Below are positions 1-64,000 of a DNA stretch of 64,000 bases, piece after piece (position 1 is the stretch's first letter; each line of letters opens with the position of its first letter). This stretch comes from Rhodobacteraceae bacterium bin131 (GTDB lineage Bacteria; Pseudomonadota; Alphaproteobacteria; Rhodobacterales; Rhodobacteraceae). The translations under genes were made by a program, and so were the position numbers. The stretch spans positions 27,501 to 91,500 of the forward strand of contig MPNP01000003.1 in assembly GCA_002239085.1 (NCBI GenBank), in the 5' to 3' direction. The notes beneath the pieces are model-generated. The model ran no database searches. It was not told the DNA's origin and saw only the letters and a list, made by a program, of their open reading frames with translations.

Positions 1-1190
<1,190 letters not shown>

Positions 1191-1240
1191 GATCTAGTAA
1201 AAGCTGAGTACAATTTAACTTGGTAAGTGTTTTCATTTGG

Positions 1241-1355
1241 TTTGGTGGTCATAGCGCGAGTGAAACACCCGATCCCATTCCGAACTCTGTGGTTAAGCAC
1301 CGTTGCGCCGATGGTACTGCGTCTTAAGGCGTGGGAGAGTAGGTCGCTGCCAAAC
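1241..1355 (+). rRNA. rrf: 5S ribosomal RNA
   Basis: A 115-base 5S rRNA lies 50 bases after the 23S end. The ends pair (TTTGGTGGTC with the terminal GCTGCCAAAC region), and the conserved central block CCCGATCCCATTCCGAACTC is intact. The TGGGAGAGTAGG segment near the 3' end is also typical. It is presumably cotranscribed with the 23S and the downstream tRNA. Boundaries are good to a base or two. Confidence 0.96.
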
Positions 1356-1419
1356 TTAATGAAAACATGTTTGCAGTATTCCTGCTTCACACGAAAATGA
1401 TCGGACACAAAGTAACTAG

Positions 1420-1629
<210 letters not shown>

Positions 1630-1661
1630 TTTTTATCAAATTCTTTAGCGGTTGATATGGC

Positions 1662-2062
1662 TTGATGCAGGTCAATCTTGCGTTGTTCCGCGGACTGGAA
1701 CCGCTGCTCTATGGTCGCCGCCGTTCCACTCTCAATTCCCGTCTGAGTCGTAGTCGCAATCGCACGTTTCCCTCAGCCCGTGCCATCCATGATTGGCTGT
1801 CCCGATGTCATGACGCCGCGGCAGCCCAGGTCCGAATCAAGGGCGAGGCCTCTATTTCACCACGGGCACCGGTATGACAAAACTTACACTACATCACACG
1901 GTATTGGTCCAACAGCAGATTGCCGCCCACGGTGTGACGCATCTGACCATTGATATCGATGCGACCATTATACCATCGGGTCAGAAAGAGTGCCTTTCCA
2001 CCTACCGTGCGGCAACGGGTCAGGTCCCCTATGTGAAGGGCTTTCAAACCCTGATGGGCTAG
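1662..2062 (+). mobile_element. IS1380-family transposase remnant (frameshifted, truncated)
   Basis: Two adjacent frames (1662-1877 and 1874-2062) encode consecutive parts of one transposase. The first ends with FPSARAIHDWLSRCHD, the second carries LTIDIDATIIPSGQKE and TYRAATGQVPYVKGF, which match the start of the DDE domain of IS1380-type transposases (first catalytic Asp in the DIDAT context). A frameshift near 1870 separates them and the C-terminal two thirds of the protein, with the remaining catalytic residues, is missing. The piece is visibly more GC-rich than its neighbours. It is therefore a dead fragment. No terminal inverted repeats were found. Confidence 0.8.
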
Positions 2063-2208
2063 CATTGAAGCTGGAAGTATTCAGAATGATCTTTCTTTTA
2101 AGGACAGATTATCATTTTTTGACAAGGCGTTAAGGGAACCATATAACTTTGATGATTTTGACCTCGTTTTTTTCCGAGAGGGGTACACGTTCGCCAGAGC
2201 TGGGGTAT

Positions 2209-3723
2209 TCAGTGTGCAAACATTCCTTGGAATTGTTTGCGTAGGATATTTTTTTGAACCTTGCCCATAGTATTACGAGGCAGTTCTTCGAGAATAAGCA
2301 GCTTGCGGGGATGCTTGAACCGAGCCAGAGAATGGCGAACGGTCTCCATTATCGCATCGGTATCCGGTGTGACACCGTTCTCAGGGACGATCACCCCCAA
2401 CACGGTTTCTCCGAAATCAGGGTGGGGTACGCCAATCACCGCGCTTTCGAGAACATCAGGCTGACCGTCTAGAATGAGCTCAATTTCCTTGGGGTAGATG
2501 TTGTAACCGCCTGAGATGATCAGGTCCTTATTGCGGCCAATAATTTGGATATAGCCATCTTCGTCAATTTTGCCCAAGTCTCCGGTGATGAAAAATCCAT
2601 CCTCGCGTAATTCAGCGGCGGTCTTCTTGGGCATTCCCCAGTAGCCTTTAAAAACATTTGGCCCGCGCACTTCTATTTGTCCCACCTGGCCGTTTGGAAC
2701 AGTTCCACCAGTGTCGGGATTGGTAATCTTGATCTCTATTCCAGGTAGCGGAAAGCCCACTGTCCTTGCGCGGCGTTCGCCCTCATAGGGGTTGGACGTA
2801 TTCATGTTGGTTTCGGTCATACCGTATCGCTCAAGAATCCGATGACCTGTGCGCTTCTCAAATTGAACATGGGTTTCGGACAGAAGCGGGGCCGAACCGG
2901 ATACGAATAGGCGCATGTGCGCGACGAGGTCTTTAGTGAAGCGCTCATCGTTCAAAAGGCGTGTGTAGAAGGTCGGAACCCCCATCATGGTGGTTGCTTC
3001 TGACACCTGGCTAACGATCTGGTCTAGGTCAAACCTAGGCATAAAAATCATGCTGCTACCTGCTACGAGTGTAACATTGATGGCCACAAACAGCCCGTGT
3101 GTGTGGAAAATTGGTAAGGCATGCAAGAGGATATCTTTTGACGTAAAACGCCATTCCTTGGCCAAGGTCTGAGCATTCGAAAGTAGATTGTTTTGTGTCA
3201 ACATGGCACCCTTGGAACGACCGGTCGTTCCAGAGGTGTAGAGGAGGGCTGCCAAATCATTGCCCTGACGGTCGACGGTGGCAAAGCTCATAGGCATTAG
3301 CGCTGCCAGAGCCATCAAGGTTCCGCCGCCATCGGCATCTAGCGTTTCGATCTCAACGTTGAACTTCTTAGCCAAATCACCCAGCTTTTCTTTGCTTTTA
3401 CTGCCGCAAACGATTAGTGATGCACCGCTGTTTTCAATGAAATAGCTGAGTTCATCAACCGTGTAGGCCGTATTAAGGGGTAGAAAGATTAACCCAGCCT
3501 GTGCACAAGCCGCATAGAGCATCAGCGATTCCGGGGATTTTTCGACCTGGACGGCAACGCGATCGCCGGGCCGCAACCCAATCTGAGTCATCACATTGGC
3601 AATCTGTGCGCTTGTTGCAAGGAAGTCCATGTGAGTAATTACTTGACCATCAAGCAGACGCAAAAATGGCGTAGTTTTTCTAGCATGAATACCGAAGAGA
3701 GCATCGTAAAGAGGATTAGTCAT
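2209..3723 (-). CDS. matB: malonyl-CoA synthetase MatB
   Basis: Activates malonate to malonyl-CoA using ATP and CoA, the cytoplasmic first step of malonate use. The 504-residue protein is an ANL-superfamily adenylate-forming enzyme of the usual MatB length. Visible motifs are the phosphate-binding loop YTSGTTGRSKG (about residues 162-172), the RYGMTETNMN segment near 300, the hinge region around GRNKDLIISGGYNIYP and the C-terminal catalytic lysine motif PRNTMGKVQKN. The ATG at 3723 overlaps the end of matA by 8 bases, so translation is probably coupled. It is the last gene of the matPQMAB operon. The operon context supports malonate rather than another short acid as substrate. Confidence 0.93.
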   Translation of the reverse strand: MTNPLYDALFGIHARKTTPFLRLLDGQVITHMDFLATSAQIANVMTQIGLRPGDRVAVQVEKSPESLMLYAACAQAGLIFLPLNTAYTVDELSYFIENSGASLIVCGSKSKEKLGDLAKKFNVEIETLDADGGGTLMALAALMPMSFATVDRQGNDLAALLYTSGTTGRSKGAMLTQNNLLSNAQTLAKEWRFTSKDILLHALPIFHTHGLFVAINVTLVAGSSMIFMPRFDLDQIVSQVSEATTMMGVPTFYTRLLNDERFTKDLVAHMRLFVSGSAPLLSETHVQFEKRTGHRILERYGMTETNMNTSNPYEGERRARTVGFPLPGIEIKITNPDTGGTVPNGQVGQIEVRGPNVFKGYWGMPKKTAAELREDGFFITGDLGKIDEDGYIQIIGRNKDLIISGGYNIYPKEIELILDGQPDVLESAVIGVPHPDFGETVLGVIVPENGVTPDTDAIMETVRHSLARFKHPRKLLILEELPRNTMGKVQKNILRKQFQGMFAH

Positions 3724-4981
3724 GAGTTTTCTTAGCTACAAAAAGTGTAATAGGTTTGGCCAATGTCCGAACTTCGGACGAAGCAACAACTTCGCGTGTG
3801 TTGGCGAAATTTTCATGGTTCTGTATGGTCTGTGGTAGGTCGTAAAGATAGCTTGCCATGGTACCGCCTGACTGGGATCGACCTTTTTCTGAAAGGTCGG
3901 CATCGGCATGTACGGCGTGAACAGTGGCTCCATTGCCAAGGTGGAACCGTGCCACCGGGTCAAAGGGAAGCCCACTACGGGATTTCGCGTTTAGTAGGTA
4001 ATGCGCAGCCAATGCCTTCATATTATCAGGTTCATCCGTGTTCCAGGTCAATCCCACCTGCTTTAGCCATTTTGTCAAACTGGGTATGGGTGACAGAGTG
4101 ACAAAGATATCCAGCCCAGATAGCTCTGCTGACAAATCTGCGGTGACCTGTTTGATTAAAGAGTTTCCAAACGAAATACCAGCGAGCCCAGCTTGGCAGT
4201 TAGAAATTGAATAGAACACTGCGGTATTCGCCTCGTCAGCAGATATTGTATTGCGATCTTCAGCCAATAGTGCCTGTACTGATCTGGGGATGCCCTTGGT
4301 CAGGGCAACCTCGACAAAGATCAGCGGTTCATCTGGCATTGACGGATGGAAGAACGCAAAACAGCGGCGATCCGTTGGTTCCAACCTGCGGCGCAGATCA
4401 TCCCAACTGTCGATGGCGTGTACTGCTTCGTAGGCAATGATCTTTTCCAAGATGTGCGCAGGGCTTTCCCAGCTGATCGGACGCAAGACAAGAAAACCGT
4501 GATTAAACCAAGAGGTAAAGAGGTGGCGGAAATCTAGGTCAAGTGCCTGAAGCTCCGAATACTTGCCACCTAACCTCAGTAAGTCGGCTCGCATCTTAAC
4601 CAGATATTTTGTAGCATTCGGCACGCTATTCAAACGACGGATCAGTTCTTGCCGTGCGGGCTCTGCAGCGACAACGAAGGCATGATAACTGACTTTGGAT
4701 GGTTTTCGTTCGTATTCTTCAAGTGCTGTGCGTACAGCTTCCGGATCAATGTTCATGCTAGAGGCGATGTAATGGAAAAACTCATACTTTTCCGAATCAC
4801 CTAGTTCGGCAAACCTAGTCAGAATCTCTTGAGCCAACATAAGCCCTGAAACCTCTCCCATCGATCCGACTAACGCGGTGGTTATTTCGGTCAGCGAACG
4901 ATCACCCTCAACCATCTCCGGTGTTTCGCGGCGATAACGCCGCTCGAACACCGTGGAAAGAAGATCGGCAAGCAAGCTCAT
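3716..4981 (-). CDS. matA: malonyl-CoA decarboxylase MatA
   Basis: Decarboxylates malonyl-CoA to acetyl-CoA and CO2. With the start at ATG 4981, which overlaps the matM stop as ATGA, the protein has 421 residues; the longer ORF-track start would extend into matM and is not needed. The N-terminal helical domain is followed by a GNAT-like catalytic domain carrying FYSISNCQAGLAGISFG and RFHLGNGATVHAVHADA, which match the Ser and His active-site regions of known malonyl-CoA decarboxylases. Together with matB it turns imported malonate into acetyl-CoA with one ATP spent. Tight overlaps on both sides place it inside the operon. Confidence 0.92.
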   Translation of the reverse strand: MSLLADLLSTVFERRYRRETPEMVEGDRSLTEITTALVGSMGEVSGLMLAQEILTRFAELGDSEKYEFFHYIASSMNIDPEAVRTALEEYERKPSKVSYHAFVVAAEPARQELIRRLNSVPNATKYLVKMRADLLRLGGKYSELQALDLDFRHLFTSWFNHGFLVLRPISWESPAHILEKIIAYEAVHAIDSWDDLRRRLEPTDRRCFAFFHPSMPDEPLIFVEVALTKGIPRSVQALLAEDRNTISADEANTAVFYSISNCQAGLAGISFGNSLIKQVTADLSAELSGLDIFVTLSPIPSLTKWLKQVGLTWNTDEPDNMKALAAHYLLNAKSRSGLPFDPVARFHLGNGATVHAVHADADLSEKGRSQSGGTMASYLYDLPQTIQNHENFANTREVVASSEVRTLAKPITLFVAKKTHD

Positions 4982-6294
4982 ACTGCAGCTCCCATGATTA
5001 CATTTGGCAGCCAAGTAGCGAGGTCTGGAAACAGACTAAGCAAGATAATCGCCAACACCATGCAAGCTACAAAAGGTAGCGAACCAGTGAGAATGGTCTT
5101 CAAAGAGATATCTGGCGCAATGCCGTTAATCACATAAAGATTCAAACCCACAGGAGGCGAGATGAGGCCGATTTCCATATTTATCGTTAGAATAACTGCA
5201 AACCAAATTGGATCAAACCCTGCGGTCGTTATTATCGGCAACAAGATGGGTGCAGCCATAAGAATTACAGCGACCGGTGGAAGAAAGAACCCAGCAATCA
5301 ATAGAAAGATGTTAATTGCAATCATCAATACCCAGCGATTTACTTCCAAAGTTCCTATCCATTCTGCTATTGATTGAGTTATGTAAAGGGAAGACAACAT
5401 GTAGGAGAACACGCCAGCCGCAGCGATAATGAAGAGAATCATCACGCTTTCCTTGGTACTGTCACGCAGGACAACCCAAATCGCACTAGGGTGCCAAAGC
5501 TTGTATATGATGATTGCAATCAACAAGCAAAGTAATGCACCTACAGCAGCAGTTTCCGAGGGGGTGGCGATTCCTCCATACATGGCATAAAGTACACCTA
5601 AAATGATTGCAAGGAAGGGTAAGACGCGTGGCAGAATTTCGAGCTTTTCTTTCCAAGTGTAACTGACTGATCCAAGGCGTTCCGCATCACCTGACCGCCA
5701 TGTCGAATAAAGCGACCAAGCCATGAATAACCCCACAAGTAATAGGCCAGGAATTACACCTGCCAAGAACAAACGACCAATCGATGTCTCGGTTGCAATT
5801 CCATAGACGATCATTGTTACAGATGGAGGTATTAGAATGCCCAAAGTCCCGCCAGCAGCAATGGATCCTGCTGCAACGGTATCTGGATAGCCACGTTTGC
5901 GCATCTCTGGAATGCCCATTTTTCCGATCGCGGCACAGGTTGCTGGTGATGATCCCGACATGGCCGAGAACAATGCGCAAGCCCCAAGATTTGAAACTAC
6001 GAGACCTCCAGGTACACGTGTGAGCCATCGTTCTAAAGCTTCATAAAGATCGGCTCCAGCCCGTGTTGAAGCAACTGAAGCTCCCATGATGATAAACATC
6101 GGAATCGAGAGAAGCGCAAAATTGTCGAGTTTACCGAACAATATCTCGGGCATCAGCTCCAGTGAGCGAGGTCCATCGAAGATTATAAGGAATACCCCAG
6201 ATACGATCAGCAAACCAATGGCCACGGACACACCAGAAAATAGTATAAGAATGGTGGCAATTGCCACGATCCCACTGAGCAAAATTGGGTCCAT
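4978..6294 (-). CDS. matM: TRAP transporter large membrane subunit (malonate), MatM/DctM
   Basis: Large 438-residue subunit of a tripartite ATP-independent periplasmic transporter in the inner membrane. It is almost wholly hydrophobic, with about a dozen predicted membrane segments, and carries typical DctM stretches such as MSGSSPATCAAIGKMGIPEM, GGTLGILIPPSV and LISPPVGLNLYVINGI. It uses an ion gradient to move substrate delivered by the binding protein. It overlaps matQ by one base (TAATG) and matA by four. The neighbouring malonate enzymes and the known rhizobial matPQMAB order argue for malonate as cargo; the substrate is an inference from context. Confidence 0.92.
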   Translation of the reverse strand: MDPILLSGIVAIATILILFSGVSVAIGLLIVSGVFLIIFDGPRSLELMPEILFGKLDNFALLSIPMFIIMGASVASTRAGADLYEALERWLTRVPGGLVVSNLGACALFSAMSGSSPATCAAIGKMGIPEMRKRGYPDTVAAGSIAAGGTLGILIPPSVTMIVYGIATETSIGRLFLAGVIPGLLLVGLFMAWSLYSTWRSGDAERLGSVSYTWKEKLEILPRVLPFLAIILGVLYAMYGGIATPSETAAVGALLCLLIAIIIYKLWHPSAIWVVLRDSTKESVMILFIIAAAGVFSYMLSSLYITQSIAEWIGTLEVNRWVLMIAINIFLLIAGFFLPPVAVILMAAPILLPIITTAGFDPIWFAVILTINMEIGLISPPVGLNLYVINGIAPDISLKTILTGSLPFVACMVLAIILLSLFPDLATWLPNVIMGAAV

Positions 6295-6842
6295 TAGTTG
6301 TCTTCCAGACCAAACGGTTTGTCCGCACCAATCAGAACGGCGATGAAATCAGCAATCAATTGCAATAGCAACAGGCCAAAGCCCACAGGGATGGTCAGAT
6401 AGGGAATCCACAGGCGAACGCCCCATATGGTATCCGACCGCCAGCCACGTTCCCAGGCGATATGCCAGTATTCGTAACCGTAAAACAGCATGACCGAGAC
6501 GATAGCGATCGATAGTACCGAGGTTAGGATAAACATAAAGAACCGACTGCGTGGTGACAGCAAGATGGGGATTAAATCAACATTGACATGCCCGCGCAGG
6601 CGCTGCACGTACGGCAATCCGATCAATGTTGCAGCAATGACAAGATAGATAACGGCTTCGGTTTGCCAAACGGTCGAACCGTTCAGGACAAAGCGTATAA
6701 AGATCATCTGGCATGTGATTGCGACCGCAGCGACAATCATTCCAGCAGAAATCCAGCCAGCCAAAGTTGAAAGTGCTGCAACAGCTCGCAAAAAAGGGTT
6801 GTTTCCGACACGAGAAACAAAGGAGGTAGTTTGATTAGACAT
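6294..6842 (-). CDS. matQ: TRAP transporter small membrane subunit (malonate), MatQ/DctQ
   Basis: Small 182-residue membrane subunit partnering MatM. Four hydrophobic segments are visible (about residues 25-50, 60-80, 100-120 and 150-170). The motif LIGLPYVQRLRGHVNVDLIP is characteristic of DctQ proteins. It starts at ATG 6842 after a 77-base gap behind matP that contains a strong hairpin, and joins matM by a one-base overlap. Likely needed for transporter assembly. The malonate assignment rests on the operon. Confidence 0.9.
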   Translation of the reverse strand: MSNQTTSFVSRVGNNPFLRAVAALSTLAGWISAGMIVAAVAITCQMIFIRFVLNGSTVWQTEAVIYLVIAATLIGLPYVQRLRGHVNVDLIPILLSPRSRFFMFILTSVLSIAIVSVMLFYGYEYWHIAWERGWRSDTIWGVRLWIPYLTIPVGFGLLLLQLIADFIAVLIGADKPFGLEDN

Positions 6843-6886
6843 CCTCAGATTCTTCTTTTTTAATTTTTAAGGTAAAGACGTTAAGG

Positions 6887-6916
6887 TTTTGGGGCCGGAT
6901 CATACCAGCCCCAAAA
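6887..6916 (-). terminator. intra-operon stem-loop after matP
   Basis: A perfect 9-bp inverted repeat (TTTTGGGGC / GCCCCAAAA) with a 12-base loop begins three bases after the matP stop. No T-run follows directly on the minus strand, so it looks like a stabilising or partially terminating hairpin that separates matP expression from matQM, not a full terminator. Confidence 0.7.
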
Positions 6917-6919
6917 CGG

Positions 6920-7906
6920 TCACTCAACAGCCAACGCCATATCAAGCAGAGCTTGTCCATCTTTGACTTCTTCGACAAACTTGGCGTAAGATGTTTCTGT
7001 CGCCAGCGCACGCCAAGCATCGAAATCTTCTGCACTCATTTCAGCTATCTCAACACCCGCTTTTCGGAAAACTTCCGCAGAGGCCGCATCTTGCTTCTTT
7101 GCTTCTTCCAGATAGTATGCTTGAGCCTTTTCAGCTGCGCTCAAAAGTGTTGCCTGCTGTTTTTCGTTCAGGCCATCAAACTTGCTCTTATTCATCAAAA
7201 GTGGCTGATACATAAACCACAGGGCTACATCACCTGCTGGGGTGTAGCAACTGACTTGCTCGTATATACGGTACGATACAAACGAAGAAGAAGATGTATT
7301 GGCAGCCTGCAGCACACCGGTCTGAATAGCATTATAGATTTCTGACGACGCCATTGAGGCAATCGATGCGCCAGCTCCTGCCAGCATTTGTTCAAAGGAT
7401 TTACCTGCAGCACGCGTCTGCAGACCCTGAACGTCTGCTGGGCTGGTGATGCATTTATCCTTACCAGCAAAACCACCTGCGAGATAGCCGTGAACAAGAA
7501 CCATAACATCATCTTCAGCCATTTTAACTTCAAGTGCGTCCATGAATGGTGAATTTGTCAAACGAGCAGCGTGATCGTGGTTTTTTACTAAGCCTGGCAT
7601 GAGGGTCAGGTTATATGCAGGTTGCTGACCGCCCGCATAAGATAGTGGCAAAACCGTCATATCAAGCTGGCCTCGGCTTAATGGTTTGTACTGCTCGCGC
7701 GGATTGAAAAGTGATTTTGAGCCAAATATTTTTATTTCGAGGTCAACATCTGCAGCAGCAACCTCATCCGCCATAACTTCCGCCACTTTATGACGAATAT
7801 CCTTATTGGACCACTGGTGCGATAAGCGTAGTTCTTCAGCGTTAGCCAATGTATTCGCAGATGCAAAAACCAACGTGGTAACGATAGTTTTGAGTAAAAA
7901 TTTCAT
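6920..7906 (-). CDS. matP: TRAP transporter solute-binding protein (malonate), MatP/DctP
   Basis: Periplasmic binding protein of 328 residues that captures substrate for MatQM. A Sec signal peptide (charged MKFLLK start, hydrophobic core, ANA-EE cleavage region near residue 23) precedes a DctP-type fold with LRLSHQWSNKD, YKPLSRGQLDMTVLPLSYAGG and the ligand-pocket region GLQTRAAGKSFEQML. A clear AGGAGAG ribosome site lies just before ATG 7906. It is the first gene of the operon and is transcribed divergently from matR across a region holding the candidate operator. A strong hairpin follows its stop. Confidence 0.92.
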   Translation of the reverse strand: MKFLLKTIVTTLVFASANTLANAEELRLSHQWSNKDIRHKVAEVMADEVAAADVDLEIKIFGSKSLFNPREQYKPLSRGQLDMTVLPLSYAGGQQPAYNLTLMPGLVKNHDHAARLTNSPFMDALEVKMAEDDVMVLVHGYLAGGFAGKDKCITSPADVQGLQTRAAGKSFEQMLAGAGASIASMASSEIYNAIQTGVLQAANTSSSSFVSYRIYEQVSCYTPAGDVALWFMYQPLLMNKSKFDGLNEKQQATLLSAAEKAQAYYLEEAKKQDAASAEVFRKAGVEIAEMSAEDFDAWRALATETSYAKFVEEVKDGQALLDMALAVE

Positions 7907-7929
7907 GATTCTCTCCTATGATAGATTGT

Positions 7930-8017
7930 CTAGAATATTCTAGGTTTTATTAGTCATAGATTAATATGCACACTAAGTCAAGTATTTTGTATACAAGAAT
8001 AAATCTCTTGAATATTC
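7930..8017. promoter_or_regulatory. matP/matR divergent control region with candidate MatR operators
   Basis: Three palindromes lie between the divergent genes. TTGTATACAA (7987-7996) is a perfect 10-bp palindrome and closely matches the TCTTGTA/TACACGA type operator described for the rhizobial malonate regulator MatR and the general FadR-subfamily GntR consensus. CTAGAATATTCTAG (7930-7943) is a perfect 14-bp palindrome nearer matP, and its core GAATATTC recurs at 8010-8017 just before matR. The first site is the best MatR candidate; the GAATATTC pair could bind the same or a second regulator. Confidence 0.6.
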
Positions 8018-8043
8018 CTTAAAAAGATGATAAGGCTAAACCT

Positions 8044-8700
8044 ATGAATAAGAACCAAGCTGATATCATTGCTGAACGTCTTCAAGAAGAAATTTTTAAC
8101 GGTAAAATTGCTAATGGGGACCGTCTTGACGAGGTTAGCCTTGCTAAGAAATATGGCGTTTCCAGAACTCCGCTAAGAGAAGCCTTACGAAAGATTGCTC
8201 ACTCTGGATTGGCGGAATTAATTCCACGGCGCGGTACCTTTGTTCGGCAGCCTAGTCTGGCTGAACTCATAGAAATGTTTGAAGTTATGGCAGAGATTGA
8301 AGCTGTGTGTGGACGTTTGGCCGCAAAGCGTATCTCTGACGAAGCTTTGGCAGAGCTGCATGATGCAAATGAAAAGTGCCAGAAAGCCGTTGAGGCACAG
8401 GATCCTGATTCTTATTATACCGAGAACGCGCGATTTCACAGAATTATCTATGAAGAATCAGGTAACAAATTTCTGGCAATTGAAGCAGGAAATTTACATA
8501 AACGCCTTCAACCATTCAGGCGCCATCAACTGAGATTGAGAGGCCGTATGGCACAATCCTTGAGTGAGCACAAAGCAGTCTTGGAAACCCTGGAAAGAGG
8601 CGATTCAGAGGCTACAGCTAACGCTCTGCGAGGCCATGTCGCAATCCAAGGAGAAAAATTCCATAGCTTAGTAGCTATGTTTAGGAATGCAGCTGAATAA
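8044..8700 (+). CDS. matR: GntR/FCD-family malonate regulator MatR
   Basis: A 218-residue transcription factor of the FadR subfamily. The N-terminal winged helix (residues 1-70) contains the recognition segment VSRTPLREALRKIA and the wing LIPRRGTFVRQP; the C-terminal FCD helical domain has a metal/ligand-binding pattern with ENARFHRIIYEES and late His residues (SEHKAVL, ALRGHVAI). It lies divergent to the matPQMAB operon, as malonate-responsive MatR does in rhizobia. Probably senses malonate or malonyl-CoA and acts at the TTGTATACAA site. The start is ATG 8044. Ligand identity is an inference from context. Confidence 0.87.
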   Translation: MNKNQADIIAERLQEEIFNGKIANGDRLDEVSLAKKYGVSRTPLREALRKIAHSGLAELIPRRGTFVRQPSLAELIEMFEVMAEIEAVCGRLAAKRISDEALAELHDANEKCQKAVEAQDPDSYYTENARFHRIIYEESGNKFLAIEAGNLHKRLQPFRRHQLRLRGRMAQSLSEHKAVLETLERGDSEATANALRGHVAIQGEKFHSLVAMFRNAAE

Positions 8701-9042
8701 AGCGGTACTGTCGGTGAACAGGCAAGATACAGAAATTTACCCGTACCATTAGAATATACGACCAATGAAAATCAATTAAAACGCTTGTTAAATGAAATTG
8801 ATGCACTCGAAAAAAACATTTCATCTGAACGTTTAGAACATTCTAATCATCAGAGGAAAATAGATAGCATAGAGATGCGATTAAAATATTAAATTAAGAA
8901 ACGTGTTTGGGAGGAAAAGTTTCTTTTATACGGCGAAGAAACTTTTGATAGGCTTTTATGGCTTTTTGATAAGCTCGGAGTTTTGTTAAGTAAATGCTCT
9001 TCAATAAGAAAATCATTAACATCTTTTGATGATGAGAAATGA
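8701..9042 (+). pseudogene. decayed reading frame downstream of matR
   Basis: Directly after the matR stop, frame 1 stays open for 63 codons to TAA 8890, then for another 49 codons to TGA 9040, with no good start codon. The translation looks protein-like rather than random (NQLKRLLNEIDALEKN, a likely coiled coil; then ETFDRLLWLFDKLG). I do not recognise a family. The simplest reading is the tail of a gene that has lost its start and gained a stop. No ribosome site is visible. Confidence 0.35.
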
Positions 9043-9064
9043 TCTAATGTATAAATTGAACCTG

Positions 9065-9092
9065 CAAAGTAAGTTTAGTCTTGAATCGTACC
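9065..9092 (+). repeat. left copy of 28-bp direct repeat flanking mazEF
   Basis: CAAAGTAAGTTTAGTCTTGA and the following bases recur at 9796-9823 with three mismatches over 28 positions. The two copies bracket the mazEF module and its promoter. Origin unknown; could be a target or ancestral duplication. Confidence 0.6.
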
Positions 9093-9158
9093 ATCATCCC
9101 TGCCAGTGTCGACTAAAAATATTATTCTATAAAAATCAATAAATTCGCTCGCATCAAT

Positions 9159-9485
9159 TTACTCGTTGAATATTTCAGTTAAAGCTGTGAGAACTTTGCT
9201 ACTTGTATTTGAATTAATGCTACCAAGTTTTTTGTATAAACGCATTTTGTTGACAGCACGAATTTGATCAAGAACAATCTCACCCTTTTTTCCTTGAAAA
9301 GTTGTTTGAATACGTGTTGGATAGTTTCGTATCGTTGATGTCATTGGAGCAGTAATAACTGTATTTAAAGCATTGTTCATTTCATCAGGAGAAATAATAA
9401 GGCATGGACGGGATTTCTTAATTTCTGCTCCCTTTGTTGGGTCAAGAGAAACAAGATAAACTTCAAAACGATTTACCATGTCCAT
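9159..9485 (-). CDS. mazF: MazF/PemK-family toxin (endoribonuclease)
   Basis: Predicted sequence-specific mRNA interferase of 108 residues, a normal MazF length. The N-terminal NRFEVYLVSLDPTKGAEIKKSRPCLIISPDEMN shows the conserved beta strand and the K-x-RP-x-L motif with the catalytic Arg; TAPMTST and GEIVLDQIRAVNK supply the conserved Thr and the QIR segment. It overlaps the upstream antitoxin gene by 13 bases, the usual antitoxin-first layout. The start could be M1 or M3 (both near 9485). Appears intact. Confidence 0.9.
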   Translation of the reverse strand: MDMVNRFEVYLVSLDPTKGAEIKKSRPCLIISPDEMNNALNTVITAPMTSTIRNYPTRIQTTFQGKKGEIVLDQIRAVNKMRLYKKLGSINSNTSSKVLTALTEIFNE

Positions 9486-9721
9486 TCATCTTCATCAAAA
9501 TTGTTTGATATGCCATCATCTATAAGAATTTCGTCATTATTTATTTGAGCATTACTAAAAGCTTCTGTCCACCCAATACGTGCTTGGTCAGGTTTTGATA
9601 TGATTAAGCGATTGTCTTTCATATCAATATCTACTATATTGCCAAGGTTACATTCTTTGAGATAATGGGAAGGAATAATAATTCCTTTAGAATTACCTAT
9701 TTTAGTTAAAGATATTTTCAT
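9473..9721 (-). CDS. mazE: MazE/AbrB-type antitoxin
   Basis: An 82-residue partner of the adjacent toxin. The N-terminal half is a swapped-hairpin AbrB DNA-binding fold (KISLTKIGNSKGIIIPSHYL, VDIDMKDNRLIISKP), and the acidic C-terminal tail (DDGISNNFDEDEWTW) is the type that wraps MazF. It should also repress its own operon. ATG 9721 has a GGAG ribosome site eight bases upstream, and a large palindrome lies immediately before it. Confidence 0.88.
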   Translation of the reverse strand: MKISLTKIGNSKGIIIPSHYLKECNLGNIVDIDMKDNRLIISKPDQARIGWTEAFSNAQINNDEILIDDGISNNFDEDEWTW

Positions 9722-9741
9722 TGTATATACTCCATAGTGTA

Positions 9742-9775
9742 ATTACAAAGTTATAACATTGTAATAAAAAGTCAA
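9742..9775 (-). promoter_or_regulatory. mazEF promoter/operator
   Basis: A 24-bp imperfect palindrome (22 of 24 positions symmetric, arms ATTACAA/TTGTAAT around a GTTATAAC core, 9742-9765) overlaps a likely promoter whose -35 box TTGACT (9770-9775, minus strand) lies next to it and whose -10 would fall in the TATAAC core region. This layout fits autorepression by MazE-MazF. Promoter spacing is not ideal, so the -10 is tentative. Confidence 0.55.
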
Positions 9776-9795
9776 GCAACTTCTTTCAAGTCCCA

Positions 9796-9823
9796 CAAAG
9801 TAAGTTTGGTCTTGAATTGTGCC
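9796..9823 (+). repeat. right copy of direct repeat flanking mazEF
   Basis: Second copy of the 28-bp repeat at 9065-9092. It runs straight into TGCCCCCGCACCA, which resembles the 3' end of the window's tRNA-fMet (TGCCCCCGCAACCA), so the right end of a tRNA-targeted element may lie here. Confidence 0.5.
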
Positions 9824-9881
9824 CCCGCACCAATAATTCGGAACTATTTAATCGCTAGGTGATAAGTTCGTTTCTCTAATG

Positions 9882-10232
9882 CTACAGTTTTTCCACGTCT
9901 TCTTCTCGAATCGCTTCACTGACTATACCCAATAACTCATGGAACAGATTTATTCCTTCAAAAGGGGCATAGATCTTTTTTCTGTTTGTCTAATTATCTT
10001 TTGCTTCATCAGGCTAATCCATGACATCACAAACACAGTATTGTTTTGAGTCGGACGTTTGGTCGCATTGTACCGTAATAGTTTGCTGCACTCATTTTGA
10101 AGCATGATTTTCTGAAGGTATTTGCCGTTCAGGTTCTGCGCAAATATCTAAATTGTTTTGCAATGACGCAGGCTCATTCATTTATGGCCGGAGTTCTTTA
10201 TTCTCTTTATCGTAAAGTATAAAAGTACTGCC
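9882..10232 (-). pseudogene. decayed coding region with several in-frame stops
   Basis: One minus-strand frame reads protein-like across the whole stretch but is broken by five stops. Segments include FILYDKENKELRP, SLQNNLDICAEPERQIPSE, ITVQCDQTSDSKQYCVCD and, before the last stop, FEGINLFHELLGIVSEAIRE. A second frame is open for about 57 codons through the middle, so frameshifts may be present as well. I do not recognise the family. It fills most of the gap between mazEF and glpD; no intact gene was seen in that gap. Confidence 0.35.
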
Positions 10233-10296
10233 GACAATTCAACCTGGAGTACCGTAAGACATTTTTGTTGCTCTAAAGTGGATTATCTTATTCCTA

Positions 10297-11859
10297 CTAC
10301 ACCCTTTGCAAAATGTATTCGTCAATATTTTTGACCTGCTCTTGGTTGACATTGAGTCCAAGCTTAGAGCGTCGCCAAAGGAAATCATCGGCACAACATA
10401 CCCATTCTTTATCAATCGTCCAATCAAGTTCTCTTTGGTAAATTGTTACGCCAAAATCAATGCCAAGGTCATTAACGTCACGAGCATCCTTTAACATCAA
10501 AAAGGCATCAGTTCCATACGATTGAAAGAGCCTTTGTGCCCAAGCCGTAGTTAAAAACGGAAATAAGGATTTGAGTTCAAGTGTCCGTTCTTTCACCTGA
10601 TCAAAACGAAAATCACCACCGGGTATCGGTGTGGAACTAGTCCAAGACCCATGCTTATTGTTGAGTATTGGTGCTATCTTATCAACGGCTGCCTCGGCTA
10701 ACTTGCGAAAAGTTGTTAATTTACCTCCTAAAATATTCAGTATTGGTGCTCCACCATCGGTGTTGACTTCAAGTTTGTAATCTCTTGTAGTTTTGGTCGC
10801 TGAGCTTGAACCATCTTCAATGAGGGGACGAATCCCAGAATAGGTCCAAAGAATATCTTTTTCACTGAGGGAAGTTTTGAGATACTCAGAGGCAACAGAT
10901 AAGAGATAGTTTTTTTCTTCTTCTGTACATTGAGGCAGTTTATTGATATCCGAATGGTCTGAGTCAGTTGTCCCAATTAGAGAATAATTTTTTTCGTAAG
11001 GGATAATGAAAATAATTCGACTGTCAGATCCTTGGAATATGTAGCATTTTTCATGATCGTAGAGTTTTCTTGTTACTATGTGGCTGCCGCGGACAAGCCG
11101 AATATGTTTGCGATTATTGTTTCTTATAGTTTGGCTGAGAAACTCATCAACCCATGGACCCGCCGCGTTAATAAGAATTTTTGATTGGATGGTTTGTTTG
11201 ATCCCTTGTGCATCCAGTTCAATTTGCCAGATGCCATCTTGTACGTAACACTTAACCACTTTGGTTCTGGTCATAATTTGAGCACCAAGATTACCGGCGG
11301 CACGAGCGTTAAGAGCTACAAGTCGAGAGTCATCAACCCAACAATCAGAGTACTCAAAGGCCTTTTTGAAATGCTCCTTTATTGGTTCGCCTGCTTGGTC
11401 TTGAGTTAAGTCAACCACCGCCATTTTAGGCAGGATTGTTTGACCAGCAAAACCGTCATATAAGATTAATCCAAGTTGAATGAGCCAAGGCGGGCGTCTC
11501 CCACGCATCCAAGGAATTATGGAAGTTAGTAGTTTAGAAGCAGGGGTGGTTTCTTCAAATCGCATCTCATTGTGAATGGGTAAGATAAATCGTAACGGCC
11601 AAGCAATGTGTGGCATGTTTTTGAGGAGAATGTCGCGCTCTTTCAAGGACTCCCTGACCAAGCGAAAATCAAAATATTCAAGATATCTCAATCCGCCATG
11701 AAGAAGTTTAGTTGAAGCACTTGAAGTGGCCGAGGCAAGGTCATGCATTTCTGCCAAAGCAACTTTCATACCCCTACCAGCAGCATCTCGTGCAATTCCA
11801 CAGCCATTAATCCCGCCACCAACGATAAAAATGTCATAGATTGGTGGATCAGATGACAT
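10297..11859 (-). CDS. glpD: aerobic glycerol-3-phosphate dehydrogenase GlpD
   Basis: Membrane-associated flavoenzyme that oxidises sn-glycerol-3-phosphate to dihydroxyacetone phosphate and feeds electrons to ubiquinone. The 520-residue protein has the usual length. The N-terminal FAD-binding motif is FIVGGGINGCGIARDAAGRG (residues 10-29), followed by the family block SSASTKLLHGGLRYLE and, later, GTTDSDH and the GGKLTTFR motif that closes the FAD site. It overlaps glpR by 11 bases and probably shares its transcript. The divergent glycerol importer supplies substrate once glycerol is phosphorylated. Confidence 0.95.
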   Translation of the reverse strand: MSSDPPIYDIFIVGGGINGCGIARDAAGRGMKVALAEMHDLASATSSASTKLLHGGLRYLEYFDFRLVRESLKERDILLKNMPHIAWPLRFILPIHNEMRFEETTPASKLLTSIIPWMRGRRPPWLIQLGLILYDGFAGQTILPKMAVVDLTQDQAGEPIKEHFKKAFEYSDCWVDDSRLVALNARAAGNLGAQIMTRTKVVKCYVQDGIWQIELDAQGIKQTIQSKILINAAGPWVDEFLSQTIRNNNRKHIRLVRGSHIVTRKLYDHEKCYIFQGSDSRIIFIIPYEKNYSLIGTTDSDHSDINKLPQCTEEEKNYLLSVASEYLKTSLSEKDILWTYSGIRPLIEDGSSSATKTTRDYKLEVNTDGGAPILNILGGKLTTFRKLAEAAVDKIAPILNNKHGSWTSSTPIPGGDFRFDQVKERTLELKSLFPFLTTAWAQRLFQSYGTDAFLMLKDARDVNDLGIDFGVTIYQRELDWTIDKEWVCCADDFLWRRSKLGLNVNQEQVKNIDEYILQRV

Positions 11860-12640
11860 GGTGGCTTTCCATGGAATTATCCTGAAGTGAAATTATCTCC
11901 GTACGCACTTTTGTAGCAACATCCAGGAATTCTTGCGGGGGAATTCCGTCGGTAATAAAGTAGTCTAATTCCGCAAGTCCACAGATTCGAACAGGAGCAT
12001 TTATCTTAAACTTTGAACAATCGGAGACAAGAATGCGCGTACGCGAATTGTGCAAAATAGCCCTGGCAACAGTAACCTCCCTTTGGTCAAAATCAAGTAT
12101 TGACCCATCGCTATCAAGCCCAGAAGCGCCAATAACAGCAAAATCAACTTTATACCGAGAAATAAATTCTACTGCTTCGCCCCCGACAACGGCTCCATCT
12201 TCTTGTCTCACATGCCCTCCAGCGAGAATCAAATCTTTGTTTGTGGTACCTGCTAGGAGGTTAATGATGTTAGTGTTGTTGGTGATGACAGTTAGTCCCG
12301 AATGGCCGATTAGGGATCGGGCAACCTGTTCGGTGGTTGTGCCAATATTGAGAGAGACGGAGCAGTCATTTGGAATCAATAAAGCGGCTCGAACTCCGAT
12401 TGCTTTTTTTTCATCTTGGTATAGTTTGCGCCGACTTATGTAATCATGGTTAGTGATTATCTTCAAGCGAATTGCGCCCCCATGGGTCCGTTTAAGTATC
12501 CCTCGGTCAGATAGATCATTGAGGTCAAGGCGAATCGTTTGCGTGGTGACATCAAACAATTTGGCAAGCTCCTCTACCCATACAGATCCTTGGGAGTTGA
12601 TTAAATCAATTATTTTTTGCCTGCGGTGTTCAAGTTCCAT
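11849..12640 (-). CDS. glpR: DeoR-family glycerol-3-phosphate regulator GlpR
   Basis: A 263-residue repressor-type regulator. Residues 1-57 form a DeoR winged helix (RRQKIIDLINSQGSVWVEELA, TTQTIRLDLNDLSDRGILKRTHGGA); the C-terminal sugar-phosphate isomerase-like domain contains the ligand loop SLNIGTTTEQVA and AVIGASGLDSDG. It precedes glpD in one transcription unit and is divergent from the glycerol ABC operon, so it should control both by binding the intergenic palindromes, with glycerol-3-phosphate as likely inducer. Ligand assignment is by family and context. Confidence 0.9.
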   Translation of the reverse strand: MELEHRRQKIIDLINSQGSVWVEELAKLFDVTTQTIRLDLNDLSDRGILKRTHGGAIRLKIITNHDYISRRKLYQDEKKAIGVRAALLIPNDCSVSLNIGTTTEQVARSLIGHSGLTVITNNTNIINLLAGTTNKDLILAGGHVRQEDGAVVGGEAVEFISRYKVDFAVIGASGLDSDGSILDFDQREVTVARAILHNSRTRILVSDCSKFKINAPVRICGLAELDYFITDGIPPQEFLDVATKVRTEIISLQDNSMESHHVI

Positions 12641-12662
12641 TTTTTTACAAAAGTGAAAATTT

Positions 12663-12732
12663 ATCTTTGTTTTGATTTTAAATATATGTATTATTAAAGT
12701 TTAATTTGCGAAAATTAAATACAAACAAAGAT
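12663..12732. promoter_or_regulatory. glpR/glpV divergent control region with candidate GlpR operators
   Basis: The 105-base intergenic region holds a perfect 8-bp-arm palindrome TTTAATTTGCGAAAATTAAA (12700-12719), a good DeoR-type operator. Around it lies a widely spaced perfect inverted repeat, ATCTTTGTTT (12663-12672) and AAACAAAGAT (12723-12732). Both are symmetric about the divergent promoters. A strong AAAGGAGG ribosome site for glpV follows at 12735. Confidence 0.5.
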
Positions 12733-12745
12733 TAAAGGAGGATTT

Positions 12746-14485
12746 ATGCATAAAATTTTGTTTGCTATTTTGTCTGCAATGACACTAGTGGTCTTCAGCA
12801 GTGCTGCTCGTGCCGATATGGCCGCTGCTGAGACATGGGTTGATAATGAATTCCAACCCTCAGTGCTTAGTCGCGACGAGCAGTTAGCCGAAATGGACTG
12901 GTTTATTGAAGCCGCCAAACCTTTCGCAGGCATGGAAATCAATGTACTTTCCGAGAGTATTCCAACTCATACCTATGAATCATCAGTTCTCACAAAAGCG
13001 TTTGAAGAGATAACTGGAATCAAGGTAAATCACCAAATTCTTGGTGAGGGCGAGGTCGTACAGGCTGTTCAAACACAAATGCAAACCGGTCGCAATCTTT
13101 ACGATGGTTACGTCAATGATTCAGATTTGATTGGAACGCATTCACGTCTACAGCTGGCTTATAATCTAACCGAAATGATGTCTAATGACTGGGCTGCAAC
13201 GACGTCTCCAACACTTGACCTAGACGATTTTATGGGAATTCAGTTTACCACTGGCCCAGACGGTAATCTTTACCAATTACCTGATCAGCAATTTGCTAAC
13301 TTATACTGGTTTCGTAAAGACTGGTTTGATCGGGAGGATTTGCAAGCGGCGTTTGAGGCCAAATATGGCTATCCACTAGGGGTTCCAGTTAACTGGTCGG
13401 CCTATGAAGATATCGCTGAGTTCTTTTCCAATGATGTTCAAGAAATTGATGGCGTTCCCATTTATGGACATATGGACTACGGTAAACGTGCTCCAGATCT
13501 CGGTTGGCGAATGACAGATGCTTGGCTATCAATGGCCGGAGCAGGTTCAATTGGTGAACCAAATGGTGTTCCCGTTGATGAATGGGGCATTCGTATGGAA
13601 GCCGGAACTTGCAATCCTGTTGGTGCTTCGGTATCTAGGGGGGGGGCAGCAAATGGTCCTGCGGCTGTATATGCCATTCGAAAATGGGATGAGTGGCTTC
13701 GAAATTACGCTCCTCCGGGTGCGGCATCTTATGATTTCTATCAATCATTGCCGGCATTGAGCCAAGGCAATGTGGCTCAACAGATTTTCTGGTATACTGC
13801 TTTTACTGCGGATATGGTTAAACCGCTGTCTGAGGGGAATAATACTGTTGATGCTGATGGCAACCCTCTTTGGCGTATGGCTCCATCACCGCACGGACCC
13901 TATTGGGAAGAAGGTCAAAAAGTTGGATACCAGGATGTTGGATCGTGGACATTTCTTAACTCCACGCCTTCCGATCGTGCTCAAGCAGCATGGCTCTATG
14001 CTCAGTTCGTGACTTCCAAGACCGTGGACACCAAAAAAAGCCATGTTGGTTTAACCTTTGCACGTGATAGTTCAGTAAGGCATGACAGCTTTACCGAGCG
14101 AGCTCCGAAACTGGGTGGATTAGTTGAATTTTATCGTTCACCCGATCGCGTCCGCTGGTCACCAACGGGAATTAATGTTCCAGATTATCCCAAGTTGGCA
14201 CAAATTTGGTGGCAACAAATCGGTGATGTTAACTCTGGTGCGTTTACTCCACAACAAGCAATGGACCGACTTGCCTCTGAGATGGATGTCACTATGGCTA
14301 GAATGCAAGCGGCCGATGAAGCCTCAGGAATCTATGGTGGGTGCGGCCCTCGTCTTAATGAGGAAAGAGATCCAAGTTATTGGCTGAATCAACCGGGTTC
14401 ACCAAAGGCTAAACTTGATAATGAGAAGCCACAGGGTATGACCGTTAACTATGACGAATTAATCGTTCGTTGGCAGTCGCAATAA
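12746..14485 (+). CDS. glpV: glycerol ABC transporter substrate-binding protein GlpV
   Basis: Periplasmic binding protein of 579 residues, longer than most sugar-binding proteins and typical of the rhizobial glycerol transporter GlpV. A Sec signal peptide (MHKILFAIL..., cleavage after AARA near residue 23) leads into an extracellular solute-binding type 1 fold (ITGIKVNHQILGEGEVVQAV, GNLYQLPDQQFANLYWFRKD, QAMDRLASEMD). It is first in the glpVSTPQU operon and has a strong ribosome site. Odd feature: an uninterrupted run of nine G residues at 13638-13646 lies inside the coding region. A perfect hairpin follows the stop. Confidence 0.92.
   Translation: MHKILFAILSAMTLVVFSSAARADMAAAETWVDNEFQPSVLSRDEQLAEMDWFIEAAKPFAGMEINVLSESIPTHTYESSVLTKAFEEITGIKVNHQILGEGEVVQAVQTQMQTGRNLYDGYVNDSDLIGTHSRLQLAYNLTEMMSNDWAATTSPTLDLDDFMGIQFTTGPDGNLYQLPDQQFANLYWFRKDWFDREDLQAAFEAKYGYPLGVPVNWSAYEDIAEFFSNDVQEIDGVPIYGHMDYGKRAPDLGWRMTDAWLSMAGAGSIGEPNGVPVDEWGIRMEAGTCNPVGASVSRGGAANGPAAVYAIRKWDEWLRNYAPPGAASYDFYQSLPALSQGNVAQQIFWYTAFTADMVKPLSEGNNTVDADGNPLWRMAPSPHGPYWEEGQKVGYQDVGSWTFLNSTPSDRAQAAWLYAQFVTSKTVDTKKSHVGLTFARDSSVRHDSFTERAPKLGGLVEFYRSPDRVRWSPTGINVPDYPKLAQIWWQQIGDVNSGAFTPQQAMDRLASEMDVTMARMQAADEASGIYGGCGPRLNEERDPSYWLNQPGSPKAKLDNEKPQGMTVNYDELIVRWQSQ
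13638..13646 (+). repeat. G9 homopolymer inside glpV
   Basis: Nine consecutive G bases encode part of S-R-G-G-A in glpV. Such tracts are prone to slippage; one base gained or lost would truncate GlpV at about half length. Exceptional in this AT-rich sequence. Confidence 0.9.
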
Positions 14486-14494
14486 AATAATTGA

Positions 14495-14523
14495 TAAGAG
14501 GGTGTCATTCCGGCACCCTCTTA
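14495..14523 (+). terminator. intra-operon stem-loop after glpV
   Basis: A perfect 10-bp inverted repeat (TAAGAGGGTG / CACCCTCTTA) with a 9-base loop lies ten bases after the glpV stop and before glpS. No T-run follows, so it probably limits 3' decay or partly terminates, giving more GlpV than membrane parts. Confidence 0.75.
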
Positions 14524-14540
14524 GATCTATCTAATATGCA

Positions 14541-15617
14541 ATGATTGAACTCAAAGGGGTATCAAAACTCGTTGGCAAGGTGGTTCATATCAAGCCAACT
14601 ACGATGATTTTGGAACCAGGACATTTTAATATATTACTAGGTGCGACTGGATCAGGAAAAACATCACTTATTAAACTTATTGCCGGGCTTGATTCTGTGT
14701 CAACGGGTCAAATTGTGGTTGACGGTCAAGACGTGACTCGAATTAATACTCAACAACGTAATGTAAGTCTTGTTCATCAATTCTTTGTCAATTATCCAAA
14801 TATGACTGTATTTGAGAACATTGCTTCTCCATTGAGAGTTGCGAGATTAAGATCTATTGACATTCAATCCAAAGTAGAAGAGGTGGCTAACCTCTTACAA
14901 CTCGGGCCAATGTTATCGCGTTATCCAAACGAACTATCAGGTGGACAACAGCAACGTACAGCTCTTGCTAGGGCAATTGTCAAAGAGAGTAAAGCGATAT
15001 TCCTTGATGAACCTCTTGCCAATCTAGATTATAAACTGCGTGAAGAACTCCGTGAGCAACTTCCAACATTGTTTAAGGACCGTGGCAGTGTGGTCGTTTA
15101 CGCGACATCAGAACCAGAGGAAGCCTTGATGTTAGGAGGTAAGACAGCATTACTCGATGATGGGCATGTTTTACAATATGGACCGACTGCAGAAATTCAT
15201 CGTAACCCAACAAGTCTTAATGCCGCAAAAGTGTTTTCAAATCCCCCCATTAACTCAATTGCGATAACTAAGAAAGGTAAGATGGCACAGCTTAAGAATG
15301 GCTTGAAATGGCTTCTAGAGGGCTCTTCTTCTCAATTATCCGATGGTAACTATATCATGGCGATTCATCCACATCACATATCACCCATAAGAACGTGTGA
15401 GACCGACATTGAGTTAGGCGGAGAAGTGATTGTCACTGAATTATCCGGTTCTGAATCAAGCGCACGTTTTAAATGTGCCGAAAATATCTGGGTATCTCTT
15501 ACTTCAGGTGTGCATCCTTACAATGTTGGTGAGCATCATGATTTTTATATGAATCCAAAAAATTGTTACTATTTCACTCCTGACGGTAATCAAGCGGTAG
15601 ATCGTGGCACAGATTAG
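14541..15617 (+). CDS. glpS: glycerol ABC transporter ATPase GlpS
   Basis: One of two 358-residue ATPases of the glycerol importer. It has a normal Walker A (GATGSGKTS, about residue 34), Q-loop (HQFF), intact ABC signature LSGGQQQR and Walker B AIFLDEPLANLD. The switch (H-loop) histidine is missing: the expected VTHDQ-like segment reads YATSEPEEA. A C-terminal TOBE-like domain follows. It overlaps glpT by 14 bases. Its intact signature but absent H-loop complement the opposite defects of GlpT, implying one working and one degenerate ATP site in the pair. Confidence 0.92.
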   Translation: MIELKGVSKLVGKVVHIKPTTMILEPGHFNILLGATGSGKTSLIKLIAGLDSVSTGQIVVDGQDVTRINTQQRNVSLVHQFFVNYPNMTVFENIASPLRVARLRSIDIQSKVEEVANLLQLGPMLSRYPNELSGGQQQRTALARAIVKESKAIFLDEPLANLDYKLREELREQLPTLFKDRGSVVVYATSEPEEALMLGGKTALLDDGHVLQYGPTAEIHRNPTSLNAAKVFSNPPINSIAITKKGKMAQLKNGLKWLLEGSSSQLSDGNYIMAIHPHHISPIRTCETDIELGGEVIVTELSGSESSARFKCAENIWVSLTSGVHPYNVGEHHDFYMNPKNCYYFTPDGNQAVDRGTD

Positions 15618-16680
15618 ATTGTCAGATCTTAAACACAGCTATTATCCTGATCCTAATGCGGCTGAGGATTATGCTCTCAAAGAAATTAATCTCACTTGGA
15701 AAGACGGCGGGGCATATGCTTTGCTTGGGCCCTCAGGATGCGGCAAAACTACACTTCTTAATATTATTTCTGGTTTGTTAACACCCTATCAGGGAGAAGT
15801 ATTTTTTGATGGTGTAAACGTAACACGGGAGCCACCTGATCGTCGTAATATCGCCCAAGTTTTCCAATTTCCAGTGATCTACGATACGATGTCAGTCTGG
15901 GATAATCTTGCGTTTCCCTTAAAAAATCGTGGTGCAGATAATAACGAAGTAGCACGCAGGGTCAATGAAATTGCCGAAATGCTTGAAGTCACTCCTTTGC
16001 TCAAGGTTCAAGCCGCTGGATTAAGTCCTGACAATAAGCAAAAGATTTCTTTGGGGCGCGGACTCGTTCGCGAAGATGTCAATGTGGTGATGTTTGATGA
16101 ACCTCTAACTGTCATTGACCCGCATTTAAAATGGCAATTACGATCAAAACTTAAGGAACTCCACCAAAAGGTGGGTATTACAATGATTTATGTCACTCAT
16201 GATCAGACGGAGGCTCTTACTTTTGCCGATGAGGTTGTCGTCATGAATGATGGTGAAGTTGTACAAATTGGAACACCAGTTGAACTATTTGAACGACCCG
16301 AGCATACATTTGTAGGTCATTTCATAGGATCTCCTGGAATGAATATTATTGCATGCGAAGCTGAGGGAAAAAAGGCAAGGTTTGAGGGATTTGAAGTTGA
16401 ACTTGAGGGCCCGATTACCGATTCAAAAGGATTTCTGGCAATAGGTATTAGGCCTGAGCATGTATCAGTAAGTCATCATAAAGGTATACCAGCTCGATTA
16501 GCTAAAGTTGTTGATTCAGGACGGCATTATATTGTGAACGCTTGGGTCGGTAAAACTGAAATTAAAGCCATAACATACGAACCTTTACCAGGACTTAATT
16601 CTGAAATTTATCTGACATTTCAGCCAGAAAAAACTAGAGTTTACTGTGATGGTCGGTTAGCAACAGAGGTGACGCCTTGA
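15604..16680 (+). CDS. glpT: glycerol ABC transporter ATPase GlpT
   Basis: Second 358-residue ATPase of the glycerol importer. Walker A (GPSGCGKTT), Q-loop (FQFP), Walker B with catalytic Glu (VVMFDEPLTVID) and switch His (VTHDQTEA) are intact, but the ABC signature is degenerate: where LSGGQ is expected it reads LSPDNKQKISLGRG. The C-terminal TOBE-like domain includes GIRPEHVSVS. It overlaps glpS and, by four bases (TTGA/ATGA type), glpP. This is not the unrelated glycerol-3-phosphate antiporter also called GlpT in E. coli. Confidence 0.9.
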   Translation: MAQIRLSDLKHSYYPDPNAAEDYALKEINLTWKDGGAYALLGPSGCGKTTLLNIISGLLTPYQGEVFFDGVNVTREPPDRRNIAQVFQFPVIYDTMSVWDNLAFPLKNRGADNNEVARRVNEIAEMLEVTPLLKVQAAGLSPDNKQKISLGRGLVREDVNVVMFDEPLTVIDPHLKWQLRSKLKELHQKVGITMIYVTHDQTEALTFADEVVVMNDGEVVQIGTPVELFERPEHTFVGHFIGSPGMNIIACEAEGKKARFEGFEVELEGPITDSKGFLAIGIRPEHVSVSHHKGIPARLAKVVDSGRHYIVNAWVGKTEIKAITYEPLPGLNSEIYLTFQPEKTRVYCDGRLATEVTP

Positions 16681-17540
16681 AAACAGTCAATCAAAAAGGG
16701 TGGTTATTTGTATTGCCGGTATTGTTCTTGGTTACCTTCAATGCCCTGATTCCCATGATGACAGTTGTGAACTATTCGGTACAGGAGACATTTGGCAACA
16801 ATCAATTTTTCTGGCAAGGTTTAGATTGGTTTGAACAAATATTAAGATCGGACCGTTTTCAAGCTGCTCTGAGTCGCCAGTTTCTGTTTACAGCAACTAT
16901 ATTAGCTATTGAAGTTCCTTTGGGTGTGATTATTGCACTCTCAATGCCAAGAAAAGGATTCTGGGTACCCATATGTTTGGTACTCATGTCAGTTCCAATG
17001 CTTATTCCATGGAATGTTGTTGGGGCCATGTGGAACATTTTCACACTCCCCAAAATAGGTATGCTTGGATACTTCATGAATGATGTTCTAGGCATCCAAT
17101 ATGACATGACCCAAGATCCACTTGCGGCGTGGATCACAGTTGTCGTTATGGATGTTTGGCATTGGACTTCGCTGGTCGTTTTGCTTTCGTATGCCGGTCT
17201 TGTATCTATTCCTGATGCGTTTTATCAGGCCGCCAAAATTGATGGTGCTTCAAGTTGGGCAGTATTTCGCTATATTCAGCTTCCCAAAATGAAAACTGTT
17301 CTAACGATTGCTATTCTGTTGCGGTTTATGGACAGCTTTAACATTTACACTGAGCCCTTCGTTCTAACCGGTGGTGGGCCAGGTAACTCAACGACATTAT
17401 TGTCAATTGATTTGGTAAAAATTGCTCTCGGACAATTTGATTTAGGACCAGCAGCTGCTATGAGCTTAATTTATTTTGCCATAACGCTATTGGTGAGTTG
17501 GGTCTTTTACACACTGATGACAAAGGATGATCAAAAGTGA
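16677..17540 (+). CDS. glpP: glycerol ABC transporter permease GlpP
   Basis: Inner-membrane permease of 287 residues with about six membrane segments. The cytoplasmic coupling motif that docks to the ATPases is seen as EAA-like PDAFYQAAKIDGASSWAVFRYIQLPKM. It starts with TTG at 16677, overlapping the glpT stop, and overlaps glpQ by four bases. MalF-type partner of GlpQ. Glycerol specificity is inferred from the operon and from the rhizobial glpSTPQUV system. Confidence 0.9.
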   Translation: MKTVNQKGWLFVLPVLFLVTFNALIPMMTVVNYSVQETFGNNQFFWQGLDWFEQILRSDRFQAALSRQFLFTATILAIEVPLGVIIALSMPRKGFWVPICLVLMSVPMLIPWNVVGAMWNIFTLPKIGMLGYFMNDVLGIQYDMTQDPLAAWITVVVMDVWHWTSLVVLLSYAGLVSIPDAFYQAAKIDGASSWAVFRYIQLPKMKTVLTIAILLRFMDSFNIYTEPFVLTGGGPGNSTTLLSIDLVKIALGQFDLGPAAAMSLIYFAITLLVSWVFYTLMTKDDQK

Positions 17541-18334
17541 ACACAAGAAATCTCATTCCCATTTTATATATCCTTTTTTTGATGTTGCCAATTTATTGGC
17601 TCCTCTCCATGAGCTTCAAAACAACGAATGAAATTCTATCTGGGTTTTCGTTATTTCCCAAGACATTTACGCTTGATAATTACATCACGATCTTTACCGA
17701 CCCAACTTGGTACTGGGGTTATTTGAATTCCATTTTTTATGTATCGATAAATACCGTTTTATCTGTCGCCGTTGCCTTGCCGGCAGCGTATGCGTTTTCG
17801 CGGTATAGATTTCTCGGTGATAAGCAATTGTTCTTTTGGTTGCTCACCAATCGTATGGCTCCTGCGGCTGTCTTTGCTCTTCCCTTTTTTCAATTGTATT
17901 CCTCAATTCAATTATTTGATACGCATTTGGCTGTTGCATTAGCCCATACTCTTTTTAATGTTCCCTTGGCTGTATGGATTCTTGAAGGATTTATGCGCGG
18001 AATTCCAAAAGAGCTTGATGAGACTGCCTTTGTTGATGGATATGGATTCGGTAGGTTTTTTGTCGTCATTTTTCTACCGAATATTAAAGCGGGCGTTGGA
18101 GTCGCCGCATTTTTTTGTTTTATGTTTTCTTGGGTTGAAATGTTGTTGGCAAAAACATTAACAGCCGTAGAAGCAAAACCCATTGCAGCGGTAATGACGC
18201 GGACCGCTTCAAGCGCTGGATATGAACTTGGATTGTTAGCTGCGGCGGGTGCCCTCACGATTATTCCGGGTGCCATAGTGATTTGGTTTGTCCGCAACTA
18301 CATTGCCCGCGGTTTTGCCCTCGGGAGGGTCTAG
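17537..18334 (+). CDS. glpQ: glycerol ABC transporter permease GlpQ
   Basis: Second permease, 265 residues, MalG type, six predicted membrane segments starting with PILYILFLMLPIYWLLSMSF. The EAA coupling loop reads PKELDETAFVDGYGFGRFF. Starts at GTG 17537 in a GTGA overlap with the glpP stop. One base separates its TAG from the next ORF's start. Not the glycerophosphodiesterase GlpQ of enterics. Confidence 0.9.
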   Translation: MNTRNLIPILYILFLMLPIYWLLSMSFKTTNEILSGFSLFPKTFTLDNYITIFTDPTWYWGYLNSIFYVSINTVLSVAVALPAAYAFSRYRFLGDKQLFFWLLTNRMAPAAVFALPFFQLYSSIQLFDTHLAVALAHTLFNVPLAVWILEGFMRGIPKELDETAFVDGYGFGRFFVVIFLPNIKAGVGVAAFFCFMFSWVEMLLAKTLTAVEAKPIAAVMTRTASSAGYELGLLAAAGALTIIPGAIVIWFVRNYIARGFALGRV

Positions 18335-18335
18335 C

Positions 18336-18737
18336 ATGCGATTGTTAATTCCATTAGTTCTTCTTCCTGAAACCGTTTTAGCTCAAGCTCAATCGGGTTG
18401 GGGAAATGTTGGTCAAAAAGAGGAGCAGGGGTTCTCATGGACTCAACCCTTATGGCCAGAGTTATGGATGGCTTGGACACCGGCAACGTTTGCCTTCTTT
18501 GTTGGAATCCTTTCGTCCATAGCTTGTATCGGTTTACTTGAAATATTTATTTTCCGCGATGGTATTGAGCGAAAAGGAGTGTTTGGCTTAACAACTACTC
18601 TTGGGGACCGGTTATTTATTTCGCTGTTAGGGTCGGCATTTATTTTTTTGGCATGGTTAGGTGTGTTCGGTCAACCCATATGGATTCCCGTTATTGTCGC
18701 CATGGCATGGATGATATTTGTTTTTGCAAAGGTATAA
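18336..18737 (+). CDS. glpU: small membrane protein of glycerol transporter, DUF2160 (GlpU)
   Basis: A 133-residue protein starting at ATG 18336, one base after glpQ; the longer ORF-track start would lie inside glpQ. An N-terminal signal-like segment (LLIPLVLLPETVLAQA) is followed by a soluble stretch and then three hydrophobic segments (TFAFFVGILSSIACIGL, LFISLLGSAFIFLAWLGV, WIPVIVAMAWMIFVF). This matches the DUF2160 family found as GlpU in rhizobial glycerol transport operons, where its exact role is unclear. Last gene of the operon. Confidence 0.85.
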   Translation: MRLLIPLVLLPETVLAQAQSGWGNVGQKEEQGFSWTQPLWPELWMAWTPATFAFFVGILSSIACIGLLEIFIFRDGIERKGVFGLTTTLGDRLFISLLGSAFIFLAWLGVFGQPIWIPVIVAMAWMIFVFAKV

Positions 18738-18923
18738 CCATTCGTATTCCGACTTGGGTCTAAGGGGTCACGTTTGGCATGGTGGTTATGGCATTGATTC
18801 ACTCAATACTCTTCTGAATGATTATCATATTATCAGTCAAGGCCTTGAGCCATCTAGCAAATCCAATTAATCCTTCCTAAATACTCTCCTCTATAGCCTT
18901 AAGAATAGATAGGAAAATTGAAT

Positions 18924-19778
18924 ATGGAATCTGAGATACAAGATACACCAACCAAAGGGTCATGGTTAGCGCGCGTGAGACGTAAAATATTCCCCAAAAA
19001 AGAAAAGCCCTTGGTGGCAGTCATTCGCTTGGAGGGAATCATTGCCGCGAGTGCAACGGTTCGCCAAAATCAAATCAGTGATCATACACTTGAACCCATT
19101 ATTGGAAAGGCATTCAAAAAGGGTAAACCTAGAGCCGTTGCGTTGGTGATCAATTCCCCTGGCGGGTCACCCGTGCAAAGTGCTTTGATTGCCAGCCGGA
19201 TAAGAAACTTGGCTAAAGAGAAAAGTATTCCTGTCTATACGTTTATTGAAGATGTGGCCGCTTCAGGGGGGTACTGGCTAGCCGCTGCCGGTGACGAAAT
19301 CTACACCGACCCAAGTTCAATCGTTGGCTCAATCGGGGTTATCTCATCAAGTTTCGGTTTTACCGACTTAATCAAGAAAATCGGGGTTGAAAGAAGAGTT
19401 CACACGGCGGGTAAAAATAAGAATATCCTTGATCCATTTCTTCCAGAAAATCAAGATGATATTGATATACTCAAGGGTATTCAAACCGAGATTCATAACC
19501 AATTCATTGACTATGTCAAAGACCGTAGAGGTGATAAAATACAAGATGAGACTGTGTTCACGGGTCAGTTCTGGACAGGCACAAAGGCCATTGAAATGGG
19601 TCTTGCTGACCAAATCGGCCATCTTGCTCCAACAATGAAGGCAAAATTCGGAGAAAAGGTACGGTTCATGCACTACACCAAGAAAAAGAAATTTTTATCT
19701 TCCCTTAGCTCCCAACTAGCCGAAGCATTGCTTGGTGTCCTCAAATCCGAAGCGCTTTGGGCTCGTTACGGTCGTTAA
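18924..19778 (+). CDS. sohB: S49-family peptidase (SohB/SppA-like)
   Basis: Serine peptidase of the signal-peptide-peptidase A family, 284 residues from ATG 18924, which has AGGA nine bases upstream; the track's TTG start has too short a spacer. The core carries VALVINSPGGSPVQSALIAS, the nucleophile Ser region VAASGGYWLAAA and the conserved VGSIGVISS; the Lys of GKNKNILDPF is the likely general base. Unlike SppA it has only one protease domain and no obvious N-terminal membrane segment, only a basic region (RRKIFPKKEK). Convergent with the next gene with a 6-base gap. Substrates unknown. Confidence 0.88.
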   Translation: MESEIQDTPTKGSWLARVRRKIFPKKEKPLVAVIRLEGIIAASATVRQNQISDHTLEPIIGKAFKKGKPRAVALVINSPGGSPVQSALIASRIRNLAKEKSIPVYTFIEDVAASGGYWLAAAGDEIYTDPSSIVGSIGVISSSFGFTDLIKKIGVERRVHTAGKNKNILDPFLPENQDDIDILKGIQTEIHNQFIDYVKDRRGDKIQDETVFTGQFWTGTKAIEMGLADQIGHLAPTMKAKFGEKVRFMHYTKKKKFLSSLSSQLAEALLGVLKSEALWARYGR

Positions 19779-19784
19779 TCGATC

Positions 19785-21290
19785 TTATTCTTTTTGGTTT
19801 TGGATTGCTGCTATTTCAGCCGTGATATCTTTTGTTTGACTGTACAATCTCTTGAAAAGAGGATATGTTTTCTCGTAAATGGGCTGCGATTGAGCGGTAA
19901 TCGATTGCTTAATCGGGTTCCATTGGGTTATATCTTCCTTTTTAACCCGGCCTAAGGCGAGTGCGGCTAAAAATGAATTTCCATAGGATGCTCCAAGGGA
20001 ATGCTTACAAATATGCTGATCAATGTTACACATGTCCGAAGTCGATTGAATCCAAGTATTGTTTTTTGTTCCTCCGCCAACAGCAATTACCTTGCTGGGA
20101 AATGCTCCCGCATCTTGATAGGTATCCAAAACCCATCGAGTTCCTGTTGCAATCCCTTCTAACAACGCCCGAAACATGTCAGCCCGACTATGGGTAAGAT
20201 TGAGTCCACAATACATTCCCCGAGCATTGGGGTCGTGAATCGGCGTTAATCCACCAGAGAAGTAGGGCAGAAATAGCAAGCCATTTGCACCCGATGGTGA
20301 TTGGGAGGCTTCAGCTTCAAGCCGTGAAAATATATCCTGAGTTGACAAATCTTTGGCAAAACGGTCTTTAAACCAGTGTGTTAGGGTTCCCGCCGTTGGT
20401 ACACTTGCCATTACTGCAAACTGGTTATGAAACAGCCACGGTGCATACCAAAGCTGAGGATTGGATTTTTTCTCATTTTCAAGCTCAATTATGAAAATGG
20501 TTGAACCATACATCATCATCATGTCACCATTATCCTGAACTCCGATACTAACGGCTTCAGCCGCGGCATCAATTGTTCCACATGTGACAGGAGTTCCGGG
20601 CATCAGCCCTGTTTTCTCGGCAGCCTTTGGTGTTAAAGTGCCAATGATATCACTAGACCAAGCAAGTTTAGGTAACATGTCTAGGGGTATTTCGCTTGAG
20701 AGTTCATCGGTCCAGTCAAGGCGAGTAATATCATACCAAGGAGCAAAATTGACGGCAGTAAAATGGTCAATCACATATTCTCCAGTCAGCTGATAAACAA
20801 CGTAACTCGTTGAAGTGAGAATTTTTGAAGTCTGGCGCCAGAGGTCAGGATGGGTTTGTTTAAACCACAAGGCTTTTGGCCCTGTAGACTGAGTTGTCAA
20901 TGCATTACCACATTGTCGGAATATTCTATCGCCACCGATTTGTTCTGTGAGTTCCTTAATTTGGGATGTTGAACGAGTGTCAACGCCGTAAAGAATCCCA
21001 TTAGTGAGAGGGTGCCCTTCTTGATTGACCGGTAGCATACATGGTCCAATCGCTGAAGTTGCTATTCCAATAATTTGTTTTGGGTCAATATCAGAAGAGT
21101 GAAGCAGTTTATTGGCAATAAACACAAAGTCATCCCACCAATCCTCATTGGGTCGATGCTCTGCCCAACCGGGGTGGGGTACAATAAGCTTGTGAGGTTT
21201 TGATGCCGAGGCAATGACGTGTCCATGTAGATCCGCAATGACCCCTTTGGTTTCATAAGTGCCGATATCAATCCCTAAAGTATATTCCAT
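19785..21290 (-). CDS. FGGY-family carbohydrate kinase
   Basis: ATP-dependent sugar or polyol kinase, 501 residues from ATG 21290; the TTG five codons earlier is less likely. N-terminal phosphate loop LGIDIGTYETKGVIAD, substrate region PGWAEHRPNEDWWDD, a central GTIDAAAEAVSIG and the C-terminal adenosine motif VIAVGGGTKNN identify the family. It is closer to xylulokinase-like members than to glycerol kinase, whose start usually reads LDQGTTSSR. It is the only sugar/polyol kinase in the window, so a role in glycerol phosphorylation next to the glp locus is possible but unproven. Confidence 0.87.
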   Translation of the reverse strand: MEYTLGIDIGTYETKGVIADLHGHVIASASKPHKLIVPHPGWAEHRPNEDWWDDFVFIANKLLHSSDIDPKQIIGIATSAIGPCMLPVNQEGHPLTNGILYGVDTRSTSQIKELTEQIGGDRIFRQCGNALTTQSTGPKALWFKQTHPDLWRQTSKILTSTSYVVYQLTGEYVIDHFTAVNFAPWYDITRLDWTDELSSEIPLDMLPKLAWSSDIIGTLTPKAAEKTGLMPGTPVTCGTIDAAAEAVSIGVQDNGDMMMMYGSTIFIIELENEKKSNPQLWYAPWLFHNQFAVMASVPTAGTLTHWFKDRFAKDLSTQDIFSRLEAEASQSPSGANGLLFLPYFSGGLTPIHDPNARGMYCGLNLTHSRADMFRALLEGIATGTRWVLDTYQDAGAFPSKVIAVGGGTKNNTWIQSTSDMCNIDQHICKHSLGASYGNSFLAALALGRVKKEDITQWNPIKQSITAQSQPIYEKTYPLFKRLYSQTKDITAEIAAIQNQKE

Positions 21291-21601
21291 ACATTTTCTC
21301 TTCAATTACTCAACAAGATAAGACTGATGAATTCAGCTCCGATAAATCCGATTTTAAGGTATTGAATTCATAATTCCAAAGCAAAAAATTAATCAATGAT
21401 GAACACAGTGATTAAGCGGTAATCATGCAGTCAGCTATTGTTAATAAAACTGTTTTTGTTTGCCAATGGAAGAATTGTGAATAGCAGTTTATGAAATTAT
21501 TTTCATACACTATTCTAATATAAGAATAGGGCTAGCAACGTACTCGGCATATTAACCTTAAATTACAATGACTTAAATCCGACTTGAAGGATAGGCGTGA
21601 G
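21291..21601. other. intergenic region between FGGY kinase and SDR gene
   Basis: About 310 bases with divergent promoters expected. No gene was seen. Two adjacent inverted repeats stand out: TATGAAA/TTTCATA (21490-21507, 4-base loop) and CTATTCT/AGAATAG (21510-21529, 6-base loop). They lie nearer the plus-strand SDR-uvrC unit and may be operator sites or overlap its promoter. Confidence 0.4.
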
Positions 21602-22411
21602 ATGAATCAAGAACAGAAAGACAAGACATCTAAGCAAGCAGCTTTAATAACGGGTGGCGCGATTCGGCTTGGCAAGAAAATGGCTTTAGCGTTGGCCGGC
21701 CGAGGTTATGATATTGCCCTCCACTATCATAAGTCACGTGATGAAGTCACGAAAACTCAAGAAGAATTATCACAATTGGGTGTTAAGGTTGTTACCCTCC
21801 AGGCAGACCTTACTGATGACCAAGAGATAATTGAATTGATTCCCCGCACAGTTCAAGCATTGAAAACTCCAATCAATCTGTTGGTAAATAACGCCTCAAT
21901 TTTCAAAAATGACTCAATTGAAAATGCGACACTAGAGAGTTGGGATGAACACATCTCAACTAACCTGAAAGCCCCATTCTTCTTAACTCGTGATTTTGTC
22001 AACCAATTGCCAATGGTAGATGTTGAAGATACTGGCACACCGTTATCTTCAGGTTTAGTTGTCAATATAGTTGACCAACGCGTGCTGAAACCAACGCCTT
22101 ATTTCGCCACTTACACAGTAGCGAAAATGGCTTTGTGGTCACTGACCCGATCAGCGGCGATTGCACTTGCTCCTAAAGTTAGGATCAATGCAATTGGTCC
22201 TGGGCCAACAATTAAGGCCAAAAATCAAAGTCTTTCGCATTATAATAATCAACGGTTCAACACAATTCTTCGTCGGGGATCAAATCCCAATGAAGTTGTC
22301 GCAGCATTAAACTACTTGATTGACGCACATTCTGTAACCGGGCAATTGATCTGCCCTGATGGGGGACAGCATTTAACATGGAATCCCAAGTATAATGGTG
22401 AGGACTATTAA
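21602..22411 (+). CDS. FolM/pteridine-reductase-like short-chain dehydrogenase
   Basis: NADPH-dependent SDR of 269 residues starting at ATG 21602 with AAGGA upstream. The cofactor motif TGGAIRLGKKMA has Arg at the position used by pteridine reductases and FolM for NADPH, NNAS is VNNASIF, and the catalytic pair is in YTVAK. A role in dihydromonapterin or pterin reduction is likely by family. It lies 37 bases before uvrC and starts a run of co-oriented genes (uvrC, pgsA, moaD, moaE), an order I recall from other alphaproteobacteria. Confidence 0.8.
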   Translation: MNQEQKDKTSKQAALITGGAIRLGKKMALALAGRGYDIALHYHKSRDEVTKTQEELSQLGVKVVTLQADLTDDQEIIELIPRTVQALKTPINLLVNNASIFKNDSIENATLESWDEHISTNLKAPFFLTRDFVNQLPMVDVEDTGTPLSSGLVVNIVDQRVLKPTPYFATYTVAKMALWSLTRSAAIALAPKVRINAIGPGPTIKAKNQSLSHYNNQRFNTILRRGSNPNEVVAALNYLIDAHSVTGQLICPDGGQHLTWNPKYNGEDY

Positions 22412-22448
22412 CCAATTGATTCAATTTAAGGTGTAGGGGCTAATCGCA

Positions 22449-24338
22449 ATGACTCAACCAAATCCTGAAACGTCCGAAATTCCTTTTGAGGAAAATCCGA
22501 GTTCGGGATTAAGTGGAATTGAATGTATTCGTCATTATGTCACCCAACTTGATGATAGTCCAGGAGTTTATCGGATGTTAGGGGCAAAGGGAGAGGTGCT
22601 TTATGTTGGTAAAGCACGCCATTTAAACAACCGGGTGCGAAGTTATTTGAATCCAGCAAGTATGGGCCAACGGATTGAGCGAATGGTTCATAAGACGACG
22701 TCTATGATGTTTCTTTCCACCAAGACCGAAGCAGAGGCCTTGCTATTAGAGCAAAATTTAATCAAGCAACTTAAACCTGTCTATAATGTCTTGCTCCGTG
22801 ATGATAAAAGTTTCCCAACGATATTTCTATCGCATCACCCTTATCCTCAAATCAGAAAACATCGGGGCCGCAAAGAAAAAAAAGGAACTCATTATGGACC
22901 CTTTGCCTCAACTCGTGCAGTCAATAATACCATCAATCAATTACAAAAAATATTCCTTATTCGAGATTGCTCAGATGCAACATTTAACAATCGCACTCGA
23001 CCCTGCCTACAATATCAGATCAAACGATGCTCAGCCCCCTGTGTCGGCTATATCAATAGCGATGAATACGCCCGAACCGTTGCAAATGTCAGAAGTTTTT
23101 TATCGGGCAAAACGTCACGCATACAAAAGCAACTGGCCGACCAAATGGATTATTCAGCACGCCACTTGGAATTTGAGAAAGCTGCGGCATTGCGTGACCG
23201 GATCCAAGCATTGACTCAAATTCAATCAGTTCAAGGAGTTAACCCCCAGTCCGTTAAAGAAGCCGATGTGGTCGGTTTGTATAGAGAAGGGAGCTTTGCC
23301 TGTGTACAAGTCTTCTTTTTCCGGGCCAATCAAAATTGGGGAAATAAGTCTTTCTTTCCGAAAACAGGGGAGGGAGCTCTCGAAGATGAAATCCTGCAAG
23401 CCTTTATTGGCCAGTTTTACAATAATAATGCTCCACCTAGGGAAGTTATTTTGTCGCATGAAATTGAAGATCCAGATTTGATTGCTCCCATACTGAGTGA
23501 AAAACTTGGTCGTAAGGTTAAATTGACTATCCCTCGACGAGGTGAAAAAGCCATGCTTGTAGAGAATGCAGTTCGTAATGCCAAAGAGGTTTTGCTGAGG
23601 CAACTATCAGAAATGGCCAACCAAAAGCGTCTCTTAACCAAATTGGCTCAATCCTTTAACTTGCCAAACACGCCAAAGAAAATTGAAGTTTACGATAATT
23701 CGCATATTCAGGGAGCATATCAATATGGAACAATGATTGCTGTCGGGATGGAAGGTTATCTCAAATCTTCTTACCGAAAATTTAAAATCAAAAATTCTGA
23801 ACTATCACCTGGTGATGACTATGGTATGATGCGTGAAGTATTCACCCGGCGATTTAAAAAGCTCATGGAGGAAACTCCTTCTGAAGGAGAAAACGATTGG
23901 CCCGATTTAGTCATTATTGACGGTGGAAAAGGTCAGCTCCAAGCAGTAAGGCAAACTTTAGAACAAATTGGAGTCGGTGAAATTAATCTAGTGAGTGTCG
24001 CAAAAGGAGCAAATCGGCAACAGGATATTGAAACTATTCATTTTACTGATGCACCTAAAATGCAGTTAGACAAAAATGATCCTGTACTTTTTTTTATTCA
24101 AAGAATGCGCGATGAAGCGCACCGGTTTGCTATCGGAACCCATCGAAGTGCTAGAAGTAAGGCGATGAAAACATCCTCGCTAGAGAGAATTCCGGGAGTC
24201 GGAGCAAAGCGAAGAAGGGCATTGTTATCTCATTTTGGTTCACCCAAGGCGGTTGCAAGTGCCGCATTAGACGACCTCAAAGCGGTTGAGGGGATTTCCG
24301 GCCAACTGGCAGAGGTGATTTATGACCATTTTCGCTAA
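22449..24338 (+). CDS. uvrC: excinuclease ABC subunit C UvrC
   Basis: Nucleotide-excision repair nuclease of 629 residues, normal length. Domains in order: GIY-YIG 3'-incision domain (DSPGVYRMLGAKGEVLYVGK, about residues 35-55), Cys-rich segment (CLQYQIKRCSAPCVGYI), UVR/UvrB-binding coiled coil (LEFEKAAALRDRIQAL), RNase H-like 5'-incision domain (IEVYDNSHIQGAYQYGTMIA, LVIIDGGKGQL) and C-terminal tandem HhH (LERIPGVGAKRRRALLSHFGS). All catalytic regions look intact. Confidence 0.97.
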   Translation: MTQPNPETSEIPFEENPSSGLSGIECIRHYVTQLDDSPGVYRMLGAKGEVLYVGKARHLNNRVRSYLNPASMGQRIERMVHKTTSMMFLSTKTEAEALLLEQNLIKQLKPVYNVLLRDDKSFPTIFLSHHPYPQIRKHRGRKEKKGTHYGPFASTRAVNNTINQLQKIFLIRDCSDATFNNRTRPCLQYQIKRCSAPCVGYINSDEYARTVANVRSFLSGKTSRIQKQLADQMDYSARHLEFEKAAALRDRIQALTQIQSVQGVNPQSVKEADVVGLYREGSFACVQVFFFRANQNWGNKSFFPKTGEGALEDEILQAFIGQFYNNNAPPREVILSHEIEDPDLIAPILSEKLGRKVKLTIPRRGEKAMLVENAVRNAKEVLLRQLSEMANQKRLLTKLAQSFNLPNTPKKIEVYDNSHIQGAYQYGTMIAVGMEGYLKSSYRKFKIKNSELSPGDDYGMMREVFTRRFKKLMEETPSEGENDWPDLVIIDGGKGQLQAVRQTLEQIGVGEINLVSVAKGANRQQDIETIHFTDAPKMQLDKNDPVLFFIQRMRDEAHRFAIGTHRSARSKAMKTSSLERIPGVGAKRRRALLSHFGSPKAVASAALDDLKAVEGISGQLAEVIYDHFR

Positions 24339-24353
24339 AGTTATGAGTTACAA

Positions 24354-24947
24354 ATGAACCAGCCTCATTCAATGATCACATTCCCAACTTACCTGACTAT
24401 TTTTAGGCTGCTGGCGATTGGGGTCATCGCACTAGGTTTCTTGGTTCTTAGTCGACCACTTGCCGATATTATTGCCTTGGTTGTTTTTTTTGTGGCGGCC
24501 ATAACCGATTTTTTTGATGGTTTGATTGCCCGAAAGTTTAAGCTTGAATCAATTCTCGGCAAGATTTTAGATCCCATCAGTGATAAAATCCTAGTGTTAA
24601 TCGCATTCTTGCTGATTATTGCATTTTATGACCTTCCTAACTGGATAATTATACCCGTGGGAATCATCTTTTTTAGAGAGCTATTCATTACCGGGTTAAG
24701 GGAATTTCTTGCATCGCGAAACTTATCTATTGGTGTCAGCTTTGTCGCCAAACTAAAAACTTTACTGCAAATGCTAACGATCAATGTCATTTTTATTTCA
24801 GGCATCACTGTAGGTGGCTCTAATTTAGGCCAATCTCCACTCTTGGAATTGATTTGCATTGCGTTGATTTGCGTATCAGCCATGCATACATTGTTCACGG
24901 GTTGGTTGTATTTTGTTAAGGGCATTCAAATTTTGGAAAAGAGTTAA
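24354..24947 (+). CDS. pgsA: CDP-diacylglycerol-glycerol-3-phosphate phosphatidyltransferase PgsA
   Basis: Integral membrane enzyme (197 residues) making phosphatidylglycerophosphate, the precursor of phosphatidylglycerol. The CDP-alcohol phosphotransferase motif D-x2-DG-x2-AR-x8-G-x3-D is readable as DFFDGLIARKFKLESILGKI followed by LDPISDK. About four to five membrane segments. Lies 15 bases after uvrC, a common bacterial pairing, and its stop overlaps the moaD start by one base. Confidence 0.95.
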   Translation: MNQPHSMITFPTYLTIFRLLAIGVIALGFLVLSRPLADIIALVVFFVAAITDFFDGLIARKFKLESILGKILDPISDKILVLIAFLLIIAFYDLPNWIIIPVGIIFFRELFITGLREFLASRNLSIGVSFVAKLKTLLQMLTINVIFISGITVGGSNLGQSPLLELICIALICVSAMHTLFTGWLYFVKGIQILEKS

Positions 24948-25195
24948 TGGTCAGAGTATTGTATTTTTCATGGATCAGGGAGAGGGTTGGAGTTAACCAT
25001 GAGGTGATTGATACCAATGCTCAAACCGTCAGGAAGCTTGTTGAAGAACTAAAACAAAGAGATGAACGGTACAGTTTTGCTTTTTCTGACCTCTCATCGG
25101 TAAGGGTTGCTATTGATCAGAATATGGGTGACTTTGAATCTGACATCACCCAAGCCAAAGAGATCGCTCTATTTCCACCAATGACGGGTGGTTAG
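24947..25195 (+). CDS. moaD: molybdopterin synthase small subunit MoaD
   Basis: Ubiquitin-like sulfur carrier of 82 residues ending in the required Gly-Gly (FPPMTGG), whose C-terminus becomes a thiocarboxylate that donates sulfur to molybdopterin precursor. LYFSWIRERVGV is the usual N-terminal strand. TAATG overlap with pgsA and overlap with moaE indicate coupled translation. Confidence 0.94.
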   Translation: MVRVLYFSWIRERVGVNHEVIDTNAQTVRKLVEELKQRDERYSFAFSDLSSVRVAIDQNMGDFESDITQAKEIALFPPMTGG

Positions 25196-25652
25196 ATTGA
25201 AGATTTCGATTCAAAAAGCTCCATTTCATATTGCTGATGAGCAACAAATGCTTCAAGCTGCCAATCCTCACGTAGGAGCAATTGTCAGTTTTACAGGTGT
25301 TGTACGAAATAATCAGCACAACACCCTCAAGGAATTATTTATTGAGCATTATCCAGGAATGACCGAATCAGCTCTGAGGAAAATGGCACAGAGAGCCATA
25401 GCACGTTGGAACCTTGACGGATGCACTGTAATTCATCGGGTGGGTAGTCTTCTTCCTGGAGAAGATATTGTTCTTGTAATCACGGCATCTAGCCATCGTC
25501 AGGAGGCGTTTAATGCAGCTGAGTTTATGATGGATTACCTCAAATCAAAGGCACCATTCTGGAAAAAAGAAATCGCACTTGATGGTGCTGAATGGGTTGC
25601 CAGTCAAACCCATGATGAAGTTGCCTTAGACAGGTGGAACGAACTAGGGTAA
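25188..25652 (+). CDS. moaE: molybdopterin synthase catalytic subunit MoaE
   Basis: Large subunit (about 151-154 residues) that adds two sulfurs to precursor Z with MoaD. Visible MoaE motifs: GAIVSFTGVVRNNQ, LFIEHYPGMTESAL, VIHRVGSLLPGEDIVLV and the Lys-rich DYLKSKAPFWKKE active region. No ATG is available; GTG 25188 or TTG 25197 is the start, both close to or overlapping the moaD stop. Last gene of this operon. Confidence 0.94.
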   Translation: MVRLKISIQKAPFHIADEQQMLQAANPHVGAIVSFTGVVRNNQHNTLKELFIEHYPGMTESALRKMAQRAIARWNLDGCTVIHRVGSLLPGEDIVLVITASSHRQEAFNAAEFMMDYLKSKAPFWKKEIALDGAEWVASQTHDEVALDRWNELG

Positions 25653-25680
25653 GAGGCCACCTAGATTAAAGAGATTACAA

Positions 25681-26013
25681 CTATTCATGCTTCGTGAGTT
25701 CAAAAATGCGGTCTTTGAGTTCATAAAGTTGACTTTGCAGTCTTCTGTTTTCCTCAAGATAAGCAACATTTTGCTGATTAAGTTCTTCGATTCTCGCTTC
25801 TAATGCGGCTTTTTCTTGCTGTAAATTCATTTTCTCTTGCTCAGTCTGCAGTTCAATCTGATTGATATAATTATTTAGGTTTTTTACGATATGGTCATCT
25901 TCACTTAAGCGAGGACGAAATAGTTTTGAGTAGAGTTTTTCGCCAAGCCAACCAAAAGCTATCAGCACTAACCCGACGACTATAACAAACACTATGAGTT
26001 CAACCCTATTCAC
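25681..26013 (-). CDS. small membrane-anchored coiled-coil protein
   Basis: Unrecognised 110-residue protein with GTG start. Residues 5-27 form one membrane segment (ELIVFVIVVGLVLIAFGWLG), and residues 50-110 are a strongly charged heptad-like coiled coil (EQEKMNLQQEKAALEARIEE). Topology suggests a single anchor with a cytoplasmic or periplasmic rod. It follows the OmpA-like gene by 20 bases in the same direction, so the two may act together at the envelope. Function not assignable. Confidence 0.7.
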   Translation of the reverse strand: MNRVELIVFVIVVGLVLIAFGWLGEKLYSKLFRPRLSEDDHIVKNLNNYINQIELQTEQEKMNLQQEKAALEARIEELNQQNVAYLEENRRLQSQLYELKDRIFELTKHE

Positions 26014-26033
26014 GCTGACTAGCCTATTCTAAA

Positions 26034-27890
26034 TTAATTTTTATCATTATTAATCATGGGTTCAATTACAATCCGTCGGTTTTGAGCGCGCCCTTCTTTA
26101 GTAATATTGCTTACGATTGGATATAATTCACCATAACCGACGGCGACAAAATTATCAATGGGAACACCTGCAAGACTTATCGCAAATAATACCGCATTTG
26201 CTCGATCTTGACTGAGTTGAAGATTGCGGTTGGAATTACCTGAACTGTCTGTGTGGCCGCCGATTTCCCATTTAAAGTGAGCACAATCCTTCAGAGTCGG
26301 TACGATTGCTAGAATAATGGATTCAGTGGATTCATTGATAGCAACTGAACCGGAATCAAAAGTTATTTTCTGATTATCAAGAACCTGATTTAATCCATCT
26401 AAACATTCCTCAATTGTAGGTAAATTAACCGCAAATATGCTCGTATCAACGACGACATTGATTGAGTAGTTATCACGTCCAAGTTTGGAGTTCAACTCAG
26501 CAATAATCTGATCTAAGCTTTCTTGTGAAGCCGATGTTCCATTGATGAATAGGGAATTAGTATGAATTAGCACTTCACCTTCATATAACAAATCCAGAGC
26601 TTGCATTCCCGCAACTAGCAAGTTGAAATTAATTGGTGGGGCATTGGTATCAACAGTTAAAAAATTACCGATTTGTTGAGGTAACAGTTCTGAATCAACC
26701 ATACTGATAATCATTTCTCGTGAAAGGGCATCGCTTGCCGTTCCATTAATTGATATAAGACCTTCAACGCCTTTCAAAACCCTGAGGTCATAAAGTTGTT
26801 CAAATTCTTGATTACTGTCGGCAGCAATCACTTGTAATGTGAATTCTTCGCTGACCGCATTTTGCGCGGATTGTGTGATTTCAATGATTTGCGTATCGCT
26901 AAAATTCATTGGAGTTGTAATCAAAACTGATGTGTCAGAGACGGTGAGGCTAATTCCATCTTTTGCGACCAGAACTTCAACAAGGTTGGTCAGGGTTTGT
27001 ACCCAGTTCTCCGTGGGTTGCCCCAATGCCAGCAAGCAATTGACATCATCTTTGTTTAATTGTTCAGCGAGTTTCGAATTGAGCTGCTCTAATTGCTCTG
27101 GGGTTTCGGTATAGCAAGCCGTTAAATCATGCCCGTTACTGGCAAAGGAGATCTGAAACCGGTAGGGATTAATTCTTGGTAAAGGAGCGGTGATATCAAG
27201 GTTTAATTCAACTTCTGGTGGCTTGATATTATTAATTGTATTAATAGCACTTGTGGCTTGGCTTTGAGTATCGAAATAACTGGAAATTGCAATGGTATTT
27301 CCGGCCACAGAAATCACTCCCGAATCCAGAAGGCTGAATATTTCTGGGACGAATTCAATGGCAACAATTGATGCGGGTTCAAGTTCAATCTCTTTTGATT
27401 GAGTATAATCTAAAAGGGTGAGGCCAAGTTTTCGACTTTTCAGATTAGCAACAAAATTGGCATGAATTTCTTCGGTTGGAAATTGCCCAAAAATCAAAAC
27501 TTCCTGATTTTCCAGCAGAAACTCAAGATTATAATCTTGCGATTGTGTGTATGAATCGTGCTTAACTTCAATTTGGTCAACAATTTGTTGGGGGTTAATC
27601 ACTTGCCTCGCCGACGCGATGAAATGAAGGTAGTCAAATTGTTGCGGGGCAATTCCTGTGAAGACGACCTGACTACCGCTTGGTACGGCGGTAAGCCAAT
27701 GATTCTGCTGAGTTGCAATTAACTCATTAATTACTTTACGGGTATGACTTTCTTGATAGACAACGATAAATAAAGCAACCAAACTGACAAGTAGCAGGGC
27801 CAGGAAACAGTAAAGCAGTAGAAATTTGTGAGGAGTATTGAGGTACTCCACAAACTTTTGCTTCAATAAAATTTGAATATCTTTATTCAA
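26034..27890 (-). CDS. OmpA-family peptidoglycan-binding protein with long periplasmic region
   Basis: 618 residues. One N-terminal membrane segment (LLLYCFLALLLVSLVALFIVVY, residues about 20-41, not cleaved), a long middle region with several BON-like repeats (each with a GTASD..., GNTIA... or NGTSAS-type turn), and a C-terminal OmpA domain with GGHTDSSGNSNRNLQLSQDRA and GYGE...N-RRI, the peptidoglycan-binding signature. Likely anchors inner membrane to cell wall. No ATG is available near the N-terminus; TTG 27890 is the only reasonable start. Downstream of ubiA with a 4-base gap. Confidence 0.82.
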   Translation of the reverse strand: MNKDIQILLKQKFVEYLNTPHKFLLLYCFLALLLVSLVALFIVVYQESHTRKVINELIATQQNHWLTAVPSGSQVVFTGIAPQQFDYLHFIASARQVINPQQIVDQIEVKHDSYTQSQDYNLEFLLENQEVLIFGQFPTEEIHANFVANLKSRKLGLTLLDYTQSKEIELEPASIVAIEFVPEIFSLLDSGVISVAGNTIAISSYFDTQSQATSAINTINNIKPPEVELNLDITAPLPRINPYRFQISFASNGHDLTACYTETPEQLEQLNSKLAEQLNKDDVNCLLALGQPTENWVQTLTNLVEVLVAKDGISLTVSDTSVLITTPMNFSDTQIIEITQSAQNAVSEEFTLQVIAADSNQEFEQLYDLRVLKGVEGLISINGTASDALSREMIISMVDSELLPQQIGNFLTVDTNAPPINFNLLVAGMQALDLLYEGEVLIHTNSLFINGTSASQESLDQIIAELNSKLGRDNYSINVVVDTSIFAVNLPTIEECLDGLNQVLDNQKITFDSGSVAINESTESIILAIVPTLKDCAHFKWEIGGHTDSSGNSNRNLQLSQDRANAVLFAISLAGVPIDNFVAVGYGELYPIVSNITKEGRAQNRRIVIEPMINNDKN

Positions 27891-27894
27891 GGTT

Positions 27895-28851
27895 TTAAAA
27901 CACTATGGCTAAAGCGAGGCCGAATGCTATCAATAGGCCACAATCACGATTAGACCGAAACACGCTTAAGCAAATTTCGGGTGAATTTATATTCAGCTTT
28001 TTCAACTGCCAAATTAAATGTCCAGCAAAGAGAAATAATGAGGTGAGAGTAATTATTAAACTAATGGGATTAAAAAATTGCCAATTCCAACTTGCTAGAA
28101 TCGCTCCACCCAACAATAGGACTGTTAATATACCAAATACACCAAGCCACAACTTGGTGTGACTTCCAAACAACAAAGCTGTTGACTTAATTCCAGAAAT
28201 TATATCGTCAGTTCTGTCTTGATGAGCATATATCGTATCATAAAATATTGTCCACATGATTCCAGCCCCATACAGCAGTAATGGTGGTAAGTCTAATGAA
28301 CCAGTATGCGCAGACCATCCCACTAGCGCTCCCCAGTTAAAGGCAATACCGAGAAAAATCTGAGGCCACCAAGTAAACCGTTTGGCAAAAGGATATATGA
28401 TCACAGGAATCAGTGATATTAAACCGATAAGAATTGTAAAGAAATTAAAAGTGAATAATATTAGTGTGGCCAGTAAGCTTTGAACACCCAACCACAAATA
28501 GGCATTTTGTCGCGAAACTCGGCCCGATGGTAAGGGCCGAGATTGAGTTCTGGCGACTAGAGCGTCGAGGTGATGGTCTGTTAAGTCATTCCATGTGCAC
28601 CCCGCACCTCGCATTAAAACCGCTCCAAGAAAGCAGCCAATCAATATCCATAAGTCAAATATACGGGGCTCATTGGTCGCATTGATGGCAAGCAAAAGTC
28701 CCCACCAACATGGAATAAGTAATAGCCACCAACCGATCGGACGGTCCCATCTTGACAGTTGTAGGTAAGGCAGGAACCAGTCTGGAGATAAATGCTCAAC
28801 CCAAACATTTTGAGCGGCATCACTGACTTTTTGCACAGATATTTTTTTCAT
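27895..28851 (-). CDS. ubiA: 4-hydroxybenzoate octaprenyltransferase UbiA
   Basis: Membrane prenyltransferase of 318 residues that attaches the polyprenyl tail to 4-hydroxybenzoate in ubiquinone synthesis. Both Asp-rich motifs are present: GCTWNDLTDHHLDALVARTQ (first) and YAHQDRTDDIISGIKSTALL (second). Seven to nine hydrophobic segments. Divergent from rsmE across 34 bases. Confidence 0.95.
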   Translation of the reverse strand: MKKISVQKVSDAAQNVWVEHLSPDWFLPYLQLSRWDRPIGWWLLLIPCWWGLLLAINATNEPRIFDLWILIGCFLGAVLMRGAGCTWNDLTDHHLDALVARTQSRPLPSGRVSRQNAYLWLGVQSLLATLILFTFNFFTILIGLISLIPVIIYPFAKRFTWWPQIFLGIAFNWGALVGWSAHTGSLDLPPLLLYGAGIMWTIFYDTIYAHQDRTDDIISGIKSTALLFGSHTKLWLGVFGILTVLLLGGAILASWNWQFFNPISLIITLTSLFLFAGHLIWQLKKLNINSPEICLSVFRSNRDCGLLIAFGLALAIVF

Positions 28852-28885
28852 TGGTAAAAATAAGGACGAATTCTAAATCATATGA

Positions 28886-29632
28886 ATGGGATATCATAAA
28901 AACAGATCACGACTATATGTTGAAAATTCTCTCATTAAAGGGGAGATTATTGCCATTCAAGGTAGTCAATTACATTATCTAAATCATGTTTTAAGGATCA
29001 AGAAAGGACAGACAGTTGCGCTTTTTAATGGACGGGATGGGGAATGGCTTTGTGAAATCAGGGAAATAGTCAAGAAAGAGGTCAACGTGATTTGTATCAA
29101 ACAAACTGCTTTGCAAGTCAATTTACCAGACATATGGTTTCTCCCTGCACTTTTGAAAAAATCCCGAATGGATTTCGCCGTTGAAAAAGCGACTGAAATT
29201 GGCGTTTCAAAAATTATTCCGATTGTGACCGAGTACTCACAAATGACACGAACATCAATTGACCGACTGCAAAAAATTGCCATTGAAGCAACTGAACAGT
29301 GTGGTGGTGTTTCGGTTCCCAAGGTATCTCATTTAGCAAAACTCAAAGAAATTCTTCGTGATTGGGACAAAAATCGTCTGCTGTTGTTTTGTGATGAAGA
29401 AAAATTAAACTTTAATTCTCTCAACTTTGCTACAAATAGACAATGTCCTTTAGCAGTATTAGTTGGCCCTGAAGGAGGGTTCTCAAATTGTGAGCGCACA
29501 ATGATAGCTTCCTACCCATTTGTTAAGCAAGTGTCTTTGGGGTCGAGAGTGTTGCGGGCTGAAACAGCGGCTGTTGCGGCTCTGACATTGACGAATTTGC
29601 TAATCAAAGATGATTCAAAAAGTAATATTTGA
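28886..29632 (+). CDS. rsmE: 16S rRNA (uracil1498-N3)-methyltransferase RsmE
   Basis: SPOUT-class methyltransferase of 248 residues. N-terminal PUA-like part has HYLNHVLRIKKGQTVALFNG; the knot region contains AVEKATEIGVSKIIPI, ATEQCGG, LAVLVGPEGGFSNCE and the C-terminal SLGSRVLRAETAAVAAL, the SAM-binding deep-trefoil motifs of the family. ATG 28886 is chosen since the ATG four bases earlier stops after five codons. Confidence 0.95.
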   Translation: MGYHKNRSRLYVENSLIKGEIIAIQGSQLHYLNHVLRIKKGQTVALFNGRDGEWLCEIREIVKKEVNVICIKQTALQVNLPDIWFLPALLKKSRMDFAVEKATEIGVSKIIPIVTEYSQMTRTSIDRLQKIAIEATEQCGGVSVPKVSHLAKLKEILRDWDKNRLLLFCDEEKLNFNSLNFATNRQCPLAVLVGPEGGFSNCERTMIASYPFVKQVSLGSRVLRAETAAVAALTLTNLLIKDDSKSNI

Positions 29633-29748
29633 AGTCACGGCGAGTTAATAGTATTTCTCATTATTGGACTATTCCTTTCTCTATCGCAGTTTTTGAGAAA
29701 TTTTATTCAATCTTTCCATCCAATTCCACAGCATCAATAGGATAAGTT

Positions 29749-31137
29749 ATGTCAATTCCACAAAAGGGTGGAAAAAAAATAGAATCATTTGAGCAGTTAG
29801 TCAGTTTTTTTGAGGCTGGCTGTAAACCGAAGTCACAATGGCTTATTGGTACTGAACATGAAAAATTTGGCTTTAACCGAATCACTCATCAACCCCTCCC
29901 TTATGAAGGTGAATGCTCGATTAAATCGTTGCTTGAGGGGTTAAGAAACTCGTTTAATTGGCAGCCCATTTTTGAAGGCGAAAACCTAATTGGATTGGCT
30001 AAAAATGGAGCTAATATTTCATTAGAGCCGGGTGGTCAGATTGAACTTTCAGGTGCTCCATTACACACTCTGCATGAAACTGAAGTTGAGTTAAACCAGC
30101 ATATTAGGGAAATTGCTCAAATAGGACACTCAATTCAAGCGGAGTTTCTAGCCATTGGGGCTGCACCAGAATGGACCCACGAACAGATGCCTATTCTCCC
30201 GAAAGCGCGCTACAAGCTCATGACTGAGTACATGAAGAAAGTTGGTCGATTTGGGGTCAACATGATGTACAGAACTAGCACTGTCCAAGTTAATTTGGAT
30301 TACAGTTCTGAGACTGACATGGTACAGAAGTTTCGCGTTGCCCTAGCATTACAACCCGTAGCCACGGCTCTTTTTGCTAATTCGCCTTATTTTGAGGGTA
30401 AACAAACAGGCTATATGTCCAATCGGAGTCGATTTTGGCAAGATTTGGATTCCTCACGTACTGGTATGCTGCCTTTCGTTTTTGATGAAGGGTTTGGATT
30501 TGAACTTTGGACAAATTACGCTCTGGATGTTCCAATGTATTTTGTCATTCAGAATGGTGATTTTCTGGATGCTAGAGGCCTTTCTTTTCGTTCATTTATG
30601 CAGGGTAAGTTACCAATATTACCAAACCAATTGCCGATGGATTCTGATTGGGCCAATCATCTCACGACCATTTTTCCTGAAGTGAGAATAAAAAAATTTA
30701 TGGAAATGCGCGGTGCGGATATGGGGTCGTACAATCATGTTCTTGCACTTTCTGCATTCTGGGTTGGGTTAATTTATGATCAAACTGCATTGGATGCAGC
30801 ATGGGATTTGGTCAAGGGATTCGATGAGGAAACAAGAGAAAATCTTCGTATTCAAGCGTCTAAACATGGGCTGAAGGGAGCCCACAATGATATTCGTATC
30901 CTAGATTTAGCCCGTGAGGCTCTGAAAATATCAGAAGCCGGTCTTAATTCTCGCCGTCAAGCGGCAAAAGGAATCAACCATATTGATGAGTCACAATATT
31001 TGAGTCCACTTAAGGAAGCACTTCAGAACGGTCTTTCACAAGCTGAAGTTCTTACTAAAATGGGTGAGGAAAAATGGAAAGGGAATCTCAGCTCAATATA
31101 CGATTATTGTCGAATTGGGACGGATGTTGATACCTAA
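29749..31137 (+). CDS. gshA: glutamate-cysteine ligase, plant/alphaproteobacterial type GshA
   Basis: First enzyme of glutathione synthesis (Glu + Cys + ATP), 462 residues, GCS2/plant-type length. Readable family motifs: LIGTEHEKFGF near residue 36, ISLEPGGQIELSGAPLHT, MYRTSTVQVNLDYSSE and MRGADMGSYN. Conserved active-site Glu residues lie in these blocks. This gene type is typical of alphaproteobacteria and plants rather than gammaproteobacteria. AGGATAAG ribosome site before ATG 29749. Convergent with plsY. Confidence 0.95.
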   Translation: MSIPQKGGKKIESFEQLVSFFEAGCKPKSQWLIGTEHEKFGFNRITHQPLPYEGECSIKSLLEGLRNSFNWQPIFEGENLIGLAKNGANISLEPGGQIELSGAPLHTLHETEVELNQHIREIAQIGHSIQAEFLAIGAAPEWTHEQMPILPKARYKLMTEYMKKVGRFGVNMMYRTSTVQVNLDYSSETDMVQKFRVALALQPVATALFANSPYFEGKQTGYMSNRSRFWQDLDSSRTGMLPFVFDEGFGFELWTNYALDVPMYFVIQNGDFLDARGLSFRSFMQGKLPILPNQLPMDSDWANHLTTIFPEVRIKKFMEMRGADMGSYNHVLALSAFWVGLIYDQTALDAAWDLVKGFDEETRENLRIQASKHGLKGAHNDIRILDLAREALKISEAGLNSRRQAAKGINHIDESQYLSPLKEALQNGLSQAEVLTKMGEEKWKGNLSSIYDYCRIGTDVDT

Positions 31138-31230
31138 TTGAGGATTGCAACTCTTGAGAGGACAACTCATTGTGTAGATCAGTTATTTATTAAAGCCAAC
31201 CTTATGGTAGTTCCTTTCAAAAATAAAAAC

Positions 31231-31845
31231 TCATAATTTTATTTTTGATTCTTTTCCAGCAAAAATGCGTTGGATATTGGGCCGGTGTTTAAGTCCGATG
31301 AAAATCAATGCTAAAACTGCAAACCACAAGTAATTAAAGTTCCCTAAAATTATCAAAACAAGTGGATAGGCTAAGGCTGATAAAAGGGAGGCAAGCGAAG
31401 CGATTCTAAATATTCCAGCAACCCCACACCAAATTAAAGCTACTACTATTCCAGCCAAGGGTGTCGCGGCGAAAATGACACCAAAAAAAGTTGCAACTCC
31501 CTTACCCCCTCTAAATTGATGCCAAATCGGCCATAGGTGACCAAAAAAACAAGCAAGTCCAACAACTTGCACAATTATTGGGTTTTGTGTGACAAACCAA
31601 GCAGCAAGGACGGGTAAGAATCCTTTGGCTAAATCCAAGATCAAGGTGAGAGCAGCTGCCAGATAATTTCCTGTTCTTAGAACGTTAGTCGTTCCAATGT
31701 TCCCTGATCCAATGTTCCTTAAATTCCCTAGCGAAAATATTCGCGCCATTAACAGCGAAAACGAGATTGAGCCAACCAGATAAGCTAAAATGATTAGTAC
31801 GGCTATGGAGACTGTATTAGGCTGTAATAATTCTATTTCACTCAT
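31231..31845 (-). CDS. plsY: acyl-phosphate:glycerol-3-phosphate acyltransferase PlsY
   Basis: Membrane enzyme of 204 residues that starts phospholipid synthesis by acylating glycerol-3-phosphate. Motifs: GSIS (residues about 25), RNIGSGNIGTTNVLRTGN, GHLWPIWHQFRGGKGVATFFG, and the C-terminal HRPNI with its Arg/His pair. Five to six membrane segments. Overlaps pyrC by 8 bases in a pyrB-pyrC-plsY unit. Confidence 0.95.
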   Translation of the reverse strand: MSEIELLQPNTVSIAVLIILAYLVGSISFSLLMARIFSLGNLRNIGSGNIGTTNVLRTGNYLAAALTLILDLAKGFLPVLAAWFVTQNPIIVQVVGLACFFGHLWPIWHQFRGGKGVATFFGVIFAATPLAGIVVALIWCGVAGIFRIASLASLLSALAYPLVLIILGNFNYLWFAVLALIFIGLKHRPNIQRIFAGKESKIKL

Positions 31846-33118
31846 GGCTAAACACGCTTATGCCACCAACCAGAGTATGCAGTATCTTTCCCTGAAGAGT
31901 TTGCCTATCAAAGGGGGTGTTTTTAGATTTTGAGTTGAGTTTATGTCGATCAAGTATAAAAGGGAAGTTGGGGTCAAATACGATAAGGTCAGCTAGGTAG
32001 CCTTTAGCAATTTGACCAGTTTCCAAACCAAATCGACGAGATGGATTTAAGGACAGGGCCCTAAATAGCTGGAGTAAACTTAAATCTCCAGAATGAAAGA
32101 GTCTTAAAGCAACGGGTAATAGCGTTTCAAGGCCAACTGCTCCGCTCGCGGCAGCTTCAAAGGGTAATCGCTTTGTTTCTTCGTCTTGGGGAGTATGCAT
32201 TGAGCACAAGATTGAAATTGTTCCGTCTCGTAAAGCTTCAATAACTGCTTGACGGTCATCCTCAGATCTGAGCGGTGGTTTGACTTTAAAAAAAGTTCGA
32301 TAATCGCCAACATCAAAGTCATTTAGGGACAAATGGTGTATGGAAACTCCAGCAGAAATATCAAGTCCACGCTGTAAAGCATCTTTAAAGATTCTAACGC
32401 CAATGGCAGTCGTAATTTGGTCTGCGTGGTAAATTGCTTTGGTCCCTTCAACTAGAGCGAGGTCTCTTTCCAAACCAATTTTTTCAGCATAAGTTGGTAC
32501 ACTTGCAAGACCCTTAAGTGTAGCGAATTGGCCAGATGTTGCAGATGCCCCTTCACTCAACCAAGGATCTTGAGGGTGCCCCATCACTAAAACATTATTT
32601 TGGGAACAGTACTTCAGGCAATTTGCCATGATTTTTGAATTTTTAACAAAGAGGTCACAATCTGAAAAAGCCACTGCACCGGCATGTTTTAAAAGTGCGA
32701 TTTCCGCGATTTCGTTACCTTCCCGTCTTTTGGTAAGTGTGGCCATGGGATAAATTCGAATGTTTGTTGCCGATTGAGCTCGACGAACGAAAAATTCAAG
32801 AGTCTCAGGATTATCAATTGATGGGGTCGTATCGGGTCGAGTAATCATGGTTGTAATACCACCTCTTGCCGCAGCTAGTCCAGCTGTACGAAAGCTTTCT
32901 TTATGGCGTTCCCCAGGTTCCCCAATTTTGACGCCAACATCAATAATTCCTGGAGCGACATATTGCCCCTTGCAGTCAATGGCCTCAGTATCAGATTTGC
33001 TATTATATGGTCCCGATTGAACCTCAATGATTTGGTCACTTTCTACCGCAATCCAGCCGCAAAATATGTCCTCAGAGGTCGGATTGATTATTTTGGCATT
33101 GTGCAAAATCAGCGTCAT
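31838..33118 (-). CDS. pyrC: dihydroorotase PyrC
   Basis: Amidohydrolase of 426 residues closing carbamoyl-aspartate to dihydroorotate. In this type the classical HxH metal motif after the first strand is replaced: the segment reads [20 protein letters not shown], a pattern of the inactive or partner-dependent PyrC-like (PyrX/PyrC') proteins. Other segments ([28 protein letters not shown]-like [10 protein letters not shown]) are recognisable. Because DxH...R ligands look altered it may be the non-catalytic dihydroorotase-like partner of aspartate carbamoyltransferase. It overlaps pyrB as ATGA. Confidence 0.88.
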
Positions 33119-34050
33119 AGCGAGTTCGATTTCTTTTCGTGTTGAGAATCACATAGGAGTTGCATGACAGCCATACGTGTCGCAACACCGATTTCAACCT
33201 GATGCTGAATGACCGAATAGTTGATGTCGTCAGCAAGGTTACCATCAATTTCTACGCCACGGTTCATCGGCCCAGGATGCATGACAATAGCGTCTTTTTT
33301 CGCATACTTTAAGTTATTGTAATTCAGTCCAAATTCACTGTAATACTCTCGAATTGAAGGAACATAGGCGGCCTGCATACGCTCGGTTTGTAATCGAAGC
33401 ATCATGACGACATCAACATCAGTTATCCCGTCTACCAAATTATTGTAAACCTCCACTCCAAATTCACTGATATTCGCTGGAATAAGAGTGCTAGGGCCGA
33501 CTAACCGAACGCAATTGTTCATTTTGCTTAGTAGAAGCAGATTAGACCTAGCTACGCGCGAATGTTTGATATCACCACAGATTGCAATTGTAAGACCTGT
33601 AAGGGATTTCTTTGCTTGTCTAATTGTCAATGCATCAAGTAGAGCTTGGGTGGGATGTTCATGGGTTCCATCACCAGCATTTATGACTGAGCAATGAACT
33701 TTGTCAGCAAGTAGGCTTGGAGTTCCTGAAAGGGGATGACGAATGGCCAGCAAATCAGGTCGCATGGCATTCAATGTCATAGCGGTATCAATAATTGACT
33801 CTCCTTTGCGTAAGGAACTTTGTTGGATGCTCAGATTCATGACATCAGCGCCTAATCGCTTGCCGGCAATTTCAAAGCTAGCTTGAGTTCTAGTGGAACT
33901 TTCAAAAAACAAGTTAATGAGCGTTTTACCTGCCAGCAAATTTGAATGTTTTACTTCTTGGCGATTAACTTCAATAAAGTTTTCGGCATGGTCTAAAATC
34001 GACTCAATTTCCGAAACTGAAAGAGTTTCGACGCTTAACAGATGTTTAAT
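33115..34050 (-). CDS. pyrB: aspartate carbamoyltransferase catalytic subunit PyrB (non-canonical start)
   Basis: Condenses carbamoyl phosphate and aspartate in pyrimidine synthesis. The carbamoyl-phosphate motif [24 protein letters not shown] and [12 protein letters not shown] are intact. The ORF track begins at an internal codon (33939) that removes the conserved N-terminus; reading on in frame gives [20 protein letters not shown], the normal start region. No ATG, GTG or TTG exists upstream before a TGA. ATT 34050 (or ATA 34056) after AAAAGGAC is the only plausible start, giving about 311 residues, the expected length. A sequence error is the alternative. Confidence 0.9.
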
Positions 34051-34239
34051 AACTATTGTCCTTTTAAGTTGATGTATCGCAGGTCAAGGTATTTAATACA
34101 GAATTTTACTTGGAAATACTATTAAAGCAGAAGAGGTTATAAATTTTGCAAAAAATTAAGATGAAGGTGGAAAGAACTATTAATCAGCATCACAATTCAA
34201 AACGGAAAAAATCATTGTTTAATTGCTACACCCTAGTGA

Positions 34240-34554
34240 AATTAGACCCATTGACAACCGACATCTAGCTGAATAGAGCTCTAAGAACTCTTTTATTTAT
34301 CATTCTGTATAGCGCGCCATTGACAACCGGTAGCTAGCAAGTACTGGTTGGCATTGAATATCTCACTCAAGCAGGTTTTACGTGATCGCCACATACGCAC
34401 TTGGGTAGAAAAAAGTTATTATCACTTCCCACTCCTCTTCGGTCACATCACATTGCATATAATTGTCAACTCGCATATATTTATCTCAAGCGGGCTTGTC
34501 CCACGGCAGCATGTTATACCTCCTTTTTTTTGCTAATGTTTGAAGGTGTAACAT
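34240..34554 (-). mobile_element. decayed IS5-family transposase fragments (at least two partial copies)
   Basis: No intact gene exists in 34051-34731. On the minus strand, short frames match the N-terminal part of IS5-type transposases: MRVDNYMQCDVTEEEWEVII (like the usual D-L-T-D-E-E-W-x-I), then in another frame IFNANQYLLATGCQWRAIQN. A second, more degraded copy of the GCQW segment lies further on; at DNA level this shows as the direct repeat CCATTGACAACCG at 34248-34260 and 34317-34329. A strong AGGAGG site before ATG at 34512 (giving MLPWDKPA then stop) and an 11/12-bp inverted repeat (34511-34554) mark the likely element end. Confidence 0.65.
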
Positions 34555-34731
34555 ACACGTATGCAAGGTCTTTTGTTACCTCATTGATTTATGGAACAGG
34601 CTCTTAGACATGATTTGCAAACGAATCTCATATCAAAAACAACATGAAGTCCGACTGAATGACAACATTTTAATTTGGAAACGACTTCTCTCTAAACCTA
34701 AAGCAAGGTGCTCCTTCCCTTGACTATCATC

Positions 34732-36369
34732 TCAGTCTGACAATATCCATCTCTTAGCCAATTGTAAGGCAAGCAAGCGTGAAAAAAATCTTGCTTGATA
34801 AAGATTACCACCAGTCATCCACAAACCGGATTGAGCAGTTTCGACCCACATATTGCGTTGCTCACCGATCCAGGGGCCTGGATCCCCTTTGGTTCCAGAT
34901 CCGTAGCCCCAGCAGGGACCAATACGCTTGGCAGTTTCTGGATCAATCAATGCACTAACCCAGTCGGTCATGTTACCATAGCCAGTGGCATAGATTACTG
35001 TATCAGTCGTGATTTCTTCGCCACTTGTCAAATGAACGGCGTATCTCGATAGATGCTTGATACCTTGCCCCGAACGGATTTGGATGCTCCCTTCTATCAC
35101 CATCTCTGAACCACCTACATCAATGTAGTAACCTGACGCAGTACGACGATATTTCATACCAAGACCAGTTCCGTCTTCGGCAAAATCCACTGTAAAACCG
35201 GCATCAGTTAAGTGTTGATAAAAGCTCTGACGGTCCTTGCGAATGCCATCCCAAATGGCCCGATGCTTAGTTTCTAACAAACGAAGAGGGACTGAGGCCT
35301 GTATGATATCTGCCCTATCAACTGTGATTCCCTTGGCTAAAGCTTTGGCCGAATAAAGCGATCCTAAAATCCGCTCGCAATAATCTTGCTGGTTTACAAC
35401 CAAAGTTGATGAACGTTGGATCATGATCGGATGTGACCCGTTTAATGCCAGATCGGAAGCTATATCATGAGCAGAGTTATTGGCTCCAACTATAACAACG
35501 GGTTTACCAACAGATGCCACCCCGCTTTTATAATCACTGGAATGCATCTGAAAACCCTCAAAAGTTTCTTGTCCATCAAATTTTGGTACCTTTGGAAAGC
35601 CTGAAAGTCCAAGTGCAACTACCAAATGGGTAGGATTCAGAATTTGTGTTTCGCCATTCTTGCAAATTTTAGCGTGCCAATTACCCCGCGTTTCATCATA
35701 ACGAGCACAAGTTAATTTAGTACTGGTCCAAATGTTGAGCGCGAGCTCATTAGCATACTTCTCCAACCAATCCCCCATCAAATCTTTGGGGGTGAAGACT
35801 GGCCAATCCTTGGGGAATGGCTTAAAAGGCATGTGGTTGTACCAGACAGGATCATGTAACACGAGACTGTCATAACGCAACCTCCACTGGTCGCCTACAC
35901 ATGGATATTTGTCGATGATTAGATAGGGTACACTGAGTTCTTGCAGTTGTGCTCCCAAAGCTAGCCCTGCTTGACCACCTCCCACGACAAGCACGTATGG
36001 CGAAGTCTCTTTTGTGGTTTTGTCGTATTTATGCGGTAAATCATTGAGCATTGTAAAGAGGCTGGTACAAAGGTCATCTTCGACATATACATAACCTCTA
36101 CCCGGCCCTTCCTTGGTTTGAAAGCGAAAGAAACCTTCATTGTCACATGGCTTACCTTCGAAATGCACCCCCTCAAAACCGGCTGCTGATGCATGATTCG
36201 AGCCAAATTGTGCGATGGCTTTACGCCCCTCAATGGTTTGTAGACTCCAACCGAAAGGTAGATAATCACGCCAAAAACCACCTTCATCAAACAACTCTGA
36301 GATGCGTGTTCCATCCCCAGTAGCAACAATTTCAGTAAAGTCGGATAACCATTCTGCGGCGTGTTTCAT
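34732..36369 (-). CDS. flavin-containing monooxygenase with N-terminal NTF2/SnoaL-like domain
   Basis: FAD- and NAD(P)H-dependent oxygenase of 545 residues from ATG 36369, four bases after the dehydratase gene; the longer track start overlaps that gene. Residues 1-115 are NTF2-like (ISELFDEGGFWRDYLPFGW). Then come the FAD motif VVGGGQAGLALGAQL, the FMO/BVMO fingerprint FEGFQMHSSDY (F-x-G-x3-H-x3-Y), the NADPH motif VIVGANNSAHDIA and the late ATGY. Related enzymes include YUCCA-type decarboxylating oxygenases, so an oxo-acid intermediate is a possible substrate. Last gene of the minus arm of the sulfatase/transketolase cluster. Confidence 0.87.
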   Translation of the reverse strand: MKHAAEWLSDFTEIVATGDGTRISELFDEGGFWRDYLPFGWSLQTIEGRKAIAQFGSNHASAAGFEGVHFEGKPCDNEGFFRFQTKEGPGRGYVYVEDDLCTSLFTMLNDLPHKYDKTTKETSPYVLVVGGGQAGLALGAQLQELSVPYLIIDKYPCVGDQWRLRYDSLVLHDPVWYNHMPFKPFPKDWPVFTPKDLMGDWLEKYANELALNIWTSTKLTCARYDETRGNWHAKICKNGETQILNPTHLVVALGLSGFPKVPKFDGQETFEGFQMHSSDYKSGVASVGKPVVIVGANNSAHDIASDLALNGSHPIMIQRSSTLVVNQQDYCERILGSLYSAKALAKGITVDRADIIQASVPLRLLETKHRAIWDGIRKDRQSFYQHLTDAGFTVDFAEDGTGLGMKYRRTASGYYIDVGGSEMVIEGSIQIRSGQGIKHLSRYAVHLTSGEEITTDTVIYATGYGNMTDWVSALIDPETAKRIGPCWGYGSGTKGDPGPWIGEQRNMWVETAQSGLWMTGGNLYQARFFSRLLALQLAKRWILSD

Positions 36370-36373
36370 GCCA

Positions 36374-37504
36374 TTACATCCAATCTGTAAAATCTGTGAG
36401 CCTATTGAGGGAAGGCGGGTGCACAAGGCCTGGAACCGAGGGTAACTCAACCCTTCCATCTTCAATGTTGATCACATCCCCACAGAGTTCAGAGCGAAGT
36501 AGGTTTTCGTTTACGTCTACCTCGCAATAGGAACTCTTGCCTATGGCAGCACTAACTGAAAGGGCCGCAACCTGTCCTACTGCGGTTCCCATGAAATGCG
36601 GCCAGATTAATACATCCTCAGGCATGTTTTTTGCTAGATCAAGTGCACCAGAAACACCGCCCCATTTAGCTACGTCCGGTTGGAGCACTTTTATGCCGGC
36701 TCGAGTCAGGGCAAGGAAATCTTCAATTCCATAAATATTTTCCCCCGCTGCGAGTGGGATATCTGTACTTGCAACGAGTTCTTCCCAGTCTGAATGTGGT
36801 GAGTCGGAACGCAGTGCTTCTTCGGCGAAATATGGCTCATAAGCCTCAATATCCCGCAGTGCTACCTTAGCCTGTTCCAGGGTCCAAGTTTGATTGCTAT
36901 CCACCATGATACGAGACCCGGCAGGAATTAGTTTGGCAGCATTTTCAACGATTTTTGCATTACCATGTTCGGCAAAACCAATCTTGAGCTTAAAATAGGT
37001 TTGCCCCAGCTCGGTATGAAAGGGGATTAGTTGCTCAAGATCCTCGGCATTGATCGAGGACGCATATGAGCGTGCCTTGGTAGACTGGAGTCCCATAAAC
37101 TGGGCAAATGAAACGCCTTCATGGCGCAAGGCAATATCCCAAAGCGCCGTATCAATTCCTGCCAGAATATGCTCAAATACTTGCGACTGACCTATATGGA
37201 GAAAGTAAAGGGATAAGGTTTTACGTAACACCTCTTGGACTTCGTGTGGTTCAGAAAAGGAAAAACCTCGCAAATGAGTCTCTATGACATCCTCAATGAT
37301 ATTTGCTTTATGTGTGTTGGCCCGAGGTGGGAAATTCGCCCAGATCTCGCCCCACCCATAACAGCCTGAACTATCCTCAATCTTGACCAAGAGAGCAGGA
37401 CGAGTTGGCATGGTCCCAAGTGCCATTTTTGGTGAGTAAGTTCCTGATGCACGGATTGGAAAGGCCTTGATCCGGGCAATTTTAATAGTGTCTTGAAAAT
37501 TCAT
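36374..37504 (-). CDS. enolase-superfamily (mandelate racemase-like) sugar acid dehydratase
   Basis: 376 residues from ATG 37504 (an ATG five codons earlier is also possible). The barrel shows the MR-subgroup residues: K-x-K in YFKLKIGF, metal ligands in MVDSNQTW, AEEAL and AAGENIYG, the Asp in LQPDVAKWGG and the catalytic His in IWPHFMGTAVG. Such enzymes abstract the alpha proton of an acid and usually dehydrate aldonates to 2-keto-3-deoxy acids. Substrate unknown. It sits between the split transketolase and the monooxygenase. Confidence 0.87.
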   Translation of the reverse strand: MNFQDTIKIARIKAFPIRASGTYSPKMALGTMPTRPALLVKIEDSSGCYGWGEIWANFPPRANTHKANIIEDVIETHLRGFSFSEPHEVQEVLRKTLSLYFLHIGQSQVFEHILAGIDTALWDIALRHEGVSFAQFMGLQSTKARSYASSINAEDLEQLIPFHTELGQTYFKLKIGFAEHGNAKIVENAAKLIPAGSRIMVDSNQTWTLEQAKVALRDIEAYEPYFAEEALRSDSPHSDWEELVASTDIPLAAGENIYGIEDFLALTRAGIKVLQPDVAKWGGVSGALDLAKNMPEDVLIWPHFMGTAVGQVAALSVSAAIGKSSYCEVDVNENLLRSELCGDVINIEDGRVELPSVPGLVHPPSLNRLTDFTDWM

Positions 37505-37546
37505 CTCATGACGCAACATAGGCGGCTTGTTTGGTGGTGTGGGAAT

Positions 37547-37660
37547 TCACTGCCGTCGGCCCAACTGAATAGGGTCAGTACCTGATTTTTTTGGACGGGT
37601 TATCGAGATGGACGGTCTCATAGGATATTTTACTGGAATCAAATTCATACTGAAGTCCAT
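37547..37660 (-). CDS. possible 37-residue peptide between transketolase and dehydratase genes
   Basis: ATG 37660 lies three bases past the upstream transketolase stop with an excellent AAGGGG ribosome site six bases away. The frame encodes 37 residues (MDFSMNLIPVKYP..., basic C-terminus) and ends at TGA 37547. It is in the same frame as the following dehydratase gene, so one stop codon is all that separates them. Unrecognised. Either a real small peptide, a leader for translational coupling, or the broken N-terminus of something larger. Confidence 0.35.
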   Translation of the reverse strand: MDFSMNLIPVKYPMRPSISITRPKKSGTDPIQLGRRQ

Positions 37661-37681
37661 GAGTTACCCCTTCTTCAGTAT
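37647..37681. other. stem-loop across the transketolase C-subunit stop
   Basis: Perfect 9-bp arms ATACTGAAG and CTTCAGTAT with a 17-base loop span the last codons, the stop and the ribosome site of the 37-residue ORF. It could mask that ribosome site. No T-run follows, so it is not a standard terminator. Confidence 0.45.
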
Positions 37682-38647
37682 CACCTGACGGGCTGCATCC
37701 GCAATGGCCGGCGCGTCTAGACCGAACTTGTTCATCAGATAAGGCGTAGTTCCACCTTCACAAAATTGATCCTTAACACCCACTCGTTTGAATGGCAGAC
37801 CAATACCTTCCTCAACAAGAACTTCTGCCACTGCTGATCCAAGTCCACCAATAATGCTATGGTTTTCGGCAGTTACAATTGCACCGGTCCTAGTGGCACT
37901 TTCAATTATCAACGCCTGATCAAGCGGCTTAATTGAGGCCATATCTACAACTCTTGCCTCAATACCTTCTTTGGCAAGAGTATCTGCAGTTGCCAAAGAT
38001 TCCTTTACACATAGTCCAGCCGCGATAATGGTCAAATCAGTACCCTCACGCATGATCACACCTTTACCTACCTTCAAGCTTTGGGGTATGAAATCTGGTG
38101 GAGTTGTTTCGGGGCGTTTCATGCGAAGGTAGACGGGGCCGTTCCAATCAAGGGCAAGCTTGACCATGGCGGCATGATATTCAGGTCCCGAAGGCTCAAA
38201 AATAGCCATATTAGGGACAGCACGCATGATGGCGATATCCTCAATAGCCTGATGCGAAACTCCGAGCATTGTGGCAACACCGGGCAGAAAGCCCACAATT
38301 TTAACTGGTAGGTTCGGATAGGCGACTTGCATGGTAATCTGATCAAGTACGCGTTTGGTGATAAAGGCGCAAAAGGAATGGCAGAAAGGAATTTCACCAG
38401 ACCGGGCCATGCCTCCAGCAATGCCGATCATATTCGCTTCAGCAATACCTACGTTGTGAAACCGTTCGGGCAGTTCGTCGCGAAACAGGTCGGTTTCAGT
38501 AGGGGGAACCAAATCGGCACAAAGTGCTACAATACGTGGGTCAGTCTTCGCCACCTTGACCAATGCATCACCATAGGCTCGTGGTAATGGCTTAAACGAT
38601 CGATTGATGAAATCAGCTGCCTCAAGCTGGGTCAATGTCTCGGTCAT
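37664..38647 (-). CDS. split transketolase, C-terminal (pyrimidine-binding) subunit, pair 1
   Basis: 327 residues covering the PYR domain and C-terminal domain of a transketolase. The catalytic Glu that activates thiamine diphosphate is in HNVGIAEANMIGIAGGMA; HSFCAFITKRVLDQ, GVSHQAIEDIAIMRAVPNM and the C-terminal TAENHSIIGGLGSAVAEVL are typical. ATGA overlap with the N-terminal subunit gene indicates equimolar synthesis. Transfers two-carbon ketol units between sugars; the particular ketose is unknown. First of two such pairs in this cluster. Confidence 0.92.
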   Translation of the reverse strand: MTETLTQLEAADFINRSFKPLPRAYGDALVKVAKTDPRIVALCADLVPPTETDLFRDELPERFHNVGIAEANMIGIAGGMARSGEIPFCHSFCAFITKRVLDQITMQVAYPNLPVKIVGFLPGVATMLGVSHQAIEDIAIMRAVPNMAIFEPSGPEYHAAMVKLALDWNGPVYLRMKRPETTPPDFIPQSLKVGKGVIMREGTDLTIIAAGLCVKESLATADTLAKEGIEARVVDMASIKPLDQALIIESATRTGAIVTAENHSIIGGLGSAVAEVLVEEGIGLPFKRVGVKDQFCEGGTTPYLMNKFGLDAPAIADAARQVILKKG

Positions 38648-39477
38648 AACAACGCCTCCAATTCAGTGCGTGCACTTGCGGCGACCTCTTGAGGAAACCG
38701 GAGTTGGTGGAACATCAACCCTTCAAGCGAAGTAACTCCTTTACCCATCAACGTGTTGGCCTTGATAAAGCTGGGTTTGCCTTTGGTCTCTCGTGCCGAA
38801 TCATAGGCGGCAAGTAAAGCCTCAATGTCGTTACCATCCACTTCTTGGCAAGCAAAGCCAAAGCTTTCCATCTTGTTTATGAGCGGTTCAAGCGACATTA
38901 CAAGATCCATTGCCCCTTCCGATTGAACAAAATTATAATCAACAATAATACAGAGATTGTCGAGTCCCTGGGCTCCGGCTAACATCGCTGCTTCCCAAAT
39001 TTGACCCTCTTGCATCTCACCATCCCCGATGATCACGTAAAAGCGGTTTGCCCGGCCTTGGCGCTTGGCTGCCAAAGCACAGCCCACGGCCACGGACAGG
39101 CCTTGACCCAGCGAACCACAGGTGGCCTCCACAAATGATCCTAAGCGCTCAGATGAGTTAATCTCAAGTGGTGAGCCGTCGGTGACATAGGTTGCCAAAT
39201 CAGCCACATTAAAAAAACCTCGCTCAGCGAGAGCGGCATAGAATATCGCAGTGTTGTGGGCAGTAGTCAAGAAAATTCGATCACGATTCGGCCAAGTTGG
39301 ATCGGCCGGGTCAATAGTTGCCTCGGCAAAGTAGAGTGTGGTAAAAATATCTGCCGCCCCAAGTCCTTGTTGTACATAACCCTGACCTGATGGGGCCACC
39401 ATATCTACTACATGTAGTCGCAATCGCGTAGCAATATTTGTCAATTCATGCAGATTATGTTTCACTTTCATGTTCAA
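38644..39477 (-). CDS. split transketolase, N-terminal (TPP-binding) subunit, pair 1
   Basis: 277 residues, the diphosphate-binding half. Thiamine diphosphate motif GDGEMQEGQIWEAA...DYN is intact, the substrate/His region reads FLTTAHNTAIFYAAL and SCGSLGQGLSVAVGCALA is the expected GSLG-G segment (here TCGSLGQG). First gene of the minus arm, divergent from the GntR regulator over a 57-base region with a perfect palindrome. Split transketolases are known from apiose and sulfoquinovose pathways, but sequence alone does not link this one to either. Confidence 0.92.
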   Translation of the reverse strand: MNMKVKHNLHELTNIATRLRLHVVDMVAPSGQGYVQQGLGAADIFTTLYFAEATIDPADPTWPNRDRIFLTTAHNTAIFYAALAERGFFNVADLATYVTDGSPLEINSSERLGSFVEATCGSLGQGLSVAVGCALAAKRQGRANRFYVIIGDGEMQEGQIWEAAMLAGAQGLDNLCIIVDYNFVQSEGAMDLVMSLEPLINKMESFGFACQEVDGNDIEALLAAYDSARETKGKPSFIKANTLMGKGVTSLEGLMFHQLRFPQEVAASARTELEALL

Positions 39478-39495
39478 CCTGTGTTAAGATAAAGA

Positions 39496-39509
39496 TATAA
39501 AGCTTTATA
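39496..39509. promoter_or_regulatory. candidate operator of the GntR/UTRA regulator
   Basis: TATAAAGCTTTATA is a perfect 14-bp palindrome midway between the divergent transketolase and gntR genes. Position and symmetry suit a HutC-type GntR repressor controlling both directions. Related AAAGATA sequence recurs before tctC. Confidence 0.5.
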
Positions 39510-39534
39510 CCTTTGAAATAGAAGGATTGTCAAC

Positions 39535-40245
39535 ATGGATCTTCAATCAATGCGACGAACGGCAGTTCCATTGCACGCAGAAGTTGCTGAAGTGCTCCGC
39601 CACCAGATACTGTCAGGTAGTCTTGTGTCGGGAACTCGCCTGCCTACTTTGCACAAGTTGACCGAACAGTTGGGCGTAGCCCGGATGACTGTGGTACAAG
39701 CGATGAATACTCTTGAGGAAGAGGGGCTGATTGAAAAGCATTCTGGACGAGGAACCTTTGTCAAAGACGTGAAGCGGCCACGGAAACACACGCTTCAACT
39801 TAAAATGGAGATTTCACAAATCTATGCCATGGTCGATCATTTGAAAGTTTCAGTTCGCAAGAAATTTGCTGCAATAGAAAAGACCGATGATGGTCGTTAT
39901 TTCCGCTATTTACGCCGTATCCATGCCAAATGGGGCAAGCCGTTTTGCCAAGTGGATATTAAGCTGGATGATCGAATTTTTGAAAAAGCCCCGGAGCGAT
40001 TCGAGGAAGAAATTGTTGTGACGGTTCTTAAAGATCTCGGTGTTTCAATTACAAAAGCCCGACAGAATGTAACAATTTCCTATGCTGATTTTGCCATGGC
40101 CGAGGCACTTGGTATCAAAGTGAATTCAGCGGTGTTTCGTGTAACAAGGGAATTTATGGACGGCGAAGGACAGCTTATTTATTCGGCGATTCTCTACTAC
40201 CCGAGCGACCTTTTGGAATTTGAAATGGAGTTTACTGTTGACTGA
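39535..40245 (+). CDS. GntR-family regulator with UTRA domain (HutC subfamily)
   Basis: 236 residues. Winged helix at residues 12-80 (HAEVAEVLRHQILSGSL, LGVARMTVVQAMNTLEEEGLI, KHSGRGTFVKD) and a C-terminal UTRA ligand-binding domain (RYFRYLRRIHAKWGKPFCQVD, EALGIKVNSAVFRVTREFMD). AAGGA ribosome site before ATG 39535. It stands between the two arms of the catabolic cluster, so it is the probable local regulator, with a pathway substrate or intermediate as effector. Confidence 0.9.
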   Translation: MDLQSMRRTAVPLHAEVAEVLRHQILSGSLVSGTRLPTLHKLTEQLGVARMTVVQAMNTLEEEGLIEKHSGRGTFVKDVKRPRKHTLQLKMEISQIYAMVDHLKVSVRKKFAAIEKTDDGRYFRYLRRIHAKWGKPFCQVDIKLDDRIFEKAPERFEEEIVVTVLKDLGVSITKARQNVTISYADFAMAEALGIKVNSAVFRVTREFMDGEGQLIYSAILYYPSDLLEFEMEFTVD

Positions 40246-40274
40246 CATATCTCTTGATGTTTCAGAATATTGGC

Positions 40275-40302
40275 TTGACTTTTATAATTGAGCATGTAAA
40301 GA
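40275..40302 (+). promoter_or_regulatory. candidate promoter of tctCBA-sulfatase operon
   Basis: TTGACT (40275-40280) and TAAAGA (40297-40302) with a 16-base spacer form a plausible sigma-70-type promoter about 155 bases before tctC. The 212-base gap otherwise contains no gene. Tentative. Confidence 0.35.
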
Positions 40303-40456
40303 TACATACATCTAGACCATTAAGGCATTTCTAAGTGATCTTGAAGCAAGGTTGTCTGGAAAAATTGGCCTTTAAACTGGGGTTAATGAAACAGTTTCAA
40401 ATTTTTTCAAATGGTATGGAAGTAATTTGAGGCGTTTAAAGAATGGAGAGTAAACT

Positions 40457-41425
40457 ATGAATCTTATCAAATTTGCCGTTTCGAGTATTGCGGTTTTGTG
40501 GTTGAGCATGGGGGTCGCATTAGCAGAATGGCCAGAAAAACCAATCACCTATGTTGTTAGTTTTGGGGCCGGTGGAAACGCAGACATTGTCGCACGAATG
40601 AATGCCGAAGTTCTTTCAAAGGAATTGGGTGTTCCAGTCAACGTTATTAACAAGCCAGGCGGAGCGCATATCCCAGCAACTATGTCTGTGGCTGAAGCCC
40701 CTGCCGATGGTTATACTTTATTCAACTGGTCACCACCATCTTTCATGATTGTACCACTAACGCGTGAGACACCTTATACTCCGCTTGAGGATTTTATTCC
40801 GCTTTTTGCAGGAATATCGGCCTCAAATGCACTTTATGTACGTGGAGATAGCCCTTACAATACATTTGAAGAGTTCCTTGAGGGAGCTAGGGAAAATAAG
40901 CTTACCATTGGCGTAAACAATCTAGGCGCACCCCCCAACTTGTCAGCAGTCCAATTAGCAAATGAGTTTGGGTTGGAATTCAAGACATTGGCATTAAAAA
41001 CTGTTCCTGCTACGATGGCAGGCTTGATCGGTGGTCAAGTAGATGTGGCCGTTGGTCAAGTTGCTTCAATTCACGCCTACCAAGATGGCGAGGTACGCCC
41101 CTTGATTATCCTTGATAATGGACGTCAGCCTTATATGGAGAAAGACTTGCCAGGTGTACGTACTGTGGGTGAAGCCTTCCCAGGTAAAGAGGCCGGTGTC
41201 TGGGTCCATGGTGGTTTGGCTGTTAAGGCTGGTACACCACAAGAGATAGTTGACAAGCTGTTAGAAGCATCCAAGCCCATGGGTGAAGAAGAGTTTATCT
41301 CTCAGGTTCCCAAATCTGTCGGTTACAACTGGGTGCATGGAGTAGATGAAACAACAGCCTTAATCCAGGCGGGGATTGACCTTTATTCCCCAATCCTAGA
41401 TGGTCTTGGCCTTCTCCACAAATAA
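40457..41425 (+). CDS. tctC: TctC-type periplasmic solute-binding protein
   Basis: Binding protein of 322 residues for a tripartite tricarboxylate (TTT) transporter. Signal peptide (LIKFAVSSIAVLWLSMGVALA, cleavage near residue 23), then EWPEKPITYVVSFGAGGNADIVARM, the conserved TTT start, and NKPGGAHIPATMSVAEAPADGYT. GGAGAG ribosome site before ATG 40457. TTT proteins bind small carboxylates and sometimes other anions. In this operon the ligand may be a sulfated acid. A perfect hairpin follows the stop. Confidence 0.92.
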   Translation: MNLIKFAVSSIAVLWLSMGVALAEWPEKPITYVVSFGAGGNADIVARMNAEVLSKELGVPVNVINKPGGAHIPATMSVAEAPADGYTLFNWSPPSFMIVPLTRETPYTPLEDFIPLFAGISASNALYVRGDSPYNTFEEFLEGARENKLTIGVNNLGAPPNLSAVQLANEFGLEFKTLALKTVPATMAGLIGGQVDVAVGQVASIHAYQDGEVRPLIILDNGRQPYMEKDLPGVRTVGEAFPGKEAGVWVHGGLAVKAGTPQEIVDKLLEASKPMGEEEFISQVPKSVGYNWVHGVDETTALIQAGIDLYSPILDGLGLLHK

Positions 41426-41442
41426 CTTGTGGTATGATCTTG

Positions 41443-41475
41443 GACACCGTACAATATGGGAGCATGTACGGTGTC
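41443..41475 (+). terminator. intra-operon stem-loop after tctC
   Basis: Perfect 10-bp arms GACACCGTAC / GTACGGTGTC with a 13-base loop lie 17 bases after tctC and 21 bases before tctB. Same arrangement as after matP and glpV. Confidence 0.75.
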
Positions 41476-41496
41476 TATGATTTGAGGTAGTAATTC

Positions 41497-41958
41497 ATGT
41501 TCATCCAACGAATTGCCAACACTGTATTTGCGGTTTTGGTTATTCTGGTAAGTTCCTATTTCGCTTGGGTTGCTGAAGGGTTTGAAGCGACAGGTTTGTT
41601 GGCGAGCTCAGGCTTACCGTCAAAATTTTTTCCACAGTTGATGCTAGGCGCCATGGTTGCCTGTGCAATCATCGTCTGTTACCTATATGGGGTAAAGGGC
41701 GAAGCAGGTGGTGATACTGGCGAGACTGTGTTCGGCAATAAAGGGGATGCACGTCGTGGGATATTGATGCTGGCTGTCTCAGTTGCATGTTATCTCACCT
41801 GGCGTAGCTTTGGTTTTATTCCCATGGCTTTACTGCTCGGGCCATTATCTTTGTTGGCTATGGGGATCAAACAACCTTTGATCTATGCAACCGTTTGGGT
41901 GCTCACTGGATGTATCTATATTGTCTTTACCTACCTACTTGGGATACAGTTGGTATAA
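41497..41958 (+). CDS. tctB: TTT transporter small membrane subunit TctB
   Basis: 153-residue membrane protein with four hydrophobic segments (FAVLVILVSSYFAWVAE, LMLGAMVACAIIVCYLYG, GILMLAVSVACYLTW, VLTGCIYIVFTYLLGIQL), as in TctB. The SSGLPSKFFPQLM segment before the second helix is typical. GAGGTAG ribosome site. Seven bases before tctA. Confidence 0.88.
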   Translation: MFIQRIANTVFAVLVILVSSYFAWVAEGFEATGLLASSGLPSKFFPQLMLGAMVACAIIVCYLYGVKGEAGGDTGETVFGNKGDARRGILMLAVSVACYLTWRSFGFIPMALLLGPLSLLAMGIKQPLIYATVWVLTGCIYIVFTYLLGIQLV

Positions 41959-41965
41959 TCTTATA

Positions 41966-43462
41966 ATGATAGAACCAAACGCACTCGCGATTGCAATTGG
42001 CCTATTGGCTGACCCCTTTACCATCACTTTGTTGATAGTGGGTATTATTCTTGGGATAATCATTGGTATCTTGCCTGGCTTGGGGCCACCTATTGCGATC
42101 GCATTGGCACTCCCATTTACCTTTTATATGGAAACGGTTCCTTCAATGATTCTATTGCTGGGGATTTATTCAGCCGCAATTTACGGAGGGTCAATCTCTG
42201 CAATCGCCGTCGGCATTCCTGGAACTGGAGCAGCAATAGCGACCGTTCAAGACGGGCATAAGATGTTTAAGGATGGTAGGGGAGGTGAGGCGCTTGGTTT
42301 TTCTCTGACCGGTTCAATTATCGGAGGACTATTCAGCGTCGTCTGTTTGGTTGTGATTTCACCTTTATTAGCAAGTCTTGCGGTCAAGTTCGGCCCACGT
42401 GAATACCTAGCTATCAGTGTCTTTGGCCTCATTGTTGTGGTTCGTGTGGCGGGCAAGAGCCTGTCAAAAGGACTTCTTATGGGCACAATGGGTATTTTCC
42501 TAACCACTTGGGGGCTGGATGAGTTAAATGGTACAGAGAGGTTCACATTTGGTACATACCATCTTTATGAGGGTCTCCCACTCGTCCCTTTTCTGGTTGG
42601 TCTATTCGCTGTATCAGAAGTGTTGATTGGGTCAGAGCGGGCTTTGCAGAGGACCAAATTCAATATGGACAGTTTGAAGGTTAAACTACCTAGTTTAAAA
42701 ACTTTATCCGGTTTGAAAGATGTGATACTGCGTTCCTCAATTATTGGAACAATCATTGGAATTATTCCAGGTGAGGGAGCGGCTGTAGGTGCCTTTTTTG
42801 CCTATTCAGAGGCCAAACGACGCTCAAAGACGCCTGAGGCATATGGTACCGGGATTCCAGAGGGAATTGTTGCCCCCGAGACGGCTAATAATGCAACTGT
42901 TGGTGGAGCCTTAGTACCTACATTGACTCTTGGTGTGCCAGGAAGTCCTGCGGCTGCAGTATTGCTTGGTGCTTTGCTGATCCAAGGTCTTACCCCAGGG
43001 CCAAAGCTCTTTAGTGACCGTCCTGATTTGATGTATGCGATTTTTATTGGTTTGTTCGTGATCAACATTCTTATGATGTTTATTGGTCTGGTAGCGATCC
43101 GTTTTGCTGCACGGCTGATCATGGTACCGACATCGGTTATTGTACCGACGGTATTGTTGTTGAGTTTTGTTGGGATTTACTCAGTCTCGTATTCATTCTT
43201 CAATGTAGGTGTGCTTTTGGGTGCTGGTATTCTTGGTTACGTGGTTCGTAAACTCGGTTATTCCATAGCACCTTTGTCCATTGGCTTTGTTTTGGGTCCC
43301 ATCCTCGAGAATTCCTTGCGCCAATCCCTGACCATCGCAGATGGATCAATTGTCGAGTTCTTCAATACACCCATTGGTCTGACGATTTACGCAGCACTAG
43401 CGTTGACTATCTTATTGGGGCCAATTACTTCGCGGCTTAGGGGAAGATCAGCCAAAGCATGA
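41966..43462 (+). CDS. tctA: TTT transporter large membrane subunit TctA
   Basis: 498 residues from ATG 41966; the track's earlier ATG lies inside tctB. Strongly hydrophobic, about twelve segments, with the family motifs GIILGIIIGILPGLGPPIAIALALPF near the N-terminus (GLGPP), GIPGTGAAIATVQDGHKMFKDG and the second-half repeat IIGIIPGEGAAVGAFFAYSEAKR plus GVPGSPAAAVLLGAL. Ion-coupled import of the substrate bound by TctC. Its stop overlaps the sulfatase start (ATGA). Confidence 0.94.
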   Translation: MIEPNALAIAIGLLADPFTITLLIVGIILGIIIGILPGLGPPIAIALALPFTFYMETVPSMILLLGIYSAAIYGGSISAIAVGIPGTGAAIATVQDGHKMFKDGRGGEALGFSLTGSIIGGLFSVVCLVVISPLLASLAVKFGPREYLAISVFGLIVVVRVAGKSLSKGLLMGTMGIFLTTWGLDELNGTERFTFGTYHLYEGLPLVPFLVGLFAVSEVLIGSERALQRTKFNMDSLKVKLPSLKTLSGLKDVILRSSIIGTIIGIIPGEGAAVGAFFAYSEAKRRSKTPEAYGTGIPEGIVAPETANNATVGGALVPTLTLGVPGSPAAAVLLGALLIQGLTPGPKLFSDRPDLMYAIFIGLFVINILMMFIGLVAIRFAARLIMVPTSVIVPTVLLLSFVGIYSVSYSFFNVGVLLGAGILGYVVRKLGYSIAPLSIGFVLGPILENSLRQSLTIADGSIVEFFNTPIGLTIYAALALTILLGPITSRLRGRSAKA

Positions 43463-44952
43463 CCCATCAACCGAACATATTAATTATCTATGCCGACCAG
43501 ATGCGGTATGATGCTATGGGTTGTGCCGGTAATTCTGTGATTAAGACTGCTAATATCGACAGATTATCAATGGAAGGTGTGCATTTTAGCCAAGCCTATA
43601 CGAGTTATCCGCTTTGTTGCCCATTTCGAGCTTCGGTTCTGACTGGTAAATATGCACAAGGCCACGGGATGATTCAAAATCATTTTCCATTGCGCAACGA
43701 TCAAGGGTTCCTGGCCGAGTATATGCGCGATGCTGGCTATCGCACCGGATATATCGGCAAATGGCACTTGGAAGGTGGACCCAAACCAGGTTTTGTCCCG
43801 CCTGACCGGCGCTTTGGCTTTGATCATTTCATCGGATTTAACCGCGGACACTATTACAGGTCCTCGATTTATTTTGATAATGAAGGCCAAGCTTATCACT
43901 CAGAAAGATATGAGCCAGATTATCAAACTGACCAACTGATGGAATTTATTGATACCTCGGTCAAGGCTGGAGATAACAAGCCATTCTTAGGTTATATCAG
44001 TTATGGCCCTCCGCATTTTCCCATGGATATGCCGGATTATCTCCGCCAGATTTACGACCCAGACAAGATTCCTCTCCCACCCGGTGTGCCGGACCCAGAT
44101 TTACAGTCGAAGGTACAAAAACACCGCAACGAAGTCCTTTGCTTTGGCGACAAACGGTCTGGGCACAAGAGTCATGCGTCGCATGAAACCAAAGAGGTTG
44201 GAGAGGTTGAGACTGAAGCCGAAATTCGTGAGTTTATCGCTGAGTATTACGGTATGATTCATAATATTGATTGGAACGTTGGCCGTATCCTCAACCAACT
44301 TGATGCACTTGGGGTGACCAATGATACGGTGGTGATCTTTATGTCCGACCATGGCGATATGTGTGGACAACACGGGTCTTTTTGTGGAATCAAGAATCAA
44401 GCATACCGTGCGTCTATGCATGTACCATTGATCGTGCGTTACCCAGAACGATTCCAGCCAAAACGGACCGAAGCGATGGTTGATGTCGGGGTCGATATGA
44501 TGGCCACTCTCTTTGATCTTGTGGGGATAGAAATGCCAGGTGGACGTGATAGCCAATCCTATCTGTCGGCACTTGACGGTACAAGCGAAACAGCACGTGA
44601 TTCCATATGGTACCAAGTATTCACTCAAACTGGAGGAAACCCGCATGAATTTGCCCCATTTGCTGAACGTGGAATCCGTACCAAAGACTGGCTCTATATG
44701 CGACGCAAGAACCACCGTGCCATGCTTTTCGATCAGCGCAATGATCGAAACGAATTAAATAATCTGGTTGATGATCCCACTTATGCTCAATTAATGGATG
44801 AGTTTGATGTGAAATTAGATATACATATGAAAACCACTGGAGATGATTGGGATATGGCCGCCGACTTTCCTCCACCAGATTGGGTGACCCATGCACAGGC
44901 TGAAGAGTATCTTCAAAAGGTGCTCCTGCCAAAATCCAAAAACGTACCATGA
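43459..44952 (+). CDS. cytoplasmic formylglycine-dependent sulfatase
   Basis: 497-residue alkaline-phosphatase-superfamily sulfatase. The modification motif C-x-P-x-R is present as CCPFR (Cys53 to be formylglycine), followed by ASVLTGKYAQGHG. Other site residues: ADQMRYD near residue 12, GKWHLEGG, and the metal motif MSDHGDMCGQHG. No signal peptide, so it acts in the cytoplasm on an imported sulfate ester. ATGA overlap with tctA links uptake and desulfation. The substrate is unknown. A phosphonate or phosphate monoester activity is possible within the superfamily but the FGE gene nearby supports a Cys-type sulfatase. Confidence 0.92.
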   Translation: MTHQPNILIIYADQMRYDAMGCAGNSVIKTANIDRLSMEGVHFSQAYTSYPLCCPFRASVLTGKYAQGHGMIQNHFPLRNDQGFLAEYMRDAGYRTGYIGKWHLEGGPKPGFVPPDRRFGFDHFIGFNRGHYYRSSIYFDNEGQAYHSERYEPDYQTDQLMEFIDTSVKAGDNKPFLGYISYGPPHFPMDMPDYLRQIYDPDKIPLPPGVPDPDLQSKVQKHRNEVLCFGDKRSGHKSHASHETKEVGEVETEAEIREFIAEYYGMIHNIDWNVGRILNQLDALGVTNDTVVIFMSDHGDMCGQHGSFCGIKNQAYRASMHVPLIVRYPERFQPKRTEAMVDVGVDMMATLFDLVGIEMPGGRDSQSYLSALDGTSETARDSIWYQVFTQTGGNPHEFAPFAERGIRTKDWLYMRRKNHRAMLFDQRNDRNELNNLVDDPTYAQLMDEFDVKLDIHMKTTGDDWDMAADFPPPDWVTHAQAEEYLQKVLLPKSKNVP

Positions 44953-44959
44953 GTGAATT

Positions 44960-45931
44960 ATGCTGCTGAAAGGCGTTCGCAGTTTTGACCCTGCACCATT
45001 TGACGAGATAAGTTATGATCTATGCCGGCGTCGTAAAAATGTGGTGATCATAAGTGCGGACCTCAGTAAATATTGCCAAGTATTTCGAGTGAAAAACGAG
45101 TTACCAGAGCAGCATCTTGATGTGGGCATGGCCGAGCAAAATTTGCTGTCAGTAGCAGCTGGAGTAGCTAGGTCAGGATTGATTCCGGTGGCAACCTGTT
45201 TTGCTTGTTACATTACCCGGCGAGCTTATGATCAGATGATGATCTGCATGGGTACCGGATCGGGACCGGGAACAAATCGAGCGGAAGGGCCAACCAATAT
45301 CGCTATTGGCTTTACCCCTGGCATCGCCAACCCAGCTCGAATCCATCATCAAGCCGCTGAGGACCTAGGCATGGTGCGTGCGATTCCCAATGCAACCGTG
45401 ATTGATCCCATGGATCCAACGGATTTTCGTGCAGCCCTTAACACCGTTGTCGATCTGCCAGGACTGACCTATATCCGTGGTCATCGCGGTGATACACCGC
45501 TTTTGCTTGACAGCAAGAAATTTAACTTTGAGATTGGAAAAACCTACCCATTGAAGCGAGGTAAGGGGCTCGGGATAATCGCGACAGGTCTTGGCACCCA
45601 ATGGGCGCTTGAGGCTTCTGCTCTACTGAGCGAACGAGGAGTCGACCACTCCCTCCTTCATGTGCCGACAATCAAGCCTGTAAATGAAGATGAGATTGCA
45701 GATTTTTCTTTTGCCCACGACCAAATTGTAACGGTGGAAAATCATCAGATTGTCACTGGGCTTGGATCATTGGTGGCAGAAATTATCTCTGACATTGGAG
45801 GAGGGCCGCCAGTAAAACGTTTTGGCCTACCCAATCGATGGGCACCAGGTGGATCTCTGGCTTATATCCGTGCGCAACTCGGCCTTGATGCCCAGACACT
45901 TGCCAATGATATTGCGGAGAATGTACGGTGA
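44960..45931 (+). CDS. split transketolase, C-terminal subunit, pair 2
   Basis: 323 residues, PYR plus C-terminal domains. Catalytic Glu in HLDVGMAEQNLLSVAAGVA; CFACYITRRAYDQM, RIHHQAAEDLGMVRAIPNA and VENHQIVTGLGSLVAEII complete the pattern. An insertion rich in Gly (GTGSGPGTNRAEGP) follows the first strand, absent in pair 1. Here the C-subunit gene comes before the N-subunit gene, the reverse of pair 1, with a GTGA overlap. The two pairs differ clearly and so are not recent duplicates. Confidence 0.92.
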   Translation: MLLKGVRSFDPAPFDEISYDLCRRRKNVVIISADLSKYCQVFRVKNELPEQHLDVGMAEQNLLSVAAGVARSGLIPVATCFACYITRRAYDQMMICMGTGSGPGTNRAEGPTNIAIGFTPGIANPARIHHQAAEDLGMVRAIPNATVIDPMDPTDFRAALNTVVDLPGLTYIRGHRGDTPLLLDSKKFNFEIGKTYPLKRGKGLGIIATGLGTQWALEASALLSERGVDHSLLHVPTIKPVNEDEIADFSFAHDQIVTVENHQIVTGLGSLVAEIISDIGGGPPVKRFGLPNRWAPGGSLAYIRAQLGLDAQTLANDIAENVR

Positions 45932-46773
45932 GAAGCAACCACTGTATACTGGAATTGGAAATCATTGCTGCTAGGATCCGACGCAATGTACTCGAGATTT
46001 GTCGCCAGCGTGGCGGGTATGCAGCGCAAGGGGTGGCCCTCGCAGACATCGCGGCGTGCCTTTATTTTGATGAGTTGCGTCCAGATAATGAGGGCTGGTA
46101 TTATGACCGGTTTGTTTTGTCGAACGGACATGACGCGATCATGACATACAGTGCCTTGGCAGAAACTGGTCACTACACAATGGACGAATTGCGGACCTAC
46201 AATGCAGATGGAACAAAAGTGGATCAAAGTCCGATTGAAGGTCAGTTAGGGTTTGAGATTACAGCAGGTTCCCTAGGTCAAGGTCCAAGCCAAGCCGCAG
46301 GGTTGGCTTGGGGTTTACGCCAACTAGGATCAGACCAGCGAATCTATTGCCTCTTTTCCGATGGCGAGCTGCAAGAGGGTAATGTCTGGGAAGGAGCGAT
46401 GTTCGCTGCCCACCAAAAGCTTGATAATCTTTGCTTTATCGTCGACAATAACGATATGCAAGCTTCGGGTCATCCTGGTGATGTGATGAGGGTTGAACCA
46501 GTACACGACAAGTTTACTGCCTTTGGTTTTCAAGTTCGCCGGATTAGTGTTATGGATATATCGGAATTACTTAACGCGTTTGAAGAGGCACGAAATACTA
46601 AGGGCAAGCCCTTTGTCGTGGTCTGTGACACCCGTCTGTGGGATGGGATTGATTGCCTGCAAAAAGTGCTACCAATGGCACATTATACTGCCAAAAATGC
46701 CGTCGATTGGGATAAAGGGTTGGACGAGGTCAATGAGACATTGATTAGATTGAAGGCAGAACTGAATGGTTGA
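45928..46773 (+). CDS. split transketolase, N-terminal (TPP-binding) subunit, pair 2
   Basis: 281 residues with GTG start at 45928 in a GTGA overlap. TPP motif reads SDGELQEGNVWEGA...DNN; the first Gly of the usual GDG is Ser. The His region is VLSNGHDAIMTYSALAE and the GSLGQGPSQAAGLAWGL segment is present. Compared with pair 1 the N-terminus is longer and the sequence only moderately similar, implying a different sugar substrate. Overlaps the SDR gene by 8 bases. Confidence 0.91.
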   Translation: MRSNHCILELEIIAARIRRNVLEICRQRGGYAAQGVALADIAACLYFDELRPDNEGWYYDRFVLSNGHDAIMTYSALAETGHYTMDELRTYNADGTKVDQSPIEGQLGFEITAGSLGQGPSQAAGLAWGLRQLGSDQRIYCLFSDGELQEGNVWEGAMFAAHQKLDNLCFIVDNNDMQASGHPGDVMRVEPVHDKFTAFGFQVRRISVMDISELLNAFEEARNTKGKPFVVVCDTRLWDGIDCLQKVLPMAHYTAKNAVDWDKGLDEVNETLIRLKAELNG

Positions 46774-47545
46774 TTTACCCCTGAGCGGCAAGGTCGCAGT
46801 TATTACCGGGGCAGGGCGAGGTATCGGGAAAGCGATTGCCCTGCGTTTTGCCAAAGAAGGTGCAGATGTCGCGCTCTGTGCGCGTTCGCAAAACGAGCTA
46901 AGCGAGGTAAGCTCGATTATTAGTCGGTTCGGTAGTGCCTGTTTTACCTTACCGATTGATATGGCCAACCCTGCCCAGGTCAAGAGCTTTTGTGATCAAA
47001 TTAGTCATGAATTCGGTACAACGGACATAATTGTCAACAATGCCGGTGCCTATCTTGAGCGTGGAGCGTTTGAAGATTCTGACCCCGATCTATGGTGGAA
47101 AACCCTGGAAATCAATGTCCGTGGACCCTACCTGATTACCCGCCATTTGATTGCGAGAATGAATAAAGGAGGCAAGATAATCAACCTTTCCTCTGGCAAA
47201 GGCTATAGTGCAGGTGTAAATAGCAGTGCTTATCATGTCTCAAAGGCTGCATTGAATATGATGACCGAGAGTTTGGCCAATGAGCTTTGGTCCAGAGACA
47301 TAGATGTAAACACTTTGGTCCCTGGGCCTACAGCCACAGCGACTTTTGACAATGCTCCCCAAGGGCAAGAACGCTCACCGGAGGAAATTCTTGCCCAAGA
47401 CCGCAGTGCTTTACCCAAGGGACTTCCTGCATGGGAAAGAGTGAAACATCCTGATGAAGTGGCTGAATTTGCACTTTATCTTGCTACGCGTCCCGTAGGA
47501 GGGCCCACAGGTCAAATTTATTCGCTTGCCCGCCGTCCACTGTAG
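46766..47545 (+). CDS. short-chain dehydrogenase/reductase of the sulfatase cluster
   Basis: 259-residue classical SDR. Cofactor motif TGAGRGIGKAIALRF, NNAG as VNNAGAYLE, catalytic Ser in INLSSGKGYSAG and Y-x3-K in YHVSKAALNMM; LVPGPTATATF near the C-terminal side. It likely oxidises a hydroxyl of the sugar acid or reduces a keto intermediate. Overlaps the second transketolase by 8 bases, so it belongs to the same operon. Specific substrate not assignable. Confidence 0.88.
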   Translation: MVDLPLSGKVAVITGAGRGIGKAIALRFAKEGADVALCARSQNELSEVSSIISRFGSACFTLPIDMANPAQVKSFCDQISHEFGTTDIIVNNAGAYLERGAFEDSDPDLWWKTLEINVRGPYLITRHLIARMNKGGKIINLSSGKGYSAGVNSSAYHVSKAALNMMTESLANELWSRDIDVNTLVPGPTATATFDNAPQGQERSPEEILAQDRSALPKGLPAWERVKHPDEVAEFALYLATRPVGGPTGQIYSLARRPL

Positions 47546-47583
47546 ACTGTTCATGTGCATGTCTAAATAAACAAGCCTCAGAA

Positions 47584-48543
47584 ATGACAGTTCAACCCTC
47601 GCAAAAGCCAAACAGGAAAACCTGCTGTAGTCCCGCCCGTAACGAGAATGTGCATAATGCGAGTGTCCAATCAATCACAAAGAAAAAAACTCATGTGAAT
47701 TTTGCGACTGTCGAGGTGCCCGGTGGCATTGCCTTTTTGGGAACGAATAATCCACAGATTCCCGACGATGGCGAGAGACCATTGTGTAAAAAGCGAATAA
47801 AACCGTTTCGAATAGGTCAGACAGTTGTGACGAATCAAGAATTTCAGAAATTTGTCAATGAGACGGGATATGAAACCGACGCAGAGCGTTTTGGTTGGAG
47901 CTTTGTCTTTTGGTCTGAAGTTTCCAAACAGGTACCAGTTACCAAAGGTGTACATGGTGCCAGTTGGTGGCGACGTGTGGATGGGGCGACTTGGAAAGAC
48001 ATAAACGGCCCAGGAACAGAGGCTGAGGTTTGGTATCCGAATCATCCAGTTGTTCAAGTCTCGCACGCGGATGCCAAGGCCTATGCCAAGTGGGCAGGTG
48101 GGCGGTTGCCGAGTGAGTTGGAATGGGAACATGCTGCTCGTGCTGGTCAGGGGGATATTCGGTTTCCTTGGGGTGATACCGAACCCAATGATTCTAACAA
48201 TTTCCCTTGTAATATTTGGCAAGGTGAATTCCCGTTCTTAAACACAGGTGTAGATGGATGGAGAACAACCGCACCGGCAAAATCCTATCTACCGAACGCT
48301 TTTGGATTGTACAATATGATTGGCAATGTGTGGGAGTGGGCAGCTGATGCCTATAGAGTTAAATCACGAAAAAAACATGTACGCCGACAAATGAACCAGA
48401 TGCAGGGGTTTAAATTGCTTAAAGGGGGATCATTTATTTGTCATCGCAGCTATTGTTATAGATACCGGATAGCGGCTAGAACAGGTAATTCACCGGATAG
48501 TTCAGCAACCCATCAAGGGTTTCGGGTTGTGTGGGATAAGTGA
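47584..48543 (+). CDS. formylglycine-generating enzyme (sulfatase-modifying factor)
   Basis: 319 residues. Oxidises the active-site Cys of sulfatases to formylglycine using O2 and copper. The C-terminal part shows both copper-binding cysteines in GGSFICHRSYCYRYR, followed by ARTGNSPDSSATHQGFRVVWD, nearly the human SUMF1 signature; WPGGRLPSE-like AGGRLPSELEWEHAARAG and GNVWEWAAD are also present. The first 40 residues are a Lys-rich extension without clear function. It lies 38 bases after the SDR gene and ends the operon, so it is the dedicated activator of the sulfatase four genes upstream. Confidence 0.93.
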   Translation: MTVQPSQKPNRKTCCSPARNENVHNASVQSITKKKTHVNFATVEVPGGIAFLGTNNPQIPDDGERPLCKKRIKPFRIGQTVVTNQEFQKFVNETGYETDAERFGWSFVFWSEVSKQVPVTKGVHGASWWRRVDGATWKDINGPGTEAEVWYPNHPVVQVSHADAKAYAKWAGGRLPSELEWEHAARAGQGDIRFPWGDTEPNDSNNFPCNIWQGEFPFLNTGVDGWRTTAPAKSYLPNAFGLYNMIGNVWEWAADAYRVKSRKKHVRRQMNQMQGFKLLKGGSFICHRSYCYRYRIAARTGNSPDSSATHQGFRVVWDK

Positions 48544-48568
48544 TGCTATTTTGGCCCATAAGAGTGCC

Positions 48569-48750
48569 TCATTCACAAGGATGATCCCAATGGCATCGTT
48601 CTATATCACGTCCTCTCAGTATCGGTTTCAGAATTTCCTCCGATTTTGATCTTCATCAATCAAACGGTCCCGAACAGATTTGTTAATGATAAACGCCTCA
48701 TTAAGTCCGGTAACAATTCCGGAGTAAATGGATGTATCATGTTCGGATTT
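48569..48750 (-). pseudogene. remnant of a type IIG/Eco57I-like restriction-modification methyltransferase
   Basis: The 276-base gap holds no intact gene, but the minus strand reads SIYSGIVTGLNEAFIINKSV then RDRLIDEDQN in one frame and, after a frameshift, EILKPILRGRDIERC in another. Together these reproduce the well-known junction of adenine methyltransferase and TaqI-type specificity domain (G-x-x-TG-x-NEAFII ... IIKP-x-LRGRDI). Both ends are cut by stops, so this is about 60 codons of a dead gene. It marks the right edge of the accessory cluster. Confidence 0.75.
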
Positions 48751-48819
48751 TTACCTATCCATGGATTATAGAGTTAGTATCATGTAATATTTCGGAACAG
48801 GTTACGAATTCATAAACTT

Positions 48820-49665
48820 ATGGAACTGGCAATAAGCATGGAAAATGATTTGAATTTGAAGGCAATATTGCAGTATCAAATTGATCTAGGTGTTGATGAA
48901 GCTATTACAGCAAATACCTTCAATCGCTTTAAGGAGACCAAACTTCAAGGTCAAAAAAAACCTGAAAGAATTCTCTCACCAAAACCTATTCAATCCAAAC
49001 AAAGAAATAATTCATTACTCAGAGAGCAAAAATCCTCAAGTGTAGATAATACTGCAAATGAGGCAAAACTTGTTGCGGAAAAGCTGGTATCCGAAGTTCA
49101 AACACTTGATGACTTAAAAAATTCAATAGAAGCATTTAACGGCTGTGATTATCGTGAAACAGCAATCAATCTTGTTTTTGCTGATGGCAACCCAAAGGCA
49201 AAGATAATGGTAATTGGGGAAGCCCCAGGTCAAGATGAGGATAAACAAGGGTTACCTTTTGTTGGTCGGTCAGGCCAGCTTTTAGACAAAATTTTTTCGG
49301 AAGCTGGACTCAGTCGAAAAAGCAATGATTCATCAACGGCGATTTATATCACAAACGCTGTAAACTGGCGACCACCAGGAAATAAGACACCACCACCAGA
49401 AGTAATTGATATGTTCCGACCATTCATTCAAAAGCACATTGAGTTGGTCAATCCAAAAATTCTCGTACTTACAGGAAATTCATCGTGTAACGCAATTATC
49501 AATCGGGGCGGAATTACAGGACTGAGAGGAAAATGGATTAAGGGAGAGCGGTATTTCATAATGCCAATTGTACACCCTGCGTTTTTACTTAGAAATCCAA
49601 AAGTTAAGCGGGATACTTGGAACGATATACTGAAAATAAAGCAAAAATTACGGGAGCTAAGTTAG
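48820..49665 (+). CDS. uracil-DNA glycosylase family 4-like, Fe-S ligands lost
   Basis: 281 residues. Catalytic-fold motifs of family 4 UDG are clear: VIGEAPGQDEDKQGLPFVGR (motif A) and VHPAFLLRNP (motif B, HP-S/A). A long N-terminal extension of about 110 residues (charged, low complexity) precedes the domain. The four Cys that bind the 4Fe-4S cluster in canonical enzymes are mostly replaced: only one remains (NGCDY), and the KCRPP position reads NWRPP. I recall similar long Cys-poor forms in other alphaproteobacteria. Role in base-excision repair is likely but glycosylase activity is not certain. Confidence 0.85.
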   Translation: MELAISMENDLNLKAILQYQIDLGVDEAITANTFNRFKETKLQGQKKPERILSPKPIQSKQRNNSLLREQKSSSVDNTANEAKLVAEKLVSEVQTLDDLKNSIEAFNGCDYRETAINLVFADGNPKAKIMVIGEAPGQDEDKQGLPFVGRSGQLLDKIFSEAGLSRKSNDSSTAIYITNAVNWRPPGNKTPPPEVIDMFRPFIQKHIELVNPKILVLTGNSSCNAIINRGGITGLRGKWIKGERYFIMPIVHPAFLLRNPKVKRDTWNDILKIKQKLRELS

Positions 49666-50001
49666 GGATTAACTCTAACAAAGCACCATTAATCAATCAG
49701 TTAATTTGGTGATTTAAATAACTGCTTGACACAAATGAAAGCAGGAAAAGCTTGCTACTCCAATGAGAATCCACTGATGTTCTGGCTTGCGGGATACGAA
49801 CATCTTTAATGCAGGGAAGGCATCGGCTATCCCTGTAAAGGGTGAAATAAGCGTATCGGATGTTTATATATCATTCTCTTTTGGGGAATGCTGACCATAG
49901 TGTTATTTTTAATTTGAAGTTTGCTAACTCAGCTTGATTGGATTGACATCGTTCCCCTTTAAGTGAATTACATATTATCGTTTGGCAACCAATGAATCAT
50001 T
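49666..50001. other. intergenic region, no convincing gene
   Basis: 336 bases between the glycosylase and moaB genes. A TTGACA box occurs near 49725 and a 24-codon ORF starts at 49735, but it has no ribosome site. A short repeat CAGGGA/TCCCTG (about 49811-49835) could form a hairpin. Nothing I can name. Confidence 0.3.
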
Positions 50002-50538
50002 ATGAATTTAAGTTCTGAAGTAAATTTCATCCCAGTCAACATCGCTATCTTGTCAATTTCAGACACTCGCGATTTGTCTAATGATAAATCGGGCGATATT
50101 ATTCAAGATAGGGCTCTTGAGTCCGGTCATTCGCTCCATGAGCGTCTGGTAATTAAGGACGACTTCAATGATATAACCCAACAACTCCAGCTTTGGGTCA
50201 ATGATAATACAGTTGATGTCGTCATCACAACTGGGGGAACAGGCTTGACAGGACGCGATGTAACAGTTGAAGCGCACCAAAGTATTTATGAAAAGGAAAT
50301 CCCCGGTTTTGCAATTATTTTTGCTCAGCTTTCCTATACCAAAATAAAAGCTTCTGCCGTTCAGTCACGTGCTTGTGCAGGAGTAGCCAAAGGCACCTAC
50401 CTCTTTGCCTTGCCGGGCTCCCCAAGTGCTTGTATTGACGCATGGGACGGCATCCTCAAAACACAACTAGATGTCAGAAATAAGCCGTGTAATTTTGTAG
50501 AAATCATGCCACGACTAGACGAACATCGTAGAAAATAA
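50002..50538 (+). CDS. moaB: molybdenum cofactor biosynthesis protein MoaB
   Basis: MogA/MoaB-type molybdopterin adenylyltransferase-like protein, 178 residues. The fold's key strands are readable: NIAILSISDTRDLSNDKSG, VVITTGGTGLTGRDVTVEA (GGTG pocket and conserved Asp) and LFALPGSPSACIDAW. Completes the molybdopterin genes moaD and moaE seen at 25 kb. Single gene with its own upstream region. Confidence 0.93.
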   Translation: MNLSSEVNFIPVNIAILSISDTRDLSNDKSGDIIQDRALESGHSLHERLVIKDDFNDITQQLQLWVNDNTVDVVITTGGTGLTGRDVTVEAHQSIYEKEIPGFAIIFAQLSYTKIKASAVQSRACAGVAKGTYLFALPGSPSACIDAWDGILKTQLDVRNKPCNFVEIMPRLDEHRRK

Positions 50539-50593
50539 TTTTTTACTACCTTCGTTCAATTATTTCCTTTCCAAACCAATAAATGCCTAGTCA

Positions 50594-51739
50594 ATGAAAT
50601 TAGACCTCAACTATCCAGCAATTGCTGACCTACGGAGAAAGGCCAAACAAAGGATTCCTCATTTTGCCTTTGAATATCTTGATAGCGGTACAGGCAGTCG
50701 CGAATTAGGAGTGTCCGAAAATCGCCAAGCCCTTGACCAGGTCAAGTTTTTACCAACAATCCTGAAGGGTGAAATCAAATTCCAACTGGACCAAGAATTT
50801 ATGGGCGAAACCTTCTCCTACCCCTTTGGTATCGCACCAGTAGGAATGGCAGGAGCCATGTGGCCTGGGGCCGAGAAAATTCTTGCGCGCATTGCTAACG
50901 AATTCAATATCCCGTTTAATTTATCCACAGTTGCCACAGCTAGTCCTGAAGATATCGGGCCAATTGCCAGAAATAGGGGATGGTTTCAATACTATCCAGC
51001 ACGAGACAGAGACATTCAGAAAGACATGTTAAGACGGGTTAAAAACTCTGGATTTACAGCATTAGTGGTCACACTGGATGTTCCTGGAGAAAGTCGACGT
51101 GAGCGGCAAAGGAAAGCGTTTCTTGAGTTGCCCTTCAAATTAAATTATAAATTGATTCTATCTATTCTATCGCGACCGGCATGGTGTAAAGCCATACTCT
51201 TTGAAGGAATTCCTCGGATGAAATTCCCTGAGAGCTATACGAATTTCGAAAACAAGGGGCGGTTCACCCATGTAGGCAAAAGCATAAGAGGGTATCCAAA
51301 TTGGGACGATTTCAAGCGGCTTCGTGAGGATTGGCCTCTAAAACTTATTGTCAAGGGAGTATTAGACTCAGAGGATGCAAAAAAGTTAATTGACGAAGGG
51401 GCTGATGGAATCTGGGTTTCTAATCATTCTGGACGTCAATTTGAAGGAGGCCCAGCAGCCATCAACCAACTACCGAAAATTAGGGAGGCCGTGGGTGATA
51501 ACTACCCACTTGCATTTGATTCAGGTCTTGAAGGGGGGTTAGACATTCTCCGTGCCTATGCCTTGGGGGCTGACTATGTGTTTCTCGGTCGAGGTTTCAT
51601 TTATGCGGTGGCAGCATTTGGAAGCACAGGTGCAAAGCATTTGGTCAATATTTTAGCTGAGGACTTGAAGTCGAATATGGCTCAGATTGGTATTTCCCAC
51701 CCCAATAATGCTCAGCTTAGATTGATTAAGCAGAGTTAA
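50594..51739 (+). CDS. lldD: FMN-dependent alpha-hydroxy acid (L-lactate) dehydrogenase
   Basis: 381 residues of the LldD/glycolate oxidase family. FMN-barrel motifs: FAFEYLDSGTGSRELGVSEN at the N-terminus, PFGIAPVGMAGAMWP, TLDVPGESRRERQR, LIVKGVLDSEDAKKLIDEGA, the catalytic His region WVSNHSGRQFEGGPAAI and FDSGLEGGLDILRAYALGAD. Normally oxidises L-lactate or a related 2-hydroxy acid and passes electrons to quinone. The SNHSGRQ and EGG variants differ slightly from the usual SNHGGRQLDG, so a hydroxy acid other than lactate is possible. Confidence 0.86.
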   Translation: MKLDLNYPAIADLRRKAKQRIPHFAFEYLDSGTGSRELGVSENRQALDQVKFLPTILKGEIKFQLDQEFMGETFSYPFGIAPVGMAGAMWPGAEKILARIANEFNIPFNLSTVATASPEDIGPIARNRGWFQYYPARDRDIQKDMLRRVKNSGFTALVVTLDVPGESRRERQRKAFLELPFKLNYKLILSILSRPAWCKAILFEGIPRMKFPESYTNFENKGRFTHVGKSIRGYPNWDDFKRLREDWPLKLIVKGVLDSEDAKKLIDEGADGIWVSNHSGRQFEGGPAAINQLPKIREAVGDNYPLAFDSGLEGGLDILRAYALGADYVFLGRGFIYAVAAFGSTGAKHLVNILAEDLKSNMAQIGISHPNNAQLRLIKQS

Positions 51740-51756
51740 GTGTTTTGAAAATAGTA

Positions 51757-52671
51757 TCAGCACCCAGTGAACTCATAGGCATTGTCGGGAGTTACGACAG
51801 TAAATATTGTTTTTGAAAGGTCAAACTCTCCAGAACTATTGAGTTTGTCGCCCTGTGAGTGAAATTGCCAAACACCATTTTCTTCCTGTCTTCCTTCGGG
51901 GTGATGAAAATAAAGCAATTGAGTTGGATCCTCAGCAATTGAAGAAAAAGGAGGTTTAATGCTCATGTCATCAAACCTGATTTGTACATATAAATCAAAA
52001 AATTTGTTTGATTCCTCATACCAACAACGATTTTGATTAAATACGGTGTTAAACTTTAATTGTTCGGGCTGATTATCCAGAGCATCTAAAATTTTTTGCC
52101 TAGGCAAATTCGCTTGGGGGTCAAGAATAATTTCAATGGGTTCATAAATTGGAATACATACCTCTTCACAAATTCCAAAAACCAACTCACCTTTGGCGTA
52201 GATGATTTCACCTTCATTGATAGGATATAAGCTGACGGGGAATATGACTGTGTTGGTATAGCCAATAAATGGTTCTGAATCCTGATATGACAGTGTGGGA
52301 GTTGGCCAGTTAATGTGGGTCGTTTTCAAGTTTGTCGTTTCTTCCCAGTCAAAAAACATAGGGAATCCATCTGAACCACTCATGCGCCAATAGGTTTTCC
52401 AGCCTGGGCTTAAATCAACTTGAATACCGATGTAATGGAGTTCATCTCCATTGAATTGTGACCGCCAACCCGAATCTAAATTATATTGATAAACATTTTC
52501 AAAGTTATCAAAACTAAATGATAAAAGTTTTTTTGCTGTTGGTTGCTGAAGTTCTGGATTACTATTCCACAAAGGAATGTTCAATTGTGCTTGAAGCGGT
52601 AATAATAAAATTAAATTAAGTATTATGCTTGTTACAATTGGGACGATAATTGAAATCCTGACTTTAAACAT
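51757..52671 (-). CDS. secreted DsbD N-terminal-domain protein
   Basis: 304 residues with an N-terminal signal anchor (IIVPIVTSIILNLILLLPLQAQ). The body matches the DsbD alpha/N-terminal immunoglobulin-like domain: SPGWKTYWRMSGSDGFPMFF, GYTNTVIFPVSL and the Cys pair region FGICEEVCIPIYE. The membrane and thioredoxin domains of full DsbD are absent, so this is a stand-alone periplasmic thiol domain. Convergent with the lldD-like gene and divergent from yqgE, a pairing I recall in alphaproteobacteria. A role in periplasmic thiol exchange is likely. Confidence 0.82.
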   Translation of the reverse strand: MFKVRISIIVPIVTSIILNLILLLPLQAQLNIPLWNSNPELQQPTAKKLLSFSFDNFENVYQYNLDSGWRSQFNGDELHYIGIQVDLSPGWKTYWRMSGSDGFPMFFDWEETTNLKTTHINWPTPTLSYQDSEPFIGYTNTVIFPVSLYPINEGEIIYAKGELVFGICEEVCIPIYEPIEIILDPQANLPRQKILDALDNQPEQLKFNTVFNQNRCWYEESNKFFDLYVQIRFDDMSIKPPFSSIAEDPTQLLYFHHPEGRQEENGVWQFHSQGDKLNSSGEFDLSKTIFTVVTPDNAYEFTGC

Positions 52672-52714
52672 ATTTAGAGTTTAATTTGGAACACTTCTTT
52701 GCGTATTTTAAATT

Positions 52715-53350
52715 ATGATCCGTTTTGATATACCGTTTAATTTAAAACAATTTGATACTAAACACTTAGAAAAACTAGGTGCAAATCAACCGAATTCACA
52801 ATATTTTGCGGGTTGCTTGCTGATTGCCATGCCCTCAATGGAAGATCCATACTTTAAGGAAAGCGTTGTCTTGCTATTAGGTCACGATGATTCCAAGGCC
52901 TTGGGAATTGTTATCAACAAACCAACCGGCTATATGCAATTTGGGGTCCCCAATGAACATGGCGATGCCGAGATTGATCACAGTACCCAACTTCCTGTTT
53001 ATTCCGGCGGCCCTGTCGACGGAGAACTTGCTATGATCGTTCATTCCCATTGTCGAACCGAATACGATACAACCCAGGTTGTCAATGAATACTTCAGCAT
53101 TACTAGTAATATCATGATTCTTGAAGATATTTACCGTGGTGAAGGCCCTGCGTATAATATCTTTTCCTTGGGCTATTCTAGCTGGGAGCCGGGTCAACTA
53201 GAAAGTGAAATCCAGGCCAACGCATGGCTTGTGAGCAACAGTTCACTTGAACTTGTTTTTAAAACGAGCACGGATGAAAAATGGTCTGCTGCGATCCGCT
53301 CGCTCGGAGTTAACCTCGCGCATGTTTCGATGACTGGAGGATCAGCTTAG
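52715..53350 (+). CDS. yqgE: YqgE/AlgH family protein (DUF179)
   Basis: 211 residues. The conserved blocks GCLLIAMPSMEDPYFKESVV, LGIVINKPT, VYSGGPVDGELAMIVH and LGYSSWEPGQLESEI... NAW identify the YqgE family. Function in cell physiology is not firmly known; AlgH was once proposed as a regulator. About 20 residues longer at the N-terminus than the E. coli protein. Convergent with tsaC (16 bases). Confidence 0.92.
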   Translation: MIRFDIPFNLKQFDTKHLEKLGANQPNSQYFAGCLLIAMPSMEDPYFKESVVLLLGHDDSKALGIVINKPTGYMQFGVPNEHGDAEIDHSTQLPVYSGGPVDGELAMIVHSHCRTEYDTTQVVNEYFSITSNIMILEDIYRGEGPAYNIFSLGYSSWEPGQLESEIQANAWLVSNSSLELVFKTSTDEKWSAAIRSLGVNLAHVSMTGGSA

Positions 53351-53366
53351 GAAAACTTTGTGGGAA

Positions 53367-54332
53367 TTAGCCCGCCATTGAGGCCCTGCGAAGTCTGTCA
53401 TTGATTGTAATACCTAAACCACTATTAGGTATCGGGGCTATCGCAATCATAGTATATTCTTGGGAAATAGCTGCTTGGTCGGCATCACGGAGGATGGCAA
53501 ACAGATTCTTTGCGGCTTCTTTTAAACAACCAGATTCAGATAAATTAAATGAGTTTTTTCCTTTAGTCTGTCCAAATGCGACAAACAGTTCACCCTCTTT
53601 GAACCGATTCGCATTCAACCTGAGCGGTGTCTTAGGAGAATAATGCTTTGCTAGGGTGCCGGGTGAGAGTACATTAGTTGAATGAAAACTTAGGTCAATT
53701 TCAATTCCTGTATCTTTTTGAATCTCTTCAACAGGTATAGAACCATGTCTCAGCAATCTAAAGTGACCCTGATAATACGTTAAGACTGTTGACTCAACCC
53801 CGTGTTCGCATTGTCCACCATCAATCACGGCATCAATCTTGCCATGCAAATCCTGCAAAACATGTTGAGGGTGGGTTGGGCTTACTCTTCCTGATTGATT
53901 GGCCGATGGGCCTACCAACGGTACGCCGCAGTGGCAGATAAAACGCAAGGTAATTGCGTTAGCGGGGACTCGTACGGCTAGAAAATCAGAATTGGAGCTT
54001 ACCCGTGACGGAATATTAACAGAATCAGCCTTGGGCAAAATCAAAGTTAATGCCCCTGGCCAATATCGCTTAGCAAGAATGTGTGAGGCTTGATTGAATT
54101 GAACAATTTGCGCCGCTTTAGAATAACTTTCAACATGGATAATGAGAGGATTAGTTGAGGGGCGTCCTTTGACACAAAACACTTTTTGTACTGCCGTATC
54201 GTTGTAAGCATTAGCCCCAAGTCCATAGACTGTTTCAGTTGGAAAAGAAACAAGTCCACCTGACTGTATTATTCTAGCAGCGTGCTCAAGATCTTTTGTA
54301 CTCGGTGTCAAAATCTGGGTGTGTATATTCAT
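53367..54332 (-). CDS. tsaC: L-threonylcarbamoyladenylate synthase TsaC/Sua5
   Basis: 321 residues: YrdC/Sua5 domain (residues about 10-195) with GLVSFPTETVYGLGANAY, KGRPSTNPLIIHV, LAVRVPANAITLRFI and GPSANQSGRVSPTHP, then the C-terminal Sua5 domain (SPGTLAKHYSPKTPLRL). The product makes the AMP-activated intermediate for t6A37 of ANN-decoding tRNAs. Sua5-length (two-domain) form. Confidence 0.94.
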   Translation of the reverse strand: MNIHTQILTPSTKDLEHAARIIQSGGLVSFPTETVYGLGANAYNDTAVQKVFCVKGRPSTNPLIIHVESYSKAAQIVQFNQASHILAKRYWPGALTLILPKADSVNIPSRVSSNSDFLAVRVPANAITLRFICHCGVPLVGPSANQSGRVSPTHPQHVLQDLHGKIDAVIDGGQCEHGVESTVLTYYQGHFRLLRHGSIPVEEIQKDTGIEIDLSFHSTNVLSPGTLAKHYSPKTPLRLNANRFKEGELFVAFGQTKGKNSFNLSESGCLKEAAKNLFAILRDADQAAISQEYTMIAIAPIPNSGLGITINDRLRRASMAG

Positions 54333-54415
54333 TTAATGTACTAGATTTTCTAATAAGGAAGATATATTCAGTTCCAACACTACACCTAAGATATGCAATT
54401 TTGCCATTCAATCAT

Positions 54416-56119
54416 ATGAACTATTCAACATTAATCGACGACTACACACTCATTTTCAAGTCAATGTTTGATTTGAAAGAATTATTAGCTTCAAGCCCAT
54501 ATGAACATATTGATTTAGACGATACAGAGATCACCTTAGAGACAATTTCTCAAGTTGCGCAGTCCACCCTGGACCCACTTCAGCGTTCTAGTGATTTGCA
54601 CCCGGCAGAGCTTGTCAATGGAATTGTCCAAACTCCACCAGGATTTGAAAATGGTTACAAAACTCTTGCAGAGTTGGGAGTTATGGGAATGACAGCAGAG
54701 ACCAAATACGGTGGGTCAGGGTTTCCATATTTAGTACAAAATGCTGTTAATGAGATGATCAATGGAGCCTGTATTTCACTGTGCCTCAACCCACTCCTTA
54801 CCCAGAGCCAAATTGAAGCCCTACAAAAATTTGCTTCAGAACCAATCAAGGAATTAGTTATCCCCAAACTTGTTTCCGGCGAGTGGTATGGGACTATGAA
54901 TATTACCGAAGCACAAGCGGGGTCAGATGTTAGCGGTATTCAAACTGAGGCCAAATTAGGTCATGACCAAAAGTATCGTGTTACGGGGCAAAAAATATAT
55001 ATTAGTTGGGGAGATGCAGATTTTGTCAAGAATGTATGCCACTTAGTACTTGCAAGGGTTCCCGACGCTCCCAAGGGAACCAAGGGCCTATCGTTGTTTC
55101 TGGTTCTCAAGTACTTGGAAGACGCACAAGGAAATTTCACCAAACTCAATCGGTTAAAAGTGCTTTCTTTAGAGAAAAAACTCGGGTTACATGGCTCACC
55201 AACAGCGACCATGTATTTTGATTCGGCAGAGGCTTTATTAATTGGTCAGCCGAATAAAGGACTCGAAGCAATGTTCGCAATGATGAACAGCGCAAGGCTT
55301 GGAGTTGGAAGTCAAGGTTTGGGCGTTGCCGAGGCAGCATTTCAAAAAGCCAAAGCATATGCTTTGGACAGACAGCAGGGCTCAGTTAATGGACAACCGC
55401 AAGTAATTATTCAACATCCTGATATTCAAAGAATGTTGGCAATAATGCGGGTGCAAATTTTTTCGGCCCGGGCAATATGCTCAGCTTGTGCTTATGCTCT
55501 TGATAAAGCGAAAATGAAAAATGAAAAATACTGGCATGACCGGGCTGCTCTGCTAACACCAATTGCCAAATTTTATGGCTCCGAAACAGGAGTGGAAGTG
55601 TCCAATTTGGCAATTAGAATATTCGGAGGTATTGGATATATTGAAGCGACAGGAATGACTCAATATCTGCGAGATTCATTAGTCACGACCATTTACGAAG
55701 GAACAAATGGAATTCAGGCTCATGATCTCGTGATACGAAAATTGGGTAAAAATGGCGAAATTCTCTTTAATATTCTTTCAGAAGTCGAAGCGTTTTGCCA
55801 AAATACTCCCGAATTATCCAACCAATATGTTGAGGAACTTGAAAGAGCAGGTAAAGAAATTGCACACACGACACAATGGATTATTAAACAGGTCAATAGC
55901 TTTGAAGTTAAAGCTGGTGCTCAAGCATATATGCGAGCATTGGCTACATACCTTGGCTCCTTCTATCATTTACAAAGATATCATTTCTTCACAGCGAATG
56001 AAAAGCAAATGGACCTCTTAGAAGTTTGCTTTTCACGATTTCTACCTTATGTCTACCCCTTGTGTACTGAGGTAAAAGCAGGCCATTCAGGGCTTGAAGA
56101 ATTCGTATCAACATTATAG
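54416..56119 (+). CDS. long acyl-CoA dehydrogenase (DmdC/AcdA-like family)
   Basis: 567 residues from ATG 54416; the track start overlaps tsaC and adds an unlikely N-terminus. FAD enzyme oxidising acyl-CoA to enoyl-CoA. N-terminal helical domain (NGYKTLAELGVMGMTAETKYG), the FAD motif MNITEAQAGSDVSGI and SLEKKLGLHGSPTA, C-terminal helices with GGIGYIEATGMTQYLRD and TTIYEGTNGIQAHDLV carrying the catalytic Glu position. The extended C-terminus places it in the 570-600 residue group that includes the methylmercaptopropionyl-CoA dehydrogenase DmdC. True substrate undetermined. Confidence 0.88.
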   Translation: MNYSTLIDDYTLIFKSMFDLKELLASSPYEHIDLDDTEITLETISQVAQSTLDPLQRSSDLHPAELVNGIVQTPPGFENGYKTLAELGVMGMTAETKYGGSGFPYLVQNAVNEMINGACISLCLNPLLTQSQIEALQKFASEPIKELVIPKLVSGEWYGTMNITEAQAGSDVSGIQTEAKLGHDQKYRVTGQKIYISWGDADFVKNVCHLVLARVPDAPKGTKGLSLFLVLKYLEDAQGNFTKLNRLKVLSLEKKLGLHGSPTATMYFDSAEALLIGQPNKGLEAMFAMMNSARLGVGSQGLGVAEAAFQKAKAYALDRQQGSVNGQPQVIIQHPDIQRMLAIMRVQIFSARAICSACAYALDKAKMKNEKYWHDRAALLTPIAKFYGSETGVEVSNLAIRIFGGIGYIEATGMTQYLRDSLVTTIYEGTNGIQAHDLVIRKLGKNGEILFNILSEVEAFCQNTPELSNQYVEELERAGKEIAHTTQWIIKQVNSFEVKAGAQAYMRALATYLGSFYHLQRYHFFTANEKQMDLLEVCFSRFLPYVYPLCTEVKAGHSGLEEFVSTL

Positions 56120-56126
56120 CAGTTCA

Positions 56127-57152
56127 ATGAAATTAATATTTCCATACCACGACAAGCCTTCGGGTCATCTCCCAGTTCAAATTAATGAAGACATTTATTG
56201 GTACAGGCTTCCATTGCCTATGGCACTTGACCATGTCAATGTTTATGCCATTGAGGAATCAAGGGGATGGACAGTAATAGATACCGGTTTTTACTCTGAT
56301 AGGGGAGTTGATATCTGGAAAAAAATTATTTCTGAAAACTTTGGTGGAAAGCCAGTTAAGAGAGTTGTTGTGTCTCATTATCATCCCGACCATGTGGGCA
56401 TGGCTGGTTGGTTTAAGCGGCAATTCAATGCTGATATTTACGCCACTCGTATCTCGTGGCTATTTGCGCGAATGCTTACCCTTGATGTTCATGAAAAGCC
56501 TACCCCTGAAGCTCTAAACTATGTCAAAGCTTCGGGTGTAAGCAAATCACGACTAGATCAAATAAAACAATCTCGACCGTTTAACTTTGCTGATTGTGTT
56601 CATCCCATACCCTTGGGGTTTAAGCGATTACAAGAGGGCGATTGGCTAAAAATAGGATCTCGTAATTGGGAAGTCCGAATCGGGAGTGGACACGCCCCAG
56701 ATCATGCGACTTTCTGGTCTGAGGATGGGAAAATCTGTATCGGAGCCGACCAGTTTTTGCCAGATATTACATCTAATGTTGGCGTGTATGCCAGTGAACC
56801 CGATGCCAACCCTTTAGGAGATTGGTTGAATTCTTGTCAGAGATTTTTAAAAATGGCCAATGAAGACATTCTTGTTTTACCAGGTCACAAGGCGCCATTT
56901 CGAGGGCTCAAGACGCGCCTACAAGAGCTGATTGACCATCACCACGGGTGCTTGGCTGTGCTGACTAGAGAATTAACAAAACCGACAACAGCAATCGATT
57001 GTTTTGATAGTGTGTTCGGCCGAAAAATACCCGATAAGGAATTTGGTTTGGCTCTTGCCGAGACAAATGCTCACTTGAATTTTCTCTTATGGCAAAATAA
57101 AATAAATCGAACACAACGAGAAGGGGTCAACTATTGGCAAAATTCAGGTTAA
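56127..57152 (+). CDS. metallo-beta-lactamase-fold hydrolase
   Basis: 341 residues from ATG 56127, seven bases after the acyl-CoA dehydrogenase stop. The metal-binding motif is VVVSHYHPDHVGMAGWF (H-x-H-x-D-H); further ligands in GSGHAPDHATFW, CIGADQFLP and VLPGHKAPFRG. The long C-terminal helical part suggests a glyoxalase-II/RNase-like thioesterase with winged helix. Probably cotranscribed with the dehydrogenase and may be a thioesterase in the same pathway. Substrate unknown. Confidence 0.86.
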   Translation: MKLIFPYHDKPSGHLPVQINEDIYWYRLPLPMALDHVNVYAIEESRGWTVIDTGFYSDRGVDIWKKIISENFGGKPVKRVVVSHYHPDHVGMAGWFKRQFNADIYATRISWLFARMLTLDVHEKPTPEALNYVKASGVSKSRLDQIKQSRPFNFADCVHPIPLGFKRLQEGDWLKIGSRNWEVRIGSGHAPDHATFWSEDGKICIGADQFLPDITSNVGVYASEPDANPLGDWLNSCQRFLKMANEDILVLPGHKAPFRGLKTRLQELIDHHHGCLAVLTRELTKPTTAIDCFDSVFGRKIPDKEFGLALAETNAHLNFLLWQNKINRTQREGVNYWQNSG

Positions 57153-57240
57153 CCATAAATTATAGATGAAAATCAAATCAAATTGGGTAAAATTTGTCTT
57201 TTCATGAAAAACAAAGTCACAAAATCAGGACAATTGCAAA

Positions 57241-57378
57241 ATGGAAAAAACCAAAAAAATTGAAAATGAATTGTTGAAATCAAGAGAAGTAAATTTCACT
57301 AAGTTCCTTCAATACTCTAGGAATGTCGTTATAATTTCAATTCTTGTGCTGATATTCCTTGCCATATTCAACAGCTAA
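57241..57378 (+). CDS. aa3-type cytochrome c oxidase subunit IV
   Basis: A 45-residue ORF below the track cutoff. Charged N-terminus (EKTKKIENELLKSREVNF), then FTKFLQYSRNVVIISILVLI and a single C-terminal membrane helix ending FLAIFNS, the shape and spacing of the bacterial subunit IV family (COX4_pro_2) seen as free-standing small genes in alphaproteobacteria. CAGGA ribosome site ten bases before ATG 57241. Structural, non-essential subunit of the aa3 oxidase in Paracoccus and Rhodobacter. Confidence 0.7.
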   Translation: MEKTKKIENELLKSREVNFTKFLQYSRNVVIISILVLIFLAIFNS

Positions 57379-57440
57379 ACCGAGAGGATAAAGCAACTCT
57401 GTGGTTACGATTACTGTGGTGAGCGATTAAGTAAGATTGG

Positions 57441-57477
57441 AGCAACCCTGAGGACTCAGGTAAGCCATAAGGTTGCT
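57441..57477 (-). terminator. nested stem-loop after rpsU
   Basis: Directly next to the rpsU stop. Outer arms AGCAACC/GGTTGCT (7 bp) enclose an inner CCTGAG/CTCAGG hairpin. On the minus strand a moderately T-rich stretch follows. Probably the rpsU terminator; the nested shape is unusual. Confidence 0.5.
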
Positions 57478-57684
57478 TTAATAACCGCCATTCATCTGGG
57501 CTTTTTTTCGAGCGAGTTTTCTGGCTCGTCGGATTGCCTCCGAGCGTTCACGTGCCTTCCGGACGGATGGTTTTTCGTAATGTTGTCGCAACTTCATTTC
57601 GCGAAACACTCCTTCACGTTGAAGTTTCTTTTTTAAGGCTCTCATGGCCTGTTCAACATTATTATCTCTTACATTTACATGCAT
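57478..57684 (-). CDS. rpsU: 30S ribosomal protein S21
   Basis: 68-residue basic ribosomal protein. Characteristic [21 protein letters not shown]-terminus, the [14 protein letters not shown] core and Lys/Arg-rich tail. Alphaproteobacterial length. Monocistronic with a stem-loop after it. Confidence 0.96.
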
Positions 57685-57859
57685 TAAGCACCATCTCCTA
57701 ATATAAACTTCTTAAAATTAGTTCTCACTGATGACATATAATTAGTTTAATACGCAATAATTTAAAGATTGTATATCCTTCAATTTGCAAAATATGTATG
57801 ATTAAACTACCATAAGTATAGAAGTAATTCTAATCAAATTTACTAGTTCTAGGTCTGTC

Positions 57860-58531
57860 ATGAATATCCCAAAGAATCGTCACACTCAAATTTTTGACAC
57901 AAAACTTAAAATTCTACAGCAGGCATCGCGATTTGTTCCTTTTGACGGTTGGTCAAGAAGTTGCTTTATTGAGTCTGTTCAAAACGCTGAAGTCAGTCTT
58001 GATGAGGCCTATTTCGTGTTTCCTAAAGGAGCACGTGATTTGGCTATATTTTTTCATGAGTATGGCGATACAAAGATGCTTGAACACCTCCAAAATGAAA
58101 ATTTTGAAGATTTATCTTATAGTGAAAAAATCGCTCAAGCAGTATGGCTTCGGATTAAGGTCATTGAGTCCGAGCGGCATTTAGTTAGAAGAGGCATCGC
58201 CTATTTTTCGCTCCCGCAAAATTTTGCCTTGGGAACAAGCCTTATTTGGGCAACAGCTGATAAAATTTGGAATTTCTTTGAAGATCATTCTGAAGATTAC
58301 AATTGGTATTCCAAACGGATGATATTATCAGGTGTAATCACCTCCGCATTGTTTTTCTATATTGGTGATGAGTCGGAGGGAAATATGGAAACCAAATTCT
58401 TTATTGACCGCCAGATTGCTAAAGTTATGAGTTTTGAAAGATACAAATCCTATGCCCAAAACAATCCAATAATGTCTCCTGTGTTTAGGATTATGGAGCG
58501 ATTTATAAAGAAACCATCATCCAAAATTTAA
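57860..58531 (+). CDS. coq9: COQ9-family ubiquinone biosynthesis protein
   Basis: 223 residues. The family start KILQQASRFVPFDGWSRSCF, the FPKGARDLAIFF segment and the C-terminal helix with WATADKIWNFFEDHSEDYNWYSKR are typical of COQ9, which binds lipid and helps COQ7 hydroxylate the quinone ring. In alphaproteobacteria the gene commonly lies beside rpsU, as here. TetR-like fold; no DNA-binding role expected. Confidence 0.92.
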   Translation: MNIPKNRHTQIFDTKLKILQQASRFVPFDGWSRSCFIESVQNAEVSLDEAYFVFPKGARDLAIFFHEYGDTKMLEHLQNENFEDLSYSEKIAQAVWLRIKVIESERHLVRRGIAYFSLPQNFALGTSLIWATADKIWNFFEDHSEDYNWYSKRMILSGVITSALFFYIGDESEGNMETKFFIDRQIAKVMSFERYKSYAQNNPIMSPVFRIMERFIKKPSSKI

Positions 58532-58587
58532 TGAGTGGTTTTGTTTGCTTGATGACCAATTTGAATCATTACACCAATTGAATTCTA

Positions 58588-59571
58588 ATGCGAGTCATTA
58601 AAATCTCTCAGCCCGGTGGTCCCGAAGTTTTAACTTTGGCCTCGCGCCCGATTCCAAAGCCTACAGGCAATCACATTCTCATAAAAAATAAAGCTTCAGG
58701 AGTTAATCGCCCCGATGTTCTCCAGCGTATGGGGACTTATAATCCTCCCGAAGGAGCAAGCGACCTTCCCGGACTAGAATGTTCAGGAGAAGTCGCAGCC
58801 ATTGGTGAGAGGGTCAGACGATGGAATGTCGGTGATAATGTATGTGCCCTCTTGCCTGGCGGAGGGTATGCTGAGTATTCATTGACCCATGAAGACCATG
58901 CTCTACCCATCCCTCAAGGGATGAATTTTATTGAAGCCTCGGCAATCTGTGAAACTCACTTTACCGTATGGAGTAATGTATTTGTTCGAGGAAAATTAAA
59001 AGCCGGTGATACGTTCCTTGTACATGGCGGTAGTTCGGGTATAGGAACGACGGCAATTCAACTTGCGAATGCATTCGGAGCAAGGGTCTTTACGACTGCA
59101 GGGTCGGAGAAAAAGTGTAATTTGTGTCGCCAACTCGGTGCTGAACTTGCCATTAATTATCAGTCTGAAAATTTTGGAGAAATAATTCGCTCACATACCG
59201 AAGGACAAGGAGTGAATGTTATACTTGACATGGTCGGGGGCGACTACATGCCTAAGAATTTAAGAATTTTAGCGACTGATGGCATTTTGGTACAAATCGC
59301 TTTTTTGAAAAATCCAAAGATTGAACTTAATTTTGCCTCCTTGATGGTTCGCAGACAGACCATAACAGGCAGCACACTGCGCCCTCAATCCGATTTGGCA
59401 AAGAGTAAGATTGCGGATGATTTACGGCAACATGTTCTACCCTACTTAAATTCAGGTCGAATTAAACCGATTATTGATTCCGTTTATAAACTTGAAGATG
59501 TCGCCGAAGCTCATTCTAGGATGGAATCTTCGACTCACATGGGTAAGATTGTTCTAACGATGGACGAGTAG
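58588..59571 (+). CDS. qor: NAD(P)H:quinone oxidoreductase, zinc-independent MDR family
   Basis: 327 residues, medium-chain reductase of the quinone-reductase/PIG3 type. N-terminal GroES-like domain (NKASGVNRPDVLQRMGTYNP), NADPH-binding motif LVHGGSSGIGTTAIQLA, and the C-terminal HSRMESSTHMGKIVLTM typical of this subfamily. Zn-binding Cys residues are absent, as expected. Likely one-electron quinone or enone reduction. 56 bases after coq9, same strand. Confidence 0.9.
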   Translation: MRVIKISQPGGPEVLTLASRPIPKPTGNHILIKNKASGVNRPDVLQRMGTYNPPEGASDLPGLECSGEVAAIGERVRRWNVGDNVCALLPGGGYAEYSLTHEDHALPIPQGMNFIEASAICETHFTVWSNVFVRGKLKAGDTFLVHGGSSGIGTTAIQLANAFGARVFTTAGSEKKCNLCRQLGAELAINYQSENFGEIIRSHTEGQGVNVILDMVGGDYMPKNLRILATDGILVQIAFLKNPKIELNFASLMVRRQTITGSTLRPQSDLAKSKIADDLRQHVLPYLNSGRIKPIIDSVYKLEDVAEAHSRMESSTHMGKIVLTMDE

Positions 59572-59687
59572 GCCCGAAAGAGATTAAATGTCAACCGAAC
59601 AAGCACTTCTATTGTCCCGACCAATTATATTACTATTTCGTTAAATCAGGTTCAAACCAACGCATTCAGAAAATCAGTGGGAAAATT

Positions 59688-60278
59688 ATGAAACCTATAA
59701 TGTCCAAGGCCACAGCCGTATGGCTGATTGATAATACCTCTCTTACCTTTGACCAGATCGCCAAGTTTTGTGGTTTACACTTGCTTGAAGTTGAGGGTAT
59801 GGCAAATGACGATGTTGCTGTAGGAATTATGGGATTAGATCCGATTGCTGGAAATCAACTTGACCGAGAAGAACTCGATAAAGCTGAAGCAGATCCAGAC
59901 TATGAACTCAAATTAAAGGTGCTTCCCTCGCATACTGCACCTAAAAAGCGCCCCGGGCCACGATATACACCATTAGCTAAGCGCCAAGATCGCCCCACAG
60001 CTATTCTTTGGTTAATCAAGAACCATCCTGAACTGAGCGATAGCCAGATTAGTAAATTAATTGGAACAACGAAAACCACCATTAACGCAATCCGGAATCG
60101 TACCCATTGGAACATCTCAAATATACATCCGATTGATCCAGTCGCATTAGGGCTGTGTAAGCAGGTCAGCCTTGATCAAGCAATTGAAAAAGCGCAAGAA
60201 ATGAAAGAAAAGAAGAATGCGGGTCCTGACCATCAAAGCGGCCTAAAAATGAATTCTTCAAAAGGTCGCAGTCAATAA
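59688..60278 (+). CDS. trcR: cell cycle transcriptional regulator TrcR (DUF1013)
   Basis: 196 residues of the alphaproteobacteria-specific DUF1013 family. Two similar helix-turn-helix-like halves are visible: WLIDNTSLTFDQIAKFCGLH (residues 12-31) and WLIKNHPELSDSQISKLIGT (106-125), joined by a PGPRYTPLAKRQDRP linker. Basic, Gln/Lys-rich tail. A DNA-binding role is inferred from the HTH pattern and family annotation. The gene supports the class assignment of the genome. Confidence 0.9.
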   Translation: MKPIMSKATAVWLIDNTSLTFDQIAKFCGLHLLEVEGMANDDVAVGIMGLDPIAGNQLDREELDKAEADPDYELKLKVLPSHTAPKKRPGPRYTPLAKRQDRPTAILWLIKNHPELSDSQISKLIGTTKTTINAIRNRTHWNISNIHPIDPVALGLCKQVSLDQAIEKAQEMKEKKNAGPDHQSGLKMNSSKGRSQ

Positions 60279-60378
60279 ATTCAACTCAGTAAAAATTCCA
60301 AATAGTTGGTTTCAAAGCAAAAAAATATTTTATTGGTATTTAAATCGTAGTTTTAATGAGATTTAATATCCCATTCCC

Positions 60379-60735
60379 CTAGTCATCTTTTTCAATCTGG
60401 CATTGAAGAGGGTGCTCGTTTTCTTTGGCTAAGCGAACGACTTGAGTCGCTTTTGTTTCAGCAATTTCGTGCGAAAATACCCCAACAACTCCAACCCCTT
60501 GAGTATGAATGGCAAGCATTAAATTAACGGCTTGCTCCATCTGCAAATTAAATACTCGTCTTAATATAAAGACCACAAACTCCATGGGCGTGTAATCGTC
60601 ATTAAGTAAAAGGACTTTATACATAGGTGGGCGGTCTTCTTGTTCATCTTCACGCTCCAAAACAAGCGAATCGTCCTCAGTACCAGGTTTAATGTCCTCA
60701 TCGCCTATTGGACCCAGAATGATTTTTGAATACAA
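60379..60735 (-). CDS. clpS: ClpS adaptor protein
   Basis: ATP-dependent Clp protease adaptor that delivers N-end-rule substrates to ClpAP. From TTG 60735, which has a GGGGGA ribosome site five bases upstream, the protein is 118 residues, the usual size; the 159-residue track form would run into the HAD gene's start. Acidic N-terminal tail, then the family core [37 protein letters not shown] with the DDYTP and H-x-x-G regions that bind N-degrons. Confidence 0.93.
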
Positions 60736-60808
60736 CTTATCCCCCGAAAATTTAAGGCAAAATTTAATATAATTATTAACACTAAAGTTATAAGATTGGA
60801 ATGATCGT

Positions 60809-61513
60809 ATGCTCACAACTATTGCCTTTGATGCCGATGATACCTTATGGCGAAACAACTCTCATTTCACCATTACCGAAACAACATTTGCAAATTTGCT
60901 CCAAGAATACTCACAAACCAAAGACCTAAATAAGCAACTTCTTGAGACAGAAAAGCAAAATCTGAATTACTATGGGTATGGTGCCAAGGGTTACACTCTA
61001 TCAATGATTGAAACGGCGATTGAAGTTACCCAAGGGCGAGTGCCCACGACGATTATTTCACAATTATTAGATCTCGGCCGAGAACTCCTTAGATATCCAA
61101 TTGAACTATATTCAGGCGTTGAAGAAGTCTTGCACGAATTACAAGGCGAATATCGAATCATTTTAATTACCAAAGGTGATTTGCTTGACCAAGAACGTAA
61201 AATTTCACAATCAGGTTTAGCCGACCAATTTGAAACGATTAACATTGTCAGTGAGAAGTCTAAAGAAGTTTATCAGAAGATATTTAAAGATGTTGGAGTT
61301 GACCCGACAAATGCATTAATGGTTGGAAATTCCTTGCGCTCTGATATCATTCCACCCCTAGAGATTGGCTCTTATGCTGTACTTATTCCAAATCAGGATG
61401 AATGGATTTATGAAAATGAAGGACAAGTACCAACTCATTCAAAGCGCTTTTTTGAAATAAAGAATATTTCTGAACTACCAAAGACTGTCAAAAAAATTGT
61501 TGAATCATTATAA
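60809..61513 (+). CDS. HAD-family hydrolase
   Basis: 234 residues. Haloacid-dehalogenase motifs in order: [10 protein letters not shown] (nucleophile Asp); [20 protein letters not shown]...[18 protein letters not shown] cap domain lies between motif I and II. Most such proteins are phosphatases acting on small metabolites or nucleotides. Divergent from clpS across 74 bases. Substrate unknown. Confidence 0.88.
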
Positions 61514-61601
61514 ATTTTCAAAGTAAAACCTATTATAGTATGCTATAACAAAAATAAATAATTCAGAATTAAAATAACAATTGAGGGATGGCAGAGCAGT
61601 C

Positions 61602-62969
61602 ATGTCTATTTTTTACCACCACCGAAGTTGGCTATTAGGTTTCCTAACAGTCTTAATTGTCACAACTTTTTTACCCCTTAGTGATGCTAAATCGGCTCAA
61701 TACGCCGCCGTAATAATGGATGCAAGAAGCGGAAAAGTTTTGCATTCGTCTAACGCTAACACCAAACTTCATCCGGCCTCATTAACCAAAATGATGACCC
61801 TCTACGTTGCTTTTGAAGCTGTTGAAAATGGTGAAATTTCACTTGATAAAAAGATCACTATTTCAAAAAAAGCATCCCAAGAAGTTCCATCAAAAATGTA
61901 CTACAAGGCGGGAACTAAAGTAAGCTTCAGGTACTTAATCAGAGCTGCTGCACTACGTTCTGCGAATGATGCCGCAACGGCAATCGCTGAGGCCGTTGCC
62001 GGAAGTGAGAGAGCATTTGCTAACCGGATGAATTTAGTTGCTCGCATGATGGGAATGAAAAACACTCATTTTGTTAATGCTCATGGGCTCACTGAAAATG
62101 GTCATTATTCCACTGCAATGGATATGTCCAAATTGGGTCGCCATGTCATTTACGATTATCCAGAATATTTCCATCTGTTCTCAAAAATAGATATGTATGC
62201 GAGTGGAACACAGATCTATAATTCGAATCGCCGGTTTTTAAAAGCCTACAGTGGTGCGGATGGCATAAAAACAGGATATACAAGCAAGGCTGGCTTTAAT
62301 CTTGTCGCAACGGCTAAAAGGGGAAACAAGCGTATCATCACAACAGTATTTGGTGGTCGTTCGGTTGTCACTCGAAATAACGAAGTCGCAAGATTAATGG
62401 ACATAGGATTCAATAAAGCGGCCTCTAATGTTCGGTTAGTAAAACCCCAAACTCCGCCTTATAGCCGCTTTTCCATAAACGGTATAGCCCTCGCTGAATT
62501 AGATGCTCCGCTTTTACGACCAAATAATAATTTCAAAACTATTGAAGAGGTTGTGGTCGTGGAATCAACGACTGAAATTGATAAACTATTTTCAGACCCA
62601 AACATCACTGAAATCTATGCCGGGGATACCTTTGACCCGCCAACACCTGATGAAAAAGAAAAATCGCTCTTTAAAAATATTCCCCAACGGCCTATTGAAT
62701 TAACGGCTCTAAAAGGATTAGATGATTTGACACGAAACGCAGGAGTTAGTTTAGGATTGTTTTATTCCAAGCAGCAAGCCGATAAAAAGTCGATAGAGGT
62801 GTTTCTGGCGGTGCCTAGAGAACTCCGGACGCCAGCAAAAGAGCACATCGTTGAAGTTAATAATAATTATCAGCTCCAATTTATTTGGCTGACTGAAGCA
62901 CAGGCCGTCAGGGTCTGTGAGACATTGAGTCATCGAGGTCAAGAATGTGAAGTTCTATACCTAGGATAA
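61602..62969 (+). CDS. dacC: D-alanyl-D-alanine carboxypeptidase (S11 family, PBP5/6-like)
   Basis: 455 residues from ATG 61602; the upstream TTG is less likely. Trims the terminal D-Ala of peptidoglycan pentapeptides. N-terminal signal sequence (WLLGFLTVLIVTTFLPLS...), S-x-x-K at about residue 60 (SLTK), S-x-N (SAND) near 120, K-T-G (GIKTGYTS) near 223. A SPOR-like C-terminal region (FYSKQQADKKSIEVFL, QLQFIWLTEAQAV) follows a linker. No C-terminal amphipathic anchor was seen. Convergent with the ABC gene. Confidence 0.92.
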   Translation: MSIFYHHRSWLLGFLTVLIVTTFLPLSDAKSAQYAAVIMDARSGKVLHSSNANTKLHPASLTKMMTLYVAFEAVENGEISLDKKITISKKASQEVPSKMYYKAGTKVSFRYLIRAAALRSANDAATAIAEAVAGSERAFANRMNLVARMMGMKNTHFVNAHGLTENGHYSTAMDMSKLGRHVIYDYPEYFHLFSKIDMYASGTQIYNSNRRFLKAYSGADGIKTGYTSKAGFNLVATAKRGNKRIITTVFGGRSVVTRNNEVARLMDIGFNKAASNVRLVKPQTPPYSRFSINGIALAELDAPLLRPNNNFKTIEEVVVVESTTEIDKLFSDPNITEIYAGDTFDPPTPDEKEKSLFKNIPQRPIELTALKGLDDLTRNAGVSLGLFYSKQQADKKSIEVFLAVPRELRTPAKEHIVEVNNNYQLQFIWLTEAQAVRVCETLSHRGQECEVLYLG

Positions 62970-62989
62970 AAGTATAAGATGATTCGAAG

Positions 62990-64000
62990 TTAGATATTTT
63001 GAAAGGCCGCCGCTAGAAGCCGTTTGGTATAATCGGTTTTGGGTTCGTTAAAAACGGCTTGAGTTGGACCACTTTCAATGACATTGCCTTGATACATAAC
63101 AAGAATGTTATGGGATAGAGCTTTAACCATCCTGAGATCATGGCTGATAAAAAGATAAGTAAGGTTTTTATCGGCTTGAAACTTTAGGAGTAATTCCACA
63201 ATTTGAGCCTGAACTGTTCGGTCTAAAGCCGATGTGGGTTCGTCAAGTAGAATCAATTCTGGTTCAAGAACCATTGTGCGAGCTATAGCTATTCTCTGCC
63301 GCTGCCCTCCCGAAAACTCATGAGGATATCGCTCAAGAAATTCTTCCGAAAGTCCCACTTCCTTTAAAATGTTGATGGTAAGTTCTTTTCGTTCTTGTGC
63401 AGAAATGGACTTATGAATACGGAGACCCTCCGAGACAATTTGTTCAACGGTCATCCGGGGGGAAAGGGAACCATAGGGGTCTTGAAATACAATTTGCATG
63501 TGCCGCCGAAATTTTCTGACGACATTTTTGGGTAGCTGATCTAGACGGTTGTTATTGAAGCTAATTGACCCTTCAGAGGCAATAAGCCGCAATAGAGCGA
63601 GAGCAATGGTCGTTTTGCCGGATCCTGATTCGCCTACAATCCCTAAAGTTTCGCCTTGTTTTATCGCGAATGTTGCGTCATTGACTGCTTTTACATAACC
63701 AACAGTATTACGAAGTAAACCCCGTTTAATTGGGAACCAAACCTTCAAATTAACGACGTCAAGAATATTCTTAGATTTTTTTTTGCTCGCGGAAAGAATC
63801 CCTTTGGGTTCAGCGGCAAGAAGTGCTTGGGTATAAGGATGTTCGGGTTGAGAAAAAATCTTCTTCTTTGATGCTGACTCAACGATTTCTCCCTCTTTCA
63901 TAACAAGGACGCGGTCAGCTATTCCCTCTACGATGTTTAAATCATGGGTGATAAACAACAAACCCATCCCAATGTTTTCTTTCAGGTCGGCAAGGAGTTG
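62990..64000 (-). CDS. ABC transporter ATP-binding protein, dipeptide/oligopeptide type (partial, N-terminus beyond window)
   Basis: Double-domain ATPase of the Opp/Dpp/YejF kind cut by the window edge; the frame stays open to base 64000. The visible part has the end of domain 1 ([25 protein letters not shown]) and all of domain 2: Walker [10 protein letters not shown], signature [14 protein letters not shown], Walker [13 protein letters not shown] and H-loop [14 protein letters not shown]-terminal oligopeptide-type motif ([15 protein letters not shown]) is present. Energises peptide or similar import. Confidence 0.92.

Follow-up and report, generated by a model that had tools for sequence, protein, structure and literature searches.

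How many ATP sites does a binding-protein-dependent importer need? The question is raised by two adjoining genes in the window, by which we mean the whole 64,000-nucleotide stretch of DNA analysed here. They encode a pair of MalK-type ATPase subunits, GlpS and GlpT, each of which departs from the canonical ABC motifs. GlpS (14541..15617, forward strand) is an open reading frame of 358 aa with an ABC_tran match, for which the best NCBIfam model is UgpC (229 bits, under the cut-off). GlpT (15604..16680, forward strand), also 358 aa, starts with GTG, shares a 14 bp overlap with the glpS gene and likewise has UgpC as its best NCBIfam model (285 bits, under the cut-off), together with a weak OB_MalK match. 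AlphaFold models, each of a monomer, contain an ABC domain and a C-terminal OB-type domain in both proteins and match full-length MalK structures; that of GlpS (pLDDT 87.7) resembles MalK 2r6g and 3puy with TM up to 0.87 and that of GlpT (pLDDT 87.3) matches MalK 9bcr with TM 0.89.

The first-pass annotation had described GlpS as keeping LSGGQ without a switch His, and GlpT as keeping its Walker motifs, catalytic Glu and His with LSPDNKQ at the signature position; both descriptions hold when the frames are read directly. GlpS retains Walker A as GATGSGKT (14640..14663), the Q-loop as VHQ, the signature LSGGQ (14934..14948) and Asp156-Glu157, the Walker B and catalytic residues of LDEP (15006..15011), all on the forward strand. 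The switch-His position is occupied by Ser190 (15108..15110, forward), within YATSEPEEAL; among 142 GlpS sequences this position is Thr in 116, Ser in 26 and His in none. Alignment with E. coli UgpC also revealed a feature missed by the earlier annotation, namely the loss of the A-loop aromatic: GlpS has Val11 (14571..14573, forward) where UgpC has Trp13, and Val occupies this position in 129 of the 142. The fourth residue of Walker A is Leu in 109 of 142 and Gly in 16, with the Lys and Thr invariant; retention of this Gly in the window GlpS, as in its own clade, is thus the minority state.

GlpT, for its part, has Walker A as GPSGCGKT (15727..15750), a VFQ Q-loop, its catalytic Glu in FDEP and a switch His, His199 in YVTHDQ (16198..16200), that is present in all of 141 orthologues. 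What is altered is the signature position (LSPDNKQ, 16021..16041), which reads L[TSAG][APV]DxKQ in 141/141, and the D-loop, which is TVIDP (16108..16122) and not of the NLD type; all of these lie on the forward strand. In the D-loop Thr, Ile and Asp are invariant, and Val and Pro occur in 140 of 141. Leu140, Asp143, Lys145, Gln146, Gly151 and Arg152 are invariant in all 141 GlpT sequences, and the signature helix is predicted to be intact, spanning residues 142-154 and starting at residue 142.

Where these changes would fall in a dimer follows from the standard ABC arrangement, in which each site combines the Walker A/B motifs and the A-, Q- and H-loops of one subunit with the signature of the other (PMC7756269). 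There are five family-wide departures: the A-loop, the Walker A Gly (in most orthologues) and the switch His of GlpS, and the signature and D-loop of GlpT. On this layout all five map to the site formed by GlpS in cis and GlpT in trans, and none to the site formed by GlpT in cis and GlpS in trans, where the LSGGQ of GlpS would meet the Walker motifs of GlpT to make a canonical site. The D-loop is placed by established ABC dimer geometry, with dimerisation itself inferred. The alignments of the family, in which the altered residues are confined to one composite site with the other intact, thereby bear out the earlier proposal that both defects share the GlpS-Walker/GlpT-signature site.

To what substrate might such a machine be dedicated? 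The locus had been identified as a Rhizobium-type glp ABC operon and the gene set matches, so that the operon appears, from its gene content, to be this known glycerol importer set. The order is GlpV (periplasmic solute-binding protein, SBP_bac_1, 12746..14485), GlpS, GlpT, the permeases GlpP (16677..17540) and GlpQ (17537..18334), both BPD_transp_1, and the small membrane protein GlpU (18288..18737; DUF2160, PF09928, 98 bits), all on the forward strand; the start codon of GlpU is uncertain and its listed ORF overlaps GlpQ. One search pattern for the coupling-helix (EAA) motif, used to compare GlpP with GlpQ, found no match in GlpP. Divergent from the operon, on the reverse strand, are genes for a GlpR-like DeoR-family repressor (11849..12640; best model 224 bits, under the GlpR equivalog cut-offs) and the glycerol-3-phosphate dehydrogenase GlpD (10297..11859; NF008899, 693 bits against a cut-off of 360). 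Downstream, an ORF that by eye resembles an SppA-type signal peptide peptidase (18918-19778) lies between the transporter operon and an FGGY-family kinase gene (19785-21305). This kinase scores best as a xylulokinase (290 bits, under the cut-off) and reaches 161 bits against the GlpK cut-off of 590, so no GlpK adjoins the operon. Elsewhere in the assembly a 91-codon open frame at a contig end (C370:6873-7133) resembles the C-terminal part of glycerol kinase, the rest of that gene being absent from the assembly. No aquaporin/GlpF-family match was found in the genome. Orthology, the GlpR-like and GlpD neighbours and the absence of GlpF together point to glycerol as the probable substrate. In PMC7912956, which cites Ding et al. 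2012, glpSTPQUV of R. leguminosarum VF39 is given as a characterised glycerol importer, with glpD and glpK flanking the transporter genes; in C. metallidurans the genes lie nearby but outside one operon (PMC7912956).

Are the changes peculiar to this genome? We compared operons from two samples, (i) the window genome and 61 further DUF2160 carriers among 299 genomes from the phylum, and (ii) the best 80 GlpS relatives in a species-level genome collection. A complete adjoining GlpT accompanies 141 of the 142 GlpS genes, the exception (L105) being at a contig end, and the fetched operons share the gene order context of the window. In every one of the 141 pairs GlpS has LSGGQ without the His and GlpT has the His without LSGGQ; orthologues with a GlpS His or a GlpT LSGGQ were sought among these pairs and none was found. 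The pairs represent 86 clusters that share less than 80% GlpS identity and come mostly from Alpha-, Beta- and Gammaproteobacteria (Rhodobacteraceae, Rhizobiales, Rhodospirillales, Pelagibacteraceae, Burkholderiales and Gammaproteobacteria), together with one Desulfuromusa MAG. Because neither motif change varies among them, both changes appear to be older than the spread of the GlpST family. Ala188, Ala195 and Leu196 of GlpS are invariant in 142/142 and, given the equally invariant Asp143, Lys145 and Gln146 of GlpT, both loops are under constraint; the invariance of the three GlpT residues further indicates a degenerate site that is conserved and not decaying.

We regard it as probable, with good confidence, that GlpS and GlpT form a heterodimer with one fully equipped site, the other being slow or inactive and serving as an interface, itself conserved, that has a structural role or holds nucleotide. 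In this model the two subunits would assemble as an obligate head-to-tail heterodimer driving a MalFGK2-like, binding-protein-dependent glycerol importer. GlpT Walker A, Walker B and His, with the LSGGQ of GlpS, would make up the sole fully equipped hydrolytic site. At the opposite site, made of GlpS Walker A/B and the GlpT L-[TS]-[AP]-D-x-K-Q loop and devoid of switch His, A-loop aromatic and signature glycines, ATP would be hydrolysed slowly or never. Hydrolysis at one site only is likely on the motif evidence, and approximately one ATP would then be spent per transport cycle. The heterodimer assembly, the identity of the hydrolysing site, the role of the second site and the substrate are all what we infer from these comparisons. 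Since exporter degenerate sites can be required for full function, as in ABCB2/B3 and Pdr5 (PMC7756269), a conserved non-hydrolytic role for the altered GlpST site is plausible by analogy. Nucleotide binding with slow turnover at the GlpS site is possible because the Walker A Lys, Asp156 and Glu157 are retained.

Within this one-site explanation sits a sub-case, for which our confidence overlaps with that in the whole, in which the degenerate site never binds nucleotide and is a structural protein-protein hinge, ATP being bound by GlpT only. The absence of the A-loop aromatic from nearly all GlpS, the substituted fourth Gly of Walker A in most of them and the invariant Asp in the GlpT loop are consistent with such an empty site. 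Nevertheless, GlpS keeps the Walker A Gly-Lys-Thr, the Q-loop Gln and the Walker B Asp, which would be unexpected in a nucleotide-free site, and the Walker A Gly is kept in the window's own clade; we consider this sub-case rather unlikely.

A different possibility is that ATP is hydrolysed at both sites of an ordinary two-ATP machine, in which the Ser/Thr of GlpS and the LTADxKQ loop provide a compensated alternative chemistry. Retention of the Walker A Lys-Thr, the Asp and the catalytic Glu in GlpS, and the strong conservation of the altered residues with no sign of drift, would suit such a scheme. Some H-loop substitutions are tolerated in other proteins, the ABCC1 NBS2 H-loop Gln and Asn mutants showing normal transport (PMC7756269), and the Ser/Thr of GlpS might possibly be a partial functional stand-in for the switch His. 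Against this, the H-loop mutants MalK H192R and HisP have less than 2% ATPase activity (PMC6222333), the A-loop aromatic and both signature glycines are gone, and an invariant Asp would face the gamma-phosphate, which argues against a productive sandwich. On balance we judge two-site hydrolysis to be improbable.

It is also conceivable that GlpS and GlpT are not mutual partners, one or both of them homodimerising or joining a different MalK-type ATPase of the cell. At least 18 further MalK-type ATPases are present in the genome, and such ATPases can be shared among importers, as MsmX-like proteins are. Nonetheless, the two genes co-occur strictly in tandem at 141 loci, and their divergence is correlated (Mantel r 0.87, with 0 of 999 permutations as high), although this correlation also reflects the shared ancestry of the operons and alone is no proof of GlpS-GlpT contact. 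Moreover, GlpS2 would lack the switch His and GlpT2 the signature, each in both of its sites, and it is because either homodimer would have two crippled sites that obligate tandem pairing fits. Altogether we see very little room for other partners. Random pseudogene decay, sequencing error or chance, for which departure from the consensus is the only argument, is effectively ruled out by intact ORFs and a pattern that is invariant across 141 loci from many genera.

It had further been claimed that such asymmetry is uncommon among importers, and this did not withstand comparison. The same layout is present in E. coli LivF/LivG and RbsA: in a control alignment LivF has MSGGEQQ and VEQN at the signature and switch positions and LivG has LAYGDQR and IEHD, while RbsA has LSIGDQQ and ISHR in its first half and GLMGAGRT, LSGGNQQ and VSSE in its second. 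It recurs in 30 of 30 LivG-LivF pairs from other genomes, in a sample picked by similarity to E. coli LivG, and in three of four Liv pairs and five of five fused CUT2 ATPases of the present genome. In LivF (L153, L167, L173, L208-L237 and E. coli L206) the SGG is kept and Gln or Lys replaces the switch His; LivG of the same loci keeps the His and has LxYG-type signatures.

Our survey of the genome itself covered 89 aligned ATPase stretches around GlpS-like matches, so that ATPases unlike GlpS may escape it. Among these, the switch His is absent from ten domains, namely GlpS, five RbsA-like second halves and four LivF-like proteins. Nine of these have a partner with the His and an altered signature; the partner of the tenth is canonical. 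The latter is a Liv pair (L170:912-2402) in which a LivF without the His stands beside a LivG with canonical LSGGQ, and it is possibly a half-way state. The Opp/Dpp-type pairs of the genome retain both signature and His, and all 18 surveyed MalK-type paralogues retain the LSGG core and the His. What is distinctive in GlpST, judging from the alignments, is its membership of the MalK/UgpC family, whose other surveyed members in this genome are canonical, and the replacement of both signature glycines, with an invariant Asp in the second place. For RbsA and NupO, degenerate sites have already been published (PMC11466899); in the open-access literature we found no paper on unequal ATP sites in GlpST or LivFG.

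With regard to origins, GlpS and GlpT each form one clade (100/100) on a long stem. Derivation of both from the duplication of one gene was considered and is not adopted, as the tree leaves their sisterhood without resolution (support 77/32, with a long-branch warning). Four distant DUF2160-like loci (L064-L067) have an SBP, two permeases and a single ATPase that carries both LSGGQ and the His. The altered pair may thus be the derived state, and these loci are possibly relatives that keep the ancestral homodimer. More tentatively, and with somewhat more doubt than belief, we raise the idea that the altered GlpST site, with its invariant Asp where a signature Gly would face the gamma-phosphate and its Thr/Ser for the switch His, is a purpose-built, conserved non-hydrolytic element and that CUT1, fused CUT2 and HAAT LivGF importers converged separately on the same split, with the signature but no His in one subunit and the His but no signature in the other. 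If this were true, importing with one ATP site would be a common and largely unremarked mode. ATP-site asymmetry has been discussed almost wholly for exporters, yet our comparisons point to widespread importer classes that have it. GlpST, being MalK-type, can be contrasted directly with MalFGK2, the best-studied importer, reportedly crippled by one damaged ATPase subunit. It is this comparability that makes GlpST a natural pair for asking how many ATP sites importers need, and the question testable.

To go by its title, Davidson & Sharma 1997 found that a single MalK mutation severely impairs maltose transport; for the histidine permease, the title of another paper states that one intact subunit suffices (both cited in PMC6222333). 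Compared with MalFGK2/UgpC-type (CUT1) importers, GlpST shares the ATPase fold and family and the permease type, but theirs is an ATPase homodimer with two canonical sites and GlpST is a probable heterodimer with one. A close counterpart is GlpSTPQUV of VF39, which also has two ATPases, two permeases, a small membrane protein, an SBP and GlpR/GlpD neighbours. Rhizobial plasmid GlpS homologues share about 45% identity with GlpS of the window, and GTDB rhizobial loci have the same GlpS/GlpT motif pattern. The differences are that the SBP gene is last in VF39 and first here (V-S-T-P-Q-U), and that here the nearby FGGY kinase scores nearer xylulokinase, with no adjoining GlpK.

RbsA-type CUT2 ATPases are alike in that one composite site is intact and the other degenerate: NBD1 has an altered signature and the His, and NBD2 has LSGGN and no His. 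Unlike GlpST, they are a single fused chain in another importer class, the second NBD often also lacks the Walker A Lys, and the first signature Gly is altered with the second usually kept. LivG/LivF of the HAAT importers are encoded, like GlpS and GlpT, by separate genes, LivF having SGG without the His and LivG the His with an altered signature; however, they are not MalK-type, and only their first signature Gly is changed (to Y, F or L), whereas GlpT has replaced both (by A or P, then Asp). Finally, in heterodimeric exporters (TM287/288, TAP, MRP1, CFTR and Pdr5) signature and cis changes likewise share one site (PMC7756269), but there the catalytic Glu, which GlpS keeps, is often lost too and the direction of transport is opposite.
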